NCBI RefSeq assembly: GCF_024105655.1
Contig: NZ_JAAAMH010000002.1
Coordinates: forward strand, 310,001 to 374,000
Origin: Aliihoeflea sp. 40Bstr573
GTDB lineage: Bacteria; Pseudomonadota; Alphaproteobacteria; Rhizobiales; Rhizobiaceae
Length of the DNA stretch: 64,000 nt
Direction of reading: 5' to 3'
This document shows positions 1 to 64,000 of the stretch, piece by piece. Each line of letters begins with the position of its first letter. Within the stretch, counting starts at the first letter, position 1. Made by a program: the position numbers and the translations under genes. The notes beneath the pieces are model-generated. The model saw only the letters and a program-made list of their open reading frames with translations, was not told where the DNA came from and did not search any database.

Positions 1-2
1 CT

Positions 3-215
3 CACCGCGCTCGGTTCGCTGAAGCGTCGTCGTCCCGGCTCGTCGATCATGAAGCCCGCCCCGGTTCGACGCACTTCGAGGAACGGTTTGCAGGCGTCCG
101 AAACGGCGGTCCACGACCAGCCGCGGGTCACGCGTCTCAGGATCGCCAGTACGGGTTCGGAATCGACGAAACGCAGCGGGCGATCCACCAGCGCGCAGGA
201 ATGATTGGCAGGCAT
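3..215 (-). CDS. N-terminal part of an unrecognised protein (cut by window edge)
   Basis: An open frame runs from an ATG at 215 to the window edge, giving 71 residues with no stop. The sequence starts MPANHSCALVDRPLRF and is rich in Arg and Val, with no signal peptide. I do not recognise the family. A PqqD/HprK-like peptide-modification protein is conceivable because the next gene encodes a secreted Gly-rich protein, but no diagnostic motif lies in the visible part. It is in the same orientation as the Gly-rich gene and 68 bp downstream of it, so the two may share a transcript. Confidence 0.4.
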   Translation of the reverse strand, partial: MPANHSCALVDRPLRFVDSEPVLAILRRVTRGWSWTAVSDACKPFLEVRRTGAGFMIDEPGRRRFSEPSAV

Positions 216-283
216 CGTGACGTCCCTCACGGATGACGACCGACCGGAGTGTACCGGCCGGCCGTATGTCGGTCATTGATCGC

Positions 284-697
284 CTATCTGAAGCCGAACG
301 CGCGGCCGATGCTGCGGCCCATGTCCTGCCTTCCGCGGCCGAATGAATCGATCGCCTGGCCGGCGCCACGGCCGAAAGATCCGCCGCGTCCGCCCGACCC
401 GCGACCACCTGAGCCGCGACCGCCCGAGCCGCCGAAGCTGCCGCCCCCAAAGCCGCCAGAGCCGCCGCCGAAGCCGCCCCCGCCTGAACCGGCACCACCG
501 CCGGAGCCGCCACCGCCGCCACCGGAGCCTGCCCCACCCCCGGACCCGGCGCCCGAGGCGCGAGCCTGGCTCAATTGCAGCAGCGCCGGTGCGCTGTAGG
601 CAGCGGCGGCCAAAAGGCCGATCCGGCCAAGCGCGCGGCGACGGCCGAGCGATACGGTTTCGGCCTGCAGGCCGGGATTCCTTGAAGCGTCTTTCAT
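284..697 (-). CDS. Secreted Gly-rich low-complexity protein
   Basis: This is a 137-residue protein. The start at 697 is chosen because an AGGAGG ribosome site lies just upstream; the frame stays open further upstream but without such a site. Residues 19-48 hold an Arg-Arg-Arg motif followed by a hydrophobic stretch and an ARA-S cleavage site, which resembles a Tat or Sec signal. Residues about 49-118 are nearly all Gly and Ser, shifting to Gly-Arg repeats, and the C-terminus ends AFGFR. Function is unknown; Gly-rich secreted proteins of this layout can be structural or substrates of modifying enzymes. Antisense frames over it are long only because of the GGC/GGT repeats. Confidence 0.65.
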   Translation of the reverse strand: MKDASRNPGLQAETVSLGRRRALGRIGLLAAAAYSAPALLQLSQARASGAGSGGGAGSGGGGGGSGGGAGSGGGGFGGGSGGFGGGSFGGSGGRGSGGRGSGGRGGSFGRGAGQAIDSFGRGRQDMGRSIGRAFGFR

Positions 698-1163
698 CTT
701 GACCTCCTGTTTCGTGGAAGCCGGCCGCACGTGGCGTCGCTGGCCGGTCACCATCGGCAAACGGCACGGTCACCGCTTTATTCCGCACGACAATTTTTGC
801 GGCCAAGGGAGGAGGCCGTCGCGCGACGTTTGCCGACAAACAGCAGGACGGACCTGCAACGGCCGACACCGCCGCCCACAAGAAAGCCTCCCAGCCGCCA
901 CTGACCGCGTTCGCGCCGCGATGGCACGCGGCAGCGGCATTTCCTCGACGTCGCCTCGCCGGCGGACGGCTTTTTCTGGCCCGCAAAGGCGGGCGCGAAA
1001 TTCCGGTCGCCGTTCAACTTGCCCGATTGCTGCCCTTGCGGAAAAGTAGTTAAGTCTAACTTGCCGCGGGCGAGATTGCGCGTTTCGTCATGTCACTGTC
1101 ACGCAACGGCAGTAGCCGCATCGCAGGCGTCAAGAACGGCGTCTTTTCTCAGGGAGAACGGGT
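698..1163. other. Intergenic region between divergent genes
   Basis: There are 466 bp between the Gly-rich gene on the minus strand and the ABC importer on the plus strand. It should hold divergent promoters. I saw no convincing -35/-10 pair, riboswitch or terminator. Frames in it have poor codon character. A GGGAGA ribosome site lies at the right end, just before 1164. Confidence 0.5.
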
Positions 1164-2267
1164 ATGACGAAATTGGGGCGCATCCTGTCGGCAGTCGCCG
1201 CCGGGCTGATGGTGACAACGTCGATCTCATCGGCGCAGGACCTTGCCGAACTCGAAGCCGCGGCCAAGGAAGAAGGCATGCTGACGACCATAGCCCTGCC
1301 GCATGACTGGTGCGGCTATGGCGAAGTCATCGCCGGCTTCAAGGCGAGGTATCCCGAGATCACGGTCAACGAGCTCAACCCTGATGCCGGCTCGGCCGAC
1401 GAGCTCGAAGCCGTGCGCGCCAACAAGGACAATACCGGTCCGCAGGCCCCCGACGTTCTGGACATCGGCTTCGCTTTCGGCCCACAGGCCAAGGAAGAGG
1501 GTCTGACGATGCCCTACAAGGTGTCGACCTGGGATTCGATCCCCGACAACGTCAAGGACGCCGACGGCCACTGGTATGGTGACTATTACGGCGTGCTTTC
1601 CTTCGCGGTGAACACCGATATCGTCGAGAACGTGCCGGCCGACTGGGCCGACCTGCTTAGCGACGAATACGCCAACTCGGTCGCGCTTGCGGGCGACCCG
1701 CGCGCCTCCAACCAGGCAATCCTGGGCGTACAGGCCGCAGGCATGGCGACCGGCGCCGAAGCGGGCGAAGCTTCCGGCAGGGCCGGCCTCGACTTCTTCA
1801 AGCAGCTCAACGAGAAGGGCAATTTCGTGCCCACCATCGGTAAGTCGGGCACCTTGGCGCAGGGCGCGACGCCGATCGTCATCTGGTGGGACTATAACGC
1901 CCTTTCCGGCCGCGATGCGCTCAATGGCAACCCGCCCGTGGAAGTTGTCGTGCCGGCCTCCGGTGTCCTCGCCGGCGTCTACGTCCAGGCAATCAGCGCC
2001 TACGCGCCGCACCCCAACGCCGCCAAGCTGTGGATGGAATATCTGTATTCCGACGAAGGCCAGCTTGGCTGGCTGAAGGGCTACTGCCACCCGATCCGCT
2101 TCAACGACATGGTCGAACGTGGCGTGATCCCGCAGGAACTGCTCGACGCCCTGCCGCCGGCCGAATCCTACGAGAAGGCCTATTTTCCGACCCTCGAAGA
2201 GCAGGAAGCGGCCAAGAACGTGATCACCTCGGGGTGGGACTCCACCGTCGGCGCGAACGTCCAGTAA
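1164..2267 (+). CDS. ABC importer periplasmic substrate-binding protein (AfuA/PotD-like)
   Basis: This is a 367-residue extracellular solute-binding protein, the periplasmic receptor of the importer encoded by the next three genes. Residues 1-24 form a Sec signal peptide with cleavage after SSA. The mature protein has the class-II binding-protein pattern of small-ion and polyamine receptors, with a Trp-Trp-Asp-Tyr segment in the second lobe and a C-terminal lobe ending SGWDSTVGANVQ. The ATG at 1164 follows a GGGAGA ribosome site. Substrate cannot be read from sequence: iron(III), polyamine, thiamine and phosphonate receptors all share this fold. Codon use matches the neighbours. Confidence 0.85.
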   Translation: MTKLGRILSAVAAGLMVTTSISSAQDLAELEAAAKEEGMLTTIALPHDWCGYGEVIAGFKARYPEITVNELNPDAGSADELEAVRANKDNTGPQAPDVLDIGFAFGPQAKEEGLTMPYKVSTWDSIPDNVKDADGHWYGDYYGVLSFAVNTDIVENVPADWADLLSDEYANSVALAGDPRASNQAILGVQAAGMATGAEAGEASGRAGLDFFKQLNEKGNFVPTIGKSGTLAQGATPIVIWWDYNALSGRDALNGNPPVEVVVPASGVLAGVYVQAISAYAPHPNAAKLWMEYLYSDEGQLGWLKGYCHPIRFNDMVERGVIPQELLDALPPAESYEKAYFPTLEEQEAAKNVITSGWDSTVGANVQ

Positions 2268-2282
2268 AAGACCGAGAACATG

Positions 2283-2308
2283 CGTCCCCTGCGCCAAGGC
2301 AGGGGACG
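2283..2308 (+). terminator. Intercistronic hairpin (attenuator or mRNA-stabilising)
   Basis: A perfect 10-bp stem (CGTCCCCTGC/GCAGGGGACG) with a 6-nt loop follows the binding-protein stop codon and precedes the first permease. It has no long U-tract. Such hairpins commonly let the receptor be made in excess over the membrane proteins, either by partial termination or by protecting the upstream mRNA. It also argues against starting the permease at the ATG at 2280, which would place codons through the stem. Confidence 0.6.
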
Positions 2309-2342
2309 TTTCAACGAAAGCGCTCCAGCCTGCCGGCCTTCC

Positions 2343-3230
2343 ATGACTGATCCGTCCGCACTGGCCTCGCCCGCGCCCCCACGGCGCTCGCTGTCCTTTG
2401 CCTGGCTGGGCGTCGTGCCATTTCTCGCCTTCGCACTCCTGTTCCTGATCCTGCCGACGCTGCAGATCATCACCGGCGCGTTCCGCAATCCGGCGGGCGA
2501 GTTCACGCTCGAAAACATCGCCAACCTCTTTCAGCCGTCGATCATGTCGGCCTACTGGATCTCGATCCGCATCTCCTTCGCCTCGGCATTCCTCGGCTGC
2601 CTGATCGGCTTCCTGATGGCGGTGGCGATCACGATCGGCGGGCTGCCCGTCTGGCTGCGCTCGCCGCTTTTGACCTTTTCAGGTGTCGCCTCCAATTTTG
2701 CCGGCGTTCCGCTCGCCTTTGCGTTTCTCGCCACCTTCGGCCGGCTCGGCCTCGTCACGCTGATCCTGCGCGACTGGTTCGGCATCAATATTTACGGGAT
2801 GGGATTCAACATCCTGTCCTTCTCCGGCCTGACGCTGACCTATCTCTTCTTCCAGATTCCGCTGATGATCCTGATCGTCACGCCTGCGCTCGACGGGCTG
2901 AAGCGCGAATGGGGCGAGGCGGCGGCGATCCTCGGCGCCTCGCGCTTTCAATACTGGCGCATGGTGGCGCTGCCGATCCTGTGGCCGACGCTTCTCGGCA
3001 CCTTCGCGCTGCTCTTCGCCAACGCCTTCGGCGCGGTCGCGACCGCCTATGCGCTGACCGGGTCGTCGCTCTCCATCGTGCCGATCCTGCTCTTCGCGCA
3101 GATCCGCGGCGACGTCTTGCAGGACCCGCATCTGGGCTACGCGCTCGCCTTTGGCATGATCGTCATCACCGGGATCGCCAATTTCGTCTATATCTGGCTG
3201 CGCGGACGCGCGGAGCGGTGGATCAAATGA
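2343..3230 (+). CDS. ABC importer permease, first subunit
   Basis: This is a 295-residue inner-membrane permease with about six hydrophobic helices. The first follows a Pro/Arg-rich cytoplasmic tail. The binding-protein-dependent EAA loop is visible near residues 195-215 (GEAAAILGASRFQYWRMV), which contacts the ATPase. The start at 2343 is preferred to 2280 because the latter reads through the hairpin. The gene ends in an ATGA overlap with the second permease, so translation is coupled. It belongs with the AfuB/PotB-type permeases, possibly COG4132. Confidence 0.8.
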   Translation: MTDPSALASPAPPRRSLSFAWLGVVPFLAFALLFLILPTLQIITGAFRNPAGEFTLENIANLFQPSIMSAYWISIRISFASAFLGCLIGFLMAVAITIGGLPVWLRSPLLTFSGVASNFAGVPLAFAFLATFGRLGLVTLILRDWFGINIYGMGFNILSFSGLTLTYLFFQIPLMILIVTPALDGLKREWGEAAAILGASRFQYWRMVALPILWPTLLGTFALLFANAFGAVATAYALTGSSLSIVPILLFAQIRGDVLQDPHLGYALAFGMIVITGIANFVYIWLRGRAERWIK

Positions 3231-4015
3231 AGGCGAACCGCTTCTGGTCCTGGGCATTCCTGATCCTCGGCATCGCCTATTTCGTGCTGCCGCTGCTCGG
3301 GACGGTCGAATTCTCGCTGAAGATGCGTCGCGGCGAATATTCGCTCGACGCCTATTGGGCGGTGCTGGCCGATCCACGCTTTCAGGCGACATTCGGCTAT
3401 TCGGTCATGATGGCGGTGGCGACGATTATCGCCGGCGTGGTGCTGATCGTGCCGACCGCCTACTGGATCCGGCTGAAGCTGCCCCACTGGCGGCCCTTCA
3501 TCGAGTTCGTCACGCTCCTGCCGCTGGTCATCCCGCCCATCGTCATCGTGTTCGGCTATATCCGGCTCTACAACACCTCGTCCTGGCTGCCGCTGACGGG
3601 CACCGCGGCGGGGACGAACCTGCTCTTGATGTTCGGCTACATGACGCTTTCCCTGCCCTACATGTATCGCGCGGTCGATACCGGGCTTCGCGCCATCGAC
3701 GTGGCGACCCTGACCGAGGCGGCCGAAAGCCTGGGCGCTGGATGGCTGACGATCATGTGGCGCGTGATCCTGCCCAACGTGCTCGTCGCCGTCCTGTCCG
3801 GCGCATTTTTGACCTTCGCCATCGTGATCGGCGAGTTCGTGCTCGCCGCACTTTTGAACCGACCCGCCTTCGGGCCCTATCTGCAGCTCATCGGCGCCAA
3901 CCGCGCCTATGAGCCCGCCGCGCTCGCCGTCATCGCCTTCGCGATCACATGGGCCTGCATGGGGCTGATCCAGCTCGTCACCCGCTTCCAGAAACACACG
4001 ATGGCCCGCCGATGA
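3227..4015 (+). CDS. ABC importer permease, second subunit
   Basis: This is a 262-residue inner-membrane permease of PotC type. It starts within the ATGA overlap with the first permease. Six hydrophobic helices are visible, the first near residues 8-25. The EAA loop (TEAAESLGAGWLTIMWRV) lies near residues 165-185 and should dock on the ATP-binding subunit. The stop overlaps the ATPase start (ATGA), so the last three importer genes are tightly coupled. Substrate is unknown. Confidence 0.85.
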   Translation: MKANRFWSWAFLILGIAYFVLPLLGTVEFSLKMRRGEYSLDAYWAVLADPRFQATFGYSVMMAVATIIAGVVLIVPTAYWIRLKLPHWRPFIEFVTLLPLVIPPIVIVFGYIRLYNTSSWLPLTGTAAGTNLLLMFGYMTLSLPYMYRAVDTGLRAIDVATLTEAAESLGAGWLTIMWRVILPNVLVAVLSGAFLTFAIVIGEFVLAALLNRPAFGPYLQLIGANRAYEPAALAVIAFAITWACMGLIQLVTRFQKHTMARR

Positions 4016-5073
4016 GCTTTCTCGAAATCGCCAGCCTGCAGAAGGACTTCGGCGGCATCCGCGTCGTCAAGGATTTCGATCTTGCGGTCGAGAAGGGCGA
4101 GTTCGTTTCCTTTCTCGGCCCGTCGGGCTGCGGCAAGACGACGACGCTGCGCATGGTCGCCGGCTTCGAGCAGCCGAGTTCCGGCGTCATCCGCATCGAC
4201 GGGCGCGACGTCGTCAACTTGAAGCCCAACCAGCGCAATATCGGCATGGTGTTCCAGGCGTACGCGCTGTTTCCCAACATGACCGTGGCGCAAAATGTCG
4301 GCTTCGGCTTGAAGGTCGCGGGCAGGCCGAAGGCGGAGATCGACGCGCGCGTTGGCGAAATGCTCGAGATCATCAAGCTGCCGCACCTGGCCGAGCGCTA
4401 CCCGTTCCAGCTTTCGGGCGGCCAGCAGCAGCGCGTGGCGCTCGCGCGCGCGCTTGCCGTGCGCCCGCAGGTGTTGCTGCTCGACGAGCCGCTGTCGGCG
4501 CTCGACGCCAAGATCCGCGTGTCGCTGCGCGAGGAAATCCGCGCCATCCAGAAGACGCTCGGCATCACCACGATCTACGTCACCCACGACCAGGAAGAAG
4601 CGCTCTCCATGTCGGACCGGATCGTGGTCATGAACGAGGGCCGCGCAGACCAGGTCGGCACGCCGTTCGAGATCTACAACCGCCCGACGACGCGCTTCGT
4701 CGCCTCCTTTGTCGGCACGCTGAGTACGCTCGAGGCCCGCGTGCTCGACCCGGCTACCGGCTCGGTGACGATTGGCGATTCGACCGTTTCCCTCGGCTAC
4801 CGCCTCGCTGCGCGGCAGGCCGGAGATGCAATCACGCTCGCGCTGCGCCCCGAGGCGGTGACGCTCGGCCGCAACGAGGCGCGCGACGTGCATCTTTCCG
4901 GCACGATCAAGGATGTCTCCTTCCTCGGCTCGGTCATCCGCGTGCGCGTCGCGGTCGGTTCGGGCACCGTCTCGCTCGACACGTTCAACAGCCCGTCCGC
5001 CCCGCCGCCGCAGCCGGGCGATCAGGCGACGGTGAGCTTCGCGCCGGGCGATCTCCTGGTGATGGAAGACTAG
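4012..5073 (+). CDS. ABC importer ATP-binding protein (PotA-like)
   Basis: This is a 353-residue ATPase of the PotA/MalK class. Walker A is GPSGCGKTT near residue 36, the signature is LSGGQQQR near 132, and Walker B is LLLDEPLSALD near 152, followed by the H-loop YVTHDQEEA. The C-terminal ~110 residues form a TOBE-type regulatory domain. The start is fixed by the ATGA overlap with the second permease. It energises uptake of the solute bound by the receptor at 1164. The stop overlaps by 4 nt the convergent stop of the next, minus-strand gene. Confidence 0.9.
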   Translation: MSFLEIASLQKDFGGIRVVKDFDLAVEKGEFVSFLGPSGCGKTTTLRMVAGFEQPSSGVIRIDGRDVVNLKPNQRNIGMVFQAYALFPNMTVAQNVGFGLKVAGRPKAEIDARVGEMLEIIKLPHLAERYPFQLSGGQQQRVALARALAVRPQVLLLDEPLSALDAKIRVSLREEIRAIQKTLGITTIYVTHDQEEALSMSDRIVVMNEGRADQVGTPFEIYNRPTTRFVASFVGTLSTLEARVLDPATGSVTIGDSTVSLGYRLAARQAGDAITLALRPEAVTLGRNEARDVHLSGTIKDVSFLGSVIRVRVAVGSGTVSLDTFNSPSAPPPQPGDQATVSFAPGDLLVMED

Positions 5074-5462
5074 AGCCGGGCGAGCCCTGCCGCGATCATC
5101 GCAATGCCGAAGACGACATAGACCGAAGCCCAGATGCGCCACGAGCCCGCGAGCCCGATGCGCTGCGCCAGTGCTACAAAGGTGCCTGAACCGATCAGGA
5201 AGCCGAGCCCCTCGATCATCGCGCCGGCGGCGAAGAGCGTGACGACCGCCGCCAGCCAGTCATCCAAGCGGTGGTGCAAGACGAGCAGAAACGCACCGAG
5301 AAAATAGCAGACGAGGCCGGTCATGAAGGCGGCGGCCGAACTGTCGCGCATGCCGTCGAACATGCGCGAAAAGCGCGCCGGCGCACGCCACCAGCCGACG
5401 CCGGCAGCAAGCGCGTAGCCGCCAATGGCGATGGCAAGATGTTCGGTCAGCGCTTCGTTCAT
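5070..5462 (-). CDS. Small four-helix membrane protein, unknown function
   Basis: This is a 130-residue protein with about four hydrophobic helices joined by short loops (for example residues 45-65 and 75-95). The start at 5462 is set by an ATGA overlap with the upstream flavoprotein gene, so the two are translationally coupled. The family was not recognised. It converges on the ABC ATPase with a 4-nt stop-stop overlap, which leaves no room for a terminator between them. Confidence 0.7.
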   Translation of the reverse strand: MNEALTEHLAIAIGGYALAAGVGWWRAPARFSRMFDGMRDSSAAAFMTGLVCYFLGAFLLVLHHRLDDWLAAVVTLFAAGAMIEGLGFLIGSGTFVALAQRIGLAGSWRIWASVYVVFGIAMIAAGLARL

Positions 5463-6667
5463 GTCTGCTTCTCCGCGATTGCCGTTCCCGCCGCCCAGCC
5501 GGACGACCAGGCCCATTGGAAATTGTAGCCGCCGAGCCAGCCGGTCACGTCGACCACCTCGCCGATGAAATAGAGCCCGCCGACGGATTTCGTCTCCATC
5601 GTCCGCGAATTGAGCCCGGCCGTGTCGACGCCCCCGAGCGTCACCTCTGCGGTGCGGTAGCCTTCCGAGCCGATCGGAAATACCTCCCAGCCCTGCAGCG
5701 TCCCGGCGATGGTGGCCAGCTTCCTGTCACTCGCCTCGCCGATCGGGCCTGTCCAGCAATGGGCCTCAGCGAGATGAGCCGCCAGCCGCTTGGGGAGGAT
5801 TTCCGCGAGCACAGTGGCGATCGCCCGGCGGCCGTTTTCACGCTTGGCGGACAAGAGCGCAGCCTGAATATCGTCGCCGGGCAGAAAAGCGATGCGGATC
5901 GGCTCCCTCTCGCGCCAGTAGGACGAGATCTGCAGGATCGCCGGTCCCGAAAGGCCGCGATGGGTGAAGAGCAGCGCCTCTTCGAATGCCGTCCTGCCGC
6001 ACGACACGCGCGCATCCGCCGCGACGCCCGCGATTTCGCGGAAGCCAGCAAGCACGTCCTCCCCGAAGGTGAGCGGGACGAGCGCGGGGCGGGTTTCGGT
6101 GACTGCCAGTCCGAACTTTTCGGCGATCTGGTAGCCGAGCCCGGTCGCGCCCATTTTCGGGATCGACTTGCCGCCGCAAGCGACGACGAAATGGCGGCAG
6201 CGTATCTTGGCTGCACCGTCGCCGCCGAGCGTGACGGCAAAACCGTTTTCGTCGCGCTCGACCGAATCGAGCGTCGTCGCCAAGCGCAGTTCGCAACCGG
6301 CCCGGTCCATCTCGTCCAGCAGCATCGCGATGATGTCCTTGGCGGAACTGTCGCAAAAAAGCTGCCCGAGCGTCTTCTCGTGCCAGGCGATGCCGTGCTT
6401 TTCGACGAGCGCCAGAAAATCGTGCTGCGTATAGCGGCCAAGCGCGGATTTGGCGAAATGCGGATTGGCTGAGAGAAAATTCTTTGCGCCGGTGCCGATA
6501 TTGGTGAAGTTGCAGCGCCCGCCGCCCGAGATGCGGATCTTCTCCCCCGGGGCCTTCGCGTGGTCGACCACCAGCACCCGTCCGCCGCGCGCGGCAGCGT
6601 GGATTGCGCACATCATCCCGGCAGCGCCAGCGCCAAGGATGACGGTGTCGAAGATTTCCGTGCGCAT
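5459..6667 (-). CDS. BaiN/HI0933-family NAD(P)/FAD-dependent oxidoreductase
   Basis: This is a 402-residue flavoprotein. The N-terminus has a Rossmann dinucleotide motif GAGAAGMMCAIHAA, followed by GEKIRISGGGRCNFTN, typical of the HI0933/YhiN family. A second FAD-contact motif (ACGGKSIPKMGATG) lies near residue 165, and the C-terminal GGLYFIGEVVDVTGWLGGYN segment closes the FAD site. The ATG at 6667 follows AGGAC; an in-frame codon seven residues earlier is less likely. The physiological substrate is unknown for most members; some reduce bile-acid intermediates. It is coupled to the small membrane protein downstream. Confidence 0.9.
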   Translation of the reverse strand: MRTEIFDTVILGAGAAGMMCAIHAAARGGRVLVVDHAKAPGEKIRISGGGRCNFTNIGTGAKNFLSANPHFAKSALGRYTQHDFLALVEKHGIAWHEKTLGQLFCDSSAKDIIAMLLDEMDRAGCELRLATTLDSVERDENGFAVTLGGDGAAKIRCRHFVVACGGKSIPKMGATGLGYQIAEKFGLAVTETRPALVPLTFGEDVLAGFREIAGVAADARVSCGRTAFEEALLFTHRGLSGPAILQISSYWREREPIRIAFLPGDDIQAALLSAKRENGRRAIATVLAEILPKRLAAHLAEAHCWTGPIGEASDRKLATIAGTLQGWEVFPIGSEGYRTAEVTLGGVDTAGLNSRTMETKSVGGLYFIGEVVDVTGWLGGYNFQWAWSSGWAAGTAIAEKQT

Positions 6668-6813
6668 AAGTTGTCCTGGCTGGCTCACACCCAGTCATCC
6701 TCGGATTGGAGCGAACCGCGAGGTTGAGCTGGCAATCGTTTCGCGTATGATCGCCCACCCGTTACCGAAACATGGGCCGCGCGGCAAATTGCGAAATGGT
6801 TCTGCGATGATTG

Positions 6814-7136
6814 CTACTCGCGAAAGGCGAGCGTGACCATGTCGATCATCGGACGCCGAACCATGCCCCAGCGCTCGAACGAGGTGTGGAAAATGCGGTG
6901 GCGCGCCAGCTCCGTAACGCGGAAATGTCGTTCATCCTGTTTGATCGAGACGTATAGAAAGTCGACCGCGTGGGCCGGCCCCTCCAGAATCTGGCAAATC
7001 CGGCGGTCTTCCAGGGCCAGCATGCCGTTATTTCCTGCTCTCGGTTGAACAAGGCGGCGCGTTCGACGATGGCGTCGATCTCTCGTGCCGTCGTGTGTTC
7101 GCTGAGAGTGGAGAGATAGACGATACGCGTTAGCAC
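6814..7136 (-). pseudogene. BLUF-domain blue-light receptor split by a one-base frameshift
   Basis: Two overlapping minus-strand frames give one BLUF domain. The first reads from a GTG at 7136 (MLTRIVYLS..., or a TTG at 7166) to FNREQEIT. The second continues GMLALEDRRICQILEGP to the stop at 6814. Adding one base near 7026-7028 restores EITGML. The joined ~107-residue protein keeps the flavin-contacting residues expected of BLUF domains: Tyr in VYLS, Asn in FNRE, Gln in CQILEG, and Trp/Met in ERWGM. As written, translation ends out of frame. It may be a real pseudogene or a sequencing error. It stands alone with no output domain. Confidence 0.75.
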
Positions 7137-7351
7137 GAAGGACTTTCTGATTCGGTAGATGTCCAAATGTTAAACCAACCGGGATCACGGCGAATTACCA
7201 TTTGACATACCTACCCCTGCTTCAGGACGCTTGAACTGTCCATCGCGCCGCCAAGCCCCGGTCGCCCTATCGACCAGATGTCTCTCGCGTCGTCTGGCTT
7301 CGTTGGAACACTGATCTTCCGGTTCAGTTCTCCTCAAGAAGGAGATACCTC

Positions 7352-7528
7352 ATGACGGAAGACCGCAACGACTGGACAAGCCCTGACGACGAGCGCGAGG
7401 CCGCGATCAAGTACCTCGTGGAAAACACCGATCTGTCGCCCAACCAGGCCAAGGAACTCGTGGCCATGCGAGGAACCGATCACCAACGCCTGCTGGACAT
7501 TGCGAAGACGATGAAAGCGGAAGGATGA
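7352..7528 (+). CDS. 58-residue small acidic protein, unknown
   Basis: This short frame begins MTEDRNDWTSPDDER and ends KTMKAEG. A very strong ribosome site (AAGAAGGAG) lies seven bases upstream of the ATG. The middle (IKYLVENTDLSPNQAKELV) looks like a small helical domain, with general resemblance to DUF3606-type rhizobial proteins. Function is unknown. It is the last host gene before the prophage: its stop lies 6 bp from the left attachment site. Confidence 0.75.
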   Translation: MTEDRNDWTSPDDEREAAIKYLVENTDLSPNQAKELVAMRGTDHQRLLDIAKTMKAEG

Positions 7529-7533
7529 CTCAG

Positions 7534-7548
7534 TGGTGATCCCGACTG
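7534..7548. repeat. Left prophage attachment site (attL)
   Basis: TGGTGATCCCGACTG matches the last 15 bases of the tRNA-Arg gene at 49503-49517 exactly, in direct orientation. It is the duplicated 3' end of the tRNA left at the far end of the integrated element. No tRNA body is attached to it here. Confidence 0.85.
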
Positions 7549-7670
7549 TATTGCGGCGATTTCCGCCAATTTACTGAAATCGCTCGTCAAAATTCGGACG
7601 ACGCCCGCACCGGGTTTCGAAATCGGTCCCTTGAAACCATTGGGAAATCCCGTGGCCTGCCCGCACCAGT

Positions 7671-7946
7671 TCAGGCCTTCTGCTTGCCCTTCACGATCGC
7701 CGGCCGCCAGACCACATATTCGCGCTCGAACAGCTCGTCGGGATGGACGAGACGTATCTCGTGGTCGCGGCCATCACACTGCTGGCAATGGAAGCGCACC
7801 GAATCGATCCGCCGGTCGGTGACGTACATGACCATCAGGTCGCGCGCGACGAACAGCGCCTCGCGACCGCAGCCGCGGCACCTTGGCCGCAGCAGGTAGC
7901 CCTGCCTTGCGGCGTGGCTCAGCATGTTCATCCGGTAATGCGCCAT
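7671..7946 (-). CDS. Phage protein with two CxxC pairs, putative zinc-ribbon
   Basis: This is a 91-residue protein starting MAHYRMNMLSHAARQG. Two cysteine pairs (CRGCG near residue 23 and CQQC near 57) could bind one zinc ion. Function is unknown. The start at 7946 is favoured over 7976 because the first ten codons of the longer frame look untranslated. It is the leftmost prophage gene, divergent from the next gene. Confidence 0.6.
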   Translation of the reverse strand: MAHYRMNMLSHAARQGYLLRPRCRGCGREALFVARDLMVMYVTDRRIDSVRFHCQQCDGRDHEIRLVHPDELFEREYVVWRPAIVKGKQKA

Positions 7947-8007
7947 GAGAACGGAATAGGAACAAAACCCTTGCACGGGTCAAGCCGTCCATGCAGATTG
8001 CCGCCCC

Positions 8008-8397
8008 ATGAAAGACGATCCTCGATACCCCCTCGCCCTCACGTGGCGCCGGTCGTGGCCCGGCTGCGATACGCATTTCAACGCGATTGACCCGGACCGA
8101 TGCGGGCTGTCCACCGTCGCCAACATCCACCTCGTGACGAACCACACGCCGGGCGTGCCCGACGAGTGGATGTGGCAATGCATTGCGCCGGGCTCGGACA
8201 AGGGCTCCGTGAGGCCGAAGATGGGCGCCTGGCGCGGATATTGCCCGGCGCCGCGCGAGGCGGCATGGAAGGCCGAGGAAGCCTATCGCCGGTTTCTCGA
8301 CGTGGTGCCGGCCGATGTGCTTGCGAGCGCCGTCGAAGCTGCAGAGTATTGGCGCCAGTCGCGCGAGCGAATCTACGCCGAGAAGGGAATGCCATGA
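8008..8397 (+). CDS. Hypothetical phage protein
   Basis: This is a 129-residue soluble protein starting MKDDPRYPLALTWRRSWPG. It is rich in Trp and Arg in its first half, with a charged helical C-terminus. I do not recognise the family. It overlaps the next gene through ATGA, so both belong to a short rightward pair facing away from the lysis genes. This orientation, opposite to the late operon, suggests expression in the lysogen or early. Confidence 0.6.
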   Translation: MKDDPRYPLALTWRRSWPGCDTHFNAIDPDRCGLSTVANIHLVTNHTPGVPDEWMWQCIAPGSDKGSVRPKMGAWRGYCPAPREAAWKAEEAYRRFLDVVPADVLASAVEAAEYWRQSRERIYAEKGMP

Positions 8398-8582
8398 TCA
8401 GAGCGCTTGACCCCAGGCGGATCGAAATCACCCGGCACATCATGGATGCCCGCAGGCTGGCGAAGGAGCTGAATGACGAAATGCTCGACTATCTGCTCGA
8501 GCTGGCGCTGAACGAGAACCTTGGCCACGACGCTGCCGCCCGCGCCGCCGTCCTAGAACGGTTCCCCGACCCCGAATCCTGA
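8394..8582 (+). CDS. 62-residue hypothetical phage protein
   Basis: A small, mostly helical protein starting MIRALDPRRIEITRH. The start is set by ATGA overlap with the preceding gene. No known motif is visible. It ends just before the hairpin at 8595-8624, which is oriented as a terminator for the opposing lysis operon. Confidence 0.6.
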   Translation: MIRALDPRRIEITRHIMDARRLAKELNDEMLDYLLELALNENLGHDAAARAAVLERFPDPES

Positions 8583-8589
8583 ACGTTGA

Positions 8590-8624
8590 AAAAGGCCCGC
8601 CATCTCCGAAGAGACAGCGGGCCA
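8590..8624 (-). terminator. Rho-independent terminator of the leftward late/lysis operon
   Basis: On the minus strand GGCCCGC pairs with GCGGGCC. An inner TCTC/GAGA stem is closed by a UUCG tetraloop, and a run of T follows. It sits downstream of the last lysis-region gene (8715-9023) and just past the convergent gene's stop, so it ends the long late transcript. Confidence 0.85.
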
Positions 8625-8714
8625 GTCATATCATGGCGAATGTTGGAACATGGGAGCCGGGGAGCTCCCTCGCAACGAACCGCGATGGATCGCGAATGTT
8701 CCTATGGCGTCTCG

Positions 8715-9023
8715 TCAGTCGAGCCGATCGTTCACATGGTCGATCTTCTCGATGACGCGGTCGAGCTGCCTTTCCATACGGCGCGTGCGCGCGGCGGTCT
8801 CTCGCAGCATCTCAAGCTCCGGCTCGTTCAGGTGAACCTTTGCTGAAACGAGCAGCGGATGGTCGGGAAGGTCGCGTGCGTCATAGGCAGCTGGCGGCGG
8901 CACTGGCCCATGGCGATGGAAGAACTTGCCCAGGAAATCGAAGAGTGGAATGAACAGGGCCATCCCCAGCGCGGTAACGAGCGCGGTGACGGCGGCGGTG
9001 TTGTTTACGAACCAGTCCCACAT
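8715..9023 (-). CDS. Single-TM coiled-coil protein, candidate inner-membrane spanin
   Basis: This is a 102-residue protein. Residues about 8-32 form one transmembrane helix, a short Pro-rich linker follows, and the C-terminal ~45 residues are charged heptad-like sequence ending DHVNDRLD. This N-terminal anchor plus periplasmic coiled coil is the layout of i-spanins. The start overlaps the upstream membrane gene by 19 nt. A lipoprotein encoded two genes upstream would be the outer-membrane partner. A holin is the alternative. The spanin reading is inference from layout. Confidence 0.55.
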   Translation of the reverse strand: MWDWFVNNTAAVTALVTALGMALFIPLFDFLGKFFHRHGPVPPPAAYDARDLPDHPLLVSAKVHLNEPELEMLRETAARTRRMERQLDRVIEKIDHVNDRLD

Positions 9024-9478
9024 CCATCGGACCTCTTGCGCGCAATGTCGATCGTGGAGCGAATGATCGCCATGCCCTCAAGGGCGGTCCACAGCAGATA
9101 GCCAATCGCGATGACGGACAACCCGATCTGCCAGAAGAAGAAGCAGTGCAGGCCCTGATAGCCAAAAGCGAGTGCCCCGACAGCCCAGCGAAGGCGGGGA
9201 GATCGTTTCCATCGGCCATTGATGATTGTGCCGGCGATGCGTGCGAGACCGATGCCGAGGGTCAGGAGACCCCATGCCAGCGCATGGTCCACAAACGGGA
9301 ACGTCGCATAGTAGCTGGCGGCCATCCCACCGAGAAACAGAATAGCCAGTGCGCGGAAGACGATCTGAAGACCGAGGATGATTTCCACGAGGCGCCACCC
9401 GTCGCCGTAGAGATATTCGACCCACAGCCCTTCGACCGAGCTGCGGAGCGAATGGTGGCGAACCTTCTGGCCGTCCAT
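9005..9478 (-). CDS. Four-helix membrane protein, candidate holin
   Basis: This is a 157-residue protein with about four hydrophobic helices (roughly residues 35-55, 65-85, 95-112 and 115-135) and charged termini. The ATG at 9478 overlaps the stop of the lipoprotein gene (ATGA). Its place between a lipoprotein and a coiled-coil anchor, downstream of the endolysin gene, makes a holin or other lysis membrane protein plausible. No holin family was recognised by sequence. Confidence 0.5.
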   Translation of the reverse strand: MDGQKVRHHSLRSSVEGLWVEYLYGDGWRLVEIILGLQIVFRALAILFLGGMAASYYATFPFVDHALAWGLLTLGIGLARIAGTIINGRWKRSPRLRWAVGALAFGYQGLHCFFFWQIGLSVIAIGYLLWTALEGMAIIRSTIDIARKRSDGCGTGS

Positions 9479-9807
9479 CACGTGCCGCCTCCACCAGGCA
9501 GCCGCTCGCCGCGAATGACGACACCGTTGACCGTGGGCGGCGCGCTGAATAGGGTCGCGACCCCGGCCGGAGCCTGGTCAGCGACTACGGCGCAGATTGC
9601 GCGGGCGACAGCCGACGCGGTTGTCAGTCGCGTATCGCCGGATGCGAGGATCTCGGCAACGGTCTCGGCCGCCGGCAGGAACCGGCAGGCAGCAGCGGTG
9701 GCAGACTGGACGTTCTCGATCGGCGACGGTTCGCCGGTGACGGGATCGGTCGTGGAACAGCTGGCAAGCGCAAGGCTTGCCGCCGATGCAAGGATCAGCA
9801 TGCGCAT
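9478..9807 (-). CDS. Small lipoprotein, candidate outer-membrane spanin
   Basis: This is a 109-residue protein with a lipoprotein signal and lipobox LASC, so Cys17 would be lipidated. The mature part is Ala-rich with a Gly-rich tail. An AAGGAA ribosome site precedes the ATG at 9807. It lies in the lysis cassette, which suggests an o-spanin role with the coiled-coil protein at 8715. It is longer than typical Rz1-type spanins, so this assignment is tentative. Confidence 0.6.
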   Translation of the reverse strand: MRMLILASAASLALASCSTTDPVTGEPSPIENVQSATAAACRFLPAAETVAEILASGDTRLTTASAVARAICAVVADQAPAGVATLFSAPPTVNGVVIRGERLPGGGGT

Positions 9808-9853
9808 GGTGATGGTTCCTTGTGAGGGTGCCCGGCGACCGGCCGGGGGCGGG

Positions 9854-10222
9854 TCAATCGTGGAACGGCTTCAGCGGGACGGTTTGCCCGGCGAGTGCAT
9901 GGCTGCAGTCGCCAAGGAACTGGATTTGTCCATCGCGGACGAAGGAATGGCACTGCTTGCAGGAGAAGCCGGGTGTACCGTCTTCATCGTCCTCGGCACA
10001 GTAGGTGCACCAGCATCCGTCAGCTGGCTTATGGCCCGGCACGAAGTGCCCAGAGCGCACCAGCACCGAGGGCGTGAAGGTCGGTCGGTCATAGTCGCGG
10101 TTGAAGCCCCAGCGCGGACCCCGGCCCTCACCAATCTTCACCTGGTGAGCTTCCTCACACCCCGGACACCAGAACATCAGTCCGCCGCCCTCAAGCGTGC
10201 GTAGAACTCCGCGCGCGCCCAT
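9854..10222 (-). CDS. DUF6527-type phage protein
   Basis: This is a 122-residue protein with paired cysteines (FWCPGCEEAH, CWCTYC, CKQCHSF) and the pattern PTFTPSVLV...CHSFV.DG.IQFLGDC.HALAGQTV. I associate this with DUF6527 proteins, common beside endolysin genes in alphaproteobacterial phages. The Cys/His arrangement suggests zinc binding. It starts in an ATGA overlap with the endolysin gene. Its molecular role is unknown. Confidence 0.65.
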   Translation of the reverse strand: MGARGVLRTLEGGGLMFWCPGCEEAHQVKIGEGRGPRWGFNRDYDRPTFTPSVLVRSGHFVPGHKPADGCWCTYCAEDDEDGTPGFSCKQCHSFVRDGQIQFLGDCSHALAGQTVPLKPFHD

Positions 10223-11091
10223 CAGCTCGGCTCCGCATTTTTGGGGGCGCGGTAACTCCCGACAGCGCCGGCAACCGCCGTGATCATCGCCGTGACGGCC
10301 GCGACGAATTCAGGCGTGGTGAAAGCCGGTGGGAGGACGTCCACCGAAACGACTGCCGTCCACAGCGCGCCGGCAATGGCCGCCCATTTGCCGGCACCGA
10401 CAGCCTTGGCCGACTGCTCGACCGGCGACGGCTTGGGATTGCGCGGATGGACGGGCTCGAGCGGCGGGCCGCCATTGTGACCGATCGGCGGATAGATCGG
10501 CTCTGGCTCGGGACGCGGCAGCGGGACAGGAGCGGCGACAGGCGCGCGCGCAAGAGCCAGAGCCTCGTCGATCACAGCCTCGAACCGCTCAGGCGACACC
10601 AGTGCCTTGTTCAGCCTGTCGCCGGCATAGTAGCTCTGCCCGCGCGCAAGCTGCTGGTGGGCGCCCCGTACCGCCGCAAGAACTGGGAACGACGCCCACT
10701 CCTGCGCCAGCCGCTTGCCGAACTCTGTGCGGTCGATCGAGCCGGCGATGAACTGCTCATAGCCGCGCCGCTTGAGAAGGTGGTAGGCGAGCCGATCCTG
10801 CAGGTTCGCATCCATGATCTGCCCGCCGCGCAGATTAAGCTCGCGCTTCAGATCCCCGAGCGTGGCGCGCATGAACTGATAGGCGCCGGCTGCGGACGAA
10901 CCGAAGCGGCTCGACCAGGAGGATTGCTGCGCCAGCACCTCGTCGACGCTCATCTGCGTCACCGGCTTGGCAAGCTTGTCCTGGTTGAAGCCGTAGATGA
11001 CGTCATAGCCACGAGGTTCCTCAGTGCCGACCTCGGTCTGGCGAGCGAAGTCGAGCAGCCGGGCAGCGCCGGCCGGTACGGTCGGGTCCAT
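10222..11091 (-). CDS. Endolysin (lysozyme-like) with C-terminal hydrophobic region
   Basis: This is a 289-residue protein. Residues ~10-160 match a phage muramidase or transglycosylase domain: the SSAAGAYQF motif with the downstream QDRLA...LLKRRGYEQF pattern is that of lambda-R-like lysozymes. The expected catalytic Glu is probably in TEVGTEEPRGYD near residues 19-29. A Pro-rich linker holds the motif IGHNGGPPLE, and the last ~70 residues contain two hydrophobic segments that could insert in the membrane. It degrades peptidoglycan at lysis. The hydrophobic tail may act as an anchor or a holin-like domain. Confidence 0.75.
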   Translation of the reverse strand: MDPTVPAGAARLLDFARQTEVGTEEPRGYDVIYGFNQDKLAKPVTQMSVDEVLAQQSSWSSRFGSSAAGAYQFMRATLGDLKRELNLRGGQIMDANLQDRLAYHLLKRRGYEQFIAGSIDRTEFGKRLAQEWASFPVLAAVRGAHQQLARGQSYYAGDRLNKALVSPERFEAVIDEALALARAPVAAPVPLPRPEPEPIYPPIGHNGGPPLEPVHPRNPKPSPVEQSAKAVGAGKWAAIAGALWTAVVSVDVLPPAFTTPEFVAAVTAMITAVAGAVGSYRAPKNAEPS

Positions 11092-11139
11092 AGGATAAGC
11101 CTTTCCCCCGGTGCTGCCGGGTGATTGAAGGTTTCAGTT

Positions 11140-11256
11140 ATGGGGAGATTGCGAAGAGACGTCTTCGGCAAATCCAAATACGCCGCTCTTCTCAAAGCGC
11201 CCTTGCGCGGCTATGAGGCAATGCGCCAGGAAATAGGGGGAACGCCGCGTGGATAG
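11140..11256 (+). CDS. 38-residue basic peptide upstream of methyltransferase (uncertain)
   Basis: A short frame starts MGRLRRDVFGKSKYAALLK and ends TPRG. Its stop lies a few bases inside the methyltransferase gene, so it could couple translation to the GTG start at 11249. There is no strong ribosome site. It may be only a leader, or not coding. It lies in the divergent region between endolysin and cargo genes. Confidence 0.3.
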   Translation: MGRLRRDVFGKSKYAALLKAPLRGYEAMRQEIGGTPRG

Positions 11257-12229
11257 GATCAGTCTCGAAGGGTTCTACAAGGCGTTTGAAGATCGATTCC
11301 GGGGTTCCAGAGACCTGATAAAGTCCCGACTGAAAACTTATCTGCAGTTCACGCGGGCCATCGAAGCTCGCGTATCGCTCGACTTGGGTTGCGGACGCGG
11401 CGAGTGGCTAGAGTTGATGACCGAAGAAGGTCTGGATGCGCGCGGCGTTGATCTGGACGACGGTATGCTCGCGGTCTCCACCCGTTTGGGACTTCAAGCG
11501 ATCAAGCAAGATGCCCTCACGAGCATCTCCGACGCAAAAGATGCAAGTCTCGATGTCGTCTCAGCCTTTCATCTTGTCGAGCATCTACCGTTTGAGGCCG
11601 TCCTCCAGTTGATTGGAGAAGCGCAACGCGCTCTACGGCCCGGCGGATTGCTTATTCTCGAAACACCCAATCCTGACAACATCCGCGTTTCAAGTCTCAG
11701 CTTCTTCCTCGATGCGACCCACAACAGGCCTATCCCTTCAACTCTGCTCCAATTCGCCGCGGAATTTTCCGGCTTCGCAGACTGCGCGATAATCGGTCTC
11801 CACGAAGACGATAGGATTGAAAAAACCTCAATACGACATGTTCTTCAGGGCCCCAGCCAAGACTATGCTTTAGTCGCACAGAAGGCCGGCGGAATATCAA
11901 TATCCAGTCTATTGAGCGGGCCGACCGGTCTGTCATACGAGTTGGCTGTTGAACAATTCGATCGAAGCATATCCCAACGCCTAGACGAAAAGGCCTCCCG
12001 GCTAGAGATGGACGATCTGGCTAAAGGACTTTCGCGATTGAGCGAGGGCGTAAATCATATATGGGCAGAGCGACTTCCGGCCATTGCAAAAGACCACGCA
12101 GCGCTCGCCGAAGATCATGCAGCCCTTACGAGTCGGTCGGAACAAGCGGACGCCAGGATCACTACCGTCGAAGCGTCAATATCCGGTGGAATTTTAGGTG
12201 CATTGGCACGGCTTGGACGACACAGATAG
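11249..12229 (+). CDS. SAM-dependent methyltransferase, WbdD-like
   Basis: This is a 326-residue protein with a class-I methyltransferase fold. Motif I is LDLGCGRGEWLE at residues 44-55, then GVDLDDGML, and a motif-IV-like VVSAFHLVEHL near 110. The last ~80 residues are heptad-rich (KDHAALAEDHAAL) and probably coiled coil. WbdD-type O-antigen chain-terminating methyltransferases combine this domain with a coiled coil, so a role in capping or modifying surface polysaccharide is plausible. The GTG start at 11249 follows a GGGGG-containing site. The block is visibly less GC-rich than the phage structural genes, a sign of separate acquisition. Confidence 0.75.
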   Translation: MDRISLEGFYKAFEDRFRGSRDLIKSRLKTYLQFTRAIEARVSLDLGCGRGEWLELMTEEGLDARGVDLDDGMLAVSTRLGLQAIKQDALTSISDAKDASLDVVSAFHLVEHLPFEAVLQLIGEAQRALRPGGLLILETPNPDNIRVSSLSFFLDATHNRPIPSTLLQFAAEFSGFADCAIIGLHEDDRIEKTSIRHVLQGPSQDYALVAQKAGGISISSLLSGPTGLSYELAVEQFDRSISQRLDEKASRLEMDDLAKGLSRLSEGVNHIWAERLPAIAKDHAALAEDHAALTSRSEQADARITTVEASISGGILGALARLGRHR

Positions 12230-12336
12230 CTCAGCTTGACTTCCACAGCTCAACCTATCTGAACGGATTTTCAGATTGTCAGCATTAGGCAATGTGCAAT
12301 ATACGCCGGCTTCACTAACTTTTCCGGGGCAACGAA

Positions 12337-12552
12337 TTGACGATAACTCAAGCAGACCTGAAAGCACGGTGGCCGGCACTGGCGTGTTTTTTTGCTCGAA
12401 AGGGACTTGGGCCGAGCAACATCGCCGCCATCGTTATCCGCAGCGAACGTGAAGTCGAAAAACTGTTGAGTGACGTTCGCTCTGGCCGCGTCACGGAACC
12501 GATGGATCAGTGGACGATCGAAAGCGGTCACGAAAAGCTGCCGCCGTTTTAG
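12337..12552 (+). CDS. 71-residue hypothetical protein
   Basis: A small frame with a TTG start reads TITQADLKARWPALACFFARKG and ends EKLPPF. A GGGG run upstream is a weak ribosome site. The composition looks protein-like, with one possible helix-turn-helix-like segment (GLGPSNIAAIVI). The family is unknown. It lies between the methyltransferase and the membrane protein in the conversion cargo and may be part of the same transcript. Confidence 0.4.
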   Translation: MTITQADLKARWPALACFFARKGLGPSNIAAIVIRSEREVEKLLSDVRSGRVTEPMDQWTIESGHEKLPPF

Positions 12553-12643
12553 GTTCGCAATGTTTCCTATTCTTTCAGTCATCGTGCACAGGTAGTCCTG
12601 CGTCCAAGAGGCCCGCAGTGGTGTTGATGTCATTGCTGTCTCG

Positions 12644-12677
12644 CTCGAAGAACCAAAACGTGTTGGTTCGAGCTTTT
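12644..12677 (+). terminator. Possible rho-independent terminator
   Basis: CTCGAA and ACCAA pair with TTGGTTCGAG, with a 3-nt bulge and a short loop, followed by CTTTTC. It would end transcription after the 71-residue gene and separate it from the membrane protein at 12703. The short T-run makes it weak. Confidence 0.4.
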
Positions 12678-12702
12678 CAATAACACTGGTCAAGGGCACC
12701 AT

Positions 12703-14100
12703 ATGGAGCGAATTGCGAGCCGCGCAGTTTCAGTTGTCTCGATAGCCGCTGGACTAGCCACCGTTCTCTATTGGTCGTCAGGCGTACTGTGGTCGGGATC
12801 GGTTGACATTGCCCACCATTACGCACTGATTCGCGTCCTTACCGAACATGGGCCATTTCGCCCTGACTGGCTCCCGAACCTCGGCGAGATGAACCACTAC
12901 CCGCCCCTGGCGCACTACCTCGCCGCATGGCTATCGCCGATATGGGATTCTGGTCTGGTCTCCATGTTCAACCTTGGCATGGCCTCGCTGTTTGTCGTGT
13001 ACGTCGCATTGTTTTCGATGGGGGCACTGGTTTCCAAGTCCGCGGCTATCGTCGCAGTATGCATTCTCGCCGGTCTCGCGCTCTTGGATTGGCCGATCCA
13101 TGGCTTTGAACTGAGGGGCAATTACTTCTACAGCCAAGCTGTAGCGACAGCTTTGGCGTACTGTGCGTTCTTGGCGGCGATGGCATCTCAGAGCCATTTG
13201 CGCCGAGATGCACTTTTCCTGGCGGCTACGATCACCATCGGCTTCGCTCATATGATCGCCGCCCTTCAACTCATAGCCGCATACGGAGTGCTTCTATGCT
13301 TTGAGGGGGTCACATCAAAATCGGGCCGCTGGCGCGTCGGATACTGGGCGATTGCGAGTCTCGGTTTCCTTGCATTCCACCCGTCCGTGAGAGCAATGCT
13401 GGACATTGGCACCCACGAAGGCGGTTTAGACTTGCTCGCGGTCGACCAACCCGTCATGCAGGCCGTTCTTGTTGCTGCCACCGGCCTCATTGGAGCGGGA
13501 TGCGCCCTGATGGGGGCGCGGCGGAATGATCCGACCATTGTGGCTATCGGCTGCCTTATCTTCGCGTCCTTCGCTTTGTCGGCATCATTATGGGGAGCAC
13601 ACACAGTAGCCGGACTTGGCAGCTACTATGGCTTCAAGAAAACCCTCTTTTCCCTCACTACCTTGGCGCCGTTTGGGCTCTGCATATTGCTAGTTCGCGA
13701 CATCCACATAAAGGGGGCTACAGTGCCAATCATCGCCTCTGCAGGATCCGTTGCGGTTCTCTTCGCTGTATTGATCGGCTCATCACCTATCGATGCGACC
13801 CGCCTAGAAGTTTTGCGGGAGGCTGTAGAGCACAGCGGTTATCAGGCTGAATCTAACCGGCGCGAAAATTCTGCCACCATCGTCAATTTTCCGGAGTTAA
13901 CACCAATTTTCAACTACCTGCTGACAATTGGGGAACTGCATGTGCCGCGCGATGAACGAGCCGCAGCCGTTTACACGAACGACTTCACTGGCGTTCAACG
14001 CATCGACGCGGTCCTAACCGACCGGATGGAACAATGCTCATCCGAGCCGGTCGGGCCGATTTTTCGGGTTCCGTTCGATTGCTGGGTGGCTAATCGCTAG
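12703..14100 (+). CDS. Polytopic membrane protein, GT-C glycosyltransferase-like (lysogenic conversion candidate)
   Basis: This is a 465-residue protein with about ten hydrophobic helices and a soluble C-terminal ~100 residues. Near the first periplasmic loop it has the acidic/His motif VDIAHHYAL followed by MNHYPPLAHYL. This resembles the Asp-containing first loop of GT-C lipid-linked sugar transferases such as ArnT and Gtr serotype-conversion enzymes. Lower GC and opposite orientation to the late genes mark it as cargo. With the WbdD-like methyltransferase it probably alters host surface polysaccharide. The enzymatic assignment is inference. Its stop is 2 bp from the convergent tail-spike stop. 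Confidence 0.55.
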   Translation: MERIASRAVSVVSIAAGLATVLYWSSGVLWSGSVDIAHHYALIRVLTEHGPFRPDWLPNLGEMNHYPPLAHYLAAWLSPIWDSGLVSMFNLGMASLFVVYVALFSMGALVSKSAAIVAVCILAGLALLDWPIHGFELRGNYFYSQAVATALAYCAFLAAMASQSHLRRDALFLAATITIGFAHMIAALQLIAAYGVLLCFEGVTSKSGRWRVGYWAIASLGFLAFHPSVRAMLDIGTHEGGLDLLAVDQPVMQAVLVAATGLIGAGCALMGARRNDPTIVAIGCLIFASFALSASLWGAHTVAGLGSYYGFKKTLFSLTTLAPFGLCILLVRDIHIKGATVPIIASAGSVAVLFAVLIGSSPIDATRLEVLREAVEHSGYQAESNRRENSATIVNFPELTPIFNYLLTIGELHVPRDERAAAVYTNDFTGVQRIDAVLTDRMEQCSSEPVGPIFRVPFDCWVANR

Positions 14101-14102
14101 AC

Positions 14103-16268
14103 CTACTGACTAACGCGCCACCAGTTGGTCCCATCGCATTCAAATTCGAGGATCATTCCGGCGGCTGTCACCACAGTGCTTTGCTGGAGAATGTTGCCGC
14201 CATTGTCCACCGTCAAGATGCCAGTGAACCTGATCTTGATCCGATGGCCTTTGAAGGTCGGGGCGATGTTGTAGAGGTTTGCCGTGCCAGTCAGCGTGAC
14301 ACGCCGCGCCCACGGCGCAACCGTGATATCGCTCGCGCTGGCAATCGACGGATCAGACAGGTTTTTGTACTCTCCAGTCCACTGATGGTTGGCAACAGCG
14401 GCAAAGAAAGCCGCGCGCAAATCTGACTGCCCCAAAGAGGTAACGCAATCGCCCGTGTTGATCGCCAAGTCGGTCGTCTGGCTGGTCGATCCCTTATGCG
14501 CTTCGGTGTAAAGTTCCTGAATGTGAACCCGGGCCGCGTTCTGAATGCCGATGCCGACGCGATCTGCGCCCGAACCGCCGCCGGTCCCGTTGTTGATGAC
14601 CTTGGAAATGCCCGATAACTGGACATCAGCGGCATCGATAAGGATGCCCTGTCCGCGACAATTCAAAACTTCAATATCGCCGCCAGCAATCTTTTCGACG
14701 TTCGGCCCTGTGAGGGTAATCCCCTTGGCGCCGGTGTACACTGTAAAATCTGGCTTGAAATTGACGGCATACCCAGCGTACTCAACAAAGAGCTTGTCCC
14801 AAAGAAACTGAATAATCGGCTTGTCAGAATAGATGCCGCCGCGCCCGTCGAAGGACGACGAGAACCGGCCGATTAGCCAAATGTTCGCGCCGCTTACGCC
14901 ACTGGCTGCGTCAGCTTGCAGACCGAACTCTTGATTGCCGAACGTGCCGCAATTGATGAGGCGAACCCCGGTCTCGCCAGAGTTCTCCGCAAAAATGTAA
15001 TAGCCGTTGCCTTCACCGTACTCGGCATGACACTCGACCAATTCGCCACGAGGATTAACACCGAAAAAGTTGTGCCGTTTGGCCTCGTAGCAACGGACGG
15101 CATGGATGGTGCTGACAGTGCCACCCTTCCATTTGAAGTTGTCGTATTGCCCGACGATGGTGATGTCGCCGATGTCCCCGCGTCCGCCCCAAGGACCGGC
15201 AAGACCAATCTCCAGACCGTTGTCATTGACGGCAACGCTTTGGCCGAGATTGTTGGTGATCGAGAAGCGGCGGAACCAAGGTTGCTGCCCGACGTCGCCA
15301 CCGTCGCCCGTGTATTCGATAACAGGACGGCCGGACGAGAACGCACGGATGAAATTCGTATTCTCACCCACCCCCACAATGCCACCGCCGTTCGGGACCT
15401 GGATGGTCGCCGAGACGCGATAGTCGCCACGAGGGAAAAAGACCGGCGTTCCTAGCCCCAACACAAAGTTGATCAACGCGGTTTGGTCTGTGCCGTCCCC
15501 CTTGATCCCGTACGACTTGGCAGAAGCAATGCCGGCATATGTCAGGTTCTCGACAACACGCTGTGGCGTTATCGCCTTTGTGTTGTCCGTGCCCGCCTCA
15601 GCTTCTGCCTGAGACGCAAAGTCGATGGTGTCGATGGGCTGCCAGACCGAGCCGTCATAGACACGAAGCTGGCTAGAGGTGCTGTTGTAATAAAGCGCGC
15701 CCTCCTGCAGCGCGGCACCCCCCGGGCCAGTCGTCGGGTCATCCGCACGCACACCAAGGAATAGCGTCTGGAAGTCCTCAAGCAACTCCTCCATTTCGGT
15801 CAGGAGCGCCGCGCTCGCCTGATCGGAGAACAGTTGGAAGTTCGTGCCGACACGGATCCCGAGGACGTTCGTCCCTCCGGGAAGCGCACCGGGCTCAACA
15901 TTGTTCCCGGCCACCGTCTTGATGGTAAGAGCCGCGCCGCCGTTGAACGACACCGTGACGGGTGAGCCGGTGTTCATCTCGAAGATGTTGAGCGCGATCA
16001 GCGCTGTCGCATCGCCGGCCGGCAGCGTGAGGTTCGTCGTCGCCTGAATGGCGTTCGGCGTGCCAGCCCCGGTGTCCGTCGCGCGGATGAGCAGGTTGGG
16101 CAGCGTGAGGCCCGGATCGGCATCTGCCAGCAGCGCGATGACCGCCTGGCGAAGCGCCGAAAGGCTCTGCCTGATCTCGACCTTTCGCGGGTCATGTGCG
16201 CCCGATGCCGGGATGCCATCGGTCGTGAAGTCGCGCCAAATCACGCTCGGATCGAGGTCAAGGCTCAT
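14103..16268 (-). CDS. Tail spike/fibre with pectate-lyase-like beta-helix domain
   Basis: This is a 721-residue protein. Residues ~215-240 hold the SQAEAEAGTDNTKAITPQRV motif common in tail-fibre joining regions. From ~251 (AKSYGIKGDGTDQT) a Pectate_lyase_3-type right-handed beta-helix begins, continuing through repeated Gly/Asn/Ile-rich rungs to about 640. The C-terminal ~80 residues form a separate cap. Such spikes bind and often depolymerise surface polysaccharide. The ATG at 16268 has GGAG upstream and is preferred over starts 4 and 10 codons earlier. It lies next to the surface-modifying cargo genes, which fits a receptor-switch pairing. Confidence 0.8.
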   Translation of the reverse strand: MSLDLDPSVIWRDFTTDGIPASGAHDPRKVEIRQSLSALRQAVIALLADADPGLTLPNLLIRATDTGAGTPNAIQATTNLTLPAGDATALIALNIFEMNTGSPVTVSFNGGAALTIKTVAGNNVEPGALPGGTNVLGIRVGTNFQLFSDQASAALLTEMEELLEDFQTLFLGVRADDPTTGPGGAALQEGALYYNSTSSQLRVYDGSVWQPIDTIDFASQAEAEAGTDNTKAITPQRVVENLTYAGIASAKSYGIKGDGTDQTALINFVLGLGTPVFFPRGDYRVSATIQVPNGGGIVGVGENTNFIRAFSSGRPVIEYTGDGGDVGQQPWFRRFSITNNLGQSVAVNDNGLEIGLAGPWGGRGDIGDITIVGQYDNFKWKGGTVSTIHAVRCYEAKRHNFFGVNPRGELVECHAEYGEGNGYYIFAENSGETGVRLINCGTFGNQEFGLQADAASGVSGANIWLIGRFSSSFDGRGGIYSDKPIIQFLWDKLFVEYAGYAVNFKPDFTVYTGAKGITLTGPNVEKIAGGDIEVLNCRGQGILIDAADVQLSGISKVINNGTGGGSGADRVGIGIQNAARVHIQELYTEAHKGSTSQTTDLAINTGDCVTSLGQSDLRAAFFAAVANHQWTGEYKNLSDPSIASASDITVAPWARRVTLTGTANLYNIAPTFKGHRIKIRFTGILTVDNGGNILQQSTVVTAAGMILEFECDGTNWWRVSQ

Positions 16269-16359
16269 TGAATGCTCCATGCAAAAGCGCCGCGCCAAGG
16301 CACGGTTGGGAAGGACTGATTTTCGGGGGTGGCGCCGGCGCGCCGCGCGGTTGCGCTTG

Positions 16360-18171
16360 CTAGGCGGGCGTCGTCGCTACGGTGCCGGTGGACCAATCAC
16401 CGGTACGGCCCTTTTCAGTGATGAACCGAAGCTGGAATTCGTATTCCGTGTCAGCCGTCAGTGTGCCGGTCGTGAAGCTCGTAGCGTCGTTCGCTAGATT
16501 GCCGCTCGTCGTCCATTCAGTGCCGGACGTCGTCTTGTAGCGGACTTGATAGAACAGCAGGATTGACGGCGAAGGACTGAACGTCAGATCCGCGGCGCCG
16601 CCGACGAAATCGACCGTGGGAGCGCCCGGCACAGGGACGCCGTCGCTGCCTTCCGACTCGTTGTAGACGGGCGCTGTTCCTTCCTGCGAGGTATCCCAGT
16701 CGTATGCAGCACTCGGCATCGACTGAACCTGAAGTGTCACGCCGGTCAGCAAGCCACCCTCGCCAATATTGAAGCGCAGATCCTGCACCTCAAAGACAGA
16801 GTTGATGCCGAACAGCGGATACTGAATGCGGACGAAGCGCTGATCGATCGCGGCGAGTGCGCGAAGATTGCACTGGAACGTGCCAACCCAATTTGGATTA
16901 GCCCTAAAGGCCGCGAGCTTCATCAGCCGCCGAGCCTGGCTGTGCGAGGGGGCCATGTTGAATTGGACGTCAGACGCGATTTCGCCGCGCTCGCTTACGT
17001 CCACCTCGTCCGCCCATGGGTCGGCCTCTGCGGCTTGGTAGTCCTGATTTGGTTCGAGGTAAGTGGCGCGGATCGTGTTGGCCGTCGTCAGAACATCGCG
17101 GCGACGCCCGAGCTCGGAAAAGCCCGTAATGGTTTCCGGCCCGATCGTGACGGTCGGTTCTGCCCAGTTGCCGATATCCAATGTAAGGCCGCCATCAGGC
17201 GTCGGCACGAGCCGACCGTCGCAAGCCTGCAGCATGCGGCCAAGCACGTCCGCAGGACGCTCGTTAAGCTGGTAGGAGCCCCAGAGGCGATAGCGAGGCT
17301 CATCTCCGCCGGCGGCAAGTGGGATCGCTTCAATCGACCGATAATATGCAACTTCCCATCCGTAGGCGGCGAGCGGCGTGGAGATAATCGACGCCGGCAA
17401 CCGCATGCCGTCGGGGTGTGTCAGGTAATCACGAATGACTGCAGCGGCGTTGTCGCTCCATTCCGTCACGGATGTGACTGGATTGACGACGCGCGAACCA
17501 CGCAGAACAACGCGATAATTCGTGTTGATGCCATTCGGGAAGATAGAGAGAAATTCCGAATCCGGAGTGGGAGCCTGGAAGATCTGAAGTGATGCGACAC
17601 CATTGCCGCTATGGTCGGCCGTCCACTCGGGGAAGTTGGACAGAATTCGCGTGTAGGCGGCCTCGGTGGATTGCCCTAGCCGGGACTCGATGGCAGCGGC
17701 ACCCGCTGCCTTTCCGTTCGTGACTTCGCCGGCGCCGTCAAGTGTGACGGCCTCATCGTCAATCCAGTATTCTTCGATGGCATCTATCGGACCCTGCCCA
17801 AGGGCAAGAACCTTGTAGAATGCTCCTCCTTTGGATTCCGCAAACACCCATGGGCCGGACGCCTTGACGCGACCGTAGTGGCGCATGCGGGGTGCGGTCG
17901 CCTGCCTGACGGACTGCTGCACGTCTTCCGGCTTCGGAGCCGACGGGCGAAATAGCGATTGCGCAAGAAAGCTGAGGCCGGTCGAAAGGCCGATGCTGAC
18001 GGCGCCGGCAAGAAGCGTTGTGCCGATGGCGAGCGCAGATCCGGTAACGCCGGCAGACGTGAACGCCAGAAGGATGGCGCCCTCGATGAAGCCGGTTCGG
18101 GCCATGCCGGGACCGTAAAGCGCTGTCGTGTTTTCCAGGTGTAGCGTGTTGCCGATGTACCGAGTTCTCAT
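16360..18171 (-). CDS. Tail tip/hub protein with C-terminal FN3-like domain
   Basis: This is a 603-residue protein whose start (MRTRYIGNTL) is fixed by ATGA overlap with the upstream peptidase gene. An N-terminal hydrophobic Gly/Ala-rich segment (residues ~22-60) is followed by a large domain resembling tail tip-J/central hub proteins (APRMRHYGRVKASG, FPNGINTNYRVVLRG). The last ~95 residues have the FN3 pattern. It should form the distal tail tip with the neighbouring small tail proteins and carry the spike at 14103. The exact family was not confirmed. Confidence 0.75.
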   Translation of the reverse strand: MRTRYIGNTLHLENTTALYGPGMARTGFIEGAILLAFTSAGVTGSALAIGTTLLAGAVSIGLSTGLSFLAQSLFRPSAPKPEDVQQSVRQATAPRMRHYGRVKASGPWVFAESKGGAFYKVLALGQGPIDAIEEYWIDDEAVTLDGAGEVTNGKAAGAAAIESRLGQSTEAAYTRILSNFPEWTADHSGNGVASLQIFQAPTPDSEFLSIFPNGINTNYRVVLRGSRVVNPVTSVTEWSDNAAAVIRDYLTHPDGMRLPASIISTPLAAYGWEVAYYRSIEAIPLAAGGDEPRYRLWGSYQLNERPADVLGRMLQACDGRLVPTPDGGLTLDIGNWAEPTVTIGPETITGFSELGRRRDVLTTANTIRATYLEPNQDYQAAEADPWADEVDVSERGEIASDVQFNMAPSHSQARRLMKLAAFRANPNWVGTFQCNLRALAAIDQRFVRIQYPLFGINSVFEVQDLRFNIGEGGLLTGVTLQVQSMPSAAYDWDTSQEGTAPVYNESEGSDGVPVPGAPTVDFVGGAADLTFSPSPSILLFYQVRYKTTSGTEWTTSGNLANDATSFTTGTLTADTEYEFQLRFITEKGRTGDWSTGTVATTPA

Positions 18172-18551
18172 ACCGCCCACGCCTTCCAGAAGTTGTCGAG
18201 CGGCGCGCCGATGAGCCCGTCTTCGTGACGGCTGAACCAGATGCCGCCTGCATGGATTGCGATACACATGCGGCCGTCGAAGATGACCAGGCCGAGATCG
18301 CCGGGTTGTGGGTTTTTGGTGCGCCGGAAACCGTTCGCCCGCATGACGCGATTGACCGCAACAGCGACGCCGCCGGGTTCGGAAAGCCACTTTAGGGCAG
18401 CCTCGCGGTTGGTGTGGCGCCGACCGTAGGTCTCAAGAGGTGAGCGGCCAGCCTTGAGTGCTATCCACCTGTCGGCAATCGATCCGCAGTCGTTTTTTCC
18501 CCACGCGAAAGGCTCCGCGGCGATGGCGGTTACGAACTCTTTGGGGTCCAA
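18168..18551 (-). CDS. Tail-associated NlpC/P60-like peptidase (DUF6950-like)
   Basis: This is a 127-residue protein. WGKNDCGSIADRW places a candidate catalytic Cys near residue 19, and IAIHAGGIWFS near residue 100 supplies the His, the usual pair in NlpC/P60 peptidases of phage tails. It would open peptidoglycan during DNA entry. The TTG at 18551, right after the upstream stop, is the only usable start near the conserved N-terminus. The stop overlaps the tail-hub start (ATGA). Confidence 0.7.
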   Translation of the reverse strand: MDPKEFVTAIAAEPFAWGKNDCGSIADRWIALKAGRSPLETYGRRHTNREAALKWLSEPGGVAVAVNRVMRANGFRRTKNPQPGDLGLVIFDGRMCIAIHAGGIWFSRHEDGLIGAPLDNFWKAWAV

Positions 18552-18553
18552 AA

Positions 18554-19144
18554 TCAGTAATCCGGATATACGAAAGTCTTGAAGAGCAGCGAGGACATGA
18601 ACTGAAAGAACTTGTCGCCGGGGTATCGCTTCTGCTGGTCGCGGTCGGTGTAGCGGCCATAGGGCGGCCGGCTGCGGTTGAAGAACGCATTCTCCGCCAC
18701 GACCGACACGGCCTGCTGTGCGCCCTCGATGCCCTGCATTTGGCTGCGCTCGACACGCGGCGGCTGCATGAAGCCCCACCAGATGCCAATAGGCGCCCCG
18801 ATTGGCTGCCAGTCGTCGCCGAACAACTGCACGTAGATCGTCACGGACTGCTGTGCGACGTCCGGACTTTCCTCAAGCGCCAGCGCAAGTAGGTCGGTCT
18901 GCTGTTCCGGAAGGCCCGAGAGGGTCAGCGTCACCGCTTCCGAAACAGTGCCGCTGGAAATCCCGATGCCGTCGATCGTGCCGCGACCATGCATCGGTCG
19001 CCACGTCTGCCCTCCGGTCTCGAGATCGGTGTTGCCGTTCCAGACGTAGACCGTGCCGCTCTTGAACTCCATCTTGACGAGAATATCGAGGCGGACAGTG
19101 GAGGACGAAAGGGCGCTAAGTTGATCGGTTGTGAAAAAGGCCAT
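18554..19144 (-). CDS. Minor tail protein
   Basis: This is a 196-residue protein starting MAFFTTDQLSALSSSTVRL. It contains VEFKSGTVYVWNG-like and GIGISSGTVSEAVTLTLSGL beta-rich segments typical of small tail-tip proteins. It sits between the tape measure and the tail-tip peptidase, the usual place for distal tail components. I assign it by position and composition, not by a recognised motif. It starts in the overlap with the upstream gene's stop at 19144. Confidence 0.6.
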   Translation of the reverse strand: MAFFTTDQLSALSSSTVRLDILVKMEFKSGTVYVWNGNTDLETGGQTWRPMHGRGTIDGIGISSGTVSEAVTLTLSGLPEQQTDLLALALEESPDVAQQSVTIYVQLFGDDWQPIGAPIGIWWGFMQPPRVERSQMQGIEGAQQAVSVVAENAFFNRSRPPYGRYTDRDQQKRYPGDKFFQFMSSLLFKTFVYPDY

Positions 19145-19815
19145 CAGACGTCCTCCACGAACGACACGGTTGGCGCGCCGAAGCGGCGCAGCGCCAATTC
19201 GAGATCCATCTCGGAATCGCTGGCGAGCCGCATCCGACAGACTGGATCGTCGAACTCAAGCCGCGCGCCGATCGCCGCCGCCTCACGAAGCGGCGGGCGG
19301 AACGTGATTGCGGCCGTGTTTTCGCTCGTGTAGCTGACGGTGCGCAGGCGATAGAGCCGCTCGCCGATCGAAAAGTGCTGACCAGGCTGCAGAGTGTCGG
19401 CGATGGCAACATGCACATTGGCGGACACCGCACGAGCCGCCACAGACCCGGCCAGCGTTACGCTAGTGACTTGGCTAACATAGCCCGCGCCATCGCTGAA
19501 GAATGCATCGTCGGCATGCGGCACCGGCTCATAGAGCGGCTGCCACGCCGGCAAAAGCGGCTGATACCCCCGACAGAGTGGGACGAGGATCCTGCCGAGC
19601 CGGCCCTCGAGGAGGTTGGCGATGCCGCGAAAAGCCAGCACGTGATCACGACCACGAACCAGCACATTGCCGAACGTCGCTTTCCAGATGCCGGCATCGG
19701 ACGAGACGACCTGCACCGCGCCGCTCATCGACGCGGGCGCGGACAGAGAACGCGAGGCTATATCGAACGCGACATTCTGCGGCCGCAACACCTGCTCGGG
19801 CCATCTGATCGTCAT
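19144..19815 (-). CDS. Tail structural protein
   Basis: This is a 223-residue protein starting MTIRWPEQVLRPQNVAF. It is beta-rich with no signal peptide. It follows the tape-measure gene immediately, so it is probably a distal-tail or tail-tip component. The segment DTLQPGQHFSIGERLYRL resembles the fold of tail-tip adaptor proteins, but the family is not certain. The stop overlaps the next gene's start. Confidence 0.6.
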   Translation of the reverse strand: MTIRWPEQVLRPQNVAFDIASRSLSAPASMSGAVQVVSSDAGIWKATFGNVLVRGRDHVLAFRGIANLLEGRLGRILVPLCRGYQPLLPAWQPLYEPVPHADDAFFSDGAGYVSQVTSVTLAGSVAARAVSANVHVAIADTLQPGQHFSIGERLYRLRTVSYTSENTAAITFRPPLREAAAIGARLEFDDPVCRMRLASDSEMDLELALRRFGAPTVSFVEDV

Positions 19816-21855
19816 TCACATGTCCCTCGTCTGAGCGTTTGCGATCATGCCGGCCAAGTTTCGTTTGACGGCCCGCGTGCTCTGCTCGACCGACACCTGG
19901 ACGATAGTCCCAGCCGACGTCTGAATGCGCTGATCGGCGATCTCGGCCATGCGGCCGCTGTCGTCCTGAAGAACGACGCGGATGGTTTCCGTCGATGCAC
20001 GCCCGGCCGCACCGGGCGACTGGATCTGCACCGGCACCTTGCCGCCAGCCGGCAATGGGATGACCGCCTCCTGGCCATGAACCACGCCCCGCGCCTGCCC
20101 GCGCCGGCCGCCCGTGTTTGCTGTCCCCTGCGAGAATCCGAAGAACTTGCCGACCGAACCCAGAAGACCGCCGAGAAATCCACCGCCGCCACCTGCTGCG
20201 GGTTTGGCGTCGAAGATACTGTTGAGCGCGACGTCAAGCAGTTTGTCGGCCACCTTGTTGAGTGCGTTCGCCAACGCTTCGCTGGCGGACTTGCCAGCGC
20301 GAAGATCGGAGATGAACCCGCCCATCACGTCCTTGCCGAGCTCGCGCATCTCCTCGGCCGAACGTCGGGCATTGTCCTGCGCATACGCGAGCTGGTTCGC
20401 TTCGACGGTCGCGCGGGCATATCCTTCCGCGAGTTCATCGATGCTCGCCTGCAACTGCGGGGTCACCGCCAGCCCGGCCTTCTTGGCGCCGTTTAGCAGC
20501 TCCTGCGAAGCGCGCGCCTTGGTGATCGCATAGTCGAAATCGTCGATCAGTGGATTGACGCCCGCCATCGCAGCAGTTTCGGCGCGAAGAGCTTCGGTGC
20601 GCTCGCGGATCTGCTCGACCTCACGCTGATAGCCGTCTGCACCCGAACGACCCCCGCGCCCACCGCCGCCGCCCCGGCGCCGGCTGCCACTGCCGCCACC
20701 TCCCGCGCCGCCGCTGACGGGATAGTCCGCGATGCTGATCGGCTTCGGCGTAGCCTTGACCTCGATCGCCGGCAACGCCGTTGGCCGGTCGCCCTTGGCT
20801 GCCGCCCCATTGTCACCGAAGGCGCGGTTGAGACGATCGTTGATGTCGGACTGCTGGATGCGTCCACGGGCGTACTCGCCGACCTGATCGAGGCCCGTCA
20901 GGCGCCCGAGCGCCGAGCCGATCGCGTCGATCCAGCCGACGACCTCGGCCGCCGTGTCGGCCACGCGACCAAGGCCGCTGACTATCGGCCCGAAATCGGC
21001 TCCGGCGACGACATCGGTCAGCCAGTTGATGGCACCGACGAGCGTCTCGCTCGCTTCCGTTCCCTCATTCAACCTGCCGGCAGCGTCCTGCAGTACGTTC
21101 TGGAAGCGAACGAACGCCTGGCTGACGGTCGATTCCGCACCCGCGAGTTGATCTTCCAGGACGTGGGCGCCTGCTTCGATACCGCGGAAGAACGCCTGCG
21201 ACGACAGTTCGCCGTCAAGCATGATCTGCCGGAGCTTCGCGACCGACCCATCGGCCTCGGCAATGCCAGCTGCGGCGGCTCGAAGGATCGCCGGGGCACC
21301 CTCGATGATCGAGTTGAACTCTTCGGCCCGCACCACGCCGCCGCCGAGCGACTGGGAGAGCTGCGTCAGCGCGCCTGCCGCCTCCGTTGCCGATGCGCCC
21401 TGTACACGCAGGGCCATGCCGATGGTTTCGGAGAACGTGACGATCTCCGCGCTTGAGACGCCAAGCTCGTTTTGCGACAGCGCGATGCGGCTGTAGAGGT
21501 TGACGAGGCTTTCGAGCGGTGCCGACTGGCGCTGCGCCGCGGCGAAGAGGTCGTCATAGACGGTCTTCAGGGCCTCGCCTTCAAGGCCAGTCACCTTGAG
21601 CGCGTTCTGGATGCGCGTCGCGTCGTCGACAAGCCGCTGTGCCCCACGAGCCGACACGCCGGCGAGGAAGGCCGCAGCAAGGCCCCGGTTCAGCCCGACG
21701 AAGCTCGACGTGATGTTCCGGTTCATGGTGGCGAATCGCTTCTCGATCGCCGTGGCACGGCGATTGGCGACGCCGTTAGCCCGGTTCATCGCGTTCTCAA
21801 AGGCGCGAGTCCTCGCTTCAAGCGCAACGATCAGCCGCTCGACGTCTGTTGCCAT
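19816..21855 (-). CDS. Tail tape measure protein
   Basis: This is a 679-residue protein. The N-terminal half is Ala-rich and helical (MATDVERLIVALEARTRAFE, then AAGALTQLSQSLGGGVVRAEEFNSI), typical of tape-measure proteins. A Gly/Arg low-complexity stretch near residues 385-410 separates it from a C-terminal helical part. It sets tail length and is threaded through the tube; the rule of roughly 0.15 nm per residue would predict a tail of about 100 nm. The start at 21855 overlaps the stop of the small chaperone ORF. Confidence 0.9.
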   Translation of the reverse strand: MATDVERLIVALEARTRAFENAMNRANGVANRRATAIEKRFATMNRNITSSFVGLNRGLAAAFLAGVSARGAQRLVDDATRIQNALKVTGLEGEALKTVYDDLFAAAQRQSAPLESLVNLYSRIALSQNELGVSSAEIVTFSETIGMALRVQGASATEAAGALTQLSQSLGGGVVRAEEFNSIIEGAPAILRAAAAGIAEADGSVAKLRQIMLDGELSSQAFFRGIEAGAHVLEDQLAGAESTVSQAFVRFQNVLQDAAGRLNEGTEASETLVGAINWLTDVVAGADFGPIVSGLGRVADTAAEVVGWIDAIGSALGRLTGLDQVGEYARGRIQQSDINDRLNRAFGDNGAAAKGDRPTALPAIEVKATPKPISIADYPVSGGAGGGGSGSRRRGGGGGRGGRSGADGYQREVEQIRERTEALRAETAAMAGVNPLIDDFDYAITKARASQELLNGAKKAGLAVTPQLQASIDELAEGYARATVEANQLAYAQDNARRSAEEMRELGKDVMGGFISDLRAGKSASEALANALNKVADKLLDVALNSIFDAKPAAGGGGGFLGGLLGSVGKFFGFSQGTANTGGRRGQARGVVHGQEAVIPLPAGGKVPVQIQSPGAAGRASTETIRVVLQDDSGRMAEIADQRIQTSAGTIVQVSVEQSTRAVKRNLAGMIANAQTRDM

Positions 21856-21977
21856 CAGAAGCCCTCGATACCCAGATCAGCCAGACGCTTGTCGTCCATG
21901 GCCGGAGTTCCGGCCTCTTCCGTCGAATGCGCCCGCGCGTAGCCTTCGACCGCGCAGGCGAATTCCCAAACAGTCAT
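21855..21977 (-). CDS. C-terminal tail-chaperone module (frameshift product or 40-residue ORF)
   Basis: Read from its ATG at 21977, which overlaps the stop of the tail-chaperone gene, this frame gives 40 residues starting MTVWEFACAVEGYARAHS. The same frame is open and protein-like upstream of the ATG (GKWRFADFYQWAGILHRDIGR), which suggests it is normally made as a -1 frameshift extension of the preceding gene, as in lambda G-T. It belongs to tail assembly and is not expected in the virion. Confidence 0.65.
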   Translation of the reverse strand: MTVWEFACAVEGYARAHSTEEAGTPAMDDKRLADLGIEGF

Positions 21978-22399
21978 GCGGCCGATGTCGCGATGGAGGA
22001 TGCCGGCCCACTGGTAGAAGTCGGCGAAGCGCCATTTGCCTCGTGGCCGCGGGGAGCGGTCGGCTCGTCCGTCCCCGCGTCGGCTTCCCCCGGCTGGTCG
22101 TCCGGATCGCCGTACAGCGCGAGCATCAGGACGGCACGGGCCGTCAGCACGGACAGCGTCAGCGGCCGATCTTCGACATAGCGCTTGACCAGCTTGCGAG
22201 CGTCTTCCTTTTCCATCCCGCCGCCTTCGAGGCCGAGACGAATGGTAGAGACGACGTCGTCGACAAACCATTGCTTCGACGAAAGCCGCGCCAGAATCCA
22301 TTCTGGGCCGGCGTCGCATCTCTCTTGGAGCGCGCGCAGGTGCTCGATTTCCATGTGGAAGCGATGCTCGCCACCGGCCCAGGTGATATCCTTGCCCAT
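21974..22399 (-). CDS. Tail assembly chaperone (gene-transfer-agent type, G analogue)
   Basis: This is a 141-residue protein starting MGKDITWAGGEHRFHMEIE, with the GTA-family tail assembly chaperone pattern (LRALQERCDAG...VDDVVSTIRLGLEGGGM). The last ~35 residues are Ala/Ser/Thr-rich and look out-of-frame compared with the -1 frame. Together with position just before the tape measure, this indicates programmed frameshifting. It coats the tape measure during tail assembly. The start overlaps the tail-tube stop (ATGA). Confidence 0.8.
   Translation of the reverse strand: MGKDITWAGGEHRFHMEIEHLRALQERCDAGPEWILARLSSKQWFVDDVVSTIRLGLEGGGMEKEDARKLVKRYVEDRPLTLSVLTARAVLMLALYGDPDDQPGEADAGTDEPTAPRGHEANGASPTSTSGPASSIATSAA
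22085..22091 (-). promoter_or_regulatory. Candidate -1 frameshift slippery heptamer in tail chaperone gene
   Basis: The heptamer GGGGGAA is in the register G GGG GAA of the chaperone frame. Slipping -1 re-pairs the GGG codon perfectly and enters the frame that encodes the C-terminal module. It lies about 110 nt before the zero-frame stop. It is close to, but not identical with, lambda's G GGA AAG. Confidence 0.5.
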
Positions 22400-22851
22400 C
22401 AGGGAGCGACCTTCGCCGTCCGGGTCGGCATGCCATCGAACTGGATTTCCATTTCGGCGGTGACCTTCGTGCCGCGCTCTGCGACGTTGCCGAGGTTGGC
22501 GAGATAGGCCGGTCCGGTCTCATACTCGGTGTCGCCGACGGCAGCGGTGGCATGGAATATCCGGATGTTCTTGGTCTGGCCGGAATACCACCAGTCCTCC
22601 AGCATCTGCTTGCTCTGGCGCGCATAGACACCGGATGCCGAGATCGTCACCTCGGACGACTGCACCGCGCGCTCGACAGCGGCGGGCAGGCTCTCGTCGT
22701 CGCAGGGCGGAACTTCGGACGTGTTCATGTTGTGCGCGCGCGTGACGCCGCGCGACGTCAGACCGCAGATGCGGGCGAAGGTCCCCTCGGTCTCGGTTTC
22801 GACCTCGAGCACCATCTCGTGGAAATTGGCTGTCTCGGCGTATTCAGGCAT
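22399..22851 (-). CDS. Major tail tube protein
   Basis: This is a 150-residue protein starting MPEYAETANFHEMVLEV, with GGAGACAGGAA upstream of the ATG. The pattern (TRGVTRAHNMNTSEVPPCDD...QSSEVTISASGVY) is that of TP901-1-type and GTA-type major tail proteins. It polymerises around the tape measure to form the tail tube. Its stop overlaps the chaperone start, the conserved order tube-chaperone-tape measure. Confidence 0.8.
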   Translation of the reverse strand: MPEYAETANFHEMVLEVETETEGTFARICGLTSRGVTRAHNMNTSEVPPCDDESLPAAVERAVQSSEVTISASGVYARQSKQMLEDWWYSGQTKNIRIFHATAAVGDTEYETGPAYLANLGNVAERGTKVTAEMEIQFDGMPTRTAKVAP

Positions 22852-22925
22852 TTCCTGTCTCCATGACAAAGAGGCCGGTCACGACCAGCCGATGACGAAG
22901 GGCCGAAGCCCGATTGACGGATGGG

Positions 22926-23135
22926 CTAGCGCGCCCGCTTGCGGCCGGTTATGGCCTTCTTTTCCTCGCGCGAGGGCGATGGAACTTCCTCGGCCGCGCC
23001 GGCGGCGATAGCGGCGTCGACGACATCACGCGGGCGCTGCTGTGGCTCGGGCGACGGCTTGACGTTGAAGGAATAGACGGAGCGTTTGCGGCGCCAGTTG
23101 AACTCGCGATTGAAGATCGCCCAGGCCATGGTCAT
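22926..23135 (-). CDS. 69-residue basic phage protein
   Basis: Starts MTMAWAIFNREFNWRRKRSV and ends EEKKAITGRKRAR. It has a hydrophobic/aromatic N-terminus and an Arg/Lys-rich tail. The start is set by ATGA overlap with the DUF3168 gene. Small proteins of this kind sit between head-tail completion and tail-tube genes in alphaproteobacterial phages; function is unknown. Confidence 0.6.
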   Translation of the reverse strand: MTMAWAIFNREFNWRRKRSVYSFNVKPSPEPQQRPRDVVDAAIAAGAAEEVPSPSREEKKAITGRKRAR

Positions 23136-23551
23136 GTCTCCACCTCCTCGATCATTGCCCTGATCATGACGATGCCGTGCGACGTCAGCCCGTCGGGGTC
23201 TGCAACGACGCGCCGCATCGTCACGCGCATGTCGACCAGCGCGCTTTCGGCCAGGGTCAGTTCCTGCTCGTGCAGCGCCGCCTTCACCGCATCGACCATC
23301 CGCTTCGCATGGACCATGCCGACCTGCCGTGACCAGCAATCGATCTGGACGGTATGCTCGCCACTGATGATGCAGTCGGCGTCGTCCTCGACAACGTCGG
23401 TCGGGCCGAAGCTGATGTAGCCGTTGATCGAATCCGGACCCCATGGTGAGGACGGCACGCGGTCATAGGCGCCATTCGCAAGCGCCATGACCGCCGCATC
23501 CGCCTTCAGCGTGTCGAGGATCAGTTTCTGCAGCTCCGCCTGCGCGCTCAT
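23132..23551 (-). CDS. DUF3168 tail completion protein
   Basis: This is a 139-residue protein starting MSAQAELQKLILDTLKAD. YDRVPSSPWGPDSINGYISFGP followed by a DCWSRQVG segment fits DUF3168, found in GTA and siphovirus head-tail regions. It completes the tail end that joins the head. Stop and start overlap the neighbours through ATGA on both sides. Confidence 0.75.
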   Translation of the reverse strand: MSAQAELQKLILDTLKADAAVMALANGAYDRVPSSPWGPDSINGYISFGPTDVVEDDADCIISGEHTVQIDCWSRQVGMVHAKRMVDAVKAALHEQELTLAESALVDMRVTMRRVVADPDGLTSHGIVMIRAMIEEVET

Positions 23552-24009
23552 GCAGCACCTTCCTTGATGCCCTTGCGCATCTGCCGGCTGATCCGCGATT
23601 TCGCGCGACGACGAAGAGCGCGCCAGGAGACGAAGAAAAATGGCTGTGCGTCCATGTCCTGCGTTCCATGCTCAATCAGTCGCGCGAGCTGGAACAACTG
23701 GCTGCGGCCTTGAACCATGGTTCGTTCGTTGCCGGCGTAGATCGTGATCCGCAGACCATCAGCCCGACGGCTGCTCCTGCCGATCACCATGGCTCCAGCA
23801 GGCGCATCACCCCACGTCCAGTCTATGGTTTCAAGAATTGCCGGACGCCCGGCCTTGCGATCCTCACTTCGGCCGACCGGAACAAGGCGCTTCATCATCG
23901 CGACGATCTCGTCTGCGCTCTGCTCCATGGCTTTGCGAGTGAACGCGATCGCCTTCGCAGGAATGGTTCTCTTGAGCTTGCGCTCCAGCCTTTTCAGCCC
24001 CTCGACCAT
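23548..24009 (-). CDS. HK97 gp10-like head-tail joining/tail protein
   Basis: This is a 153-residue protein starting MVEGLKRLERKLKRTIPA. Early charged helix, a KRLVPVGRSEDRKAG segment and a C-terminal FFFVSWRALRRRAK pattern match the HK97 gp10 family. The start at 24009 is fixed by ATGA overlap with the head-closure gene; the frame continues upstream only as a shadow. Confidence 0.75.
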   Translation of the reverse strand: MVEGLKRLERKLKRTIPAKAIAFTRKAMEQSADEIVAMMKRLVPVGRSEDRKAGRPAILETIDWTWGDAPAGAMVIGRSSRRADGLRITIYAGNERTMVQGRSQLFQLARLIEHGTQDMDAQPFFFVSWRALRRRAKSRISRQMRKGIKEGAA

Positions 24010-24356
24010 CAGGCCGCACTCCCGCTTTCGACCGTCAGGTAGACCCAGCGGCGATCGGTGATGCTGTCGACGACGTCGATGGCGTATTCGGTGCCGCGCT
24101 CGTCCTGCATCCGCCAGTCGGGCGTGATCCGGCGCGTGTTCTCGCTTGAACGCACATACACGCCAAGAATCTGCCGCCCTTCCAGCCGCGCCGCCATGAC
24201 CGCTTCCGACCCGCCGCGATGCCGCAGCGCCGCCCGGCACGAGAACTCGACCGCGAAATCGCCGACCGTGTTGCCGTAACCATCATCGATCTCGACCCGC
24301 TTGCCGAAGCTGACGCGATGGCGAAGATCGGTGGCCGTGACAGGACCCGACGCCAT
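24009..24356 (-). CDS. Head closure protein (head-tail adaptor)
   Basis: This is a 115-residue protein starting MASGPVTATDLRHRVSF. The early LRHRVSF segment followed by YGNTVGDF and the Arg-rich beta segments match SPP1 gp16/HK97 gp9-type head closure proteins. The ATG at 24356 overlaps the connector stop and has GGAG eight bases upstream; a TTG four codons earlier is less likely. Confidence 0.75.
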   Translation of the reverse strand: MASGPVTATDLRHRVSFGKRVEIDDGYGNTVGDFAVEFSCRAALRHRGGSEAVMAARLEGRQILGVYVRSSENTRRITPDWRMQDERGTEYAIDVVDSITDRRWVYLTVESGSAA

Positions 24357-24964
24357 CAGATGCTCCAACGCCGGTATTTGGACACCAGGTCGTTCTCCAT
24401 GCGCTCAAGGTTCTTCGCACCGTCGCGAGCCGCCTCGTCATAGGCGGCGACGACGCGCAGCTTGATCGCGGCCTTGATGTCCGCAGGCACGGTTCCCGCA
24501 CCCTCGACCACCGGCCAACCGGCCCGATATTCAACCGTCACGGCGCGCCGCTCATAGACATCGGACGGTAGGGTGTAGGCATTGCGAAACCGCAGCCACG
24601 AGCGCCCGCCGGCATCGGTCTCCAGCGAATATTCCGCCTGGTTGACCGTTGCGACCTGCCCTGCCCTGTTACGCCACGTGACGCTCACTGGCGCGATCAC
24701 CGGCCCGAGCGGCAGGTGCAGACCACGGCAAAACGCGTCGAAGTCCTGCCGCCAGGTCTGGTCGACGAGGCAAATGCCCAGAACGCCGGTCCAGCCCTCG
24801 TAGTGCGCCGCGGCCGACTGGATCTCATCGGTGACGAGATCGTCGTCTTCATGCGGCAACACATTGCCCGCGCCATCCCGCTCAAGGATGCGCAGCGCCT
24901 GCTTCATCTCTTCGAGCGAGACTGGCAGGACGGTCGGGGCCGTGACGAGAACCGGACGGTGCAT
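24356..24964 (-). CDS. Head-tail connector protein (gp6/phiE125 gp8-like)
   Basis: This is a 202-residue protein starting MHRPVLVTAPTVLPVSLEEM. LEEMKQALRI...AAAHYEGWTGV matches head-tail connectors of the gp6-like/phiE125 gp8 family, which form the ring below the portal. The C-terminal domain has the usual AIKLRVVAAYDEA helix. It lies between the capsid gene and the closure protein, as expected. Confidence 0.75.
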   Translation of the reverse strand: MHRPVLVTAPTVLPVSLEEMKQALRILERDGAGNVLPHEDDDLVTDEIQSAAAHYEGWTGVLGICLVDQTWRQDFDAFCRGLHLPLGPVIAPVSVTWRNRAGQVATVNQAEYSLETDAGGRSWLRFRNAYTLPSDVYERRAVTVEYRAGWPVVEGAGTVPADIKAAIKLRVVAAYDEAARDGAKNLERMENDLVSKYRRWSI

Positions 24965-24987
24965 TCACATCTCCATTGGTTCATAGA

Positions 24988-25008
24988 GCGGGCGACAGCG
25001 CCGCCCGC
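24988..25008 (-). other. Hairpin after the Lys-rich protein gene
   Basis: A 7-bp GCGGGCG/CGCCCGC stem with a 7-nt loop lies between the stop at 25026 and the connector start. It has no T-run. It resembles the hairpin after the capsid gene (25373-25392) in place and composition and may limit or stabilise the late mRNA. Confidence 0.4.
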
Positions 25009-25025
25009 CTTGATGAGCCAATCGG

Positions 25026-25343
25026 TTAGCGGCCCTTCTTGGCCTTCGACTTCTTGGGTTCGGCCTTCTTGCCGTAGGGCGTCGGGTCAATCCCCTGCCC
25101 CGCGAAGTCGCGGTCGTTCGGACGTCGACGGCGTGGATCATTCATGTCGCGGGTATTCTGGCCCACGGTTGTGCCTTCGCGCGGATTGTTGTCGATCGCC
25201 GGGTGGGTCGTGTCGACGCCCTGTGTGACGGCGGGTTCGATGATCGCGCCCGATGCGCCGTCCATACCCTGAGCTGGCGGAAGATTGGCCGGCGTGCCCG
25301 AAGCGGCAGCCGTTTCCGCTGCCTTGTCCTTTGCTGCTGTCAT
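25026..25343 (-). CDS. Small disordered Lys/Pro-rich phage protein
   Basis: This is a 105-residue protein starting MTAAKDKAAETAAASG, with AGGAGA upstream of the ATG at 25343. It is rich in Ala, Gly and Pro and ends in a basic tail (KKAEPKKSKAKKGR), so it is probably unfolded. It follows the capsid gene. A head decoration or DNA-contacting role is possible, but no family was recognised. Confidence 0.55.
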   Translation of the reverse strand: MTAAKDKAAETAAASGTPANLPPAQGMDGASGAIIEPAVTQGVDTTHPAIDNNPREGTTVGQNTRDMNDPRRRRPNDRDFAGQGIDPTPYGKKAEPKKSKAKKGR

Positions 25344-25372
25344 GATTTTTGGTCTCCTGAAGAGATGGGCGG

Positions 25373-25392
25373 AGGCGGCGCGGACGCCGCCT
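25373..25392 (-). other. Hairpin after capsid gene
   Basis: An 8-bp AGGCGGCG/CGCCGCCT stem with a 4-nt loop sits just past the capsid stop codon. No T-run follows. It may protect the very abundant capsid mRNA or cause partial termination before the connector genes. Confidence 0.45.
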
Positions 25393-25407
25393 GGTTTCAT
25401 GAGCCGG

Positions 25408-26784
25408 TTAGGCAGCCGCCATACGCAGCAGCCGGATCACGGTCGGATCCTGCACACCGCCGCCCACGCGCTTCGTGGTGTAGAAGTGGACGTAGGGCTT
25501 GTTGGTGTAGGGATCGCGCAGGACGCGAACGCCGATCCGATCGACAATCAGATAGCCGCGGCGGAAGTCGCCGAACGCGATCGGAATGGCCGCCGCCGCG
25601 ACATCCGGCATTGCCGGCATTTCGGTGACGGGGTAGCCGGCCAGCGTCGAGGGCTGGCCCGCGACCATGGTCGGCTGCCAGAGATAGTTGCCCTGGCCGT
25701 CCTTCAGCTTCCGGATGCTGCCCTGCGTCGACCGGTTCATCGTGAACCGGGCGTTGGCGGTATATTCGCTCGGCAGATCATAGATCATGTCGAGGATTTC
25801 GTCGGGATTGATCGCGGCGACAGCGGCTGCATCGATCACCGGGATATTGCCCCAGGGATGAATGTCGTCGCTGGCACCACCGTCGATATAGGTGAGGAAG
25901 CCGCGCGGCTTGTTCACGCCATCAGCTGCGACGAAGGCGAGGCCCTCCTGATAGGCGAACTCGGTCTGCACCTCGCCCGCCATCCACTGCTCGAGGTTGA
26001 TCTCAGCATCATCGAGCAGCTGCTGGGTAGCTGCCGGGTTCGCATAGATCTCGCCAGGACGGAATGTGAGGGGCGAGAACTTCGGCGTCGTGGTCTGCGG
26101 GCGTGCGGCCGTTTCCCCGACCCAGCCGGAGCCGGTACCGCGATCGGCGAGAAGGCGGGTGAAGCCGGCCGTCGAGATATTCTGCACCTGCGCGATCTGG
26201 CGCATCGGCGAGATCTGGATCAGCTCACTGGTGATCGTGCGATCCCATTCGACCGGCGCCAGATAGCCGCCCTCGTCGTCGGCGCCCTTGTTGAGTGCCG
26301 CCTGGACGTCACCCTTGCGGAAGTGCGCACGGAAGGCATCGGTATACTCGCGATCGCGAACTTCGCCACCGTCGCCGCTCGCACCGAGCGACATGGAAGC
26401 CAGCTTCGTGTTGGCCTGGTCGACCGCCGCCTGCAGTTCGGAAATGCTCGAGTTGACACGTTCGAGCTTCTCGGTCGTGACGACATCATCGAAGCGCTTG
26501 GCGATTTCCCTATCCTTCTCGGCCATCGTCGCCTTGAAGGTTTCGACATCGCTGTTGAGCGCGCGGATGAGGCTGGTCAGCTCGCCGCCGTCAGCACGAA
26601 TGCCGATGACGCCGCGCATCTGGGCAGCAGGGACGGCCAGGCCCATCGCGGTCAGCACGTCGCCGGCCGAGAAAAGGTGAGCGTGGGCAAGAGTGAAATC
26701 GGGAACGCTGGTGCCGGCATACGCTGCGCAGACGCCGACGACCAGCATGGCGCAGAAGGCGCCAGCCAGGGAAAAGACTTTCAT
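25408..26784 (-). CDS. Major capsid protein (HK97 fold) with signal-like N-terminus
   Basis: This is a 458-residue protein. Residues ~90-130 are helical and charged (the scaffolding delta region), and from about 165 (GADDEGGYLAPVEWDRTI) the HK97 capsid core follows to the C-terminus. Unusually, residues 4-22 form a hydrophobic stretch ending AYA-G, like a Sec signal. The delta region and this segment would be removed by the protease encoded next door if maturation follows HK97. An alternative start, Met56 at 26619, would remove the signal-like part, but its ribosome site is weak. Confidence 0.85.
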   Translation of the reverse strand: MKVFSLAGAFCAMLVVGVCAAYAGTSVPDFTLAHAHLFSAGDVLTAMGLAVPAAQMRGVIGIRADGGELTSLIRALNSDVETFKATMAEKDREIAKRFDDVVTTEKLERVNSSISELQAAVDQANTKLASMSLGASGDGGEVRDREYTDAFRAHFRKGDVQAALNKGADDEGGYLAPVEWDRTITSELIQISPMRQIAQVQNISTAGFTRLLADRGTGSGWVGETAARPQTTTPKFSPLTFRPGEIYANPAATQQLLDDAEINLEQWMAGEVQTEFAYQEGLAFVAADGVNKPRGFLTYIDGGASDDIHPWGNIPVIDAAAVAAINPDEILDMIYDLPSEYTANARFTMNRSTQGSIRKLKDGQGNYLWQPTMVAGQPSTLAGYPVTEMPAMPDVAAAAIPIAFGDFRRGYLIVDRIGVRVLRDPYTNKPYVHFYTTKRVGGGVQDPTVIRLLRMAAA

Positions 26785-26798
26785 GTGAGTGCCCTCTG

Positions 26799-27656
26799 TT
26801 AGGCGTTGATCGTGGAACGGAGCTGCTCGATAGCCGCCCGAAGATCGTCAGCGTCGCGCGTGACGGTGATGACCGGAGCGTCGCGCGTACCGGTCTTCAT
26901 CTCGGCAACGAAGGCCTTGGCCTGCTGCGGAGACATGTTGGCCGCAGCCATCAGCGCGTTCTCGAGAACACGCTCGTGCGGCACAATTTTTGGCGCCTCT
27001 GCTTTCACCTTGATCGCGGAGGCGTTGAGTTTGCGGTCGGCCAATCCATGCTGGATTGCCGAGGAAGCGCTGAACATCGTTCCGTCGCCGCGGCGGCGCT
27101 CCATCCAGGAGGCGGCAATCTTGCGGTCGACCCCCGCGCGGGCGGCATAGACTTCCGCCATCGACGCATCGACCTCGGCCAGGAGTTCGGCCGCGTCCTG
27201 CATGTCGAATTCGTTGCCCATGCTGATGGCGGAGGCCTTGTGGACCATGATGAACGATCCATCGGCCATCTGGATGTCGTCACCGGCCATGGCGATGACC
27301 GATGCCGCCGACCCCGCCATGGCGATGACCTGGACCGTCACTTTCGCCGGGTGCGCGCGAAGGAGGTTGTAGATGGCAAGGCCTGACAGAAAGCTTCCAC
27401 CGGGGGAATTGATGCTGACGGTGACTTCGCGATTGCCGATCGCGCGAAGCGCGGCGGCAATGCGCCGTTCGGTATTGTCGACCGCCGTGAAGGGATCAAG
27501 GCCGATCTGGCCGTAGATCGTAATGGTGGTTTCATCGTCACCAGACGCTGAGACCACTGCGGGGTCGAATGCCTCAACGTTCTCGTGTGGAGCATCGAAG
27601 TTCAGCCATTCCGGCTTCTGGAACGCCCTTACTTCAGGCAGGTTGCGAAGGCTCAT
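26799..27656 (-). CDS. ClpP-like prohead maturation protease
   Basis: This is a 285-residue protein starting MSLRNLPEVRAFQKPE, with AGGAGC before the ATG. It has the ClpP/S14 core: oxyanion region SINSPGGSF near 81-89, Ser116 in AMAGSAAS, and His139 in MVHKAS. It is inferred to cleave the capsid delta domain during prohead maturation. It overlaps the portal gene by 23 nt and precedes the capsid gene. Confidence 0.85.
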   Translation of the reverse strand: MSLRNLPEVRAFQKPEWLNFDAPHENVEAFDPAVVSASGDDETTITIYGQIGLDPFTAVDNTERRIAAALRAIGNREVTVSINSPGGSFLSGLAIYNLLRAHPAKVTVQVIAMAGSAASVIAMAGDDIQMADGSFIMVHKASAISMGNEFDMQDAAELLAEVDASMAEVYAARAGVDRKIAASWMERRRGDGTMFSASSAIQHGLADRKLNASAIKVKAEAPKIVPHERVLENALMAAANMSPQQAKAFVAEMKTGTRDAPVITVTRDADDLRAAIEQLRSTINA

Positions 27657-28938
27657 TGCCGCTGCTCCTATTCGAAAGTGGATTTGGCGCGATTTCGCTT
27701 TCCGGCAGATCCATGATGTTCCGTACTTCGCCATAGTTCATCCATGGCTGATGACCGCCGGACCCCAGGGCCTTGGCGAAGAAGTCCGCCTGATCCTTCA
27801 TCGAGCCGCGCAGCAGCGCGCCCTCATTGAACTTGGCTTCGAGCAGCTCGGTTTCGGCTTCCGTCAAAAGCGATCGCTCGATCGCCTGCTCCCAAGAACC
27901 GAACCAGGGCGAGAGACCGTAGCGAACGAAGAACTGGCCGAGCACGTCGATGCCGGAACCCCAGGATGTGTCATCGACGCCGAGCAGCGGTCGCGGAACG
28001 CCAAATGGACGGGCGATCTCCTCGATCTGATGCTTGCGCTGCTCGATCGCCTGGTTGTCGCGGCCGGACTGAGAGAACGGCTTGGCCTCAAGCCCTTCCT
28101 CGCCGATGATCCACTTGTGCGCCATCTCGGCGCCTTCGCGCTCATCCATCTGAGCCTTGAGGCGCTCGAAGGCTTCCGGCGACAGTCGATCCTTCACCGA
28201 CATCATGCCGCCGACCATTATACCGTTCCGGAACAACCGCGCCGCGGCCCGCTCGGTCTGAAGCGCGAGGCCGATCGCCTCGGCCGCCTGTTTGACCAGC
28301 GACAGTCCGCGGATGCCGTCTTCCGACAACCCGTAGCGCAGATGGAAGATTTCCTGCTGCGGCAGAAGTCGGGTCGCGCCTTTCCCGTCCCGGTACTCGT
28401 AGTCCAAGGCCCAGTCGCTGCGCTGGCGCGGGGTCACGCGCTCGGTTGGAATCGGCACCAGCTGCAGGATGCGGTTGCCGCTGCGCACGATCAGCGCATA
28501 AGCATCACCATCGACCAGTGCGCGCTGCTGCATGAGCGAGCGAAACTCGAATGCCGTTTGCCAGGCGTTCGGGCGACGGTGCAGGATGCGAAACAGCGGA
28601 TGCTGGTCTGCTTTTTCCTTCGTCCCCTTGTAGCGAAGGTGCAGCGGCAACGTGCCGATGGCGAACGAGATCAGCGAGACGCACCGCACGACGGTCGTGT
28701 TCTTCAGCGCCGCCTTCGTCGACACGCTGATGCCGGACTGGGTCAGGCCGCCATAGCCGCCGCGGATGAATTCCAGCATGCGCGGATCGTCGAGACCGTT
28801 GAAAGCGGCAACCTCGCCACCCATTGCATTGATCGCCGACAAGCCCGCCGAGCGCGGCACGATCGGCACGGCAGCAGCAGGACGTTCCGCCGGCACGCTC
28901 GCTGTCGGTGATCCAAACAGACGGTCGATAAAGCTCAT
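27634..28938 (-). CDS. Portal protein (HK97 family)
   Basis: This is a 434-residue protein. KNTTVVRCVSLISFAIGTLPLHLR and later HLRYGLSEDGIRGLSLVKQAAEAIG are typical of HK97-type portals, followed by the clip/wing segments and a helical region. It forms the dodecameric DNA entry ring. It lies between terminase large subunit and protease, the standard order. Confidence 0.85.
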   Translation of the reverse strand: MSFIDRLFGSPTASVPAERPAAAVPIVPRSAGLSAINAMGGEVAAFNGLDDPRMLEFIRGGYGGLTQSGISVSTKAALKNTTVVRCVSLISFAIGTLPLHLRYKGTKEKADQHPLFRILHRRPNAWQTAFEFRSLMQQRALVDGDAYALIVRSGNRILQLVPIPTERVTPRQRSDWALDYEYRDGKGATRLLPQQEIFHLRYGLSEDGIRGLSLVKQAAEAIGLALQTERAAARLFRNGIMVGGMMSVKDRLSPEAFERLKAQMDEREGAEMAHKWIIGEEGLEAKPFSQSGRDNQAIEQRKHQIEEIARPFGVPRPLLGVDDTSWGSGIDVLGQFFVRYGLSPWFGSWEQAIERSLLTEAETELLEAKFNEGALLRGSMKDQADFFAKALGSGGHQPWMNYGEVRNIMDLPESEIAPNPLSNRSSGNEPSQPA

Positions 28939-28942
28939 CCGG

Positions 28943-30649
28943 TCACACCATCAGAAGGCCGCGAGACTCGTAGACCGAAGTCCCGGCTGCCTCCGGATTT
29001 AGGAACATCAGCATGGCAGCGTTGAACAGCGCCATGAGCGGATCGATCTTCGCGGCGCCCGAAACCTCCTTGGTCACCACGTAATTGCTTCCCCGCAAGG
29101 TCTGCTTCGCGTTGCCGACGGCCCAGGCCATGATTGGCTGCCCGCCATGGAGGAACCGCCGATCTTCGAGTTTGAGGGGAACCGACGAGACAGCGGTCTG
29201 CAGCTTCCACCCCTGCGTGACCGCCTGGACGATCGGGTCTTCGAGACCAGCCTCTTCCAGGGCATCGACCAGCAATGCAACGCCTGCGCTATCGAGGCCG
29301 ATTCCGCCCGTGGCCGGAAGCAACCCCGCCTCGTACACCTTCTTGCAAACCGCTGCGGCCGATTCTGCCTGGTCTTCACCCGACTTTGCGACGATCAGGT
29401 CGCCGCATTCCTCGAACTGCCGTAGGAGGTGAGCAATCCCTTTCCGCTGCTCGAATACCGTGGCACGCGCCCAGGCCTGCCCCCACCCCAGCCAGCGCTT
29501 CGTGAACCTCTCTCGGCCGATGACGTAAAGCGCGGCGAGATCGTCCGCGCCGCCCCAGTCGATGCCGATGGTGCAGACCTCACACCGTTTCAACAGGTCA
29601 TCGAGATCTGCGATCTTCAGGTCGATGCACGATTCCCAGTGCGGCGCGCCGGACCATCCGTCGCCGCCGATGCCGACGCCGATCTCAATGTTGAGATGCT
29701 GCGACGTCCATATCTGCTCGGCCTCCTTCGAGACCTTGCCATTGTTCTCATAATCATCGGCGAGCCGCTGGGGGTCGATCGACCGGCCCAGATTGGGCAA
29801 CAGATACTTCCAGTTCTGCATGTCGCGCCAGAATTCCTGATCGCGCTGCTTCTCGACTGGAAACTCGTAGAGAACGGGCAGCATGATCGGCGACTTTCCA
29901 CCCTTCCCGTCCCTGATCGCCCTCGCCTTCTTCAGCTCGGTCGCCCAGATTCCCGCGGGCGGCTCGTCGGACTGCGTCGTGATCATGAGGACCTGGCCAC
30001 CCTGCATGGTGATACCGCCACCGCGAATCTGCTGCATAACCGCTGCAGCCTTGGCTTTCTTCCCCAGCTCATGAACCTCATCGATGATCGTGAGGATCGG
30101 AATTTCGCCCGTGACGATCGACGTGTCGAACGTCTTCACATCGAGCATGGTGCCGGTCTTGCGACGGGTGATGCACTTCAGGTGATCCTGCACCTTGAAG
30201 ATTGCATCGAGGCGACTATCCAGCCGGATCATCCCTTGTGCCTGGTTGAAGCAGCGCTCCGAGATGTTCTGACTGGGCGCGACAAGAAGCATCTGACGGT
30301 TGGGCGCCTCTTCCATGAACAGCGCGGTCAGGCCCAGCGCCGCGACGTATGTGGTCTTCGAGTTCTTCTTCGGGACCATGCACAGCAGCTCCCAGACGAG
30401 CCGCTGCTTGGTTTCAGGGTCTTCGCTGGCGAGGAACGCGCAGAGGATGTCCCGAAACCAGTCGCCGCAAGCTTCTGACAGGGGCGGCGTGCCCGGCACA
30501 TCCGGGAGCTTCAGTCGATTGAAGAACGCAAGAGCCTTGGCAGCCTTCGCCTCGTTTAGCGGAACGTCCGCCATCGGGATCTGGCCGGCCTGAAGGCGGT
30601 CCCACCAGTCGGGACATGCGAACCGGGGCTGAGCCTCAGTGGTGGGCAT
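28943..30649 (-). CDS. Terminase large subunit (packaging ATPase-nuclease)
   Basis: This is a 568-residue protein. The Walker A variant VPKKNSKTT lies at 92-100 and the Walker B segment IIDEVHEL at ~188-195, with a coupling motif nearby. The nuclease part follows, with acidic residues in IGIDWGGADDLAALY near 360. It cuts and pumps concatemeric DNA through the portal. It overlaps the small subunit by 14 nt. Confidence 0.88.
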   Translation of the reverse strand: MPTTEAQPRFACPDWWDRLQAGQIPMADVPLNEAKAAKALAFFNRLKLPDVPGTPPLSEACGDWFRDILCAFLASEDPETKQRLVWELLCMVPKKNSKTTYVAALGLTALFMEEAPNRQMLLVAPSQNISERCFNQAQGMIRLDSRLDAIFKVQDHLKCITRRKTGTMLDVKTFDTSIVTGEIPILTIIDEVHELGKKAKAAAVMQQIRGGGITMQGGQVLMITTQSDEPPAGIWATELKKARAIRDGKGGKSPIMLPVLYEFPVEKQRDQEFWRDMQNWKYLLPNLGRSIDPQRLADDYENNGKVSKEAEQIWTSQHLNIEIGVGIGGDGWSGAPHWESCIDLKIADLDDLLKRCEVCTIGIDWGGADDLAALYVIGRERFTKRWLGWGQAWARATVFEQRKGIAHLLRQFEECGDLIVAKSGEDQAESAAAVCKKVYEAGLLPATGGIGLDSAGVALLVDALEEAGLEDPIVQAVTQGWKLQTAVSSVPLKLEDRRFLHGGQPIMAWAVGNAKQTLRGSNYVVTKEVSGAAKIDPLMALFNAAMLMFLNPEAAGTSVYESRGLLMV

Positions 30650-31121
30650 TCTGCGCAGCTTCCTGCTCGAGCTCGGCCATCAGATCGGCGTCGGCAGCCA
30701 TGGCGCGCTGCGCGTCGGTCGCCTTCTTTCCCGGTCGTTCGCTCGTCTGGCTTTCCGCAGGAGGACGCGACGCCATGGCCCGCTCGATCTCCATCTGGTC
30801 ACTGCGATCGAGGAGCCTGCCGAACTCACGCAAGGCGCCGACGTTGCCTGCTTCGGCCATTTCCCAAGCAAGTTCCAGACGGCGAACTTCCAGCTGATCG
30901 CGCGCGCCCTCTCGTTGGCGAAGCTCATAAAAATAATGCTTGTGCAAAGTCGGCAGTGTGATGCCGAGAACGGTTGCGATGCGTGGATTGGCCCAGCCCA
31001 GAGCGACTAACATACTGACGCGATTGCGGTTTCTCTGCGAAACCTCATGCACGGGACGTCCGCGACGCTTCGGCTTCTCAACCCAGGGATTGCCGAAGAG
31101 GTCAAAAACAGCATCGGCCAT
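30636..31121 (-). CDS. Terminase small subunit
   Basis: This is a 161-residue protein. Residues ~30-55 contain an HTH (VSMLVALGWANPRIATVLGI), expected for a DNA-recognition subunit, followed by charged helices for oligomerisation. It sits directly upstream of the large subunit, with 14-nt overlap. It should bind the packaging site, probably in the G-rich region 31122-31229. Confidence 0.75.
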   Translation of the reverse strand: MADAVFDLFGNPWVEKPKRRGRPVHEVSQRNRNRVSMLVALGWANPRIATVLGITLPTLHKHYFYELRQREGARDQLEVRRLELAWEMAEAGNVGALREFGRLLDRSDQMEIERAMASRPPAESQTSERPGKKATDAQRAMAADADLMAELEQEAAQNAHH

Positions 31122-31229
31122 AAAAAAATCTCTAAATGGGGGGGGCGCGGGTCTGGCGGTTTTGCCGGCCCCGACTTTCGACCCCCCCCTCCCGATGTGA
31201 CATTTCGGTCACATCGAGGCAGGTCGAGG
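31122..31229. other. Candidate cos/packaging region upstream of terminase
   Basis: A 108-bp gap holds a run of G then C (31138-31145 and 31181-31190) and a 9-bp inverted repeat CGATGTGAC/GTCACATCG at 31193-31216 with a 6-nt loop. Position next to the terminase small subunit and an HNH endonuclease gene suggests a cos site. No cut position can be assigned. Confidence 0.4.
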
Positions 31230-31481
31230 TCACTCGGTCGGGGTCGGTCCGACTTCGACCATGACGGGCGGGTGTGCGACCCCGAGGATGCGCAGGTGCA
31301 CCGAGGCACCAGCGTTCAATCGCTCCAGCTCGTCAGGTGTGGGCTGCCAAGCCGTCACCATGGCAGGCGTGCCCTCACCATTGACCGAGCAGACAATCAT
31401 CTCGTCGCGAAGAGGCAGGCCCAGGTAGCCTTGGCTCTTGCCGATGATGCGCGTGGCGTTCTCGATCATAGCGATCTGCAT
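31230..31481 (-). CDS. Conserved-looking 83-residue phage protein
   Basis: Starts MQIAMIENATRIIGKSQGYL and is compact and beta-rich, ending EVGPTPTE. Unknown function. It lies between the HNH endonuclease and the terminase small subunit. Its stop is just before the candidate cos region. The ATG is 3 bp from the HNH stop. Confidence 0.65.
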   Translation of the reverse strand: MQIAMIENATRIIGKSQGYLGLPLRDEMIVCSVNGEGTPAMVTAWQPTPDELERLNAGASVHLRILGVAHPPVMVEVGPTPTE

Positions 31482-31484
31482 GCG

Positions 31485-31841
31485 TCAGCCTCCGCGCCGC
31501 TCTTCCGCCTGCTTCACCTTGTCGTGGCAGGGCTTACATAGACACTGCAGGTTGTTCTCATCCCAGAACAGAGCCTCGTCGCCACGATGAGCGGTGCGGT
31601 GATCCGCCACGAGCTGCGACGTATCCGCCTCAACCCGACCGCATCCGACCATCTGGCATGTGAAGAGATCGCGGACGAGCACCTTCCAGCGCAGCTTCTG
31701 CCATCGGCTTGTCTTGTACCAGGCGCGCCATGCGATGGTCGCATCGCGCATCCGCGACCGCGCCGGCTCGTCTCCGCCAGCATAGCCGATGCGAGGCGCG
31801 AGCTTGCCCACACGCGGGGCGATGCTCTTCAGCCTGCCCAT
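31485..31841 (-). CDS. HNH endonuclease
   Basis: This is a 118-residue protein starting MGRLKSIAPRVGKLAPRIG. C-terminal motifs are RDLFTCQMVGCGRVEAD, then VADHRTAHRGDEALFWDENNLQCLC and KPCHDKV, giving the HNH fold with structural zinc cysteines. Small HNH proteins next to terminases (HK97 gp74 type) assist cos cleavage. The start was chosen at a well-placed ATG; upstream codons in the same frame look non-coding. Confidence 0.82.
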   Translation of the reverse strand: MGRLKSIAPRVGKLAPRIGYAGGDEPARSRMRDATIAWRAWYKTSRWQKLRWKVLVRDLFTCQMVGCGRVEADTSQLVADHRTAHRGDEALFWDENNLQCLCKPCHDKVKQAEERRGG

Positions 31842-31968
31842 GCGACGGTTCCCATCGATGTCGTGAGTGTCCGGAAAAGCAAAAGCCCGGTCGCGTGTGC
31901 GCCGGGCTTCGAACCTTTTCCGTTGTGCAAGGTGTATGTCAACTTTCTGCTGCACGTCAACATCAATC

Positions 31969-32760
31969 TCATACGACCGCAGCAGCGGCCTGCCAGGGCG
32001 CCATACGGCAGCGCCACGGTTCGAGGCGGTGCGCGACGAGACTGCCCGCCAGCGCCGCTTCCATGCGCCGAAGCGCACCGACCCAAAGCTGATAGTCGAG
32101 CCGCCCGAGAATATCGGACAGCGGATCGCGCGACAATTCGAGCTTTCGATACGCGCCTTGGTGCGGCCGATGCGATCGGCCATTCATGCCCTGCACCTCA
32201 ATCACGCTCTTGCGCCCAAACGTGTCCGTCACTTCCCGCGCCACGAACCATGCCGGCTTGCCTCCACGCATCACCATGCGCAGCTTCGGCGCATCGGCCT
32301 CCCACTCCGGCCGCTGGGCAAGCACCGCGCAGCGCGTCACGAGGCTGACGACGAGCGCGCCCTGCTTTGCCTCGGTGCGGCTGCGATACTGTGCCCGCGC
32401 CCGCTCGACATGCGGCGCAAGATGATGCGCCATCAGTTCGTCATCCGCGATCCAGTCGGCCATCGGGTTCCAATCGTCGGGGATGATGATGAAGGCGCTG
32501 CGCCCGATCTCAGCGACCGCGCGGCCAACCGCCAACGCATCCGGGTGCGCCGGTCCCTGCTCGACATGGAAGTCGCTTCCGCCGCGATCCATGTCGACCA
32601 GCGTCAAAAGTTCGGCGAACTCTGCCATCTTGCCCCAGCTGGAGGCGAACAGCATCCGCCAGGCCGAATTCGCATTCGCCAACCCGTCAACGCCGCCGCC
32701 TTTCGGAAGCTCTTCCGTGAAGGCCCACTGCAACAGCTTCTCAATCGTCAGGCTCGTCAT
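31969..32760 (-). CDS. Hypothetical phage protein, 263 residues
   Basis: Starts MTSLTIEKLLQWAFTEELPKG. It has Trp- and Arg-rich regions and no obvious catalytic motif. Proteins of this kind sit between replication and packaging genes in alphaproteobacterial phages and could be late regulators; this is positional inference. A 127-bp gap separates it from the HNH gene and 337 bp from the helicase. Confidence 0.55.
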   Translation of the reverse strand: MTSLTIEKLLQWAFTEELPKGGGVDGLANANSAWRMLFASSWGKMAEFAELLTLVDMDRGGSDFHVEQGPAHPDALAVGRAVAEIGRSAFIIIPDDWNPMADWIADDELMAHHLAPHVERARAQYRSRTEAKQGALVVSLVTRCAVLAQRPEWEADAPKLRMVMRGGKPAWFVAREVTDTFGRKSVIEVQGMNGRSHRPHQGAYRKLELSRDPLSDILGRLDYQLWVGALRRMEAALAGSLVAHRLEPWRCRMAPWQAAAAVV

Positions 32761-33097
32761 CTTATCCTCTGCACCACTTGCGATACTTTTTCGATAGTTT
32801 GGCGATAGTTTCAGGAGAGAGTATTTCGTTACTTTTCAATGTCTTGGGATGGAAATGCACCAGTTGCACTAGTTGAAGCCGGCCCAATACACGCAACGTT
32901 TTCCCCACTCCCCCGAACCCCCAATCCCTATAGGCGCGCAAAACTGGTGCAAACTATCGCAATACATTGATTTCGCTCATCTTTTCGCTGTATTGCAAGT
33001 GTCGCCAAGTCTCGCAAACTGTCGCGACTATCGCGCAAGACAGCGAAATGCAGGCGCAAACGACGCGGCTGGAAGGGGTTGCGGGGAGCGGTTCGCA
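32761..33097. repeat. Intergenic region with degenerate GCGATAGTTT repeats, candidate origin
   Basis: No gene fits. Variants of GCGATAGTTT recur: GCGATACTT near 32780, TCGATAGTTT near 32791, GCGATAGTTT near 32802, the reverse form AAACTATCGC near 32951, then AAACTGTCGC and GACTATCGC near 33017-33036. Spacing is irregular. Next to the helicase/primase genes, this could be an iteron-type replication origin or a regulator binding array. Confidence 0.4.
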
Positions 33098-34906
33098 TCA
33101 TCGCACATGGCTTTCATAGTCGTCCGCGCCATGGTTGGCGGGCGGGCGCGGGACCTCCTGCAGGCGGATGCCGTGGTAGAGCACGATGCGGCCATCCTCG
33201 CGGGTGAACTTCTTCTTCATGATCAGGCCGAACCGCGTCAGCGAAATCGGCTTACCGCCCTGGTCGATCGTGAAGTCGACATAGGCCTGGTAGAAGTCCT
33301 TCGCGCTGACGGGTGGCGCCGTCGCCTCCGCGACGATGCAGCGAGCGCAGAAGGCCGATGTCGGGTCCATCTCGTCGCGATATTCCTGCGTCTTCGCCTT
33401 CACGCTCTCGGGGATCACCAGCCCCTCGGACAGGAAGATCTTCACCCCATCGATCAGCCAGTTGAGGATACCGGGATATTCGGGCGCGAACTGCGCCAGA
33501 ACCTCTTCGAAGGGCAGCTGGTCGGCCTCCGCGATAGTCTTCGGCCAGTGCACCACGGCCATGCGCCGCCAGATGCCGTTATCCGTGCCGCTGATGCGCG
33601 GATAGGCGTTGCCGGACATGTGGCCGACGAAGATGGGCTTGAAGTCGAAATAGCCCTGGAAGAGGTCGCGGACGGTGAAATCCTCACCGCCGGTCAGGTC
33701 CTTCACGAGGTTCTCGCGCAGGTCCTCGCCTTCGGGCATTTCCTTCACGCGCAGGAGCCGGCGGCCATAGAGCCGCGCCATGTCCGGATTTGCAGCGCCA
33801 CCACCCTTGCCCTCGCCGGTGAATGATTCGGACGGCAGCGTCACGGCAATCTCACCGAGCAGCCGGCACAGCGTCTCCATGTAGACCGACTTGCCGTTTG
33901 CGCCGAAACCGTAGTGGAAGAACAGTTTTTGAACCGTCAGGCCGACGAGGCCGAGACCGGAAGCCACCTGCACCATGCGCCGAACGTCAGCCAGCGGCAG
34001 CTTGTCATCCATGAAGTCGAGCCAGCGCGGGCACGTCGCCTTGGCGTCGTAATCGACGGGCACGATCTGCGTGATCAGGTCCTCGCGGGCGTGCCCCTTG
34101 CGGACGAGCAGCTGCACGTCCTTCTGCATGACGAATTGCGCGATCTTGCTGCGGTCGATGGTCGGGTCATCGCCATCTGCGCCCCAAACGGGGTTGGGCA
34201 CGCGCTTTTCCTTCACCCGGAAGGCGAGCGTGTGCCCCTTCACGGCAACCTTCAGCGCGTCGGCGTTGAACTCGTCAGGGCCGCGCATGACATGCGGCGC
34301 GGCGCATGCCAGCATCGCTTCCAGTCGCCCCTTGTTCTTCGACGACACGGCATGGCTATGCCGGCGCTGCACGCGCTTGCGATAGGCCTCAACGGCCTTT
34401 TCGGCCTTTGCGATGACGAGCCGCTCGACCTGCGTCAAATCGTTCGAAGCCTTGGCTTCCGCCGCCTTGGCGCGGTCGACAAGCTCCTGGTCTTCCTTCG
34501 TCATCTTCAGGACGCCCGCCTCGAGCGCAATACGCCCGCCGAGCTTCTGCGCGATTGCAAGCGCCCGGGGGTCGCCGGTGTCAATGTCCCAGTGATCGCC
34601 CGCCCATACGGCGAACGCAGCCTTGCGCGCTTTCGATTGCGCGAGCACGAGCAGATCCTCGCCGAAATGGGCAAGCAGCCGCTCCGCATTGTCGGTGTCC
34701 GAATGGTCGAGTGCAGCGCAGCGCGCCACGGTGTCCATGTCGACGCGCTCGCCGTCACGATGCGAAATGCCGGCCTCGCCTTCGTCGGCATCATCCGCGA
34801 CAGTTCGATCCTGGCCTGAAGGGGTTGCGGGGCCAAGCAGCGCCGCCTGCCGCTCCGCCTCGGCAAGGATCGCGCCGACCTGGTCGGGCAGTTTCTTCTT
34901 GGTCAC
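33098..34906 (-). CDS. D5/P4-type helicase-primase
   Basis: This is a 602-residue protein. Walker A is YGFGANGKS at 332-340, followed by the SF3 helicase core (DMARLYGRRLLRVKEMPEG, DLTGGEDFTVRDLF, MSGNAYPRISGTDNGIWRR), as in the D5/P4 alpha family. The N-terminal ~280 residues include a D5 N-like region. It unwinds phage DNA at the origin. It overlaps the Toprim primase gene by 4 nt, so both are made together. Confidence 0.85.
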   Translation of the reverse strand: MTKKKLPDQVGAILAEAERQAALLGPATPSGQDRTVADDADEGEAGISHRDGERVDMDTVARCAALDHSDTDNAERLLAHFGEDLLVLAQSKARKAAFAVWAGDHWDIDTGDPRALAIAQKLGGRIALEAGVLKMTKEDQELVDRAKAAEAKASNDLTQVERLVIAKAEKAVEAYRKRVQRRHSHAVSSKNKGRLEAMLACAAPHVMRGPDEFNADALKVAVKGHTLAFRVKEKRVPNPVWGADGDDPTIDRSKIAQFVMQKDVQLLVRKGHAREDLITQIVPVDYDAKATCPRWLDFMDDKLPLADVRRMVQVASGLGLVGLTVQKLFFHYGFGANGKSVYMETLCRLLGEIAVTLPSESFTGEGKGGGAANPDMARLYGRRLLRVKEMPEGEDLRENLVKDLTGGEDFTVRDLFQGYFDFKPIFVGHMSGNAYPRISGTDNGIWRRMAVVHWPKTIAEADQLPFEEVLAQFAPEYPGILNWLIDGVKIFLSEGLVIPESVKAKTQEYRDEMDPTSAFCARCIVAEATAPPVSAKDFYQAYVDFTIDQGGKPISLTRFGLIMKKKFTREDGRIVLYHGIRLQEVPRPPANHGADDYESHVR

Positions 34907-36150
34907 GCGCGGTCCTCATAGGCTTGGTCGGCATTTGCCAGCATGGCCGCGAAGTCGGTCCCTGGCCGCGGCCACACGACGGGGATCAGCCGCCCTTCGC
35001 GCGCATGCCGCGCTTTTGCGCGCGCCATGGCGGACGCGGTAAAGACCCGCTCCGAATCTGCATCGGCCAGCAGCACCAGTTCGCCGACATGGTCGGGCAC
35101 GACCATCGCGTCGGGCTCGTCGTCCTTTTGCGCAGCAGGAACAGGGCCGGGGATCATCACCGGCCGCTCGACGCCATTGCGGTCGGGCTTGGTCAGGGTC
35201 GGATGTGCGAAGCGTGATTTGGGTTCGGCCGGCCCGGCGAGATTGCCGAGATCGCCGGCCGCGAAATAGAACGTGTCGGCACGCACCTCTTCCCAGCGCG
35301 CGAAGGCGAGTGTGTTTTCGATCCCTTCGGCGCCCAGCCAGCGCTCGGCCGAGGGGTCGCCAGCCAGAGGAATGACGCCGCCCTTCTTCGATCCGCGCAT
35401 TTTCTTGGTTGGCAGAGCCGCGCGCGTTTCCGGGTCGACGAGGCGCGGCCGAAATTTCGGCCCCTGTCGCAAATCGATCCATGTCTGGTGGCAGCCGATG
35501 ACAATGCCGGCGGCATCGATGAATGGCGCGACCATGCCGGGGCCGCTGTAGAGCTCGAGCGAATGGCCGCGCTCGTCATTGCCGTGCCAGTAGGACAAGG
35601 CAACTTGGAAACGTAGCCAGCCGCCTGGCGCCATTCCGCATCCACGCGCACGCAGATAATCGGACGCCAGAGTGCCTTCAATCGGCCCGGCCGCGCGATA
35701 GATCCCGCGCGCCCGTTCCCGCTCGCGCTCGCGATAATCGCGTTGGGAGGCATGCCGCGCCGCGACCTCTTCATAGTGCTGCATGCGCAGATCCTCGAGC
35801 CGCTTCAGGCGCGCTTCGCGCTCGGCAGGCTCTTCGCGCTCGGCGATATCCGGCACCGCTAGGCCGGTCACGGCCGAGCACGCCTCAAGGAACGTCGCGC
35901 GCCGCTTCAGGTCGAGTTCGAGAATGTGCCCGGCCAGCCCGAGCGCATCCCCGCCGCCGACTCCGCCGGCGCGGCAGTTCCATTTGTTCTTCTGCGTGTT
36001 GAACGCGAAGGTGTCAGTCCCGCCGCAGACGGGGCACGGCTGCGCATGCTCGAACCGCTTGCCCGAGAATTTGAGCCCCAGAAGCGGCGCTGCATCCTCG
36101 ATCGAAACGCCCCGCGCACGCTCGACCAGCTCGTCCACCGCGGCGTTCAC
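34903..36150 (-). CDS. Zinc-binding Toprim DNA primase
   Basis: This is a 415-residue protein. A CHC2-like zinc region (CPVCGGTDTFAF...KWNCRAGG) spans residues ~39-65. The C-terminal Toprim part includes GAEGIENTLAFAR and LLADADSE, with the acidic residues of the catalytic centre. It primes DNA synthesis with the D5 helicase encoded next. Start MNAAVDELVERARG is supported by overlap with the next small gene. Confidence 0.85.
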   Translation of the reverse strand: MNAAVDELVERARGVSIEDAAPLLGLKFSGKRFEHAQPCPVCGGTDTFAFNTQKNKWNCRAGGVGGGDALGLAGHILELDLKRRATFLEACSAVTGLAVPDIAEREEPAEREARLKRLEDLRMQHYEEVAARHASQRDYRERERERARGIYRAAGPIEGTLASDYLRARGCGMAPGGWLRFQVALSYWHGNDERGHSLELYSGPGMVAPFIDAAGIVIGCHQTWIDLRQGPKFRPRLVDPETRAALPTKKMRGSKKGGVIPLAGDPSAERWLGAEGIENTLAFARWEEVRADTFYFAAGDLGNLAGPAEPKSRFAHPTLTKPDRNGVERPVMIPGPVPAAQKDDEPDAMVVPDHVGELVLLADADSERVFTASAMARAKARHAREGRLIPVVWPRPGTDFAAMLANADQAYEDRA

Positions 36151-36338
36151 TTGCGCGCTCCTGGCATGCGTCCGTTCAACTCGGCAATCTTGCGATCTAC
36201 CTCACGCCAGCATTCGGAAGGCGAGCGGCCTTGGCGAACCTCGTCGGCAAGTTTCACGACGGCACTGACAAAATTCTTGCGTGCGCCGCCCGTATATCGG
36301 CGCGCGTCCACGCGGTCGCGTTCGCAATCCCGGTTCAT
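36147..36338 (-). CDS. 63-residue basic phage protein
   Basis: Starts MNRDCERDRVDARRYTGG and ends MPGARK. Mostly charged helix (KLADEVRQGRSPSECWREVDRKIAEL). Start and stop overlap both neighbours by ATGA, which supports expression. Function unknown. Confidence 0.6.
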   Translation of the reverse strand: MNRDCERDRVDARRYTGGARKNFVSAVVKLADEVRQGRSPSECWREVDRKIAELNGRMPGARK

Positions 36339-36544
36339 TCGGCCGACTCCGTCTGGAGCGGTGCCAAGCTGTGGCGAGCCGGCACATGGCTGGCGAGATC
36401 GCCGATGTCGGCGAGGCGCAGCCCGGTGCAAGCGCCGATCTCCGAGACGCCTTTGTCAGCCTCGAACATCAGCAGCACCGCTTCGCGCTGCATGGCGGGT
36501 GGCAGGGCCGAAAACCCGGCGCGCTGGATGGTTGGAAAGCTCAT
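36335..36544 (-). CDS. Small putative HTH protein
   Basis: This is a 69-residue protein starting MSFPTIQRAGFSALPPAM. The middle (AVLLMFEADKGVSEIGACTGL) resembles a helix-turn-helix. It precedes the primase in the early leftward operon. A role in transcription or origin binding is possible but not shown. Confidence 0.55.
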   Translation of the reverse strand: MSFPTIQRAGFSALPPAMQREAVLLMFEADKGVSEIGACTGLRLADIGDLASHVPARHSLAPLQTESAE

Positions 36545-36559
36545 GATCGACCCCCTGTT

Positions 36560-36820
36560 TCAGTGCGCATCACGTGAGACGTCGTCGCCTTGCTTCGCGC
36601 CGGGCGGGCGGTAGAAGGCGCGGAAGGAGACGGCGAGCCAGTCGCACACCGCGATCACCTTGGCCGCCGAGACGTGCTGTCCGCTCGACAGGCGCGACAG
36701 GTCAGACGCCGTCACGCCGATCTCGGCCGCGCAGACGCGCCAGCCGCGCCCGTCGGCCGAAAGGCGGTCGCGCAGGATCAGCCCAAGGCCGCGATAGTCG
36801 TAGGAGGCCCGCGGCTCCAT
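36560..36820 (-). CDS. Small XRE-type HTH protein
   Basis: This is an 86-residue protein. The segment WRVCAAEIGVTASDLSRLSSG is a typical XRE/Cro helix-turn-helix, followed by a short helical tail. One of a run of three small HTH proteins in the early operon. The ATG at 36820 overlaps the stop of the preceding gene. Confidence 0.7.
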   Translation of the reverse strand: MEPRASYDYRGLGLILRDRLSADGRGWRVCAAEIGVTASDLSRLSSGQHVSAAKVIAVCDWLAVSFRAFYRPPGAKQGDDVSRDAH

Positions 36821-37053
36821 CAGCGTGCCTCCGCCTTCAGGAACCGGTTGGCCGGTTCGCCCATCCAGGCGGCGAGCGCTATGAACTCGTCTTCGCCGGG
36901 GTTACGCCCTGCGGTGGCGCGCGACACGGCATCCGGCGTCACCTCGGCAAGCCGGGCAAGCGCGCCGACGCTCACGCCGCGGTGCACCCGCCGCGCCTCA
37001 AGGAACAGCGCGAACATCTGGAAATCGTAGCGCTTCGGATCGAACCCGCTCAT
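36820..37053 (-). CDS. Small XRE-type HTH protein
   Basis: This is a 77-residue protein starting MSGFDPKRYDFQMFALF. The segment VGALARLAEVTPDAVSRATAG is an XRE-type HTH. Start and stop overlap neighbours by ATGA. Directly downstream of the helicase-methyltransferase gene, so it may regulate early genes or accompany that enzyme. Confidence 0.7.
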   Translation of the reverse strand: MSGFDPKRYDFQMFALFLEARRVHRGVSVGALARLAEVTPDAVSRATAGRNPGEDEFIALAAWMGEPANRFLKAEAR

Positions 37054-39671
37054 TGCGCCGCCTCGGTCTGGGGCGTCTCGCGCAGGTCGAGATAGTCGAA
37101 CAGCGACGGGATCGACATCGAGGCCTCGGCGGCCTTGCAATGCGCGACGCCGTCGAGGAAGTAGCCAGGGTTGAGTTCGACGCCGAGACCGCGGCGGCCG
37201 AGTTTGACCGCGCAGTACGGCACGGTCATCAGCCCGCCGAAGGGATCGAAGACCAGGTCGCCCGGATTGGAGAGCTGCGCGATCGCCCGCTCGACGATGT
37301 CGAACTGAAGCGGGCAAAGATGCATCTCCTTGCCCTTGGCCGACTGCACGCCGTTGAGCGTGCGCATGCGCGCGACGTCGGTCCACACGTCGTCATGACG
37401 CGAGTGTGGTGGCAACAACATGAAGGTGGGCGGCAGCGCGCCGCGCATCTCCAGCGCCTCGCCGATCGCTACATGGTGCTCGAAATCGTAGATCGCATCG
37501 AGATTGAACGCCTTCCAGATCTTGTAGACCTGGTCGGCCGGCAGCCCCTGAAACTCCTCCGGCTTCATCGGCCGGTCGCCGGACGAGCGCGAGAACGCGT
37601 GCGCATCGATCTGCCAGCGGGCACGGCTGTAACCGTCCTCGTTGATCCAGGCGTCGGCCTTGCCGTCCCATTCCTTCTTGGCCTTGACGACCGGTACGTC
37701 GGCATAGGAGCGCGCGTCGTCGCTCTGCGGCTTGCGGAACATCAGGAGATATTCCGGCACGCCCGCGCCCATCTTGGTCGCGTCCTTGCACTGCTCGGTC
37801 CATCCGAGGCGATAGGTCTGGTTGTTCTCACGCACGACATCCGTCGTGATTGTCTTCATGCCCATGAAGGCGAAGCCGTGCCGCTTGAAATGGTAGATGC
37901 AGTCGGCATGGAAGGTGGAGAGCGTCTGGAAACCGAAGCCCGTCAATCCGCCCGGAACGACCCGGTCCTTCACATGGATGCAGGCCCATCGGCCAGGCTG
38001 CAGCACGCGCAGGAGCTGCGGCGTCAGGAAGTCCATCTGCGCCCAGAAGTGGTCGTCGTCGTCGGTGTGGCCGAAATCGTTGTAGCTGGGCGTATATTCG
38101 TACTGGGTGGAGAACGGGATCGAGGTGACGATCAGGCCGCAGGAGTTCTCGGCCATGGTCGACGTCTCGAGCACGTTGTCGTTGTTGACGGCAGTGAAGG
38201 TCTCGCCCTTCACTTCGATGCGCTCCACGCCGATCGAACGCTCCAGGGCTTGCGCCATGGCCTGTTCGTTCAGCCGGTATTTCCGGATGATCTCGCTCAT
38301 TTTCTCGACCTGTCGGAGGTGCTGGTTCCACTTGCGCTCGATGATGCGGCGCGTGCCGCGCTCGGCGGCGGTGTAGATGATGTCGACGCGGACCTGCCGG
38401 GTCTGGAGGAATCGAACCAGGCGGTGCCACGATTGGATGAAGTCGTTGAACTTCGCGGTGATGCCGACATAGACGGCGCGATGGCAGTGGCGCTGGAAGT
38501 TGCATCCCGAGCCGAGCATCACCGGCTTGCCGGCGAGGCGCCGGATGTGTCCGTCGGAAAAGTCCGCGATCGATTGCTCGCGCGCTTCGAGGTCCTGGCT
38601 GCCGTAGACCGAGACGAGGTCAGGGATCGCCCGTTCGAGGGCTTCCCGCTCGGCCTCGAGGTCATGCCAGAATATGAAATGATCGTCGGCATCGGCGGCG
38701 CAGATCTCTGCAGCCTTGCCGACGCGCGCCGAAATGCTGTCCCGCTTCTCGCGCGCAGCGCCGATGATGTCGTTGCCTGGATCGCGGATCAGGATGCCCT
38801 GCCCGCTCCGCTCGGTCTCGCGCGTCGACAGGTCGGCTGGCAACTCGTGCCAGTGCAGGTCGACGGGCGGCAGGTCGTAGCCGTCGTCGCTGTAGCCGAG
38901 GTCGGAGGGATTCTGCAGGAAGATCGCCCAGGACGAGACCCACAGCCAGAACTCATCCTCCTTGTGCGGGTGGAGCGTGAGTTGGTCGGCCTTTTCCGAG
39001 TTCCGCTTGAAGAAGCGGGTCTTCGCCTCGCTCACTTCCATGATGCCGAGATAGGCGGCATAGGCGAGCAGCTCGATATAGTCGTTCGGGCTCGGCGTCG
39101 CGGTGGCGACGAAGCGGTAGCGCACGCCCTCCGTGCGAATGCCGGTCTGGCGATCGTCGCCAGCGAAGAGCTTCATGAACTCGCGAAAGGTCTTCGACCC
39201 GCCAAAGCCGCGCAGGCAGGACGCCTCGTCCAGCGACGTCGCGGCGAAGTTGCGCGGATCAAGCTTTCCGTCCCGAACGGTCTCATAATTGGTCAGGAAG
39301 ATCCTGCAGCCGGTCTCGGCGAAGATCGCGCGCGCTTCCTCGATCGTCCGCACGAAGGCGATCGCAATGCCGAGCGTCTTGGCATCGCGCAGGAACTCGC
39401 CGCGCACGCCGAGCGGTGCCACGATCAGGCCAAGCGCGTCGGCTTCGAGATTGTCCAGCGTGCACCGGATCGTCTCGAGCTGCATGAAAGTCTTGCCCAG
39501 ACCGAAGGCGGCAAAGATCGCGCGACGGCCCCCGCGCACACACCATTCGATGATCGCGCGCTGATGATCTTTGCAGATCGGGTTGACGCGTCCGGCCTCG
39601 ATGACGATGCCGACGGGTGCAGCCGTGGCCGTCTTGGCATCGAGGAACTGGCGATAGGCTTCAAGGCTCAT
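37050..39671 (-). CDS. SF2 helicase-DNA methyltransferase fusion
   Basis: This is an 873-residue protein. The N-terminal half is an SNF2/SF2 helicase: Walker A AAFGLGKT at 54-61, a DEAS box at 148-151, TATPSPN near 190-196, and motif VI QSWHRLVRFLQTRQ at 413-426. The C-terminal half is a beta-class amino-methyltransferase: catalytic motif IV TSIPF at 516-520 comes before the SAM motif DPFGG at 809-813. The second residue of motif IV is Ile rather than Pro. It may methylate phage DNA against restriction or as a regulatory mark. No nuclease domain is visible. Start fixed by ATGA overlap with the GcrA-like gene. Confidence 0.82.
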   Translation of the reverse strand: MSLEAYRQFLDAKTATAAPVGIVIEAGRVNPICKDHQRAIIEWCVRGGRRAIFAAFGLGKTFMQLETIRCTLDNLEADALGLIVAPLGVRGEFLRDAKTLGIAIAFVRTIEEARAIFAETGCRIFLTNYETVRDGKLDPRNFAATSLDEASCLRGFGGSKTFREFMKLFAGDDRQTGIRTEGVRYRFVATATPSPNDYIELLAYAAYLGIMEVSEAKTRFFKRNSEKADQLTLHPHKEDEFWLWVSSWAIFLQNPSDLGYSDDGYDLPPVDLHWHELPADLSTRETERSGQGILIRDPGNDIIGAAREKRDSISARVGKAAEICAADADDHFIFWHDLEAEREALERAIPDLVSVYGSQDLEAREQSIADFSDGHIRRLAGKPVMLGSGCNFQRHCHRAVYVGITAKFNDFIQSWHRLVRFLQTRQVRVDIIYTAAERGTRRIIERKWNQHLRQVEKMSEIIRKYRLNEQAMAQALERSIGVERIEVKGETFTAVNNDNVLETSTMAENSCGLIVTSIPFSTQYEYTPSYNDFGHTDDDDHFWAQMDFLTPQLLRVLQPGRWACIHVKDRVVPGGLTGFGFQTLSTFHADCIYHFKRHGFAFMGMKTITTDVVRENNQTYRLGWTEQCKDATKMGAGVPEYLLMFRKPQSDDARSYADVPVVKAKKEWDGKADAWINEDGYSRARWQIDAHAFSRSSGDRPMKPEEFQGLPADQVYKIWKAFNLDAIYDFEHHVAIGEALEMRGALPPTFMLLPPHSRHDDVWTDVARMRTLNGVQSAKGKEMHLCPLQFDIVERAIAQLSNPGDLVFDPFGGLMTVPYCAVKLGRRGLGVELNPGYFLDGVAHCKAAEASMSIPSLFDYLDLRETPQTEAAQ

Positions 39672-40201
39672 CGCCGCCCCCTCGGCTCTTCCGATGCAGC
39701 CTGCTCGCCGCGCGTGCCGGCGCCGGCCACGCGACGGCGATGATGGTCGCACCAGGAGCCGCGCATGGTCGGTAGGCCGCAGAAAAGATGCGGCTCGCCT
39801 GGCGCCGCTTCGTTCACTGGAAACTTGCAATCGCCCCGAAGGCGCAGCTTGCCGATCGGCAGCGCGCGGCTGGCGGCGTCGAAGGCGTAGGCCTCCGCCG
39901 TCGTGATCGGCTGGTGAAAGACCGGATCGCCACTACGCCCTTCCCGCTTGCCGCGCAGGTTGCCTGGATGGACGGGCGCCGCCTTTTTCGGTTTGGTACT
40001 GGGAATGCCCTTCGCCGTGCCGAGGGCAACGGTCGTCTTGACGCTGCGCCCTGTCAGATGAAGGTCGGTCGAGCGATGCACGCGGCCGATGATGGCGGAG
40101 CGCGACACGCCGAGAACCTTGGAAATCTCGCCTGCGCTTTTGCCCGCATGCACGAGGCGGGTCAGCGTCGCCTGGCGCTCTTCTGTCCAGCCGCCGGTCA
40201 T
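39668..40201 (-). CDS. GcrA-like transcription regulator
   Basis: This is a 177-residue protein. Residues 5-46 match the GcrA N-terminal HTH (WTEERQATLTRLVHAGKSAGEISKVLG and SRSAIIGRVHR). The C-terminus has the GcrA-type CKFPV...FCG...WCDHHRRR pattern, the sigma70-contacting domain with Cys/His residues. Host GcrA reads methylated GANTC sites; a phage copy beside a beta-class methyltransferase could act on transcription from marked promoters. ATGA overlaps couple it to neighbours on both sides. Confidence 0.82.
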   Translation of the reverse strand: MTGGWTEERQATLTRLVHAGKSAGEISKVLGVSRSAIIGRVHRSTDLHLTGRSVKTTVALGTAKGIPSTKPKKAAPVHPGNLRGKREGRSGDPVFHQPITTAEAYAFDAASRALPIGKLRLRGDCKFPVNEAAPGEPHLFCGLPTMRGSWCDHHRRRVAGAGTRGEQAASEEPRGRR

Positions 40202-40686
40202 GACGCCCTCCGCAGCCGGCGCTCGCGCAGCGCGAGCTTGCGATAGACGTCCTGCTTGGCTGCGATGCCCTCGCGAACCTCCCGCCGCGCGGTCCCGATC
40301 GTGTCGAGGCAGTCACGCTTGGCAGGATCGGCCGCCGCGAGAACCGCCGGCCCGGCCTCACCCGATTCCTTGATCATGCGTGTGGCGTCGTCATAGGTGA
40401 GCTCATCACCCTCGCCGCCATCCATCGGCACCAGCTTCATGCCGACGAGCCCGGCGATGGTCGACAGAACGTCGTGCGAACCGGTGTCGCGGATCAGGTC
40501 GACGAGGACGTCGATGGGCATGAAGTGCCCCAGCTCCGATGGGCTACCATACTTCGACAGCACAGGCGCATCGACGCGGGTGATCAGGGCGAAGGCATTG
40601 GCGCGCGCCAGAGACAGGTCGCGACGGGTCGCGGCCTTGAGGTCCAGAAGCTCTTCGGGCTGTGTCGGGCGGGGAAGCTTGTTCAC
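40198..40686 (-). CDS. CII/CP76-like phage regulatory protein
   Basis: This is a 162-residue protein from a GTG at 40686, or 168 from a TTG at 40704. The part PIDVLVDLIRDTGSHDVLSTIAGLVGMKLV resembles the helical core of phage CII/CP76 regulators, which would control lysis-lysogeny or early transcription. It lies first after a large palindrome (40719-40743) in the early leftward operon, then leads into GcrA and the methyltransferase. Family match is by pattern only. Confidence 0.5.
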   Translation of the reverse strand: MNKLPRPTQPEELLDLKAATRRDLSLARANAFALITRVDAPVLSKYGSPSELGHFMPIDVLVDLIRDTGSHDVLSTIAGLVGMKLVPMDGGEGDELTYDDATRMIKESGEAGPAVLAAADPAKRDCLDTIGTARREVREGIAAKQDVYRKLALRERRLRRAS

Positions 40687-40718
40687 GGGTCGAACTTTCG
40701 GCAAGGCTTCGCCGTCAA

Positions 40719-40743
40719 GGAAATTTCGAGCCTCGAAATTTCC
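40719..40743. promoter_or_regulatory. 25-bp near-perfect palindrome, candidate operator
   Basis: Arms GGAAATTTCGAG (40719-40730) and CTCGAAATTTCC (40732-40743) flank one base. It lies between the Cro-like and CII-like genes. A second inverted repeat TGCGGGT/ACCCGCA (40772-40791) lies upstream. Neither has a T-run; either could be a protein-binding site or a processing hairpin. Confidence 0.55.
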
Positions 40744-40805
40744 ATGCCAGGCAAGGGATTGGGGGTCATGTTGCGGGTATGAAAACCCGCAGCGAAAACA
40801 TCACA

Positions 40806-40940
40806 TCACGGCGGCGCCCGCTCGGCGCAGTAAAGGCCACGCCGGCCGGCGCAGGAGAGGTGCGGCAGCCGGTCGGCGTGGCAGGAACCCGCTACCAGGG
40901 GGAGCAGCGGGGAGACGAAAACGAAACGGGCGGCGCTCAT
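40806..40940 (-). CDS. 44-residue ORF coupled to the Cro-like gene (uncertain)
   Basis: Starts MSAARFVFVSPLLPLVAGSC in an ATGA overlap with the Cro-like stop. The hydrophobic N-terminus then Arg-rich tail could be a tiny membrane or secreted peptide. No family known; it may be spurious. Confidence 0.3.
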   Translation of the reverse strand: MSAARFVFVSPLLPLVAGSCHADRLPHLSCAGRRGLYCAERAPP

Positions 40941-41161
40941 TCGGCAGCCTCGCTTGGTGCGATGGTGCGAGCACCGAGATTGGCTTCATACAATTCAGCA
41001 GGGTTGGAGCCAGCCAGCTCAATCAGAAGTGTCCAGTGCCGATCCGGAATGCCGATCGATGTCCACTTGTAGACAGCGTCCCGCTGCAGAGCGCCCGCGC
41101 TCCGATCAGCAATCGCTTTAGCGCCACCTGCATCTTTTATAATTTCGGCCACTGTTCTCAT
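40937..41161 (-). CDS. Cro-like regulator, probably from a leaderless mRNA
   Basis: This is a 74-residue protein starting MRTVAEIIKDAGGAKAIADR. It has a compact HTH of YdaS/Cro type (GGAKAIADRSAGALQRDAVYKW). An in-frame ATG at 41173 lies inside the predicted -10 box and is rejected. With a -10 at 41169-41174 the RNA should start about 41161-41163, at or next to this ATG, with no room for a ribosome site. It is first in the leftward early operon and should oppose the C1 repressor. Confidence 0.75.
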   Translation of the reverse strand: MRTVAEIIKDAGGAKAIADRSAGALQRDAVYKWTSIGIPDRHWTLLIELAGSNPAELYEANLGARTIAPSEAAE

Positions 41162-41168
41162 GAGGCAC

Positions 41169-41197
41169 ACCATATGGAATTAAATTCCATGTTTCAA
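41169..41197 (-). promoter_or_regulatory. Leftward early promoter
   Basis: On the minus strand -35 TTGAAA (41197-41192) and -10 TATGGT (41174-41169) are 17 bp apart. The operator at 41174-41190 fills the spacer, so bound repressor would block polymerase. It drives the Cro-like gene and probably the whole leftward operon. Confidence 0.65.
41174..41190. promoter_or_regulatory. Repressor operator 1
   Basis: Perfect 17-bp palindrome ATGGAATTAAATTCCAT in the spacer of the leftward promoter. The core GGAATT(A/T)AATTCC recurs at 41936-41950 and, with one mismatch, at 41908-41920, which flank the other side of the repressor gene. Confidence 0.75.
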
Positions 41198-41245
41198 GCG
41201 CCATATTCCGACCCTTCGGAATTATTTTCAAACTACTCTTCAGCC

Positions 41246-41905
41246 ATGAGCTGGGATCAAAGACTGCGCGATGCGCTGGAGCAGAAGGGCTGGTCGAAGC
41301 GCGAGCTATCTCGTCGCGCAGACGTGCCCTATGACAACGTCACAAAATACGTTGCTGGTGAGGTCAAGCAGCCGCGAGGCGACACCCTTGATCGCCTTGC
41401 CCATGCGCTGGAGATTGACCCCATCTTCCTTGCCCGAGGCATTAGCCCGACTACGGGCGACACTGAAGTGCCTATTATGGGGTATCTGGGAGCTGGCGCA
41501 GAAGTGGAGCCGGATTACGAGCAGATCCCGCCCGAAGGCCTCGAGCAAGTAACTATACCGTTTCCCCTGCCTGATGACATGATCGCGTTCCGCGTGAAAG
41601 GGGATTCGATGCTTCCTCAGTTCAGAGACGATACAATCGTCGTAGTGTTTAGGGAGCAGCGGCGCGCCATCGAAAGCTTCTACGGCGAAGAAGCAGCCGT
41701 CCGCACACGTGACGGGCGACGCTTCATCAAGACCATCTTTAGAGGGGAGCGCGGCGTTAATCTGATCTCCTGGAACGCACAGCCAATCGAGAACGTGCAG
41801 CTCGAGTGGATCGGCGAAATATTCGCTGTCATCCCGCCCTCCACCTTTCGCAGGGCCATGAGGCAAGGCGGCGTCCAGGGACGCCTCAATCTGAAAATCG
41901 CGTAG
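41246..41905 (+). CDS. C1-type repressor (XRE HTH and S24 peptidase)
   Basis: This is a 219-residue protein starting MSWDQRLRDALEQKG. HTH at ~18-45 (SKRELSRRADVPYDNVTKYVAG). The LexA-like C-terminal domain has the Ala83-Gly84 cleavage site (LGAGAE), Ser121 in KGDSMLP, and Lys162 in RRFIKTI, so self-cleavage after DNA damage is likely. It should hold the prophage silent by binding the three palindromes around it. An in-frame ATG at 41174 sits inside operator 1 and would add 24 odd residues. Ribosome site at 41246 is weak. Confidence 0.85.
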   Translation: MSWDQRLRDALEQKGWSKRELSRRADVPYDNVTKYVAGEVKQPRGDTLDRLAHALEIDPIFLARGISPTTGDTEVPIMGYLGAGAEVEPDYEQIPPEGLEQVTIPFPLPDDMIAFRVKGDSMLPQFRDDTIVVVFREQRRAIESFYGEEAAVRTRDGRRFIKTIFRGERGVNLISWNAQPIENVQLEWIGEIFAVIPPSTFRRAMRQGGVQGRLNLKIA

Positions 41906-41907
41906 TC

Positions 41908-41920
41908 GGAATTTAATTCA
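41908..41920. promoter_or_regulatory. Repressor operator 2 (imperfect)
   Basis: GGAATTTAATTCA matches the operator core except for the last base. Its centre is 29 bp from that of operator 3, so cooperative binding is possible. It lies between the repressor stop and the rightward promoter. Confidence 0.6.
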
Positions 41921-41928
41921 GTTATTTC

Positions 41929-41956
41929 TTGACGCTGGAATTTAATTCCATATGAT
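41929..41956 (+). promoter_or_regulatory. Rightward early promoter
   Basis: -35 TTGACG (41929-41934) and -10 TATGAT (41951-41956) are 16 bp apart, with operator 3 in the spacer. It should drive the SSB-DnaN-integrase operon, with RNA start near 41963. The first gene has a GGAGG site, so this transcript has a normal leader. Confidence 0.7.
41936..41950. promoter_or_regulatory. Repressor operator 3
   Basis: Perfect 15-bp palindrome TGGAATTTAATTCCA in the rightward promoter spacer, the same core as operator 1. Confidence 0.75.
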
Positions 41957-41986
41957 TGGCCTTCATCCCCCGATGGAGGCACGATC

Positions 41987-42142
41987 ATGCATCCCCATTC
42001 GACACATCTCGGCACCTTCCAAGGCCGCCGCGCGCATCGCCAGCCCGATGGTCCGGCCCGTCCGGCCACGCCGGTTCAGGATGCCTGCGGGCTGTTTGTC
42101 GCCTGCGGCCTGATCGTCGTCCTCCTCTTCCTGCCCTGGTGA
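41987..42142 (+). CDS. 51-residue phage membrane protein
   Basis: Starts MHPHSTHLGTFQGRRAHR. The C-terminal ~18 residues (CGLFVACGLIVVLLFLPW) form one transmembrane helix; the N-terminal part is basic. A strong GGAGG site precedes the ATG. First gene of the rightward operon, about 25 bp after the predicted RNA start, and 10 bp before the next gene. Function unknown; superinfection exclusion is only a guess. Confidence 0.7.
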   Translation: MHPHSTHLGTFQGRRAHRQPDGPARPATPVQDACGLFVACGLIVVLLFLPW

Positions 42143-42152
42143 GGAGCCGACC

Positions 42153-42743
42153 ATGCAGCAGCAGACCTATTCCGCCACGCGCGCCGCTTCCGACATCCGC
42201 GCGTCCCTCACCGGAAAGCCCGGCGCCCGCGTGAGCGAGCAGCTTCGCCCCGGCCATCCCGAAGAACCCGGTACGCCGCACCCGCGCGCCGTCGACATGT
42301 GCGAGGCAATCCGCGAAGTCGTCGGCTCCGAAGGCGGGTGCAGCGAAACCGAGCTGATCGCCAGGGGCTTTTCGCTACCCGAGATCGTCGAGCACTGCCC
42401 CGAAGCTCGTCGCCTCCTGCGCGCCGGCTTCGTGCGACAGCTTGCGCCCGAGTATGATCGGGTGCCCGAGATCATCGAGAAAGCGCTCGTCGCCGCCGCG
42501 CACATCATGCCCCGCATGGCAGGGGTCGAGCCACTCGCCGGTGCTGCCGAGGCCTGGTCGCGTTATTGCGGAGCGCGCGCGGCCTGCAAGCTCGACGACT
42601 GGATTGCCCAGCGCGAGCGGTGCGTTGCCCTGCTCGACACCTTCCTGCGCGTCGGCACGCCGCTTTTGCAGCGCGAGAAGAATCGCGTCCTGTTCGCCAT
42701 TGCCGCCGAACTCAAGGTGAGCAAGGCGCGGGGTCACGCATGA
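42153..42743 (+). CDS. Hypothetical phage protein, 196 residues
   Basis: Starts MQQQTYSATRAASDIRASL, with GAGGAG before the ATG. Helical, with several Cys (CEAIREVV, GCSETEL, CPEARRLL) and no known motif. It overlaps the HD hydrolase gene (ATGA) in the rightward early operon. Function unknown. Confidence 0.6.
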   Translation: MQQQTYSATRAASDIRASLTGKPGARVSEQLRPGHPEEPGTPHPRAVDMCEAIREVVGSEGGCSETELIARGFSLPEIVEHCPEARRLLRAGFVRQLAPEYDRVPEIIEKALVAAAHIMPRMAGVEPLAGAAEAWSRYCGARAACKLDDWIAQRERCVALLDTFLRVGTPLLQREKNRVLFAIAAELKVSKARGHA

Positions 42744-43378
42744 ACCTCGAGCCGCTCGTTCCTTCCTTCCGGCCCGACGGTTCGGTCTTCGATCTCGCCA
42801 ACGTCCAGCAGCACGACATCGTCTGGACGGAGATCGCCGGCGCCCTGTCGCGCATCGCCCGCTTCAATGGCCGATGCAGCGGTATCGGCTTTTCGGTCGC
42901 ACAGCACTGCGTCATGGGCGCGGATGCCCTGTTCGTCGAGACCGGCGACGCCGTCCTGTCGGGCATCTTCCTGCTGCACGACGCTGAGGAAGGGCTGACG
43001 GGCGACGTCACGCGACCGACGATGAGCCTTCTCGGCGTCTATCTCTCACGCACGCACGGCGTCGCCGCCCGCGCGGTCAGCGCTGCGATGAGCGCAGCCA
43101 AGGCCGACCTGCATCGCGCTATCCACGAGCGCGCAGGCCTGCCCCCGCTCGAAAACCTGCCGGACTACGCGCGCCAGGTGAAGGACATGGACGATCGCAT
43201 GTTGCGCGCCGAGGCCATCGCGCTCTTCGGCTCGCAGGCCGCGCTCCACTGTCCCGCTGCCGACCGCCCTGCCCCGCGTCTCACCGGTGCAATCCGCGCC
43301 TGGGCAGCGATGAAGGCCGAAGAAGCGTGGCTCGAACGGCTCAACCGCTATCTCGGCATCGAATGGAGGGGCGCATGA
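42740..43378 (+). CDS. HD-domain phosphohydrolase (YfbR-like)
   Basis: This is a 212-residue protein. FSVAQHCVMGAD and IFLLHDAEEGLTGDVTRP give the spaced His and His-Asp metal ligands of HD-domain 5'-nucleotidases and related phosphohydrolases. It probably acts on nucleotides, in keeping with the MazG-like gene in the same operon. Overlaps SSB by 4 nt. Confidence 0.75.
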   Translation: MNLEPLVPSFRPDGSVFDLANVQQHDIVWTEIAGALSRIARFNGRCSGIGFSVAQHCVMGADALFVETGDAVLSGIFLLHDAEEGLTGDVTRPTMSLLGVYLSRTHGVAARAVSAAMSAAKADLHRAIHERAGLPPLENLPDYARQVKDMDDRMLRAEAIALFGSQAALHCPAADRPAPRLTGAIRAWAAMKAEEAWLERLNRYLGIEWRGA

Positions 43379-43869
43379 GTTCGCTCAACAAGGTTCAGAT
43401 CATGGGTCGCCTCGGCGCGGACCCGGAGATCCGCCGCATGAACAGCGGCGACCCGATCGTCAACATGCGCCTCGCTACGTCCGAGACTTGGCGCGACAAG
43501 CAGACCGGCGAGAAGCGCGAGCGCACCGAGTGGCACACGGTCGTCATCTTCAACAAGGCGCTGTGCGACATCGCCGAGAAGTACCTGAAGAAGGGCAATC
43601 TGGTGTTTGTCGAGGGCATGCTGGCCACCCGTTCGTGGGAGGACACGGCCGGCGTCAAGCGCTATTCGACCGAGGTCGTCCTGAAGGCGTTCAACGGCGA
43701 GCTGATCCTGATGCCGAACGGCCAGGGCACCGGCCGACCGGGGGCCGCGGGGCCCGACGACTACGGCCAGACCGGCACCCGATCCTCGTCTTCCAGTTCC
43801 TATGCCGACCAGTCGGGCACGTCGCAGTCACGCGGCGAGCGCGACCTCGACGACGAAATCCCCTTCTGA
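43375..43869 (+). CDS. ssb: Single-stranded DNA-binding protein
   Basis: This is a 164-residue SSB. The N-terminal OB fold begins SSLNKVQIMGRLGADPEIRR and has WHTVVIFNKALCDIAEKYLKKG. A Gly/Ser linker leads to the acidic tail DDEIPF used to bind replication partners. Phage-borne copy, translationally coupled to the HD hydrolase gene; it protects ssDNA during phage replication. Confidence 0.92.
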   Translation: MSSLNKVQIMGRLGADPEIRRMNSGDPIVNMRLATSETWRDKQTGEKRERTEWHTVVIFNKALCDIAEKYLKKGNLVFVEGMLATRSWEDTAGVKRYSTEVVLKAFNGELILMPNGQGTGRPGAAGPDDYGQTGTRSSSSSSYADQSGTSQSRGERDLDDEIPF

Positions 43870-43880
43870 GAGAGGCCAAA

Positions 43881-44240
43881 ATGAAGCGCATTCGGGATTC
43901 GCAGACCATCATCGGCTCGCTCGAGTCCGGCGAAACCGCCGCCGAGCTGACCCGCATGATCACCAAGACCCTTGCCGAGTTGAAGGAACTCGCCGGCAAC
44001 CGGCCGAAGAACAAGGTCAAGGGCTCGGTCACCCTCAAGATCAATATGGAGGTCGAGGCCGGCACTGCGACAATCACGGCCGACATCGATGCCAAGACAC
44101 CGAAGCCGCTGCGCGGTTCTTCGTTCTTCTGGGTTCTCGACGACGGCTCGCTTTCGACCGAGCACCCCCAGCAGCAAGACATGTTCTCCGGCCCGCGCGA
44201 GGCCGGCGATCGCACGCATCCCGGCGTCCAAAGCGCCTGA
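43881..44240 (+). CDS. Hypothetical phage protein
   Basis: This is a 119-residue protein starting MKRIRDSQTIIGSLESGET. Helical N-terminus (AAELTRMITKTLAELKELAG) and a beta segment KVKGSVTLKINMEVEAG. No known motif. It lies between SSB and DUF2303 genes, a cluster often seen with recombination genes. Confidence 0.6.
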   Translation: MKRIRDSQTIIGSLESGETAAELTRMITKTLAELKELAGNRPKNKVKGSVTLKINMEVEAGTATITADIDAKTPKPLRGSSFFWVLDDGSLSTEHPQQQDMFSGPREAGDRTHPGVQSA

Positions 44241-44267
44241 TAGCCTGAGCCCCGAAAGGAACCTTCC

Positions 44268-45191
44268 GTGAAAGACGAGACCGATTTCCAGAACGAGGTC
44301 GATACCATCGCCCAGCTGGCCGAGCGCGCCGGCGGTGTCGAGATTGAGAACGTGACGCTGCCGAAGGGCTTCGTCGGCCTGCCGGCCGAAGTTCCTTTGG
44401 CTTTGATCCGTGGCGACAATCCGCAGGTCAAGGCGATCGACAATGTGCTGGAGCAGTACCGCATCCATCCTGCACGCAAGAAGGGCACCGCGATCGCGCA
44501 GACCTTCGCCAGCTTCTGCGAGTTGACGAACCGGCACAAGACGGACGACAGCGCCATCTTTGCCGACATGGACTGGCGGAAACCCTCGCTGACGACCGTC
44601 GTCGACTATCACCAGGACGAAAGCGACGGCGAGGCCGACTGGCTCCAGCATCGCATCCACTACGCCTATCCACTGTCCGAGGAATGGAAGGCGTGGATGG
44701 AGAGTGACAAGACCCCGATGGAGCAGAAGGACTTCGCCTGGTTCCTCGAGGATCGCATCCCAGAACTGTCGGCGCCGACCGAAGAAGAGAAGATTCGCTA
44801 CGAGCGCGACTTCGCCACGACGATCGCGACGCCCAGCCAGGTCGTGGAACTGTCGCGCGGCCTGCAGGTGAACGTCGCCGCGCAGGTGAAGGCGGCGACG
44901 ACGCTCCAGTCGGGCGAAGGCGAGATCCGCTTCGTCGAGGAGCATCAGGGTGCCGATGGCAAGCCGCTGAAGGTGCCGGGCATCTTCATCCTGTCGATCG
45001 CGCCCTTCTTCATGGGCGAGAAGGTTCGCATCCCGGTCAGGCTGCGCTACCGGATCACCGGCGGCAAGACGGTCTGGTTCTACCAGGTCTATCGGCCCGA
45101 CCAGTTCATCACCGAGCACGTCCGCGCGACGCTCTTCGACGCGGCGACCAAGACCGAGCTGCCGACCTTCGAAGGCAAGCCCGAGGCCTGA
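44268..45191 (+). CDS. DUF2303 (YfdQ-like) phage protein
   Basis: This is a 307-residue protein with a GTG start and GAAAGGA upstream. LPKGFVGLPAEVPLALIRGD, ASFCELTNRHKTDDSAIFAD and the C-terminal FFMGEKVRIPVRLRYRI match DUF2303, a family found with phage recombination and SSB genes. Biochemical role is unknown. Confidence 0.75.
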   Translation: MKDETDFQNEVDTIAQLAERAGGVEIENVTLPKGFVGLPAEVPLALIRGDNPQVKAIDNVLEQYRIHPARKKGTAIAQTFASFCELTNRHKTDDSAIFADMDWRKPSLTTVVDYHQDESDGEADWLQHRIHYAYPLSEEWKAWMESDKTPMEQKDFAWFLEDRIPELSAPTEEEKIRYERDFATTIATPSQVVELSRGLQVNVAAQVKAATTLQSGEGEIRFVEEHQGADGKPLKVPGIFILSIAPFFMGEKVRIPVRLRYRITGGKTVWFYQVYRPDQFITEHVRATLFDAATKTELPTFEGKPEA

Positions 45192-45256
45192 GCCCATAGC
45201 GGGCGGCCGATGATGGCCGCCCGCCCCTGATCCCGATCGAGCGCGAGACCTGACGC

Positions 45257-46387
45257 ATGACGCAATTCACCATCCACCGCTCCGCGCTTCTGCCCGCGCT
45301 CGATCGCGTCGGTCGCATCGTCGAGCGTCGCAACACCATCCCGATTCTCGCCAACATGCGCATGACGGTCGAGGGTGACCAGCTGCGCATGACGGCCACC
45401 GATCTCGACATGGAGATCACCGCGACCGCGGAATTGCAGAGTGCCGGCGAAGGCGACGTCACCTTGCCGGCGGCGCTGCTGGGCGACTTCATCAAGAAGC
45501 TTCCCGAATCGGCGATCATCGAGTTCACGGCAGGCGAGACAGGGCGCATCCGCGTCGCGGCCGGCCGTACCCGCGCCCATCTTCCGTTCCTGCCGCCGCA
45601 GGATTTCCCCGAGCTGGCGGGCGGCGAGTTCGTCACGCGCATGGAGATCGCGCCGCAGGCCCTCGCGCGCATCCTGTCGACGGTCCAGTTTGCGATCTCG
45701 AGCGAGGAGACGCGCTACTATTTGAACGGCATCTATCTCCACCGGGCAGCGAGCGATGGGGAAGCCGCCTTGCGCGCCGTCGCGACGGACGGCCACCGCC
45801 TGGCGCGCAGCGAAATGCCTGCGCCCACGGATAGCGGCGAGATGCCCGCGATCATCATCCCCCGCAAGACCGTCGCGGAGATGCTGAAGCTGACGAAGGG
45901 CATCGACGATGCCGAACGGCTCGTACTGGAAGTGTCCGCGGCCAAGGTCCGCCTGTCGATGCCGGACGGCACCGTCCTGACGTCGAAGCTGATCGACGGC
46001 ACCTATCCCGACTATCAGCGCGTCATCCCGGCTAGCAATCCAAAGCGCTACACGCTCAAGGTCGCAGCGCTCGCATCCGCTGTCGATCGCGTGTCGACGA
46101 TCTCGGCCGAGCGCGGGCGGGCCGTGAAGTTCCGGTTCGGCGGCGAAGAGGTGCAGCTTGAATGCATGCATCCGGATATGGGCGAGGCCAGCGACAGTGT
46201 CGTTGTCGATGGCACTGAGGGTGAGGGAGAAACCGAGATCGGTTTCAACGGCCGCTATTGCCACGACGCGCTCGGCGCAGTGGTCGGCGAGAACGTCACC
46301 TTTGCCCTCGCCGATCCCGGATCGCCCGCCGTCATCACCGGCGCCAACAGCGCCGATCTCTTCGTTCTCATGCCGATGAGGGTCTGA
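45257..46387 (+). CDS. dnaN: Phage-encoded DNA polymerase III beta subunit (sliding clamp)
   Basis: This is a 376-residue, full-length DnaN. IVERRNTIPILANMRM, QFAISSEETRYYLNGIYLH, AVATDGHRLAR and the C-terminal LMPMRV are hallmarks of bacterial clamps. The length equals host clamps, with three domains. It may recruit the host polymerase to phage DNA or compete with the host clamp. A whole clamp in a prophage is uncommon. ATG at 45257 follows 65 bp after DUF2303, in the rightward operon. Confidence 0.88.
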   Translation: MTQFTIHRSALLPALDRVGRIVERRNTIPILANMRMTVEGDQLRMTATDLDMEITATAELQSAGEGDVTLPAALLGDFIKKLPESAIIEFTAGETGRIRVAAGRTRAHLPFLPPQDFPELAGGEFVTRMEIAPQALARILSTVQFAISSEETRYYLNGIYLHRAASDGEAALRAVATDGHRLARSEMPAPTDSGEMPAIIIPRKTVAEMLKLTKGIDDAERLVLEVSAAKVRLSMPDGTVLTSKLIDGTYPDYQRVIPASNPKRYTLKVAALASAVDRVSTISAERGRAVKFRFGGEEVQLECMHPDMGEASDSVVVDGTEGEGETEIGFNGRYCHDALGAVVGENVTFALADPGSPAVITGANSADLFVLMPMRV

Positions 46388-46390
46388 CCC

Positions 46391-46603
46391 ATGAAGATTG
46401 CAATCGCCTTGGCGCTTTGCGCCACCGTCGGCCTCGCCTTCATGGCGATCGTCGCCCGCCTGACGCCCGATCGCGTCCTGATCTACGGCTTCCCGCTCCT
46501 GTTTTTGATCCTGCTCGCCCTGCTCCTGTTCATCCTGAAGCGGATCGACAGGCAGGTCGACGAGGACTTCCTGCAGGACGAGCAGCACTGGGGCGGCCAA
46601 TGA
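46391..46603 (+). CDS. Two-helix phage membrane protein
   Basis: This is a 70-residue protein with two hydrophobic helices (residues ~4-21 and 30-50) and an acidic tail (RIDRQVDEDFLQDE). It follows DnaN by 3 bp and overlaps the MazG-like gene by ATGA. Function unknown. Confidence 0.6.
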   Translation: MKIAIALALCATVGLAFMAIVARLTPDRVLIYGFPLLFLILLALLLFILKRIDRQVDEDFLQDEQHWGGQ

Positions 46604-47091
46604 CCGTTCAAGAAAATCGCGCATCGATCGATGCCCTCACGTCCGAGATCGACCGGCTCCGCGCTGCCGATGCCGAATGGAGCCGGCTGCACCAGCAAGT
46701 CATAGAGGAGCGCGCCGCCGCACTGCGCGAGGTCGCGACCTTGAAGCTGGGACTGACATTCCGCGCGCTTCAGAAGGCGCATGTCGATCGGCAGGAAGAA
46801 TGGTGTCCTGAGCAGAAGCCAGACCTGTCGTTTCGCGGCAATGAGATGGCCGGTGAAGTTGGAGAGGCCTGCAACATCATCAAGAAGCTCGAACGCGAGC
46901 GGCACGGCTGGCGCGGCTCGCGAGCATCCGTGTCCGATCTCGGCGAAGAGCTTGCGGACGTCATCCACACAGCCGTCCTGTGCGCAATAACAGCGGGCAT
47001 CGACCTGCAGAAATGCGTCGTCGCCAAATTCAATGCGACATCAGAAAAGAACCGCCTCAGCGTCAGCTTGCAGGAGTTGCGCAATGGCTGA
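46600..47091 (+). CDS. MazG-like nucleotide pyrophosphohydrolase
   Basis: This is a 163-residue protein. The C-terminal half has EMAGEVGEACNIIKKLERE and DLGEELADVIHTAVL, the EExxE-type metal-binding pattern of the MazG-like superfamily. The N-terminal ~50 residues are coiled coil. It may hydrolyse NTPs or alarmone and alter starvation signalling. Overlaps neighbours on both sides. Confidence 0.75.
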   Translation: MTVQENRASIDALTSEIDRLRAADAEWSRLHQQVIEERAAALREVATLKLGLTFRALQKAHVDRQEEWCPEQKPDLSFRGNEMAGEVGEACNIIKKLERERHGWRGSRASVSDLGEELADVIHTAVLCAITAGIDLQKCVVAKFNATSEKNRLSVSLQELRNG

Positions 47092-48235
47092 AACATCTCT
47101 CATCGAATGGACGGATGCGACGTGGAACCCGATCACTGGTTGTTCCGTCGTCTCGCCCGGCTGCACAAATTGCTACGCCATGAAGTTGGCCGGATCCCGC
47201 CTGCGTCACATTTCAAGCCGCGCAGGTTTAACAGTCGATTCGAAGAACGGCCCGGTTTGGAACGGGAAGGTCCGCCTTAACGAGGAATCGCTCAGCGATC
47301 CGTTAAGATGGAAACGCCCGCGATTGATCTTCGTCTGCGCGCACGGAGACCTGTTTCACGAGAGCGTTCCTGATGCCTGGATCGACCAGGTCTTTGCTAT
47401 CATGGCAATCACCCCTTGGCATACATATCAGGTGCTGACGAAGCGCGCTGGTCGCATGCGCGCGTACTTCGAGGAAACATGGCAGCGTCCGGCTCGTGAA
47501 GGCTTCCACATCGGCGATCTCAGCATACCGGCACAGCCTGCGGGTATTGATGACCGCTGGCACCAAGTCGAATCGGCCATCGATGCGCTTTCGATTCCTG
47601 ACGATGCGCGCTTTTGGACCGAAGACGGCAAGCTGCTCGGCAGACCTGCTTGGCCTCGCGCACCGCTTCCCAATGTTTGGCTCGGCGTCTCAGCCGAGGA
47701 TCAAGTCCGCGCCAACGAGCGAATTCCTGATTTGCTGGCGACGCCGGCAGCGGTGAGATTTCTTTCGGCAGAGCCGTTAATCGGCTCTATCAATCTGCGG
47801 CGAGTTCGCATCTCCCCCGATCATCATACGATCATTGACGCCCTTGATGGCTACGCGGTTGCCGACAGGTCTGGTGTCGAGCGCTCAATGCTCGACTGGG
47901 TCATCGTCGGCGGTGAGAGCGGAGCCAATGCGCGACCTATGCATCCGGACTGGGCTCGTTCCTTGCGCGACCAGTGCCGAGATGCGGGAACACCATTCTT
48001 TTTCAAGCAATGGGGTGAATGGGAAACGGCAATCGACCGTGATCGAGATGACGCTGATTGGCGCGCAGACTACTCCAGAGACTTTATTGATCGAGGCAAA
48101 TCGCGCTGGATAAATTTAGCCGGAGGACGTGGATTCCACGGCGAGAGATTCCACGTGATGCGTAGAGTCGGAAAGAAGGCCGCTGGCAGGCTCTTGGATG
48201 GAGTAGAGCACAGCGCTCTGCCAAAGGAGCGATAG
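47084..48235 (+). CDS. Phage Gp37/Gp68 family protein (DUF5131)
   Basis: This is a 383-residue protein starting MAETSLIEWTDATWNPITGC. The Cys cluster CSVVSPGCTNCYAM is typical of Gp37/Gp68 proteins and resembles a metal-cluster site of radical-SAM-like enzymes. A conserved C-terminal VIVGGESGANARPMHPDW follows. Common in phages, function not known to me. It overlaps the MazG-like gene by 8 nt. Confidence 0.85.
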   Translation: MAETSLIEWTDATWNPITGCSVVSPGCTNCYAMKLAGSRLRHISSRAGLTVDSKNGPVWNGKVRLNEESLSDPLRWKRPRLIFVCAHGDLFHESVPDAWIDQVFAIMAITPWHTYQVLTKRAGRMRAYFEETWQRPAREGFHIGDLSIPAQPAGIDDRWHQVESAIDALSIPDDARFWTEDGKLLGRPAWPRAPLPNVWLGVSAEDQVRANERIPDLLATPAAVRFLSAEPLIGSINLRRVRISPDHHTIIDALDGYAVADRSGVERSMLDWVIVGGESGANARPMHPDWARSLRDQCRDAGTPFFFKQWGEWETAIDRDRDDADWRADYSRDFIDRGKSRWINLAGGRGFHGERFHVMRRVGKKAAGRLLDGVEHSALPKER

Positions 48236-48237
48236 CC

Positions 48238-48420
48238 ATGACCAAGCCTCTCGCCCTCACACGTCGGCAGGTCACCGCGCTATGCGAAGGCGCGAAGCAG
48301 GCCGGCTATGCACCTGTTGTCCAGATCGGCAATGTCTTCGTGCGCCTTATCCCCGAACAACACGCAATTCCTCCACAGGACAGCCGACGGATTGACGAGG
48401 AAGAGAAGGGCTATCTTTGA
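48238..48420 (+). CDS. 60-residue phage protein
   Basis: Starts MTKPLALTRRQVTALCEGA. A compact helical start (RQVTALCEGAKQAGYAPVVQIGNVFVRLIP) then an acidic tail. Located just upstream of the integrase; its stop overlaps the integrase ATG. Could be an excisionase by position, but no clear HTH is visible. Confidence 0.5.
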   Translation: MTKPLALTRRQVTALCEGAKQAGYAPVVQIGNVFVRLIPEQHAIPPQDSRRIDEEEKGYL

Positions 48421-49493
48421 TGGCCGCGATGCCCCGCCCTCGCAAGCCCTACATCCAGCGCGAAGTCACGCGCCATGGTCGCACCGTCTGGTACTTCCGC
48501 CGGGGCAAGGAAAAGCGCATCCGGCTCGACGGCGACTATGGCTCGACAGAGTTCGAGGCGAGCTACCATGCCGCGCTGACGGGACTGCCGATCAAACCGC
48601 ACATCTCGACGCCGCGCACGACACTGCGCTGGCTCGTCGATCGCTACATGGAAAGCGGCCGGTTCGTCCGCCTTGCGCCCGGGACGCAGAAGATGCGCCG
48701 TGCGATTCTGCTCAACGTCTGCTCGACGGGCGGCGAGAGATCCTTCGCGACCATCACCACGAAGGACATCATGAAGGGCAAGGTGCGCCGCGAGGCAACG
48801 CCCTTCGCCGCGCAGAACTACGTCAAGGTGATGAACCAGCTCTTCGCCTTCGCGGTCGACGCCGGCTATCTCGAGGAGAACCCGGCGACGAAAGCGGACA
48901 AGTCCGCGCCGGCGACCGACGGCCATCACACATGGACGATCGAGGAAGTCGAGCAGTTCCGCGAGGCGCATCCGATCGGCACGCAGGCGCACCTGGCACT
49001 CGACGTGCTGCTCTACACCGGCCTGCGCCGTGGTGACGCGGCGAAAATCGGTCACCAGCACATCCGCAACGGCCTTATTCGCTATCGCGCGACGAAGAAC
49101 GGCATGGAGATCGCCATCCCGCTTCTGCCGCCGTTGGCGGCGTCGATCGCAGCGACGAAGACGGGTGACCTTGCCCTACTGTGCAACAGCAGAGGCGGGC
49201 CATGGACAACGGAATCGTTCGGCAACTGGTTTGCCGATCAATGCATCGCCGCAGGCGTTCCCGGCCGCGCGCACGGCCTGCGCAAGGCAGGCGCCACCTT
49301 CGCCGCGCAGAACGGTGCCAACGAACTCGACCTCGCTGCGATGTACGGCTGGAAGAACACCCGCATGGCGGAAGTCTACATCCGCAAGGCCAACCGGATG
49401 GCGGGAGCGGAACGGGCCGCGAACGCTCTATACCCGCACCAGCAATCCGGGTGCGGGGATCAGTCCAGAAAGATCAGCAAAAACAGCGCCTAA
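48420..49493 (+). CDS. Tyrosine integrase
   Basis: This is a 357-residue recombinase. An N-terminal arm-binding part is followed by a core-binding domain and the catalytic domain with Arg203 (YTGLRRGD), HGLR (His285-Arg288), Trp311 in the usual H/W position, and Tyr320 in AEVYIRK. It should cut attP and the tRNA-Arg attB; its gene ends 9 bp from attR. The ATG at 48420 is preferred to a TTG one codon earlier. Confidence 0.93.
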   Translation: MAAMPRPRKPYIQREVTRHGRTVWYFRRGKEKRIRLDGDYGSTEFEASYHAALTGLPIKPHISTPRTTLRWLVDRYMESGRFVRLAPGTQKMRRAILLNVCSTGGERSFATITTKDIMKGKVRREATPFAAQNYVKVMNQLFAFAVDAGYLEENPATKADKSAPATDGHHTWTIEEVEQFREAHPIGTQAHLALDVLLYTGLRRGDAAKIGHQHIRNGLIRYRATKNGMEIAIPLLPPLAASIAATKTGDLALLCNSRGGPWTTESFGNWFADQCIAAGVPGRAHGLRKAGATFAAQNGANELDLAAMYGWKNTRMAEVYIRKANRMAGAERAANALYPHQQSGCGDQSRKISKNSA

Positions 49494-49502
49494 GAAAAGG
49501 CT

Positions 49503-49517
49503 TGGTGATCCCGACTG
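49503..49517. repeat. Right prophage attachment site (attR) inside tRNA-Arg
   Basis: Direct repeat partner of 7534-7548. It forms the 3' end of the tRNA, including the encoded CCA, so integration leaves a functional tRNA. Confidence 0.85.
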
Positions 49518-49579
49518 GATTCGAACCAGTGACCCTCAGATTAGGAATCTGATGCTCTATCCTACTGAGCTACGGGACC
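49503..49579 (-). tRNA. tRNA-Arg(CCT)
   Basis: Cloverleaf on the minus strand: acceptor GGTCCCG/CGGGATC (one G-U pair), anticodon arm TCAGA-TTCCTAA-TCTGA with anticodon CCT, T arm with GGTTCGAATCC, and an encoded CCA at 49503-49505. It decodes AGG. It is the prophage integration target. Confidence 0.95.
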
Positions 49580-49623
49580 ACGGCTGGGAGTCATAGACCC
49601 GGCGTGCGCGTTCGCCAAGTGCA

Positions 49624-49647
49624 AACGGCCCGCGGCTGCGGGCCGTT
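49624..49647. terminator. Hairpin between tRNA and amidohydrolase gene
   Basis: AACGGCCCGC/GCGGGCCGTT with a 4-nt loop. On the minus strand it is followed by a short T-run, so it likely ends the amidohydrolase transcript before the tRNA. Confidence 0.6.
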
Positions 49648-49666
49648 GTTGTCAACGCGCGGCCGA

Positions 49667-50830
49667 TCAGGCGGCGAGTGCCGTTTCGGCAAGGCGCACC
49701 CAGTAGCTGACGCCGTGCGGGATGACCTCGTCGTTGAAGTCGTAGGCGGGGTTGTGAAGGTTCGCCGTGTCGCCATTGCCGATGAAGATGAAGGCGCCGG
49801 GACGGGATTCCAGCATGTAGGAGAAATCCTCCCCGCCCATCACCGGATTGATCTTGTCGTTGACGTTCGGCTCACCCGCGACGCCCTTGGCAATGCCGGT
49901 GGCGAAGACGGTTTCCTCTGGATCGTTGAAGGTGACGGGGTAATTGACGTCGATGTCGACATCGGCGACGGCGCCGCCGGCAAGAGCGATTCCCTGGCAG
50001 ATCGCGCGCATGCGCTCGATCGCCTTTTCGGCAACCTCGCGCTTCAACGTGCGGATCGTCCCGGCAAACTCGATCTCCTCCGGGATGACGTTGTAGGCGT
50101 CGCCGCCGTGGAACTTGGTGATCGAGACGACAACCGATTCGATCGGGTCGACCGAGCGCGAGGCGATGGTCTGGATCGCCAGAACCATCTGGCTGCCGGT
50201 GACGATGGGGTCGATGGTGCCGTGCGGCATGGCCGCGTGGCCGCCCTTGCCCTTGACCTTGATGGTGAACTCCGCCGTCGCCGCCATCATCGGGCCGGGG
50301 CGCAGCGCGAACTGGCCGACGGGCAGCCCGGGCATGTTGTGCATGCCGAAGACGCGCGCAATGTCGAAACGCTCCATCATGCCGTCCTTGACCATGGCGA
50401 GGCCGCCGGCCCCACCCTCTTCGGCCGGCTGGAAGATGACCGCGACCGCGCCCTTGAAATTGCGCGTTTCGGCAAGATACTTCGCCGCGCCCAGAAGCAT
50501 TGCCGTGTGCCCGTCATGGCCGCAGGCGTGCATCTTGCCTTCCGTCGTCGAGGCATATGGCTTGCCGGTTATCTCGGTCAGGGGCAGCGCGTCCATGTCG
50601 GCGCGCATGCCGATCGTGGGGCCGTCACCGAGATTGCCCTTGATCAGCCCCACCACGCCGGTCTGGCCGATGCCCGTCGCGACCTCGTCGACGCCGAATT
50701 CCTTCAGCCGTTCGGCGACGAAGGCCGCCGTCTGGTGACAGTCGTAGAGGATTTCGGGGTTGGAATGGATGTGACGCCGCCAACCGGCGACTTCTTCCTG
50801 CATCTCGGCAGCTCGGTTCAAAATCGGCAT
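49667..50830 (-). CDS. M20-family amidohydrolase (hippurate hydrolase-like)
   Basis: This is a 387-residue protein starting MPILNRAAEMQEEVAGW. Motifs include RRHIHSNPE, IGMRADMDALPL, ACGHDGH and FQPAEEGGAGG, the metal-binding pattern of M20D aminoacylases. It cleaves N-acyl amino acids or similar amides in the cytoplasm. AAGGAA lies upstream of the ATG; codons before 50830 look like leader. Host gene. Confidence 0.88.
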   Translation of the reverse strand: MPILNRAAEMQEEVAGWRRHIHSNPEILYDCHQTAAFVAERLKEFGVDEVATGIGQTGVVGLIKGNLGDGPTIGMRADMDALPLTEITGKPYASTTEGKMHACGHDGHTAMLLGAAKYLAETRNFKGAVAVIFQPAEEGGAGGLAMVKDGMMERFDIARVFGMHNMPGLPVGQFALRPGPMMAATAEFTIKVKGKGGHAAMPHGTIDPIVTGSQMVLAIQTIASRSVDPIESVVVSITKFHGGDAYNVIPEEIEFAGTIRTLKREVAEKAIERMRAICQGIALAGGAVADVDIDVNYPVTFNDPEETVFATGIAKGVAGEPNVNDKINPVMGGEDFSYMLESRPGAFIFIGNGDTANLHNPAYDFNDEVIPHGVSYWVRLAETALAA

Positions 50831-51007
50831 GTGGGAGGAGTTCCTTGTCCGGTCGACCTGCCATTTTGGCGTCACATAGTCTAAATAGTCGAGAGACGAC
50901 GGTGGCGGGGTCCGCTGTTCTTCACGGGTGGCGGGCGAGCGTTCCTCGACCCGCCCGGTCATGAGACTAAATACCGGACGATGGCGACGGCAAGAGGCAA
51001 TTGGTCA

Positions 51008-52111
51008 ATGATGCGCAATAGGCTTGTTCTGGCGACGCTGGCGGCGGCGCTCACAGTGGCGGCGTGGCATGGACCCGCGCTCGCCGGCCCCTCGATCCTG
51101 GTCGACCTCAACACCGGGCAGGTGCTGGCGCAGGAAGACGCATTCAAGCCGTCCTACCCAGCCTCACTCACCAAGCTGATGACGACCTATGTCGCGTTCC
51201 GCGCGGTGCAGGCCGGCGAATTGCAACTCGACAGCCCGATCGAAATCACCACCGAAGCGACCAAGGAGCCGCCCTCCAAGATGGGTTATGCCGCCGGTTC
51301 GGTGCTGACGCTCGACAATGCGATCAAGATCCTGATGGTGAAGTCCGCGAACGACATCGCCACCGCGCTCGCCATCAACATCGGCGGCTCCGAATCCGCT
51401 TTCGCGCAGCGCATGAATGCCGAGGCAAAAAGGCTCGGCATGACGCAGTCGCATTTCGTCAATGCGCATGGCCTGCATTCGGATCAGCAATACACGTCGG
51501 CGCGCGACCTTGCCGTGCTCGCGATCGCCCTTCGCCGCGATTTTCCGCAGCATGCGCACTATTTCAAGCTCGATGCGCTGGCCGACGGCCAGAACATCAT
51601 GGAGAACCACAACACGCTGATGGGCCGGTTCGAGGGCGCTGACGGCATGAAGACGGGCTATACGTGCCCGGCGGGGTTCAACCTCGTCGCCTCCGCCACC
51701 CAGCAGGGACGCTCGCTGCTCGCCGTCGTTATCGGCGAATTCTCCCCCGAGGAACGCGCCGACAAGGCCGCCGACCTGATGGGCAACGCCTTTGCAAAAC
51801 CGGCCGGCGATGCTCCGCTTCTCGCCAATCTCCAGCCCGCCGCCAATGTCGACCCCCAGGCGACCAATCTGCGACCGGTCGTGTGCACAGAAGAGGCCTG
51901 GCGCGAGCGTGCCAAACGGCGCGACGCGGAAGGCAAGCCGATCTACCATTCGAAATTCCTCACCGAGCGCGTTGGCGAGCCCGTCGCGATGGCGATTAGC
52001 CTTGGCGGCGCCACCGGTCCGCGCTCGACGCAGCCGCGCTACGCCAACGTGCCGATCCCGACGCCCCGCCCCGCCTACTCACCGGAATCCGTCCAGGCGC
52101 AGGGCGGCTAG
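51008..52111 (+). CDS. D-alanyl-D-alanine carboxypeptidase (PBP5/DacF-like)
   Basis: This is a 367-residue protein. Signal peptide 1-26; active-site SLTK at 53-56, SAND near 110 and KTG near 215 give the three penicillin-binding motifs. Periplasmic trimming of peptidoglycan pentapeptides. The ATG at 51008 follows AAGAGG; a start 9 codons earlier has no site. C-terminal Pro/Arg-rich extension replaces the usual amphipathic anchor. Just upstream of the CobW gene by 5 bp. Confidence 0.88.
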
Positions 52112-52116
52112 TAGAA

Positions 52117-53217
52117 ATGCGCACGGACCCGATTGCCGTTTCCATCCTCACCGGATTCCTCGGTTCAGGAAAAACCACGCTGCTCAACCGGCTCCTGAAG
52201 GACCCGGCACTGACCAACACCGCCGTCATCATCAACGAGTTCGGCGAGGTCGCGATCGACCATCTACTGGTCGAACAGTCGGGCGACGGGATTATCGAGC
52301 TTTCCGACGGGTGCCTTTGCTGCACGGTGCGCGGCGAACTCGTCGACACGCTGGCCGATCTCGTCGACCGGGTGCAGACCGGCAAGGTCGCCGCGCTCGA
52401 CCGGATCGTGATCGAGACCACCGGCCTTGCCGATCCCGTTCCGGTGCTGCAATCCGTGATGGGCCATCCGGCGCTGATGCACGCCTTCCGTCTCGACGGG
52501 GTCGTCACCGTCGTCGATGCCGTCAATGGCGGCGCAACGCTCCTGGAGCATGAGGAGGCGCGGCGTCAGGTGGCGGTCGCGGACCGCATCGTCCTGTCGA
52601 AGACGGACCTGGCTGATGGGCACGAGGTTTCCGAGCTGACGGCGAAGCTGCGCGGGCTCAATCCGGGCGCCGAGATCGTCGAGGCCGCAGACGCGACATC
52701 GGGCACGGCGGCGCTGATCGCCTGCGGGCTCTACGACCCCGCGACGAAGACGGCAGACGTCGCGCGTTGGCTGGGCGAGAGCGATCACGACCATCACCAT
52801 GATCACGATCACGCGCACGACCATGCGCATTCGCACCATGACGCTTCGATCCGCACCTTCTCGCTCGTTCACGACCGGCCGGTGTCATGGTCGACCATCG
52901 AAATGTTTCTCGACCTCCTGCGCTCCACGCAGGGCGAGCGGCTCTTGCGCATGAAGGGCATCATCGAGATCGCCGAGGACCCGGACCGGCCTTTGGTGAT
53001 TCATGGCGTCCAGAAGCTGCTGCATCCACCCGCACGGCTTCCTGCCTGGCCAGACGGCCAGCGCGGGACGCGGCTGGTGCTGATCACCCACGATCTGCCG
53101 GAGGATTACGTCCGGCGACTTTTCGGTGCGTTCGTGGGGCAACCGGCGGTGGACGCGCCGGACCGCGCGGCGATGGTGGATAACCCGCTGGCGATCGCGG
53201 GATTTCGCGCCGGGTAG
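52117..53217 (+). CDS. CobW/COG0523-family GTP-dependent metallochaperone
   Basis: This is a 366-residue protein. Walker [10 protein letters not shown] near 13-21, CLCC motif in [10 protein letters not shown] near 65-71, and guanine-specific SKTD. A His-Asp run (residues ~225-246) could bind zinc or cobalt. It inserts or delivers metal, often under zinc limitation. Probably in one transcript with the carboxypeptidase. Specific metal unknown; no Zur site searched. Confidence 0.88.
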
Positions 53218-53318
53218 TTGGTCGCTGACCGGATCGGTCAGCGCGGGAACTACCCCCATCTGACACGAGCCGCAGGTCGTACCGGCAACCTGGCTCCGCG
53301 CTTCGGGCGGTCTCGCGA

Positions 53319-54281
53319 CTAATACGTCGTGCGGCGTTCCTCACTTGGGGGGCGGCCGAAGAGCAGACGGTAGCTTTGCGCAAAATAGGAGTGCGAGGTG
53401 AAGCCGGTGGCGATGGCGACGTCTAGGATCGGCAGGTTGGTTTGGCGCAGGAGTTCGCGGGCGCGCTCGAGGCGCAGGCGCATGTAATAGCGGCCGGGCG
53501 TCACGTTGAGGTGGCGCAGGAAGAGCCGTTCGACCTGGCGCACGGACAGCCCGGCTGATTTTGCCAGCTCGACCGCGGAATATGGTTCGTCCAGATTGTC
53601 GGCCATCAGTTCGACGATCTTCTTCAGCTTCTCCGACTTGCCCGTCAGGTCGCGTTCCGGCCCGACGCGCTGGCGGTCGCCGGCCGAACGGATACGCTCG
53701 TACTGGAACTGGTTGGCCACCTCGTTGGCAAGGTTCTGCCCGAAATCGGCGCGGACGATCTCCAGCATCAGGTCGATCGAGGTGGTGCCGCCGGCGCAGG
53801 TGTAGCGCTTGCGGTCGATCTCGAAGACGTTGCCTGTGCATTCGATGTCGGGGAAGCGCTCCTTGAAGCCGGCGCGGTTTTCCCAGTGGATGGTGCAGCG
53901 GTGGCCGTCGAGCTGGCCGGCCTCGGCCAAGAGGTATGATCCAACGGAGAGCGCGCCCAGCGTCGCGCCGCGACGGCCGAGATTGCGCAGGGCGGCAAGC
54001 GCCTTGCTCTTGCCCGGAAACTCCGTCGTCAGCCCGACGCAAACGAAGAAGATGTCGACCGGCGGGGCGTCGGCGATCGCATAGTCGATCTTGATCGGCA
54101 GACCGTTCGAGGCCGAGACCGCCTCGCCATCGGCCGAAACCGTGGTCCAGGAATAGACGTCGCGACCGAGCAGGCGGTTGGCCGAACGCACCGTGTCGAT
54201 GGCCGCGGCGAGCGAGAACATCGAGAAGCGGTCCACCAGCAGAAAGGCGAACTGGCGGCCGTTGGGCGACGGTTCGGGCAT
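53319..54281 (-). CDS. GlxA-family AraC-type transcription regulator
   Basis: This is a 320-residue protein. The N-terminal ~190 residues are a DJ-1/PfpI-like domain (FAFLLVDRFSMFSLAAAIDTVRSAN), and residues ~225-320 the AraC DNA-binding pair of HTH motifs ending RLLFGRPPSEERRTTY. Such regulators often control quaternary-amine or amino-acid catabolism; the target is unknown here. It follows folD by 16 bp on the same strand. Confidence 0.85.
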   Translation of the reverse strand: MPEPSPNGRQFAFLLVDRFSMFSLAAAIDTVRSANRLLGRDVYSWTTVSADGEAVSASNGLPIKIDYAIADAPPVDIFFVCVGLTTEFPGKSKALAALRNLGRRGATLGALSVGSYLLAEAGQLDGHRCTIHWENRAGFKERFPDIECTGNVFEIDRKRYTCAGGTTSIDLMLEIVRADFGQNLANEVANQFQYERIRSAGDRQRVGPERDLTGKSEKLKKIVELMADNLDEPYSAVELAKSAGLSVRQVERLFLRHLNVTPGRYYMRLRLERARELLRQTNLPILDVAIATGFTSHSYFAQSYRLLFGRPPSEERRTTY

Positions 54282-54297
54282 GATGGTGGATGCCCCC

Positions 54298-55197
54298 TTA
54301 AAAGCGCGGCGGCTCGCGCCCGGCGGCGCGGCAGGCGGAGGCAAGCGTATTGGCCATCAGCATGGCGATCGTCATCGGACCGACGCCGCCGGGGACCGGC
54401 GTGATGGCACCGGCGACTTGTGCCGCCTCGTCATAGGCGACGTCGCCGACAAGCCGGGACTTGCCCTCGCCCTTCTCGGGCGCGGGAATGCGGTTGATGC
54501 CGACATCGATCACCGTCGCGCCGGGCTTGACCCAGTCGCCCTTGACGATTTCCGGGCGGCCGACGGCAGCGACGAGGATGTCGGCCGTGCGGGAGAGCGC
54601 GGCGATGTCCCTGGTGCGGCTGTGCGCGATGGTGACGGTGCAATTGGCGGCCAGAAGCAGGTTGGCCATCGGCTTGCCGACGATGTTTGATCGGCCGATG
54701 ACGACTGCGGAAAGGCCGGACAGATCGCGGCCGCGGACTTTTTCCACCAGCAGCATCGAGCCGGCCGGGGTGCAGGGGACAAAGGCCGTGTCGATTTCGC
54801 CGGTGCCCAGCTTGCCGACATTGACGAAGTGAAAGCCGTCGACGTCCTTTTCCGGCGCGATCGCCTGGATGACCTTGCCGGAGTCGATGTGGCCGGGGAG
54901 CGGGAGCTGGACGAGGATGCCGTGAACGCGCTCGTCGGCGTTGAGCTTTTCGATCAACGCGAGAAGATCGGCCTCGGACGTGTCTTCGGGCAGCGTGTGC
55001 TGATCGGAGAAGAAGCCGCATTCCTTGGCCTTCTTCGACTTCGACGAGACGTAGACCTGGCTTGCCGGGTCCTCGCCGACAATCACCACCGCCAGACCTG
55101 GCGTGACGCCGGTCTCAGCGACGAGATCGCTCGCGGCCGCCTTGACCTTCGCGACCACTTCCTCGGCCACCTGCTTGCCGTCGATCCGTTCTGCCAT
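54298..55197 (-). CDS. folD: Methylenetetrahydrofolate dehydrogenase/cyclohydrolase
   Basis: This is a 299-residue bifunctional Fol[15 protein letters not shown] gives the catalytic Tyr and Lys, with [33 protein letters not shown] and [14 protein letters not shown] all present. It interconverts methylene-, methenyl- and formyl-tetrahydrofolate in the cytoplasm, with NADP. Divergent from proC across a 185-bp gap. Normal length for the family. Confidence 0.95.
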
Positions 55198-55382
55198 TCT
55201 TAGCTCCCCTGCCCTTCAAGCCGTATCGCATCGTCACCAAAACGCCGCGGCGCGCTTTTGCCTGCGCGTCCTTCTTTGACGCGATAAAGCCAGAACCGCC
55301 AGCCGGTTTTCGGCGACGCGACATCGGTTGCACGGAATCGATTGCCGGTCCATGAGCAATGAAACTTCAAGGGAGAACAAAG

Positions 55383-56198
55383 ATGGGTATCAGAGTCATT
55401 CTCGTCGGATGCGGCAATATGGGCTTTGCGATGCTGTCGGGATGGCTCGCCTCGGGACGGCTCGAGGCCGGCGAGGTCGGCGTGGTGGAACCGAACGACG
55501 TGCTGCGGCTGCGGGCCGACGAACTTGGCACCCATGCGCACGAATCCGTTGCAGAACTGGCCGACGCACGGCCCGAACTCGTCATCTTCGCCGTCAAGCC
55601 GCAGGTGATGGGAGAGGTCGTGCCGGCCTACCGGCATTTGGCCGATGGCGGCACAACGTTTCTGAGCGTCGCGGCAGGGACGAGCATCGCGACCTTCGAG
55701 GCGCTCCTGGGCGGCAGCGTCCCGATCATCCGCTGCATGCCGAACACGCCGGCCTCGATCGGGCGCGGGATGATGGTGACGGTTGCGAACGAGAAGGTTT
55801 CCGATGCGACGAAGGATTTCGTGGCCGGGCTGCTTTCGGCGAGCGGCAAGGTGGCACAGATCGACGACGAGGCGCTGATGGACGCCGTGACCGCGGTGTC
55901 GGGCTCCGGGCCGGCCTATGTGTTTCACTTCATCGAATGCCTGACCAAGGCGGGCGAGACGGCCGGGCTACCGAGCGATGTCGCAAAGCTGCTCGCCATG
56001 CAGACGGTCTATGGCGCGGGGTGTCTGGCGGCCGAGAGCGCCGAGGAACCGGCCGAACTGCGCCGGCAGGTGACGAGCCCGAACGGCACCACCGCCGCCG
56101 CGCTGGCCGTGTTCATGGATGAGGGCCGGCTGGAAAAACTGGTTGGCAAGGCCGTCGAGGCAGCGCGCGCGCGGTCCGTGGAACTAGGCCGGTCGTAA
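55383..56198 (+). CDS. proC: Pyrroline-5-carboxylate reductase
   Basis: This is a 271-residue protein with N-terminal Rossmann motif VGCGNMGFAMLSGW, CMPNTPASIGRGM, and the C-terminal TAVSGSGPAYVFHFIE, all typical of ProC. It makes proline from pyrroline-5-carboxylate with NAD(P)H. The ATG at 55383 follows GGGAGA; an upstream in-frame ATG at 55359 is less likely. Host gene. Confidence 0.93.
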   Translation: MGIRVILVGCGNMGFAMLSGWLASGRLEAGEVGVVEPNDVLRLRADELGTHAHESVAELADARPELVIFAVKPQVMGEVVPAYRHLADGGTTFLSVAAGTSIATFEALLGGSVPIIRCMPNTPASIGRGMMVTVANEKVSDATKDFVAGLLSASGKVAQIDDEALMDAVTAVSGSGPAYVFHFIECLTKAGETAGLPSDVAKLLAMQTVYGAGCLAAESAEEPAELRRQVTSPNGTTAAALAVFMDEGRLEKLVGKAVEAARARSVELGRS

Positions 56199-56626
56199 GG
56201 CGCGGAAGATCGGCGCCGCGCCTGCCTTTCGGCATCCGGCCATTGTCAAAGAACGGGAAGCGGGGCGCGCGGGCCGTGCCTTCCTATGGTTTTGTGAGTG
56301 GCGCGAACCCGCGCACCCCGCCGATGGCTGTCTGGCTTTCGGCCGGTCACAGCGGAACGATCCGAAGATCACCTCCGCCGCGGCTTTTCCCGCATCCTTC
56401 GGGGCGCTTTCGCGCTCCAGCGGACGCCGGCCTGTTCCCAGCCCTCACGTGCCCGACAGGTTCCGACGCCCGTCAGGGGGAGGTCATCGCCGCCCTCCCG
56501 ACACCCGGTGCGCACCGGTTCCCACGAGGGCGATGGGGGGATTATGGGTGAGGTTGAGGGGACGGGGATAAATTTTTGTGAGAGTGGGTGGAAGGTAGAT
56601 CTGCCGCCTGCTCCTACGCCTTGGCA

Positions 56627-56723
56627 GGAGCCAGTTCGGGTTGCGCTGGGCTGGTGGTTCGTTGGTGGTTTTTGTGAAGGGGACCCCCACCCTGTATCCC
56701 TCCCCACAAGGGGGAGGGAGGGC
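56627..56723 (+). repeat. Intergenic repeat, copy 1
   Basis: 97-bp unit ending in the palindromic block CCCTCCCCACAAGGGGGAGG. I see three differences from copy 2 at 56796. The CCTCCCC...GGGGAGG core is a familiar dispersed rhizobial intergenic motif. Confidence 0.75.
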
Positions 56724-56795
56724 GTCGGCGTGGCGCCTTTCATCTGGTGTGAGAGCCGTGTTGACGGGCAGACCAAGGCCTTGTGGTTCCTCGGG

Positions 56796-56892
56796 GGAGC
56801 CAATTCGGGTTGCGCTGGGCTGGTGGTTCGTTGGTGGTTTTTGTGAAGGAGACCCCCACCCTTTATCCCTCCCCACAAGGGGGAGGGAGGGC
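56796..56892 (+). repeat. Intergenic repeat, copy 2
   Basis: Direct copy of 56627-56723, same length, 169 bp apart start to start. Confidence 0.75.
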
Positions 56893-56958
56893 ATTCGCGC
56901 GGCGATACATTCGTCGGCATTCTTGCCAAGCTTGAGGACAAGAGAGCGACGCTGGCGA

Positions 56959-56998
56959 CCTCCCTCCCCCTTGTGGGGAGGGATAGAGGGTGGGGGTG
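56959..56998 (-). repeat. Intergenic repeat, partial inverted copy
   Basis: Reverse complement of the last ~40 bp of the unit, so transcripts could fold it back on copy 2 into a long hairpin just after the COG4091 gene stop. Confidence 0.7.
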
Positions 56999-57022
56999 TT
57001 CGTAGAGCGCAGACCGTCGCCG

Positions 57023-58339
57023 CTAGCCGAGGGTGGCGACCATCCCTTCTTGCTTTTGGCGGAGGGCCCAGAGGCGGGTGGTGGTGTCGGGGGTCGCGTT
57101 TTCGAAGGTGAGGAGGTCGCCCTTTTTGACCGGCTTCAGGACCTTGCCGCCTTCGAGAAGCCCGACCGGGACGGCACGGGCGTTGGCGGCCTCGCCGGCC
57201 GTCATAGTCCAGGAGCGGTAGCAGGTCTCGCCGATGGCGTCGAAGGTTTCGCCGGCGGCGAGGTCGCGCTTGGCGACGGCGGCGACTTCGGCGAAGGGCC
57301 GTGCCAGGGGCACCATGTCGGCCTTGCCATAAAGAACCGCGCGGGCACAGGAGAGCGGGACTTCCAGACTGGTCAGATGGTAGGGCCGGTGGAAGGCATA
57401 GTATGGCCCCTTGCCGACATGGAGGTCGTCCATGCGCTCGATGACGCGCGGGTGCGTCGCCTCGACGACGACGAAGACGCCGGGCGCGACGCCCTTGCCG
57501 ATCGTGTAGTCGACCACGCCCTTCTTCGACAGAACGCCGCCATCTTCGCGCGGGATCAGGATGCGGGCGAGATCTTCGCGCCCGGCGTTCGGGCCGTGCA
57601 TGCCCGGCTTGTCCGGCACAAGACCGGTCGCGTTGGCGATGGCGGCCATCTCGACCATGGTCTTGGAGCCGTCGATGAACTCGACCAGCATGCGCGGGTT
57701 CATGTTCCGGCGCTCGGCTTCCTCGCGATACTGGTCGGGGACGGCGTCGTGATTGAGCGGATTGTTCTTGCCCTTGCCGGCGGAGACGACCCGCAGGCCG
57801 AGGGCGGTCGCGAATTCGATGAGTTCCATGCACGACGACGGCTCGTCGCCGGCGCCGACCGTGTAGACGACGCCGAGCCTGTCGGCCTCGCGCTTCAACC
57901 ACGCGCCGATCGTCACGTCCGCCTCGACATTCATCATGACGAGATGCTTGCCGTGCTCCATCGCCATGAGGTCGTAGTCGGCGGCAACGCCCGGCTTGCC
58001 CGTCGCGTCGATGACGACATCGATCAGCGGGTTCGTGACCATCGTCTCGACCGAGGTGATGGCGATGCGGCCGGCCTCGATGGCCGCCGTGACCTTCGAC
58101 GGGGTGTCGGCCTCCGCCGCGCGCGACTCGTCGCCATAGGCGATCTTGATGGCGGCGCGGGCCGTCCAGGGCCGGCGGGTCGCGATCGCCGCCACCTCGA
58201 TACCGGGCATCAGCATGCCCTGCGTGACCAGGTCCGTGCCCATTTCGCCCGAGCCGATGACGCCGATGCGTACCGGGTGGCCGCTTTCGGCGCGGCGGGC
58301 AAGATCGCGGGCGAGCCCCGTCAGGGCGACATTCGACAT
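57023..58339 (-). CDS. Homoserine dehydrogenase-like oxidoreductase with SAF domain (COG4091)
   Basis: This is a 438-residue protein. N-terminal Rossmann motif IGVIGSGEMGTDL, VIDATGKPGV, and a C-terminal SAF-type domain from about residue 360 (AKRDLAAGETFDAIG). COG4091 members are NAD(P)-dependent oxidoreductases related to homoserine dehydrogenase but act on other, mostly unknown, polyol or sugar-acid substrates. Divergent from gpmI. Substrate cannot be named from sequence. Confidence 0.8.
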   Translation of the reverse strand: MSNVALTGLARDLARRAESGHPVRIGVIGSGEMGTDLVTQGMLMPGIEVAAIATRRPWTARAAIKIAYGDESRAAEADTPSKVTAAIEAGRIAITSVETMVTNPLIDVVIDATGKPGVAADYDLMAMEHGKHLVMMNVEADVTIGAWLKREADRLGVVYTVGAGDEPSSCMELIEFATALGLRVVSAGKGKNNPLNHDAVPDQYREEAERRNMNPRMLVEFIDGSKTMVEMAAIANATGLVPDKPGMHGPNAGREDLARILIPREDGGVLSKKGVVDYTIGKGVAPGVFVVVEATHPRVIERMDDLHVGKGPYYAFHRPYHLTSLEVPLSCARAVLYGKADMVPLARPFAEVAAVAKRDLAAGETFDAIGETCYRSWTMTAGEAANARAVPVGLLEGGKVLKPVKKGDLLTFENATPDTTTRLWALRQKQEGMVATLG

Positions 58340-58514
58340 CAGGCAGTTCCTCAGGGCGCAAAAGTCGCGGCAGATGACTGACCGGCCATCGGCTTGTCAA
58401 CCAAGCGGGCGATATTCGACCCTTCGGCTCACTGCGGCAAATGACGATTTTCCGCTTTGGCCTTGGGCGTGACTGGCCTATCTACGAGCGGAATTGCGAA
58501 GTAGAGGGCCGAGA

Positions 58515-60023
58515 ATGAGCGCACCGGTGGTATTGACGATCCTCGATGGCTGGGGCCTCAGCGACCGGGCGGAGGGCAATGCGGTGGCGCTGGCAGCGAC
58601 GCCGAACTTCAACCGGCTATGGGCGACCTGGCCGCATGCCACGCTGACAACCTTCGGCCCGAGCGTCGGCCTGCCGGAAGGCCAGATGGGCAATTCGGAA
58701 GTCGGACACCTGAACATCGGCGCGGGCCGCATCGTCTACCAGGAACTGCCCCGCATCAACCATGCGGCCCAAGGCGCGGAGCTTGCCGAGCGTCTGGCCG
58801 CGACCGGGCTCATCGATGCGCTCAAGGCTTCGGGCGGGACCTGCCACCTTGCCGGACTCGTCTCGGATGGCGGTGTTCATGCCCATGTGGCACACGCGCT
58901 GGCGCTCGCCGGCCTTATTGCCGGGGCAGGCATTCCGGTCGCGTTCCACGCCTTCACCGACGGGCGTGACACGGCGCCGGTTTCGGCGCCGCAATTCCTC
59001 GCCGATCTGGAACGCCGGCGGCCCGAAGGCGCCTTCATCGCGACGGTAAGCGGCCGCTATTTCGCGATGGACCGCGACAAGCGCTGGGAGCGGGTGAAGC
59101 TTGCCCATGACGCGATGGTGGAGGCGACGGGCGAGCGCGCGGCAACGGCCAGCGCGGCATTGGCCGAAGCGCAGGCGCGCGGCGAGACCGACGAGTTCGT
59201 CACGCCGACCGTGATCGGCAGCTATGGCGGCATGCAGGACGGCGACGGGCTCGTCTTCTTCAATTTCCGCTCCGACCGCGCGCGCGAGATCCTGGCTGCG
59301 CTCGTCGATCCCGCCTTCGACGGATTCGCGCGGCCACGTCGCATCGATTTTGCCGCGCGTGTCGGCATGGTTTCCTATGGCGGCGGTCTCGACGCACATA
59401 TGAAGGTGCTGTTCGAGCCGCAGACGCTTGCCGAAGGCCTGAGCGAAACCGTCTCCAAGGCGGGGTTGCGCCAGGTACACCTGGCCGAGACCGAGAAATA
59501 TCCGCATGTCACCTATTTCCTCAATGGGGGCGAGGAAGCGCCCTTCCCCGGCGAAGAGCGCGTCATGGTGCCTTCGCCCAAGGTCGCGACCTATGATCTG
59601 AAGCCGGAAATGTCCGCGCCGGAACTGTCCGAGCGCGTGCTGGAGGCGATCGACGGCGGCAGCTACGAATTCGTCGTCGTCAATTTCGCCAATCCGGACA
59701 TGGTCGGCCACACCGGCGACCTCGACGCGGCGATCCGCGCCGTGGAGACCGTGGACGCAGCGCTGGGGCGCATCGCGGCGGCGGTGGAACGGCGCGGAGG
59801 CAAGCTGATGATCATCGCCGACCACGGCAATTGCGAGGAAATGATAGACCGCGTGACGGGCGAGCCGCACACGGCGCACACGACGAACCCCGTGCCCGTC
59901 ATCGTGGGGCCGTGGGACGGGACGGTTCAGGACGGCATCCTCGCCGACGTCGCGCCGACGCTGCTGCAACTGATGGGCATCGCGCAGCCAAAGGCGATGA
60001 CGGGAAGGTCGCTGCTGAGGTGA
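58515..60023 (+). CDS. gpmI: 2,3-bisphosphoglycerate-independent phosphoglycerate mutase
   Basis: This is a 502-residue protein. Asp11 in TILDGWG, Ser61 in QMGNSEVGH, then HAFTDGRDTAP, FNFRSDRAREI and IADHGNCEEM are the metal-binding and catalytic segments. It interconverts 3- and 2-phosphoglycerate in glycolysis. The ATG at 58515 has GAGGGCCGAG upstream; an in-frame TTG at 58494 is rejected. Confidence 0.95.
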   Translation: MSAPVVLTILDGWGLSDRAEGNAVALAATPNFNRLWATWPHATLTTFGPSVGLPEGQMGNSEVGHLNIGAGRIVYQELPRINHAAQGAELAERLAATGLIDALKASGGTCHLAGLVSDGGVHAHVAHALALAGLIAGAGIPVAFHAFTDGRDTAPVSAPQFLADLERRRPEGAFIATVSGRYFAMDRDKRWERVKLAHDAMVEATGERAATASAALAEAQARGETDEFVTPTVIGSYGGMQDGDGLVFFNFRSDRAREILAALVDPAFDGFARPRRIDFAARVGMVSYGGGLDAHMKVLFEPQTLAEGLSETVSKAGLRQVHLAETEKYPHVTYFLNGGEEAPFPGEERVMVPSPKVATYDLKPEMSAPELSERVLEAIDGGSYEFVVVNFANPDMVGHTGDLDAAIRAVETVDAALGRIAAAVERRGGKLMIIADHGNCEEMIDRVTGEPHTAHTTNPVPVIVGPWDGTVQDGILADVAPTLLQLMGIAQPKAMTGRSLLR

Positions 60024-60197
60024 TTGGAGCCGCGAGGATCGACCTTTCTACCGGCTCAAGTCGAGCGGATGAAAGACGGCCTGAGGCCTGATTGGCGCAA
60101 GTGAAGCGCAACCTGGAAGATCGGTCGCCAGTCTAGATCGATCGGTCTATTCGCCAGTCCCCCTCGATATACTAAAGTATGATCGGGAGGGATCGAC

Positions 60198-60482
60198 ATG
60201 AACGAACAGCTATCGCCATCGAACGCGGCGGCGGTTTTGCCGTTCCCGCTACGCGCGCGCACAGCAGCGGTTCGTCATGCTGTCAAAGCTCTCACCGTGC
60301 GATGCTTGACCGAGGACATGGCGGTGAGACGTTGGATTCGCGTCACGGATGCCCTTGCTAGTGAGCTGCAGCGCGTTGGCATAGATCCGGTCGTCATCGC
60401 CACAGAACTCTACATGTTCGAGGATGCAGTGCGAGATGAGCTCGTGCGCCTCGGCAAAATGCGCGATGGCCCGATTTACTGA
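60198..60482 (+). CDS. DUF6074-family small protein
   Basis: This is a 94-residue protein. AAAVLPFPLRART near the N-terminus and later RRWIRVTDALASELQRVGI match a small family common in Hyphomicrobiales. GGGAGG precedes the ATG. Function unknown. Isolated between gpmI and the dehydrogenase. Confidence 0.7.
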   Translation: MNEQLSPSNAAAVLPFPLRARTAAVRHAVKALTVRCLTEDMAVRRWIRVTDALASELQRVGIDPVVIATELYMFEDAVRDELVRLGKMRDGPIY

Positions 60483-60614
60483 AGTCGATCGACACCTTTC
60501 CTTCGCTCGTTCTCACCGGGGAGATCTGTCTGGATACGTCTCGTCGGCGTGCCGCTTCAAACGGGCCAAGGCGCGCCGACATGAGAGTTCGTCACTCGCC
60601 ACCACACTGAAAGC

Positions 60615-60640
60615 GCTGCGCCGCCCGAAGACGGCGCAGC
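60615..60640 (-). terminator. Terminator of PQQ-type dehydrogenase gene
   Basis: Stem GCTGCGCCG/CGGCGCAGC with an 8-nt loop, downstream of the minus-strand stop at 60650. The following GCTTTC gives only a short T-run. Confidence 0.6.
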
Positions 60641-60649
60641 GGCGCATGT

Positions 60650-61945
60650 TCACTGCGCTGAAGGGGTCAGCTTGTGGATCATGCCTTCATCGACAGCCGT
60701 GTAGAGGCTTCCGTCAGGACCTTGCACGACCGAGCGGAAGCGACCGGCTTCCATGGGCAACGTCATCTCGGTCACGTCGACGACTTCCGTCCCCTCCTCA
60801 TTCAGCTGAACGACATCGATGCGCTGACCGATCGGCGTGCCGCCGAAGCCGATCCCCATGACGCCGACCACCATCGCACCGTCCCAGTCGCCCCATTGTT
60901 CCCCCGTCAGGAACTCGGCCGAGCCGGAACCCTGCGACCATCCGTTGTTGTCCCAGATGGGTTTCATGGCATCCGGGTAGGTTTGAAGGTCGGTCATCGG
61001 CATGAATGCCGCGCGTTCATAGCGGTTCATGCCTTCCATCTGGTTGGGGGAATAGCCGCAATAATCATCCGGACAATCTTCGCGTCCGGCCATGTTCGGC
61101 CGCGGGTCCCAGCCGCCATTGCCACCATTGACGAGCACGGTGATCTCGTCCGAGTGCCAGGGCCCGTGTTCGACGATGATTGGCGTATTGGTCTGGGGGT
61201 GGAACGCGATCCCCTGCACATTGCGGTGCCCGTAAGTATAGGTGCGCTGGTCGAACCCCTCGGGCGGGGCATTGTCGGGAGCGGCATTGCCGTCCGTGTC
61301 GATGCGGAGCACCTTGCTGCCCATGATGGTTGGGCTCTGGGGGATTTCGCTGTTGTGATTGTCGCCGGTCGTCACATATAGGAAACCGTCTCCCGGGTTG
61401 AACCGGATGCGCCCACCATTGTGCGCGCCGGGGCCGCCGAACGGATGGTCGGATTCAGCGACCTTGTACGGAATGTCGTCGACGATATCGGTTCGGTTCG
61501 AAACGTCGCTCAAATCCTCGTTGACCTCGAGGCGCAGGACCCTGTTGGTCCGCGGTTCGGACATGCTGGAGGTCGAATAGACATAGATCCGGCGATTTTC
61601 CTCAAAGTCTGGATCGACCGCCACGCCGTTCATGCCCGCCTGCCCTTCGCAAACGAGATCGTCGGCCGTCGTGGCATAGCCTTCCGCTCCGCCCATTCCG
61701 AGCAGCTTGTTGACCTCGCCCGAAGGCAGCAGAACTGAGAGACCGTGACACTTTTCGGTAAAGAACATCGTCCCATCCGGGAGGAACGCCATATCCCAGG
61801 GTGCCTGCAGCCCTTCCAGCACGACACTGTGCTGCAGGCTGGTGGTATTCGCAGCAAGCGCTACCGCAGGAACCGCGAATGCCAGCGAACCCGCCAGCGC
61901 GGCCGCATACGGCAAAGTCTTTGAAATAAGAGATCTTTCCAACAT
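60650..61945 (-). CDS. PQQ-dependent sugar dehydrogenase family protein
   Basis: This is a 431-residue periplasmic protein. Signal peptide 1-32 (ALAGSLAFAVPAVALA). Beta-propeller motifs LQAPWDMAFLPDGTMFFTEK, GQAGMNGVAVDPDF, GAHNGGRIRFNP and YTYGHRNVQGIAF match soluble glucose/aldose dehydrogenases. It would oxidise a sugar with PQQ and pass electrons to a cytochrome; a cytochrome c gene lies 205 bp upstream on the same strand. Confidence 0.85.
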   Translation of the reverse strand: MLERSLISKTLPYAAALAGSLAFAVPAVALAANTTSLQHSVVLEGLQAPWDMAFLPDGTMFFTEKCHGLSVLLPSGEVNKLLGMGGAEGYATTADDLVCEGQAGMNGVAVDPDFEENRRIYVYSTSSMSEPRTNRVLRLEVNEDLSDVSNRTDIVDDIPYKVAESDHPFGGPGAHNGGRIRFNPGDGFLYVTTGDNHNSEIPQSPTIMGSKVLRIDTDGNAAPDNAPPEGFDQRTYTYGHRNVQGIAFHPQTNTPIIVEHGPWHSDEITVLVNGGNGGWDPRPNMAGREDCPDDYCGYSPNQMEGMNRYERAAFMPMTDLQTYPDAMKPIWDNNGWSQGSGSAEFLTGEQWGDWDGAMVVGVMGIGFGGTPIGQRIDVVQLNEEGTEVVDVTEMTLPMEAGRFRSVVQGPDGSLYTAVDEGMIHKLTPSAQ

Positions 61946-62150
61946 TCACTCCTCCCAGTGCTGTTGAGGCTGCAGCCTCAAACGTTGGTACAATTCTCCC
62001 CCATTCCTGGAGGGGGTCACGAAGCTAACTCCGGCGTCTTGCTACATCAAGCCATACTTAGTGAGGCCGGCGACCGGCAGCCCACAAGGCAGCGGCAACG
62101 ATCCATCCGCGCGCAAGCTCCAGATCGCACGCATGGCCGCGCAGAAAAAC

Positions 62151-62468
62151 TTACGGAAACGACGTCGTAATATAGGCTGCGATGTTCTCGATATCCTCGT
62201 CTGTCAGTTTAGTCGCATGGGGGATCATCAATGCGGAATTGGGACCAACCTTCTCACCCTCGCGATAGGTCTGCAGCCGCTCGACCAGAAGTTCTGCGGG
62301 TTTGCCCGACAGCTTGGGGAAGCTGGCCATGCCTTGAGCGCTGGGACCATGGCACGCCCGGCAACTACCTTGATAAAGCTTCTCGCCAGCAGCCAAATCC
62401 TGCGCAAAGGCGGAGCATTGCCCCGATACCAGGACCGCAGCGACAGTTCGGAAGAGTATGTTTTTCAT
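62151..62468 (-). CDS. Small c-type cytochrome
   Basis: This is a 105-residue protein with a signal peptide ending CSAFA and the haem motif CRACH near residue 36; MIPHATKLTDEDIENIAAY supplies a possible axial Met. It is a periplasmic electron carrier, plausibly for the neighbouring PQQ dehydrogenase. Residues before the ATG at 62468 are shadow. Confidence 0.85.
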   Translation of the reverse strand: MKNILFRTVAAVLVSGQCSAFAQDLAAGEKLYQGSCRACHGPSAQGMASFPKLSGKPAELLVERLQTYREGEKVGPNSALMIPHATKLTDEDIENIAAYITTSFP

Positions 62469-62697
62469 CGGAGAATCCGGCTCTGATTGATTGTGGCCCG
62501 GCCAGTATCCGACGATAAGTCGGTTTCGTCTACGGCTGGTCAGAGCGCTTGAGGCAGAGACATGCATGCCTGCACACGCGGTGCGGGTAGCCCGAAGAGT
62601 TGAGTGCCATAGTCGCGTATCCGACTTGCCGGCATTTCGCCGCGGGCGCACGATGGCCCTGGCGGTGGGCGGATCCAGTCACCTGGAGGAGCGGGTC

Positions 62698-64000
62698 ATG
62701 CGCGACACGAAAATCGCCAATCTCGAAAACGGGACAACCACGGTCGGCGCCAGCGAGATCGAAGCTTTTGCGGCCAGATTGCGCGGAAGCGTCCTCGAAC
62801 CGGGGGATCCGTCCTATGACGAGGCGCGCTCGATCTGGAACGCCATGATCGACAGGCGGCCGGGACTGATAGTGCGCTGTGCCGGTGCGTCCGACGTCAT
62901 CCACACGGTCCGCTTTGCGCGCGAGCACGGCCTGCTCGTCTCGGTGCGCGGCGGCGGACACAACATTGCCGGCAACGCCGTCTGCGAAGGCGGCCTGCTG
63001 ATCGACCTGTCGCAGATGCGTTCGGTTCGCGTCGATCCGTCGATCCGGCGCGCATGGGTCGAACCCGGTGCGCTCCTTGCCGATCTCGACAAGGAAACCC
63101 AGGCATTCGCCCTCGCGGTGCCCACGGGGATCAACTCGACGACCGGCGTCGCCGGGCTCACGCTCGGCGGAGGCTTTGGATGGCTGACACGCAAGTTCGG
63201 CCTTACCATCGACAGTTTGATGAGCGCCGATGTGGTGACTGCCAACGGCGAACTGTTGAAAGCCAGCCTTTCGGAAAATTCGGACCTGTTCTGGGCAATC
63301 CGCGGCGGCGGCGGCAATTTCGGTATCGTCACCGCCTTCGAATTCCAGCTTCATCAGGTCGGTCCGCAGGTCCTGTCGGGCCTCGTGGTGCATCCATTCA
63401 CCGAGGCGCGCTCCGTCCTGAAGGCGTATCGCAAGGCGCTCGAAACCGCCCCCGACGAACTCACCTGCTGGGCCGTCATGCGCCAGGCGCCGCCCCTGCC
63501 CTTCCTGCCCGCCGAATGGCATGGCAAGGAGGTGATCGTCCTCGCCATTTGCCATTGCGGCGACCTCGAAGAGGGCGAGAAGGCGACGGCGCAATTGCGT
63601 TCGATCGGAACGCCGATCGCCGACGTGGTGGGCCCGACCCCGTTCGTCGCCTGGCAGCAGGCTTTCGACCCGCTCCTCACTCCCGGCGCCCGCAACTACT
63701 GGAAGAGCCACGACTTCACCGAACTGCCGGACAAGGCGATCGATGTCCTCACCGACGCGATCGGGCGCCTGCCCGGTCCCGAATGCGAAGTCTTCCTCGG
63801 CCATGTCGGCGGCGCCGCGGGCCGCGTCGCGACCGACGCGACGGCCTTCCCGCAGCGAAACGCGCACTATGTCATGAACGTCCACGCCCGCTGGCGCGAA
63901 AGCCGCATGGACCGGCCCTGCATCGACTGGGCGCGCGAGTTGTTCAATGCCGCACGGCCCTATGCGGCCGGAACGGCCTACATCAACTTCATGCCCGAGG
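62698..64000 (+). CDS. FAD-binding oxidoreductase, berberine-bridge type (C-terminal end cut off)
   Basis: Open from an ATG at 62698, with GGAGGAG upstream, to the window end (434 residues). PCMH-type FAD domain: VRGGGHNIAG carries the His that is covalently flavinylated in the family; GLTLGGGFGWLTRKFGLTID, then RGGGGNFGIVT. The C-terminal BBE domain begins in YINFMPE. Oxidises an alcohol or sugar; substrate unknown. Host gene truncated by the window edge. Confidence 0.88.
   Translation, partial: MRDTKIANLENGTTTVGASEIEAFAARLRGSVLEPGDPSYDEARSIWNAMIDRRPGLIVRCAGASDVIHTVRFAREHGLLVSVRGGGHNIAGNAVCEGGLLIDLSQMRSVRVDPSIRRAWVEPGALLADLDKETQAFALAVPTGINSTTGVAGLTLGGGFGWLTRKFGLTIDSLMSADVVTANGELLKASLSENSDLFWAIRGGGGNFGIVTAFEFQLHQVGPQVLSGLVVHPFTEARSVLKAYRKALETAPDELTCWAVMRQAPPLPFLPAEWHGKEVIVLAICHCGDLEEGEKATAQLRSIGTPIADVVGPTPFVAWQQAFDPLLTPGARNYWKSHDFTELPDKAIDVLTDAIGRLPGPECEVFLGHVGGAAGRVATDATAFPQRNAHYVMNVHARWRESRMDRPCIDWARELFNAARPYAAGTAYINFMPE

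Follow-up and report, generated by a model that had tools for sequence, protein, structure and literature searches.

An SNF2-type motor fused to a beta-class DNA methyltransferase with a non-standard motif IV in a prophage of Aliihoeflea

A prophage of Aliihoeflea sp. 40Bstr573 encodes a polypeptide in which an SNF2-type motor is joined to a beta-class amino-methyltransferase. Its gene occupies 37050..39671 on the minus strand of the window, the whole stretch of 64,000 nucleotides that was analysed (NZ_JAAAMH010000002.1, positions 310,001-374,000); all coordinates are window positions. The protein is probably a phage DNA-modifying enzyme that transfers methyl groups to an exocyclic amino group while it translocates, thereby protecting phage DNA. 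The motor would move the fusion protein along double-stranded DNA, the methyltransferase domain would add a methyl group to an exocyclic amino group, most likely cytosine N4, and the mark would keep host defence nucleases from cutting the phage DNA. The initial annotation had suggested an anti-restriction modifier that moves on DNA, and this is still the leading idea: the two domains and their motifs were borne out computationally, and we infer from them that both domains are active and that their product protects the phage. The gene belongs to a widespread phage family, and methylase-helicase dyads have been described before (PMC5512222). New are the occurrence of S[I/V/W]PF in long fusions as against SPPF in split relatives, a second origin of SIPF, and the replacement of one version of the cassette by another.

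Domain architecture of the fusion protein

The open reading frame starts with an ATG at 39671, ends with a stop within 37050..39671, and specifies 873 amino acids. Its reading as a helicase-methyltransferase fusion was confirmed by translation, Pfam and PHROG, with an AF2 model as further evidence; the match to phrog_16 ('DNA helicase') extends over residues 30-870 (E 1.9e-116). The motifs noted initially are all present: AAFGLGKT at residue 54, DEAS as part of SLDEAS at 146, TATPSPN at 190, QSWHRLVRFLQ at 413 and TSIPF at 516. A Pfam scan up to E 1 returned PF01555 and a sub-threshold ABC_tran_Xtn match and nothing else. The earlier statement that the protein has no nuclease domain agrees with the matches listed from four libraries (25 of 34 in one listing), among which there was no nuclease family. 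The PADLOC matches listed for the protein were generic methylase models and added nothing.

The SNF2-type translocase domain covers approximately residues 22-465 (38277..39608, minus strand), as delimited by structure and profile matches. Its model superposes on INO80 (7zi4_G; Z 29.1, rmsd 3.0, 374 residues aligned with VIA-align), and a profile match to 1z63 was obtained with E 4.6e-15. Translation and alignment locate, all on the minus strand, helicase motif I (AAFGLGKT, residues 54-61, 39489..39512), motif II (SLDEAS, 146-151, 39219..39236), motif III (TATPSPN, 190-196, 39084..39104) and motif VI (QSWHRLVRFLQ, 413-423, 38403..38435). With these four motifs and a predicted two-lobe SNF2 fold, the helicase half is, on the model, of the SNF2 kind, which refines the earlier label 'SF2', and it would translocate on double-stranded DNA rather than unwind it. 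A counterpoint to the translocating modifier comes from three loci: L029 and L106 are without the stretch holding helicase motifs II-III and retain SIPF, and L278 has no motor in the 4.75 kb upstream of its methylase, so the motor may be dispensable.

The whole-protein fold search mainly probed residues 22-465, and a second model was therefore made of the methylase domain alone. This domain, delimited by PF01555 and the domain model, comprises approximately residues 485-853 (37113..38219, minus strand). The Pfam family N6_N4_Mtase (PF01555) matches residues 513-838 with E 2.4e-13 and a score of 51 bits (curated cut-off 26.7), and the model aligns with TTHA0409 (2zie_B) over 223 residues (Z 23.5, rmsd 2.5). 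Beta-class DNA enzymes that form m4C (PvuII) and m6A (CcrM, M.BceJIV) are matched alike, with Z 22-24. Against SAM-dependent beta-class methyltransferases in general Z is 19-24, and one match is a cofactor complex, which supports the presence of a SAM pocket at the level of the fold. The SAM-binding motif I lies at residues 809-817 (DPFGGLMTV, 37221..37247, minus strand; translation and alignment), and it too departs from the textbook form DPFxGSGT, reading DPFGGLMT. Motif IV, TSIPF, at residues 516-520 (38112..38126, minus strand), precedes both this motif and the motif X region HLCPLQ (784-789, 37305..37322, minus strand; placed by alignment), the cysteine of which is the insert site in the Job42 homolog. 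This is the beta order, defined as motif IV ahead of X-I (PMC2890505). Motif order, fold and a Pfam score above cut-off all agree on a beta-class amino-methyltransferase, as initially annotated. The beta-class form of motif IV is DPPY or SPPY; TSIPF was confirmed as non-standard by translation and by a profile alignment that sets it opposite TSPPY of TTHA0409.

Mean pairwise identity among 38 representatives is 0.60-0.73 over residues 601-700, the presumed target-recognition stretch, drops to 0.28 at residues 701-725 and is 0.46-0.53 at residues 726-775. The presumed target-recognition stretch is thus not strongly diversified, in contrast to methylases whose specificity follows the many restriction sites of their hosts, and this is a second counterpoint to the translocating modifier.

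Motif IV across fused and split relatives

Neither the fusion nor its motif is special to the phage in the window; both are family-wide. A search for the same fusion found relatives in 309 of 50,697 phage records, several of them annotated 'DNA helicase/methylase', and the match is not a matter of chance, since the matches in 301 of the 309 span 80% or more of its length. All 109 aligned long fusions (87 distinct methylase stretches) carry S[I/V/W]PF, with Ile or Val at the second position in 107, Trp in two, and SPP(Y/F) in none. These rows represent 108 loci and the window, nine of 117 family loci having been excluded as partial or split, and one contributing scan took the best 80 of 86. The 109 rows, drawn from Pseudomonadota, Bacillota and Bacteroidota as well as viral contigs, preserve the motor motifs and S-x-P-F.

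Related methylases usually occur beside a motor rather than joined to one. Among 160 such loci (the best 80 of at least 598 and the best 80 of 113, from two scans; 124 methylases distinct), the motor is a separate ORF in 152, fused in three and absent in five, four of which have less than 250 nt of upstream sequence. The regular pairing of such methylases with an SNF2 gene supports the translocating modifier as the best explanation. SPPF is kept in 152 of the 160 loci, and in nearly all of these the motor has a gene of its own; seven have SIPF, of independent origin, and the methylase ORF of L278 alone has no S-x-P-F match.

That other residues stand in place of the first motif-IV proline and the usual GSG of motif I could mean that the methylase is catalytically dead and merely directs the motor to chosen DNA sites. 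This is very unlikely. S517, P519 and F520 are invariant across 78 aligned methylase domains, and the Pro-to-Ile change, which takes two nucleotide substitutions, occurs on two separate branches of an unrooted tree; on the long-fusion branch its direction is read from the SPPY of TTHA0409 and the SPPF of the split forms. Three Ile codons and four Val codons are used at the position. The independent rise of SIPF in seven of 160 loci argues that the motif is not a product of decay; together with motif conservation, this second branch disfavours a dead enzyme. Active KsgA-type enzymes, moreover, have a hydrophobic residue at the same motif position. A full-text subset of PMC yielded no report on a SIPF motif in DNA methyltransferases.

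Motif IV of KsgA/Erm enzymes is given as (A/S/N)(L/I/V)P(Y/F) (PMC3814359), a pattern that SIPF of the window protein fits, the likeness being confined to this one motif; the KsgA-like protein of the host itself has NLPY. Because S(I/V)P(F/Y) is the N,N-dimethylating motif of KsgA/Erm, the family may generate N,N-dimethylated bases in DNA. By this analogy the fusions would be DNA N,N-dimethyltransferases in which Ile or Val admits a once-methylated base, a change made on two SNF2-linked branches; we regard this as unlikely. If true, phage DNA would contain N4,N4-dimethylcytosine (or N6,N6-dimethyladenine), a mark that might thwart nucleases by which a single methyl group is recognised or tolerated. 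One full-text search, which does not prove absence in print, found no report of N,N-dimethylated bases in DNA among the papers listed; the one listed paper naming dimethylcytosine (PMC13296781) deals with free bases, not with DNA. No test of the chemistry of the fused SNF2-methylase family appears in the papers covered.

Genomic neighbourhood and cassette replacement

The fusion gene sits in a probable early operon of the prophage and would be expressed early. Directly upstream, with a 4-nt ATGA overlap, is a GcrA-like gene (39668..40201; PF07750, E 6.7e-17), preceded by a gene for a CII-like activator (40198..40704; phrog_101, E 9.4e-10). Directly downstream, again with a 4-nt ATGA overlap, is a gene for an HTH protein (HTH_31; 36820..37053; PF13560, E 1.3e-6). 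Further downstream are a phage primase (34903..36150; DUF7146 with a sub-threshold zinc ribbon; phrog_510, E 4.9e-74) and a D5-type primase/helicase (33098..34906; PF08706; phrog_1156, E 6.8e-123), and the same prophage encodes a terminase large subunit (28943..30649; phrog_9, E 1.2e-87). All of these genes are on the minus strand.

The GcrA- and HTH-type regulators noted initially thus do flank the fusion gene. An epigenetic switch had also been suggested; in this reading the methylase would mark phage or host promoters, and the GcrA-like and HTH proteins would read the mark and time lysis or lysogeny. L040 and L115 likewise have a GcrA-like stretch, which ends no more than about 0.1 kb ahead of the fusion on its upstream side. 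Across the family, GcrA-like relatives occur in seven of 118 loci (two are weak matches, and some are copies of one element) and in none of the Bacillota or Bacteroidota loci. GcrA was rejected as a conserved partner on this count, so the main hint at a switch is not a family feature. Related versions of the gene are also swapped in two phage pairs, and the switch is, in sum, quite improbable.

In the first pair, Koella (split, SPPF) and Job42 (fused, SIPF), the adjoining flanks are identical at 95.3% of 1812 bases and 98.0% of 149 bases. Both are phages of Mycobacterium smegmatis with mc2 155 as laboratory host; besides the fusion (gene 69), Job42 has a gene annotated as a DNA methyltransferase (gene 65). 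In the second, FCV-1.01 (short fusion, SPPF) and V186 (long fusion, SIPF), they are identical at 96.6% of 2127 and 97.3% of 1678 bases. Between flanks of 95-98% identity, a fused version has taken the place of a split one, or a long one that of a short one, or the reverse, so that the versions behave as interchangeable cassettes, and such replacement supports the protective modifier. With these pairs one can test directly what the motor contributes and whether the Pro-to-Ile change gives a different DNA mark, even N,N-dimethylated bases.

Proximity to replication genes allows another reading, in which the protein is a replication or recombination factor, its motor remodelling forks and its mark secondary, for instance in strand or origin recognition. 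Two primase genes lie nearby on the same strand, the cassette is near a RecA-like gene in Koella and Job42, and sliding-clamp genes are nearby in some loci; a scan with the sliding clamp of the window found no loci. Prophages with related D5 primases speak against it. Of 33 loci retrieved, 11 with little upstream DNA were excluded, and 17 of the 22 examined have some DNA methyltransferase within 9.5 kb upstream of the primase: the fusion in six, a split pair in one, and in 10 only C5, N6/N4 or MT-A70 types. Four ORFs negative in Pfam (one each in L139 and L155, two in L164) were scored as no methylase; one of those in L164 has an SPP motif by eye. Ten of the 22 prophages therefore have another methylase there and no fusion, and S-LBS1 has its own second SF2 helicase and a VRR-NUC gene. 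A role chiefly in replication has accordingly a small probability, and the variety of methylases at this position supports the protective modifier. So does the distribution of the gene in the genus, where four of four other genomes are without a full relative, one of them having a 44-residue motif match.

A C5-methyltransferase gene was considered as a dedicated partner, being found within 8 kb in 33 of 66 family loci and within 1.5 kb in 30. It was rejected on a primase-matched control, in which C5 genes are present about as often without the fusion (8/14 loci) as with it (4/6), counted over whole loci and hence by a looser measure. Such neighbours therefore tell nothing specific about the fusion, and co-occurrence of both genes in L136, L138 and L163 means that they are not simple alternatives.

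The protein could also be the modification half of an anti-phage restriction system with its nuclease encoded elsewhere, as SF2 motors and methylases are combined in type I and III systems as well, according to the account of the dyad (PMC5512222). This is highly improbable: the matches listed for the fusion protein hold no nuclease family, and family neighbourhoods hold no recurrent nuclease partner, the commonest nuclease family near fusions being HNH_3 with three members (in a scan of 150 of the 166 neighbouring ORFs left once the C5 set had been removed).

Comparison with known systems

The proteins of phi297, Job42 and Arthrobacter phage Auxilium (phrog_16) have the same domain order and motifs and are about 53-62% identical to the window protein; that of Job42 is longer through its insert, and lengths are otherwise similar. 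The window gene belongs to this phage 'DNA helicase/methylase' family and differs from it in no essential respect. Another probable member is Pacc40 gp60, described as combining helicase and methylase (PMC11855218) and likened here by published description only.

TTHA0409 (2zie/2zif) and other beta-class DNA methyltransferases share fold and motif order with the window protein, but TTHA0409 has TSPPY and no motor. Compared with split-type phage methylases, the window methylase has an extra stretch of about 100 residues in the alignment. The fold also matches EcoP15I Mod (4zcf; Z 19.6, rmsd 3.8, 235 aligned). In type III restriction enzymes a beta-class methylase works with an SF2 motor whose subunit contains a nuclease domain, whereas the window protein is one polypeptide with an SNF2-type motor and no nuclease among the matches listed from four libraries. 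KsgA/Erm enzymes act on RNA, have no motor and belong to PF00398, a family to which the window protein does not belong (Pfam to E 1); their structures are absent among the 50 matches listed for the methylase domain model, a list that does not exclude such a match.

The closest published concept is the DNA methylase-helicase dyad, described for example for DarB of phage P1, for which the same protective logic has been proposed (PMC5512222). Both proteins unite an SNF2 ATPase and a DNA amino-methylase in one phage polypeptide, with the same proposed role; the dyad takes in adjacent genes as well, the arrangement of the split relatives. The DarB type, as described, has a gamma-class methylase with NPP(Y/F) placed before the motor, an LPD36 domain, and is a virion protein (PMC5512222), whereas the window protein has 873 residues, the motor first, a C-terminal methylase of beta order with SIPF, and a gene beside regulators and primases.

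The fusion protein and its operon

The fusion gene occupies 37050-39671 on the minus strand, with an open frame of 873 residues from an ATG at 39671 to a stop at 37050, the length claimed in the initial annotation. It shares 4-nt ATGA overlaps with a GcrA-like gene upstream and an HTH gene downstream, bearing out the operon with GcrA- and HTH-type regulators described there, and on account of these overlaps the three genes are probably translated together. A CII-like activator gene (phrog_101) lies upstream of the GcrA-like gene, while two primase genes lie downstream of the fusion, followed by an HNH gene and terminase, portal, major head and tape-measure genes. From these neighbours, the fusion probably belongs to the early operon in a prophage of a tailed phage. 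The host genome holds a single copy of the fusion protein, its sole other match spanning 57 residues; relatives were absent in four of four other genomes of the genus, save a 44-residue match in one.

The early region also includes a phage-type DNA polymerase sliding clamp gene (45257-46387, plus strand; phrog_947), and such genes recur near the fusion at other loci. A phrog_2045 gene at 47033-48235 (PHROG label: unknown function), possibly a DUF5131 candidate, has relatives at six other family loci. Past the early genes, a tRNA-Arg (CCT) gene at 49503-49579 is a possible attachment site.

In an AlphaFold2 model of the whole protein using 67 family members (mean pLDDT 80.7, pTM 0.70), residues 22-465 match SNF2 motors (INO80 7zi4_G, Z 29.1, rmsd 3.0, 374 residues aligned), and the family profile matches the SNF2 enzyme 1z63 (E 4.6e-15). 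According to section 14 of PMC5512222, SNF2 motors travel on duplex DNA and the strands are not separated. For the motor domain first reported as a helicase, translocase is therefore the better name.

Distribution of the family and variation in motif IV

Of 50,697 phage records, 309 contain relatives according to a translated search for the same fusion in other phages, as initially proposed, and in 301 the match spans 80% or more of the protein. Judged by organism name, Mycobacterium accounts for 146, Flavobacterium for 85, Arthrobacter for 27 and Pseudomonas for 22, with others besides. From genome contigs came 39 loci, of which L039 is a short motif-level match only, and from viral contigs at least 79; their sources are Pseudomonadota, Bacillota, Bacteroidota and viruses without an assignment. 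The annotation "DNA helicase/methylase" already stands in several records, and Pacc40 gp60 is described as having its methylase domain after a helicase domain (PMC11855218, section 3.6). The architecture was therefore already known. The window gene is unexceptional within its phage family, which is widespread and annotated; no functional test of that family was found in a full-text PMC subset. At three loci (L116, L033, L037) the fusion is split over two frames in the contigs. At L029 and L106, a 1452-aa frame from locus base 8099 carries two parts before the fusion, which by eye are a segment resembling ParB and a DPPW (MT-A70-like) methylase.

Motif IV of the long fusions, which include the window protein, reads SIPF in 95 of 109 aligned rows, SVPF in 12 and SWPF in two (78, 8 and 1 of 87 distinct stretches). 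SPPF is found in the short fusion FCV-1.01 and in 5/5 records of separate methylases holding this part, a count outside which stands an annotated EBPR methylase without its N-terminal part. Among 160 further, split-type loci (related methylases with the motor mostly a separate gene; the best 80 of at least 598 plus the best 80 of 113 relatives), SPPF occurs in 152 and SIPF in seven, with the motif missing in one (116, 7 and 1 of 124 distinct).

In a tree of 104 methylase domains, one branch with support 100/100 parts the long fusions from the rest, the split side being dereplicated representatives without the seven SIPF rows. Those seven (L201, L205, L209, L212, L216, L220, L227) are a second SIPF group among otherwise SPPF split-type methylases; all seven still adjoin a motor gene. 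In a quick, motif-masked tree of 82 Pan4-like methylases they form one group against 75 SPPF sequences (SH-aLRT 93), apart from the long fusions, so that SIPF lies on two separate branches. Decay of the motif was considered and rejected: besides the two branches, getting from proline to isoleucine requires changing two nucleotides (CCN to ATH), the site is encoded by three different Ile codons and four Val codons in 66 loci, and the S, P and F are invariant across 78 domains, both fused and split.

Exchange of versions and neighbouring methylases

Within the same 160 best-matching split-type loci (80 of at least 598, 80 of 113), the motor is an ORF of its own in 152, lying within 400 nt in 145 (measured between frame ends) and within 1.5 kb in seven. 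Three others are fused and five show no motor; in four of these five the sequence stops just upstream of the methylase, and L278, with a truncated methylase, is the true exception. Two natural pairs of phages show replacement of one version by the other, with breakpoints at gene edges or up to ~90 nt inside. Koella genes 60-61 (split) stand in the place of Job42 gene 69 (a fusion carrying an insert) between adjoining flanks 95.3% and 98.0% identical, the right one just 149 bases before mosaic sequence; this exchange also replaces one small adjoining gene (62). In Flavobacterium phages, FCV-1.01 (729 aa, SPPF) and V186 (841 aa, SIPF) have flanks 96.6% and 97.3% identical. The in-frame insert of Job42 gene 69 (L130 5986-9498), ~320 aa placed at the Cys that is conserved in HVC-PLQ (motif X), looks by eye like an intein, and perhaps accounts for the annotation "anaerobic ribonucleoside reductase large subunit".

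The control set comprised prophages with a related D5-type primase/helicase gene, of which 22 of 33 loci had enough DNA. In 17 of these 22, which are partly non-independent (L141/L142, L143/L144 and L161/L162 look alike), the 9.5 kb upstream of the D5 gene include a methyltransferase: six have the fusion, one a split pair and ten other types only. L136, L138 and L163 have both the fusion and a C5 gene there. C5 methylases occur within 1.5 kb of the fusion in 30 of 66 loci, and were rejected as a fusion-linked feature, being equally frequent in control loci without it. Large C5 methyltransferases (PF00145; L063 8118-10004 and relatives), frequent in early regions of fusion loci, carry SPDC(K/R) or SPPCKG at the position where PCQ is usual.

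Swapping at one place and several methylase kinds in one region form the pattern expected of modification genes under changing nuclease pressure, and we lean towards a DNA-modifying, phage-protecting role for the fusion. An essential replication helicase is harder to square with this swapping and crowding. Against the favoured protective role counts the fused relative at L029 and L106, which is without the stretch of helicase motifs II and III and retains SIPF. Simple tracking of many host restriction sites is weakened by conservation of the expected target-recognition region (mean pairwise identity 0.60-0.73 over residues 601-700, 0.28 at 701-725, 0.46-0.53 at 726-775), which suggests that the DNA target may be identical across hosts or relaxed.

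Target base and comparison with known systems

The C-terminal structure prediction called for initially yielded a putative beta-class DNA methyltransferase fold. Modelled alone from 78 sequences (mean pLDDT 78.9, pTM 0.79), this part matches such enzymes at Z 19.6-23.6: M.BceJIV (Z 23.6, rmsd 3.8, 245 aligned), TTHA0409 (23.5, 2.5, 223), PvuII (22.2, 3.4, 249), CcrM (22.2, 3.1, 241) and EcoP15I Mod (19.6, 3.8, 235). Since these include m4C as well as m6A enzymes, the fold does not tell which base is the target. A serine in motif IV is a sign of a cytosine N4 target, and hints at this target for the fusion.

As stated in the structural paper on RlmJ, monomethylating DNA enzymes carry (N/D)PP(Y/F/W) and the dimethylating rRNA enzymes KsgA and ErmC' carry (A/S/N)(L/I/V)P(Y/F); a small hydrophobic residue for the first proline alters the backbone, and once-methylated substrate can rebind (PMC3814359). 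S(I/V)PF meets the KsgA/ErmC' pattern in 107 of 109 long-fusion rows, whereas the two SWPF rows do not match "small hydrophobic". The host's KsgA-like protein has NLPY, and in human DIMT1 changing NLPY to AAAA is reported to abolish activity (PMC8463865). Because the likeness is a single motif in a different subfamily, it is a lead towards, and no demonstration of, N,N-dimethylation of DNA by the family. This reading has a low probability, and the paired phages (fused versus split, long versus short) allow a direct test. Compared with the published methylase-helicase dyad, the window fusion is a distinct variant, of beta class and with the motor first, carrying an S(I/V/W)PF motif and accompanied by regulators and primases.
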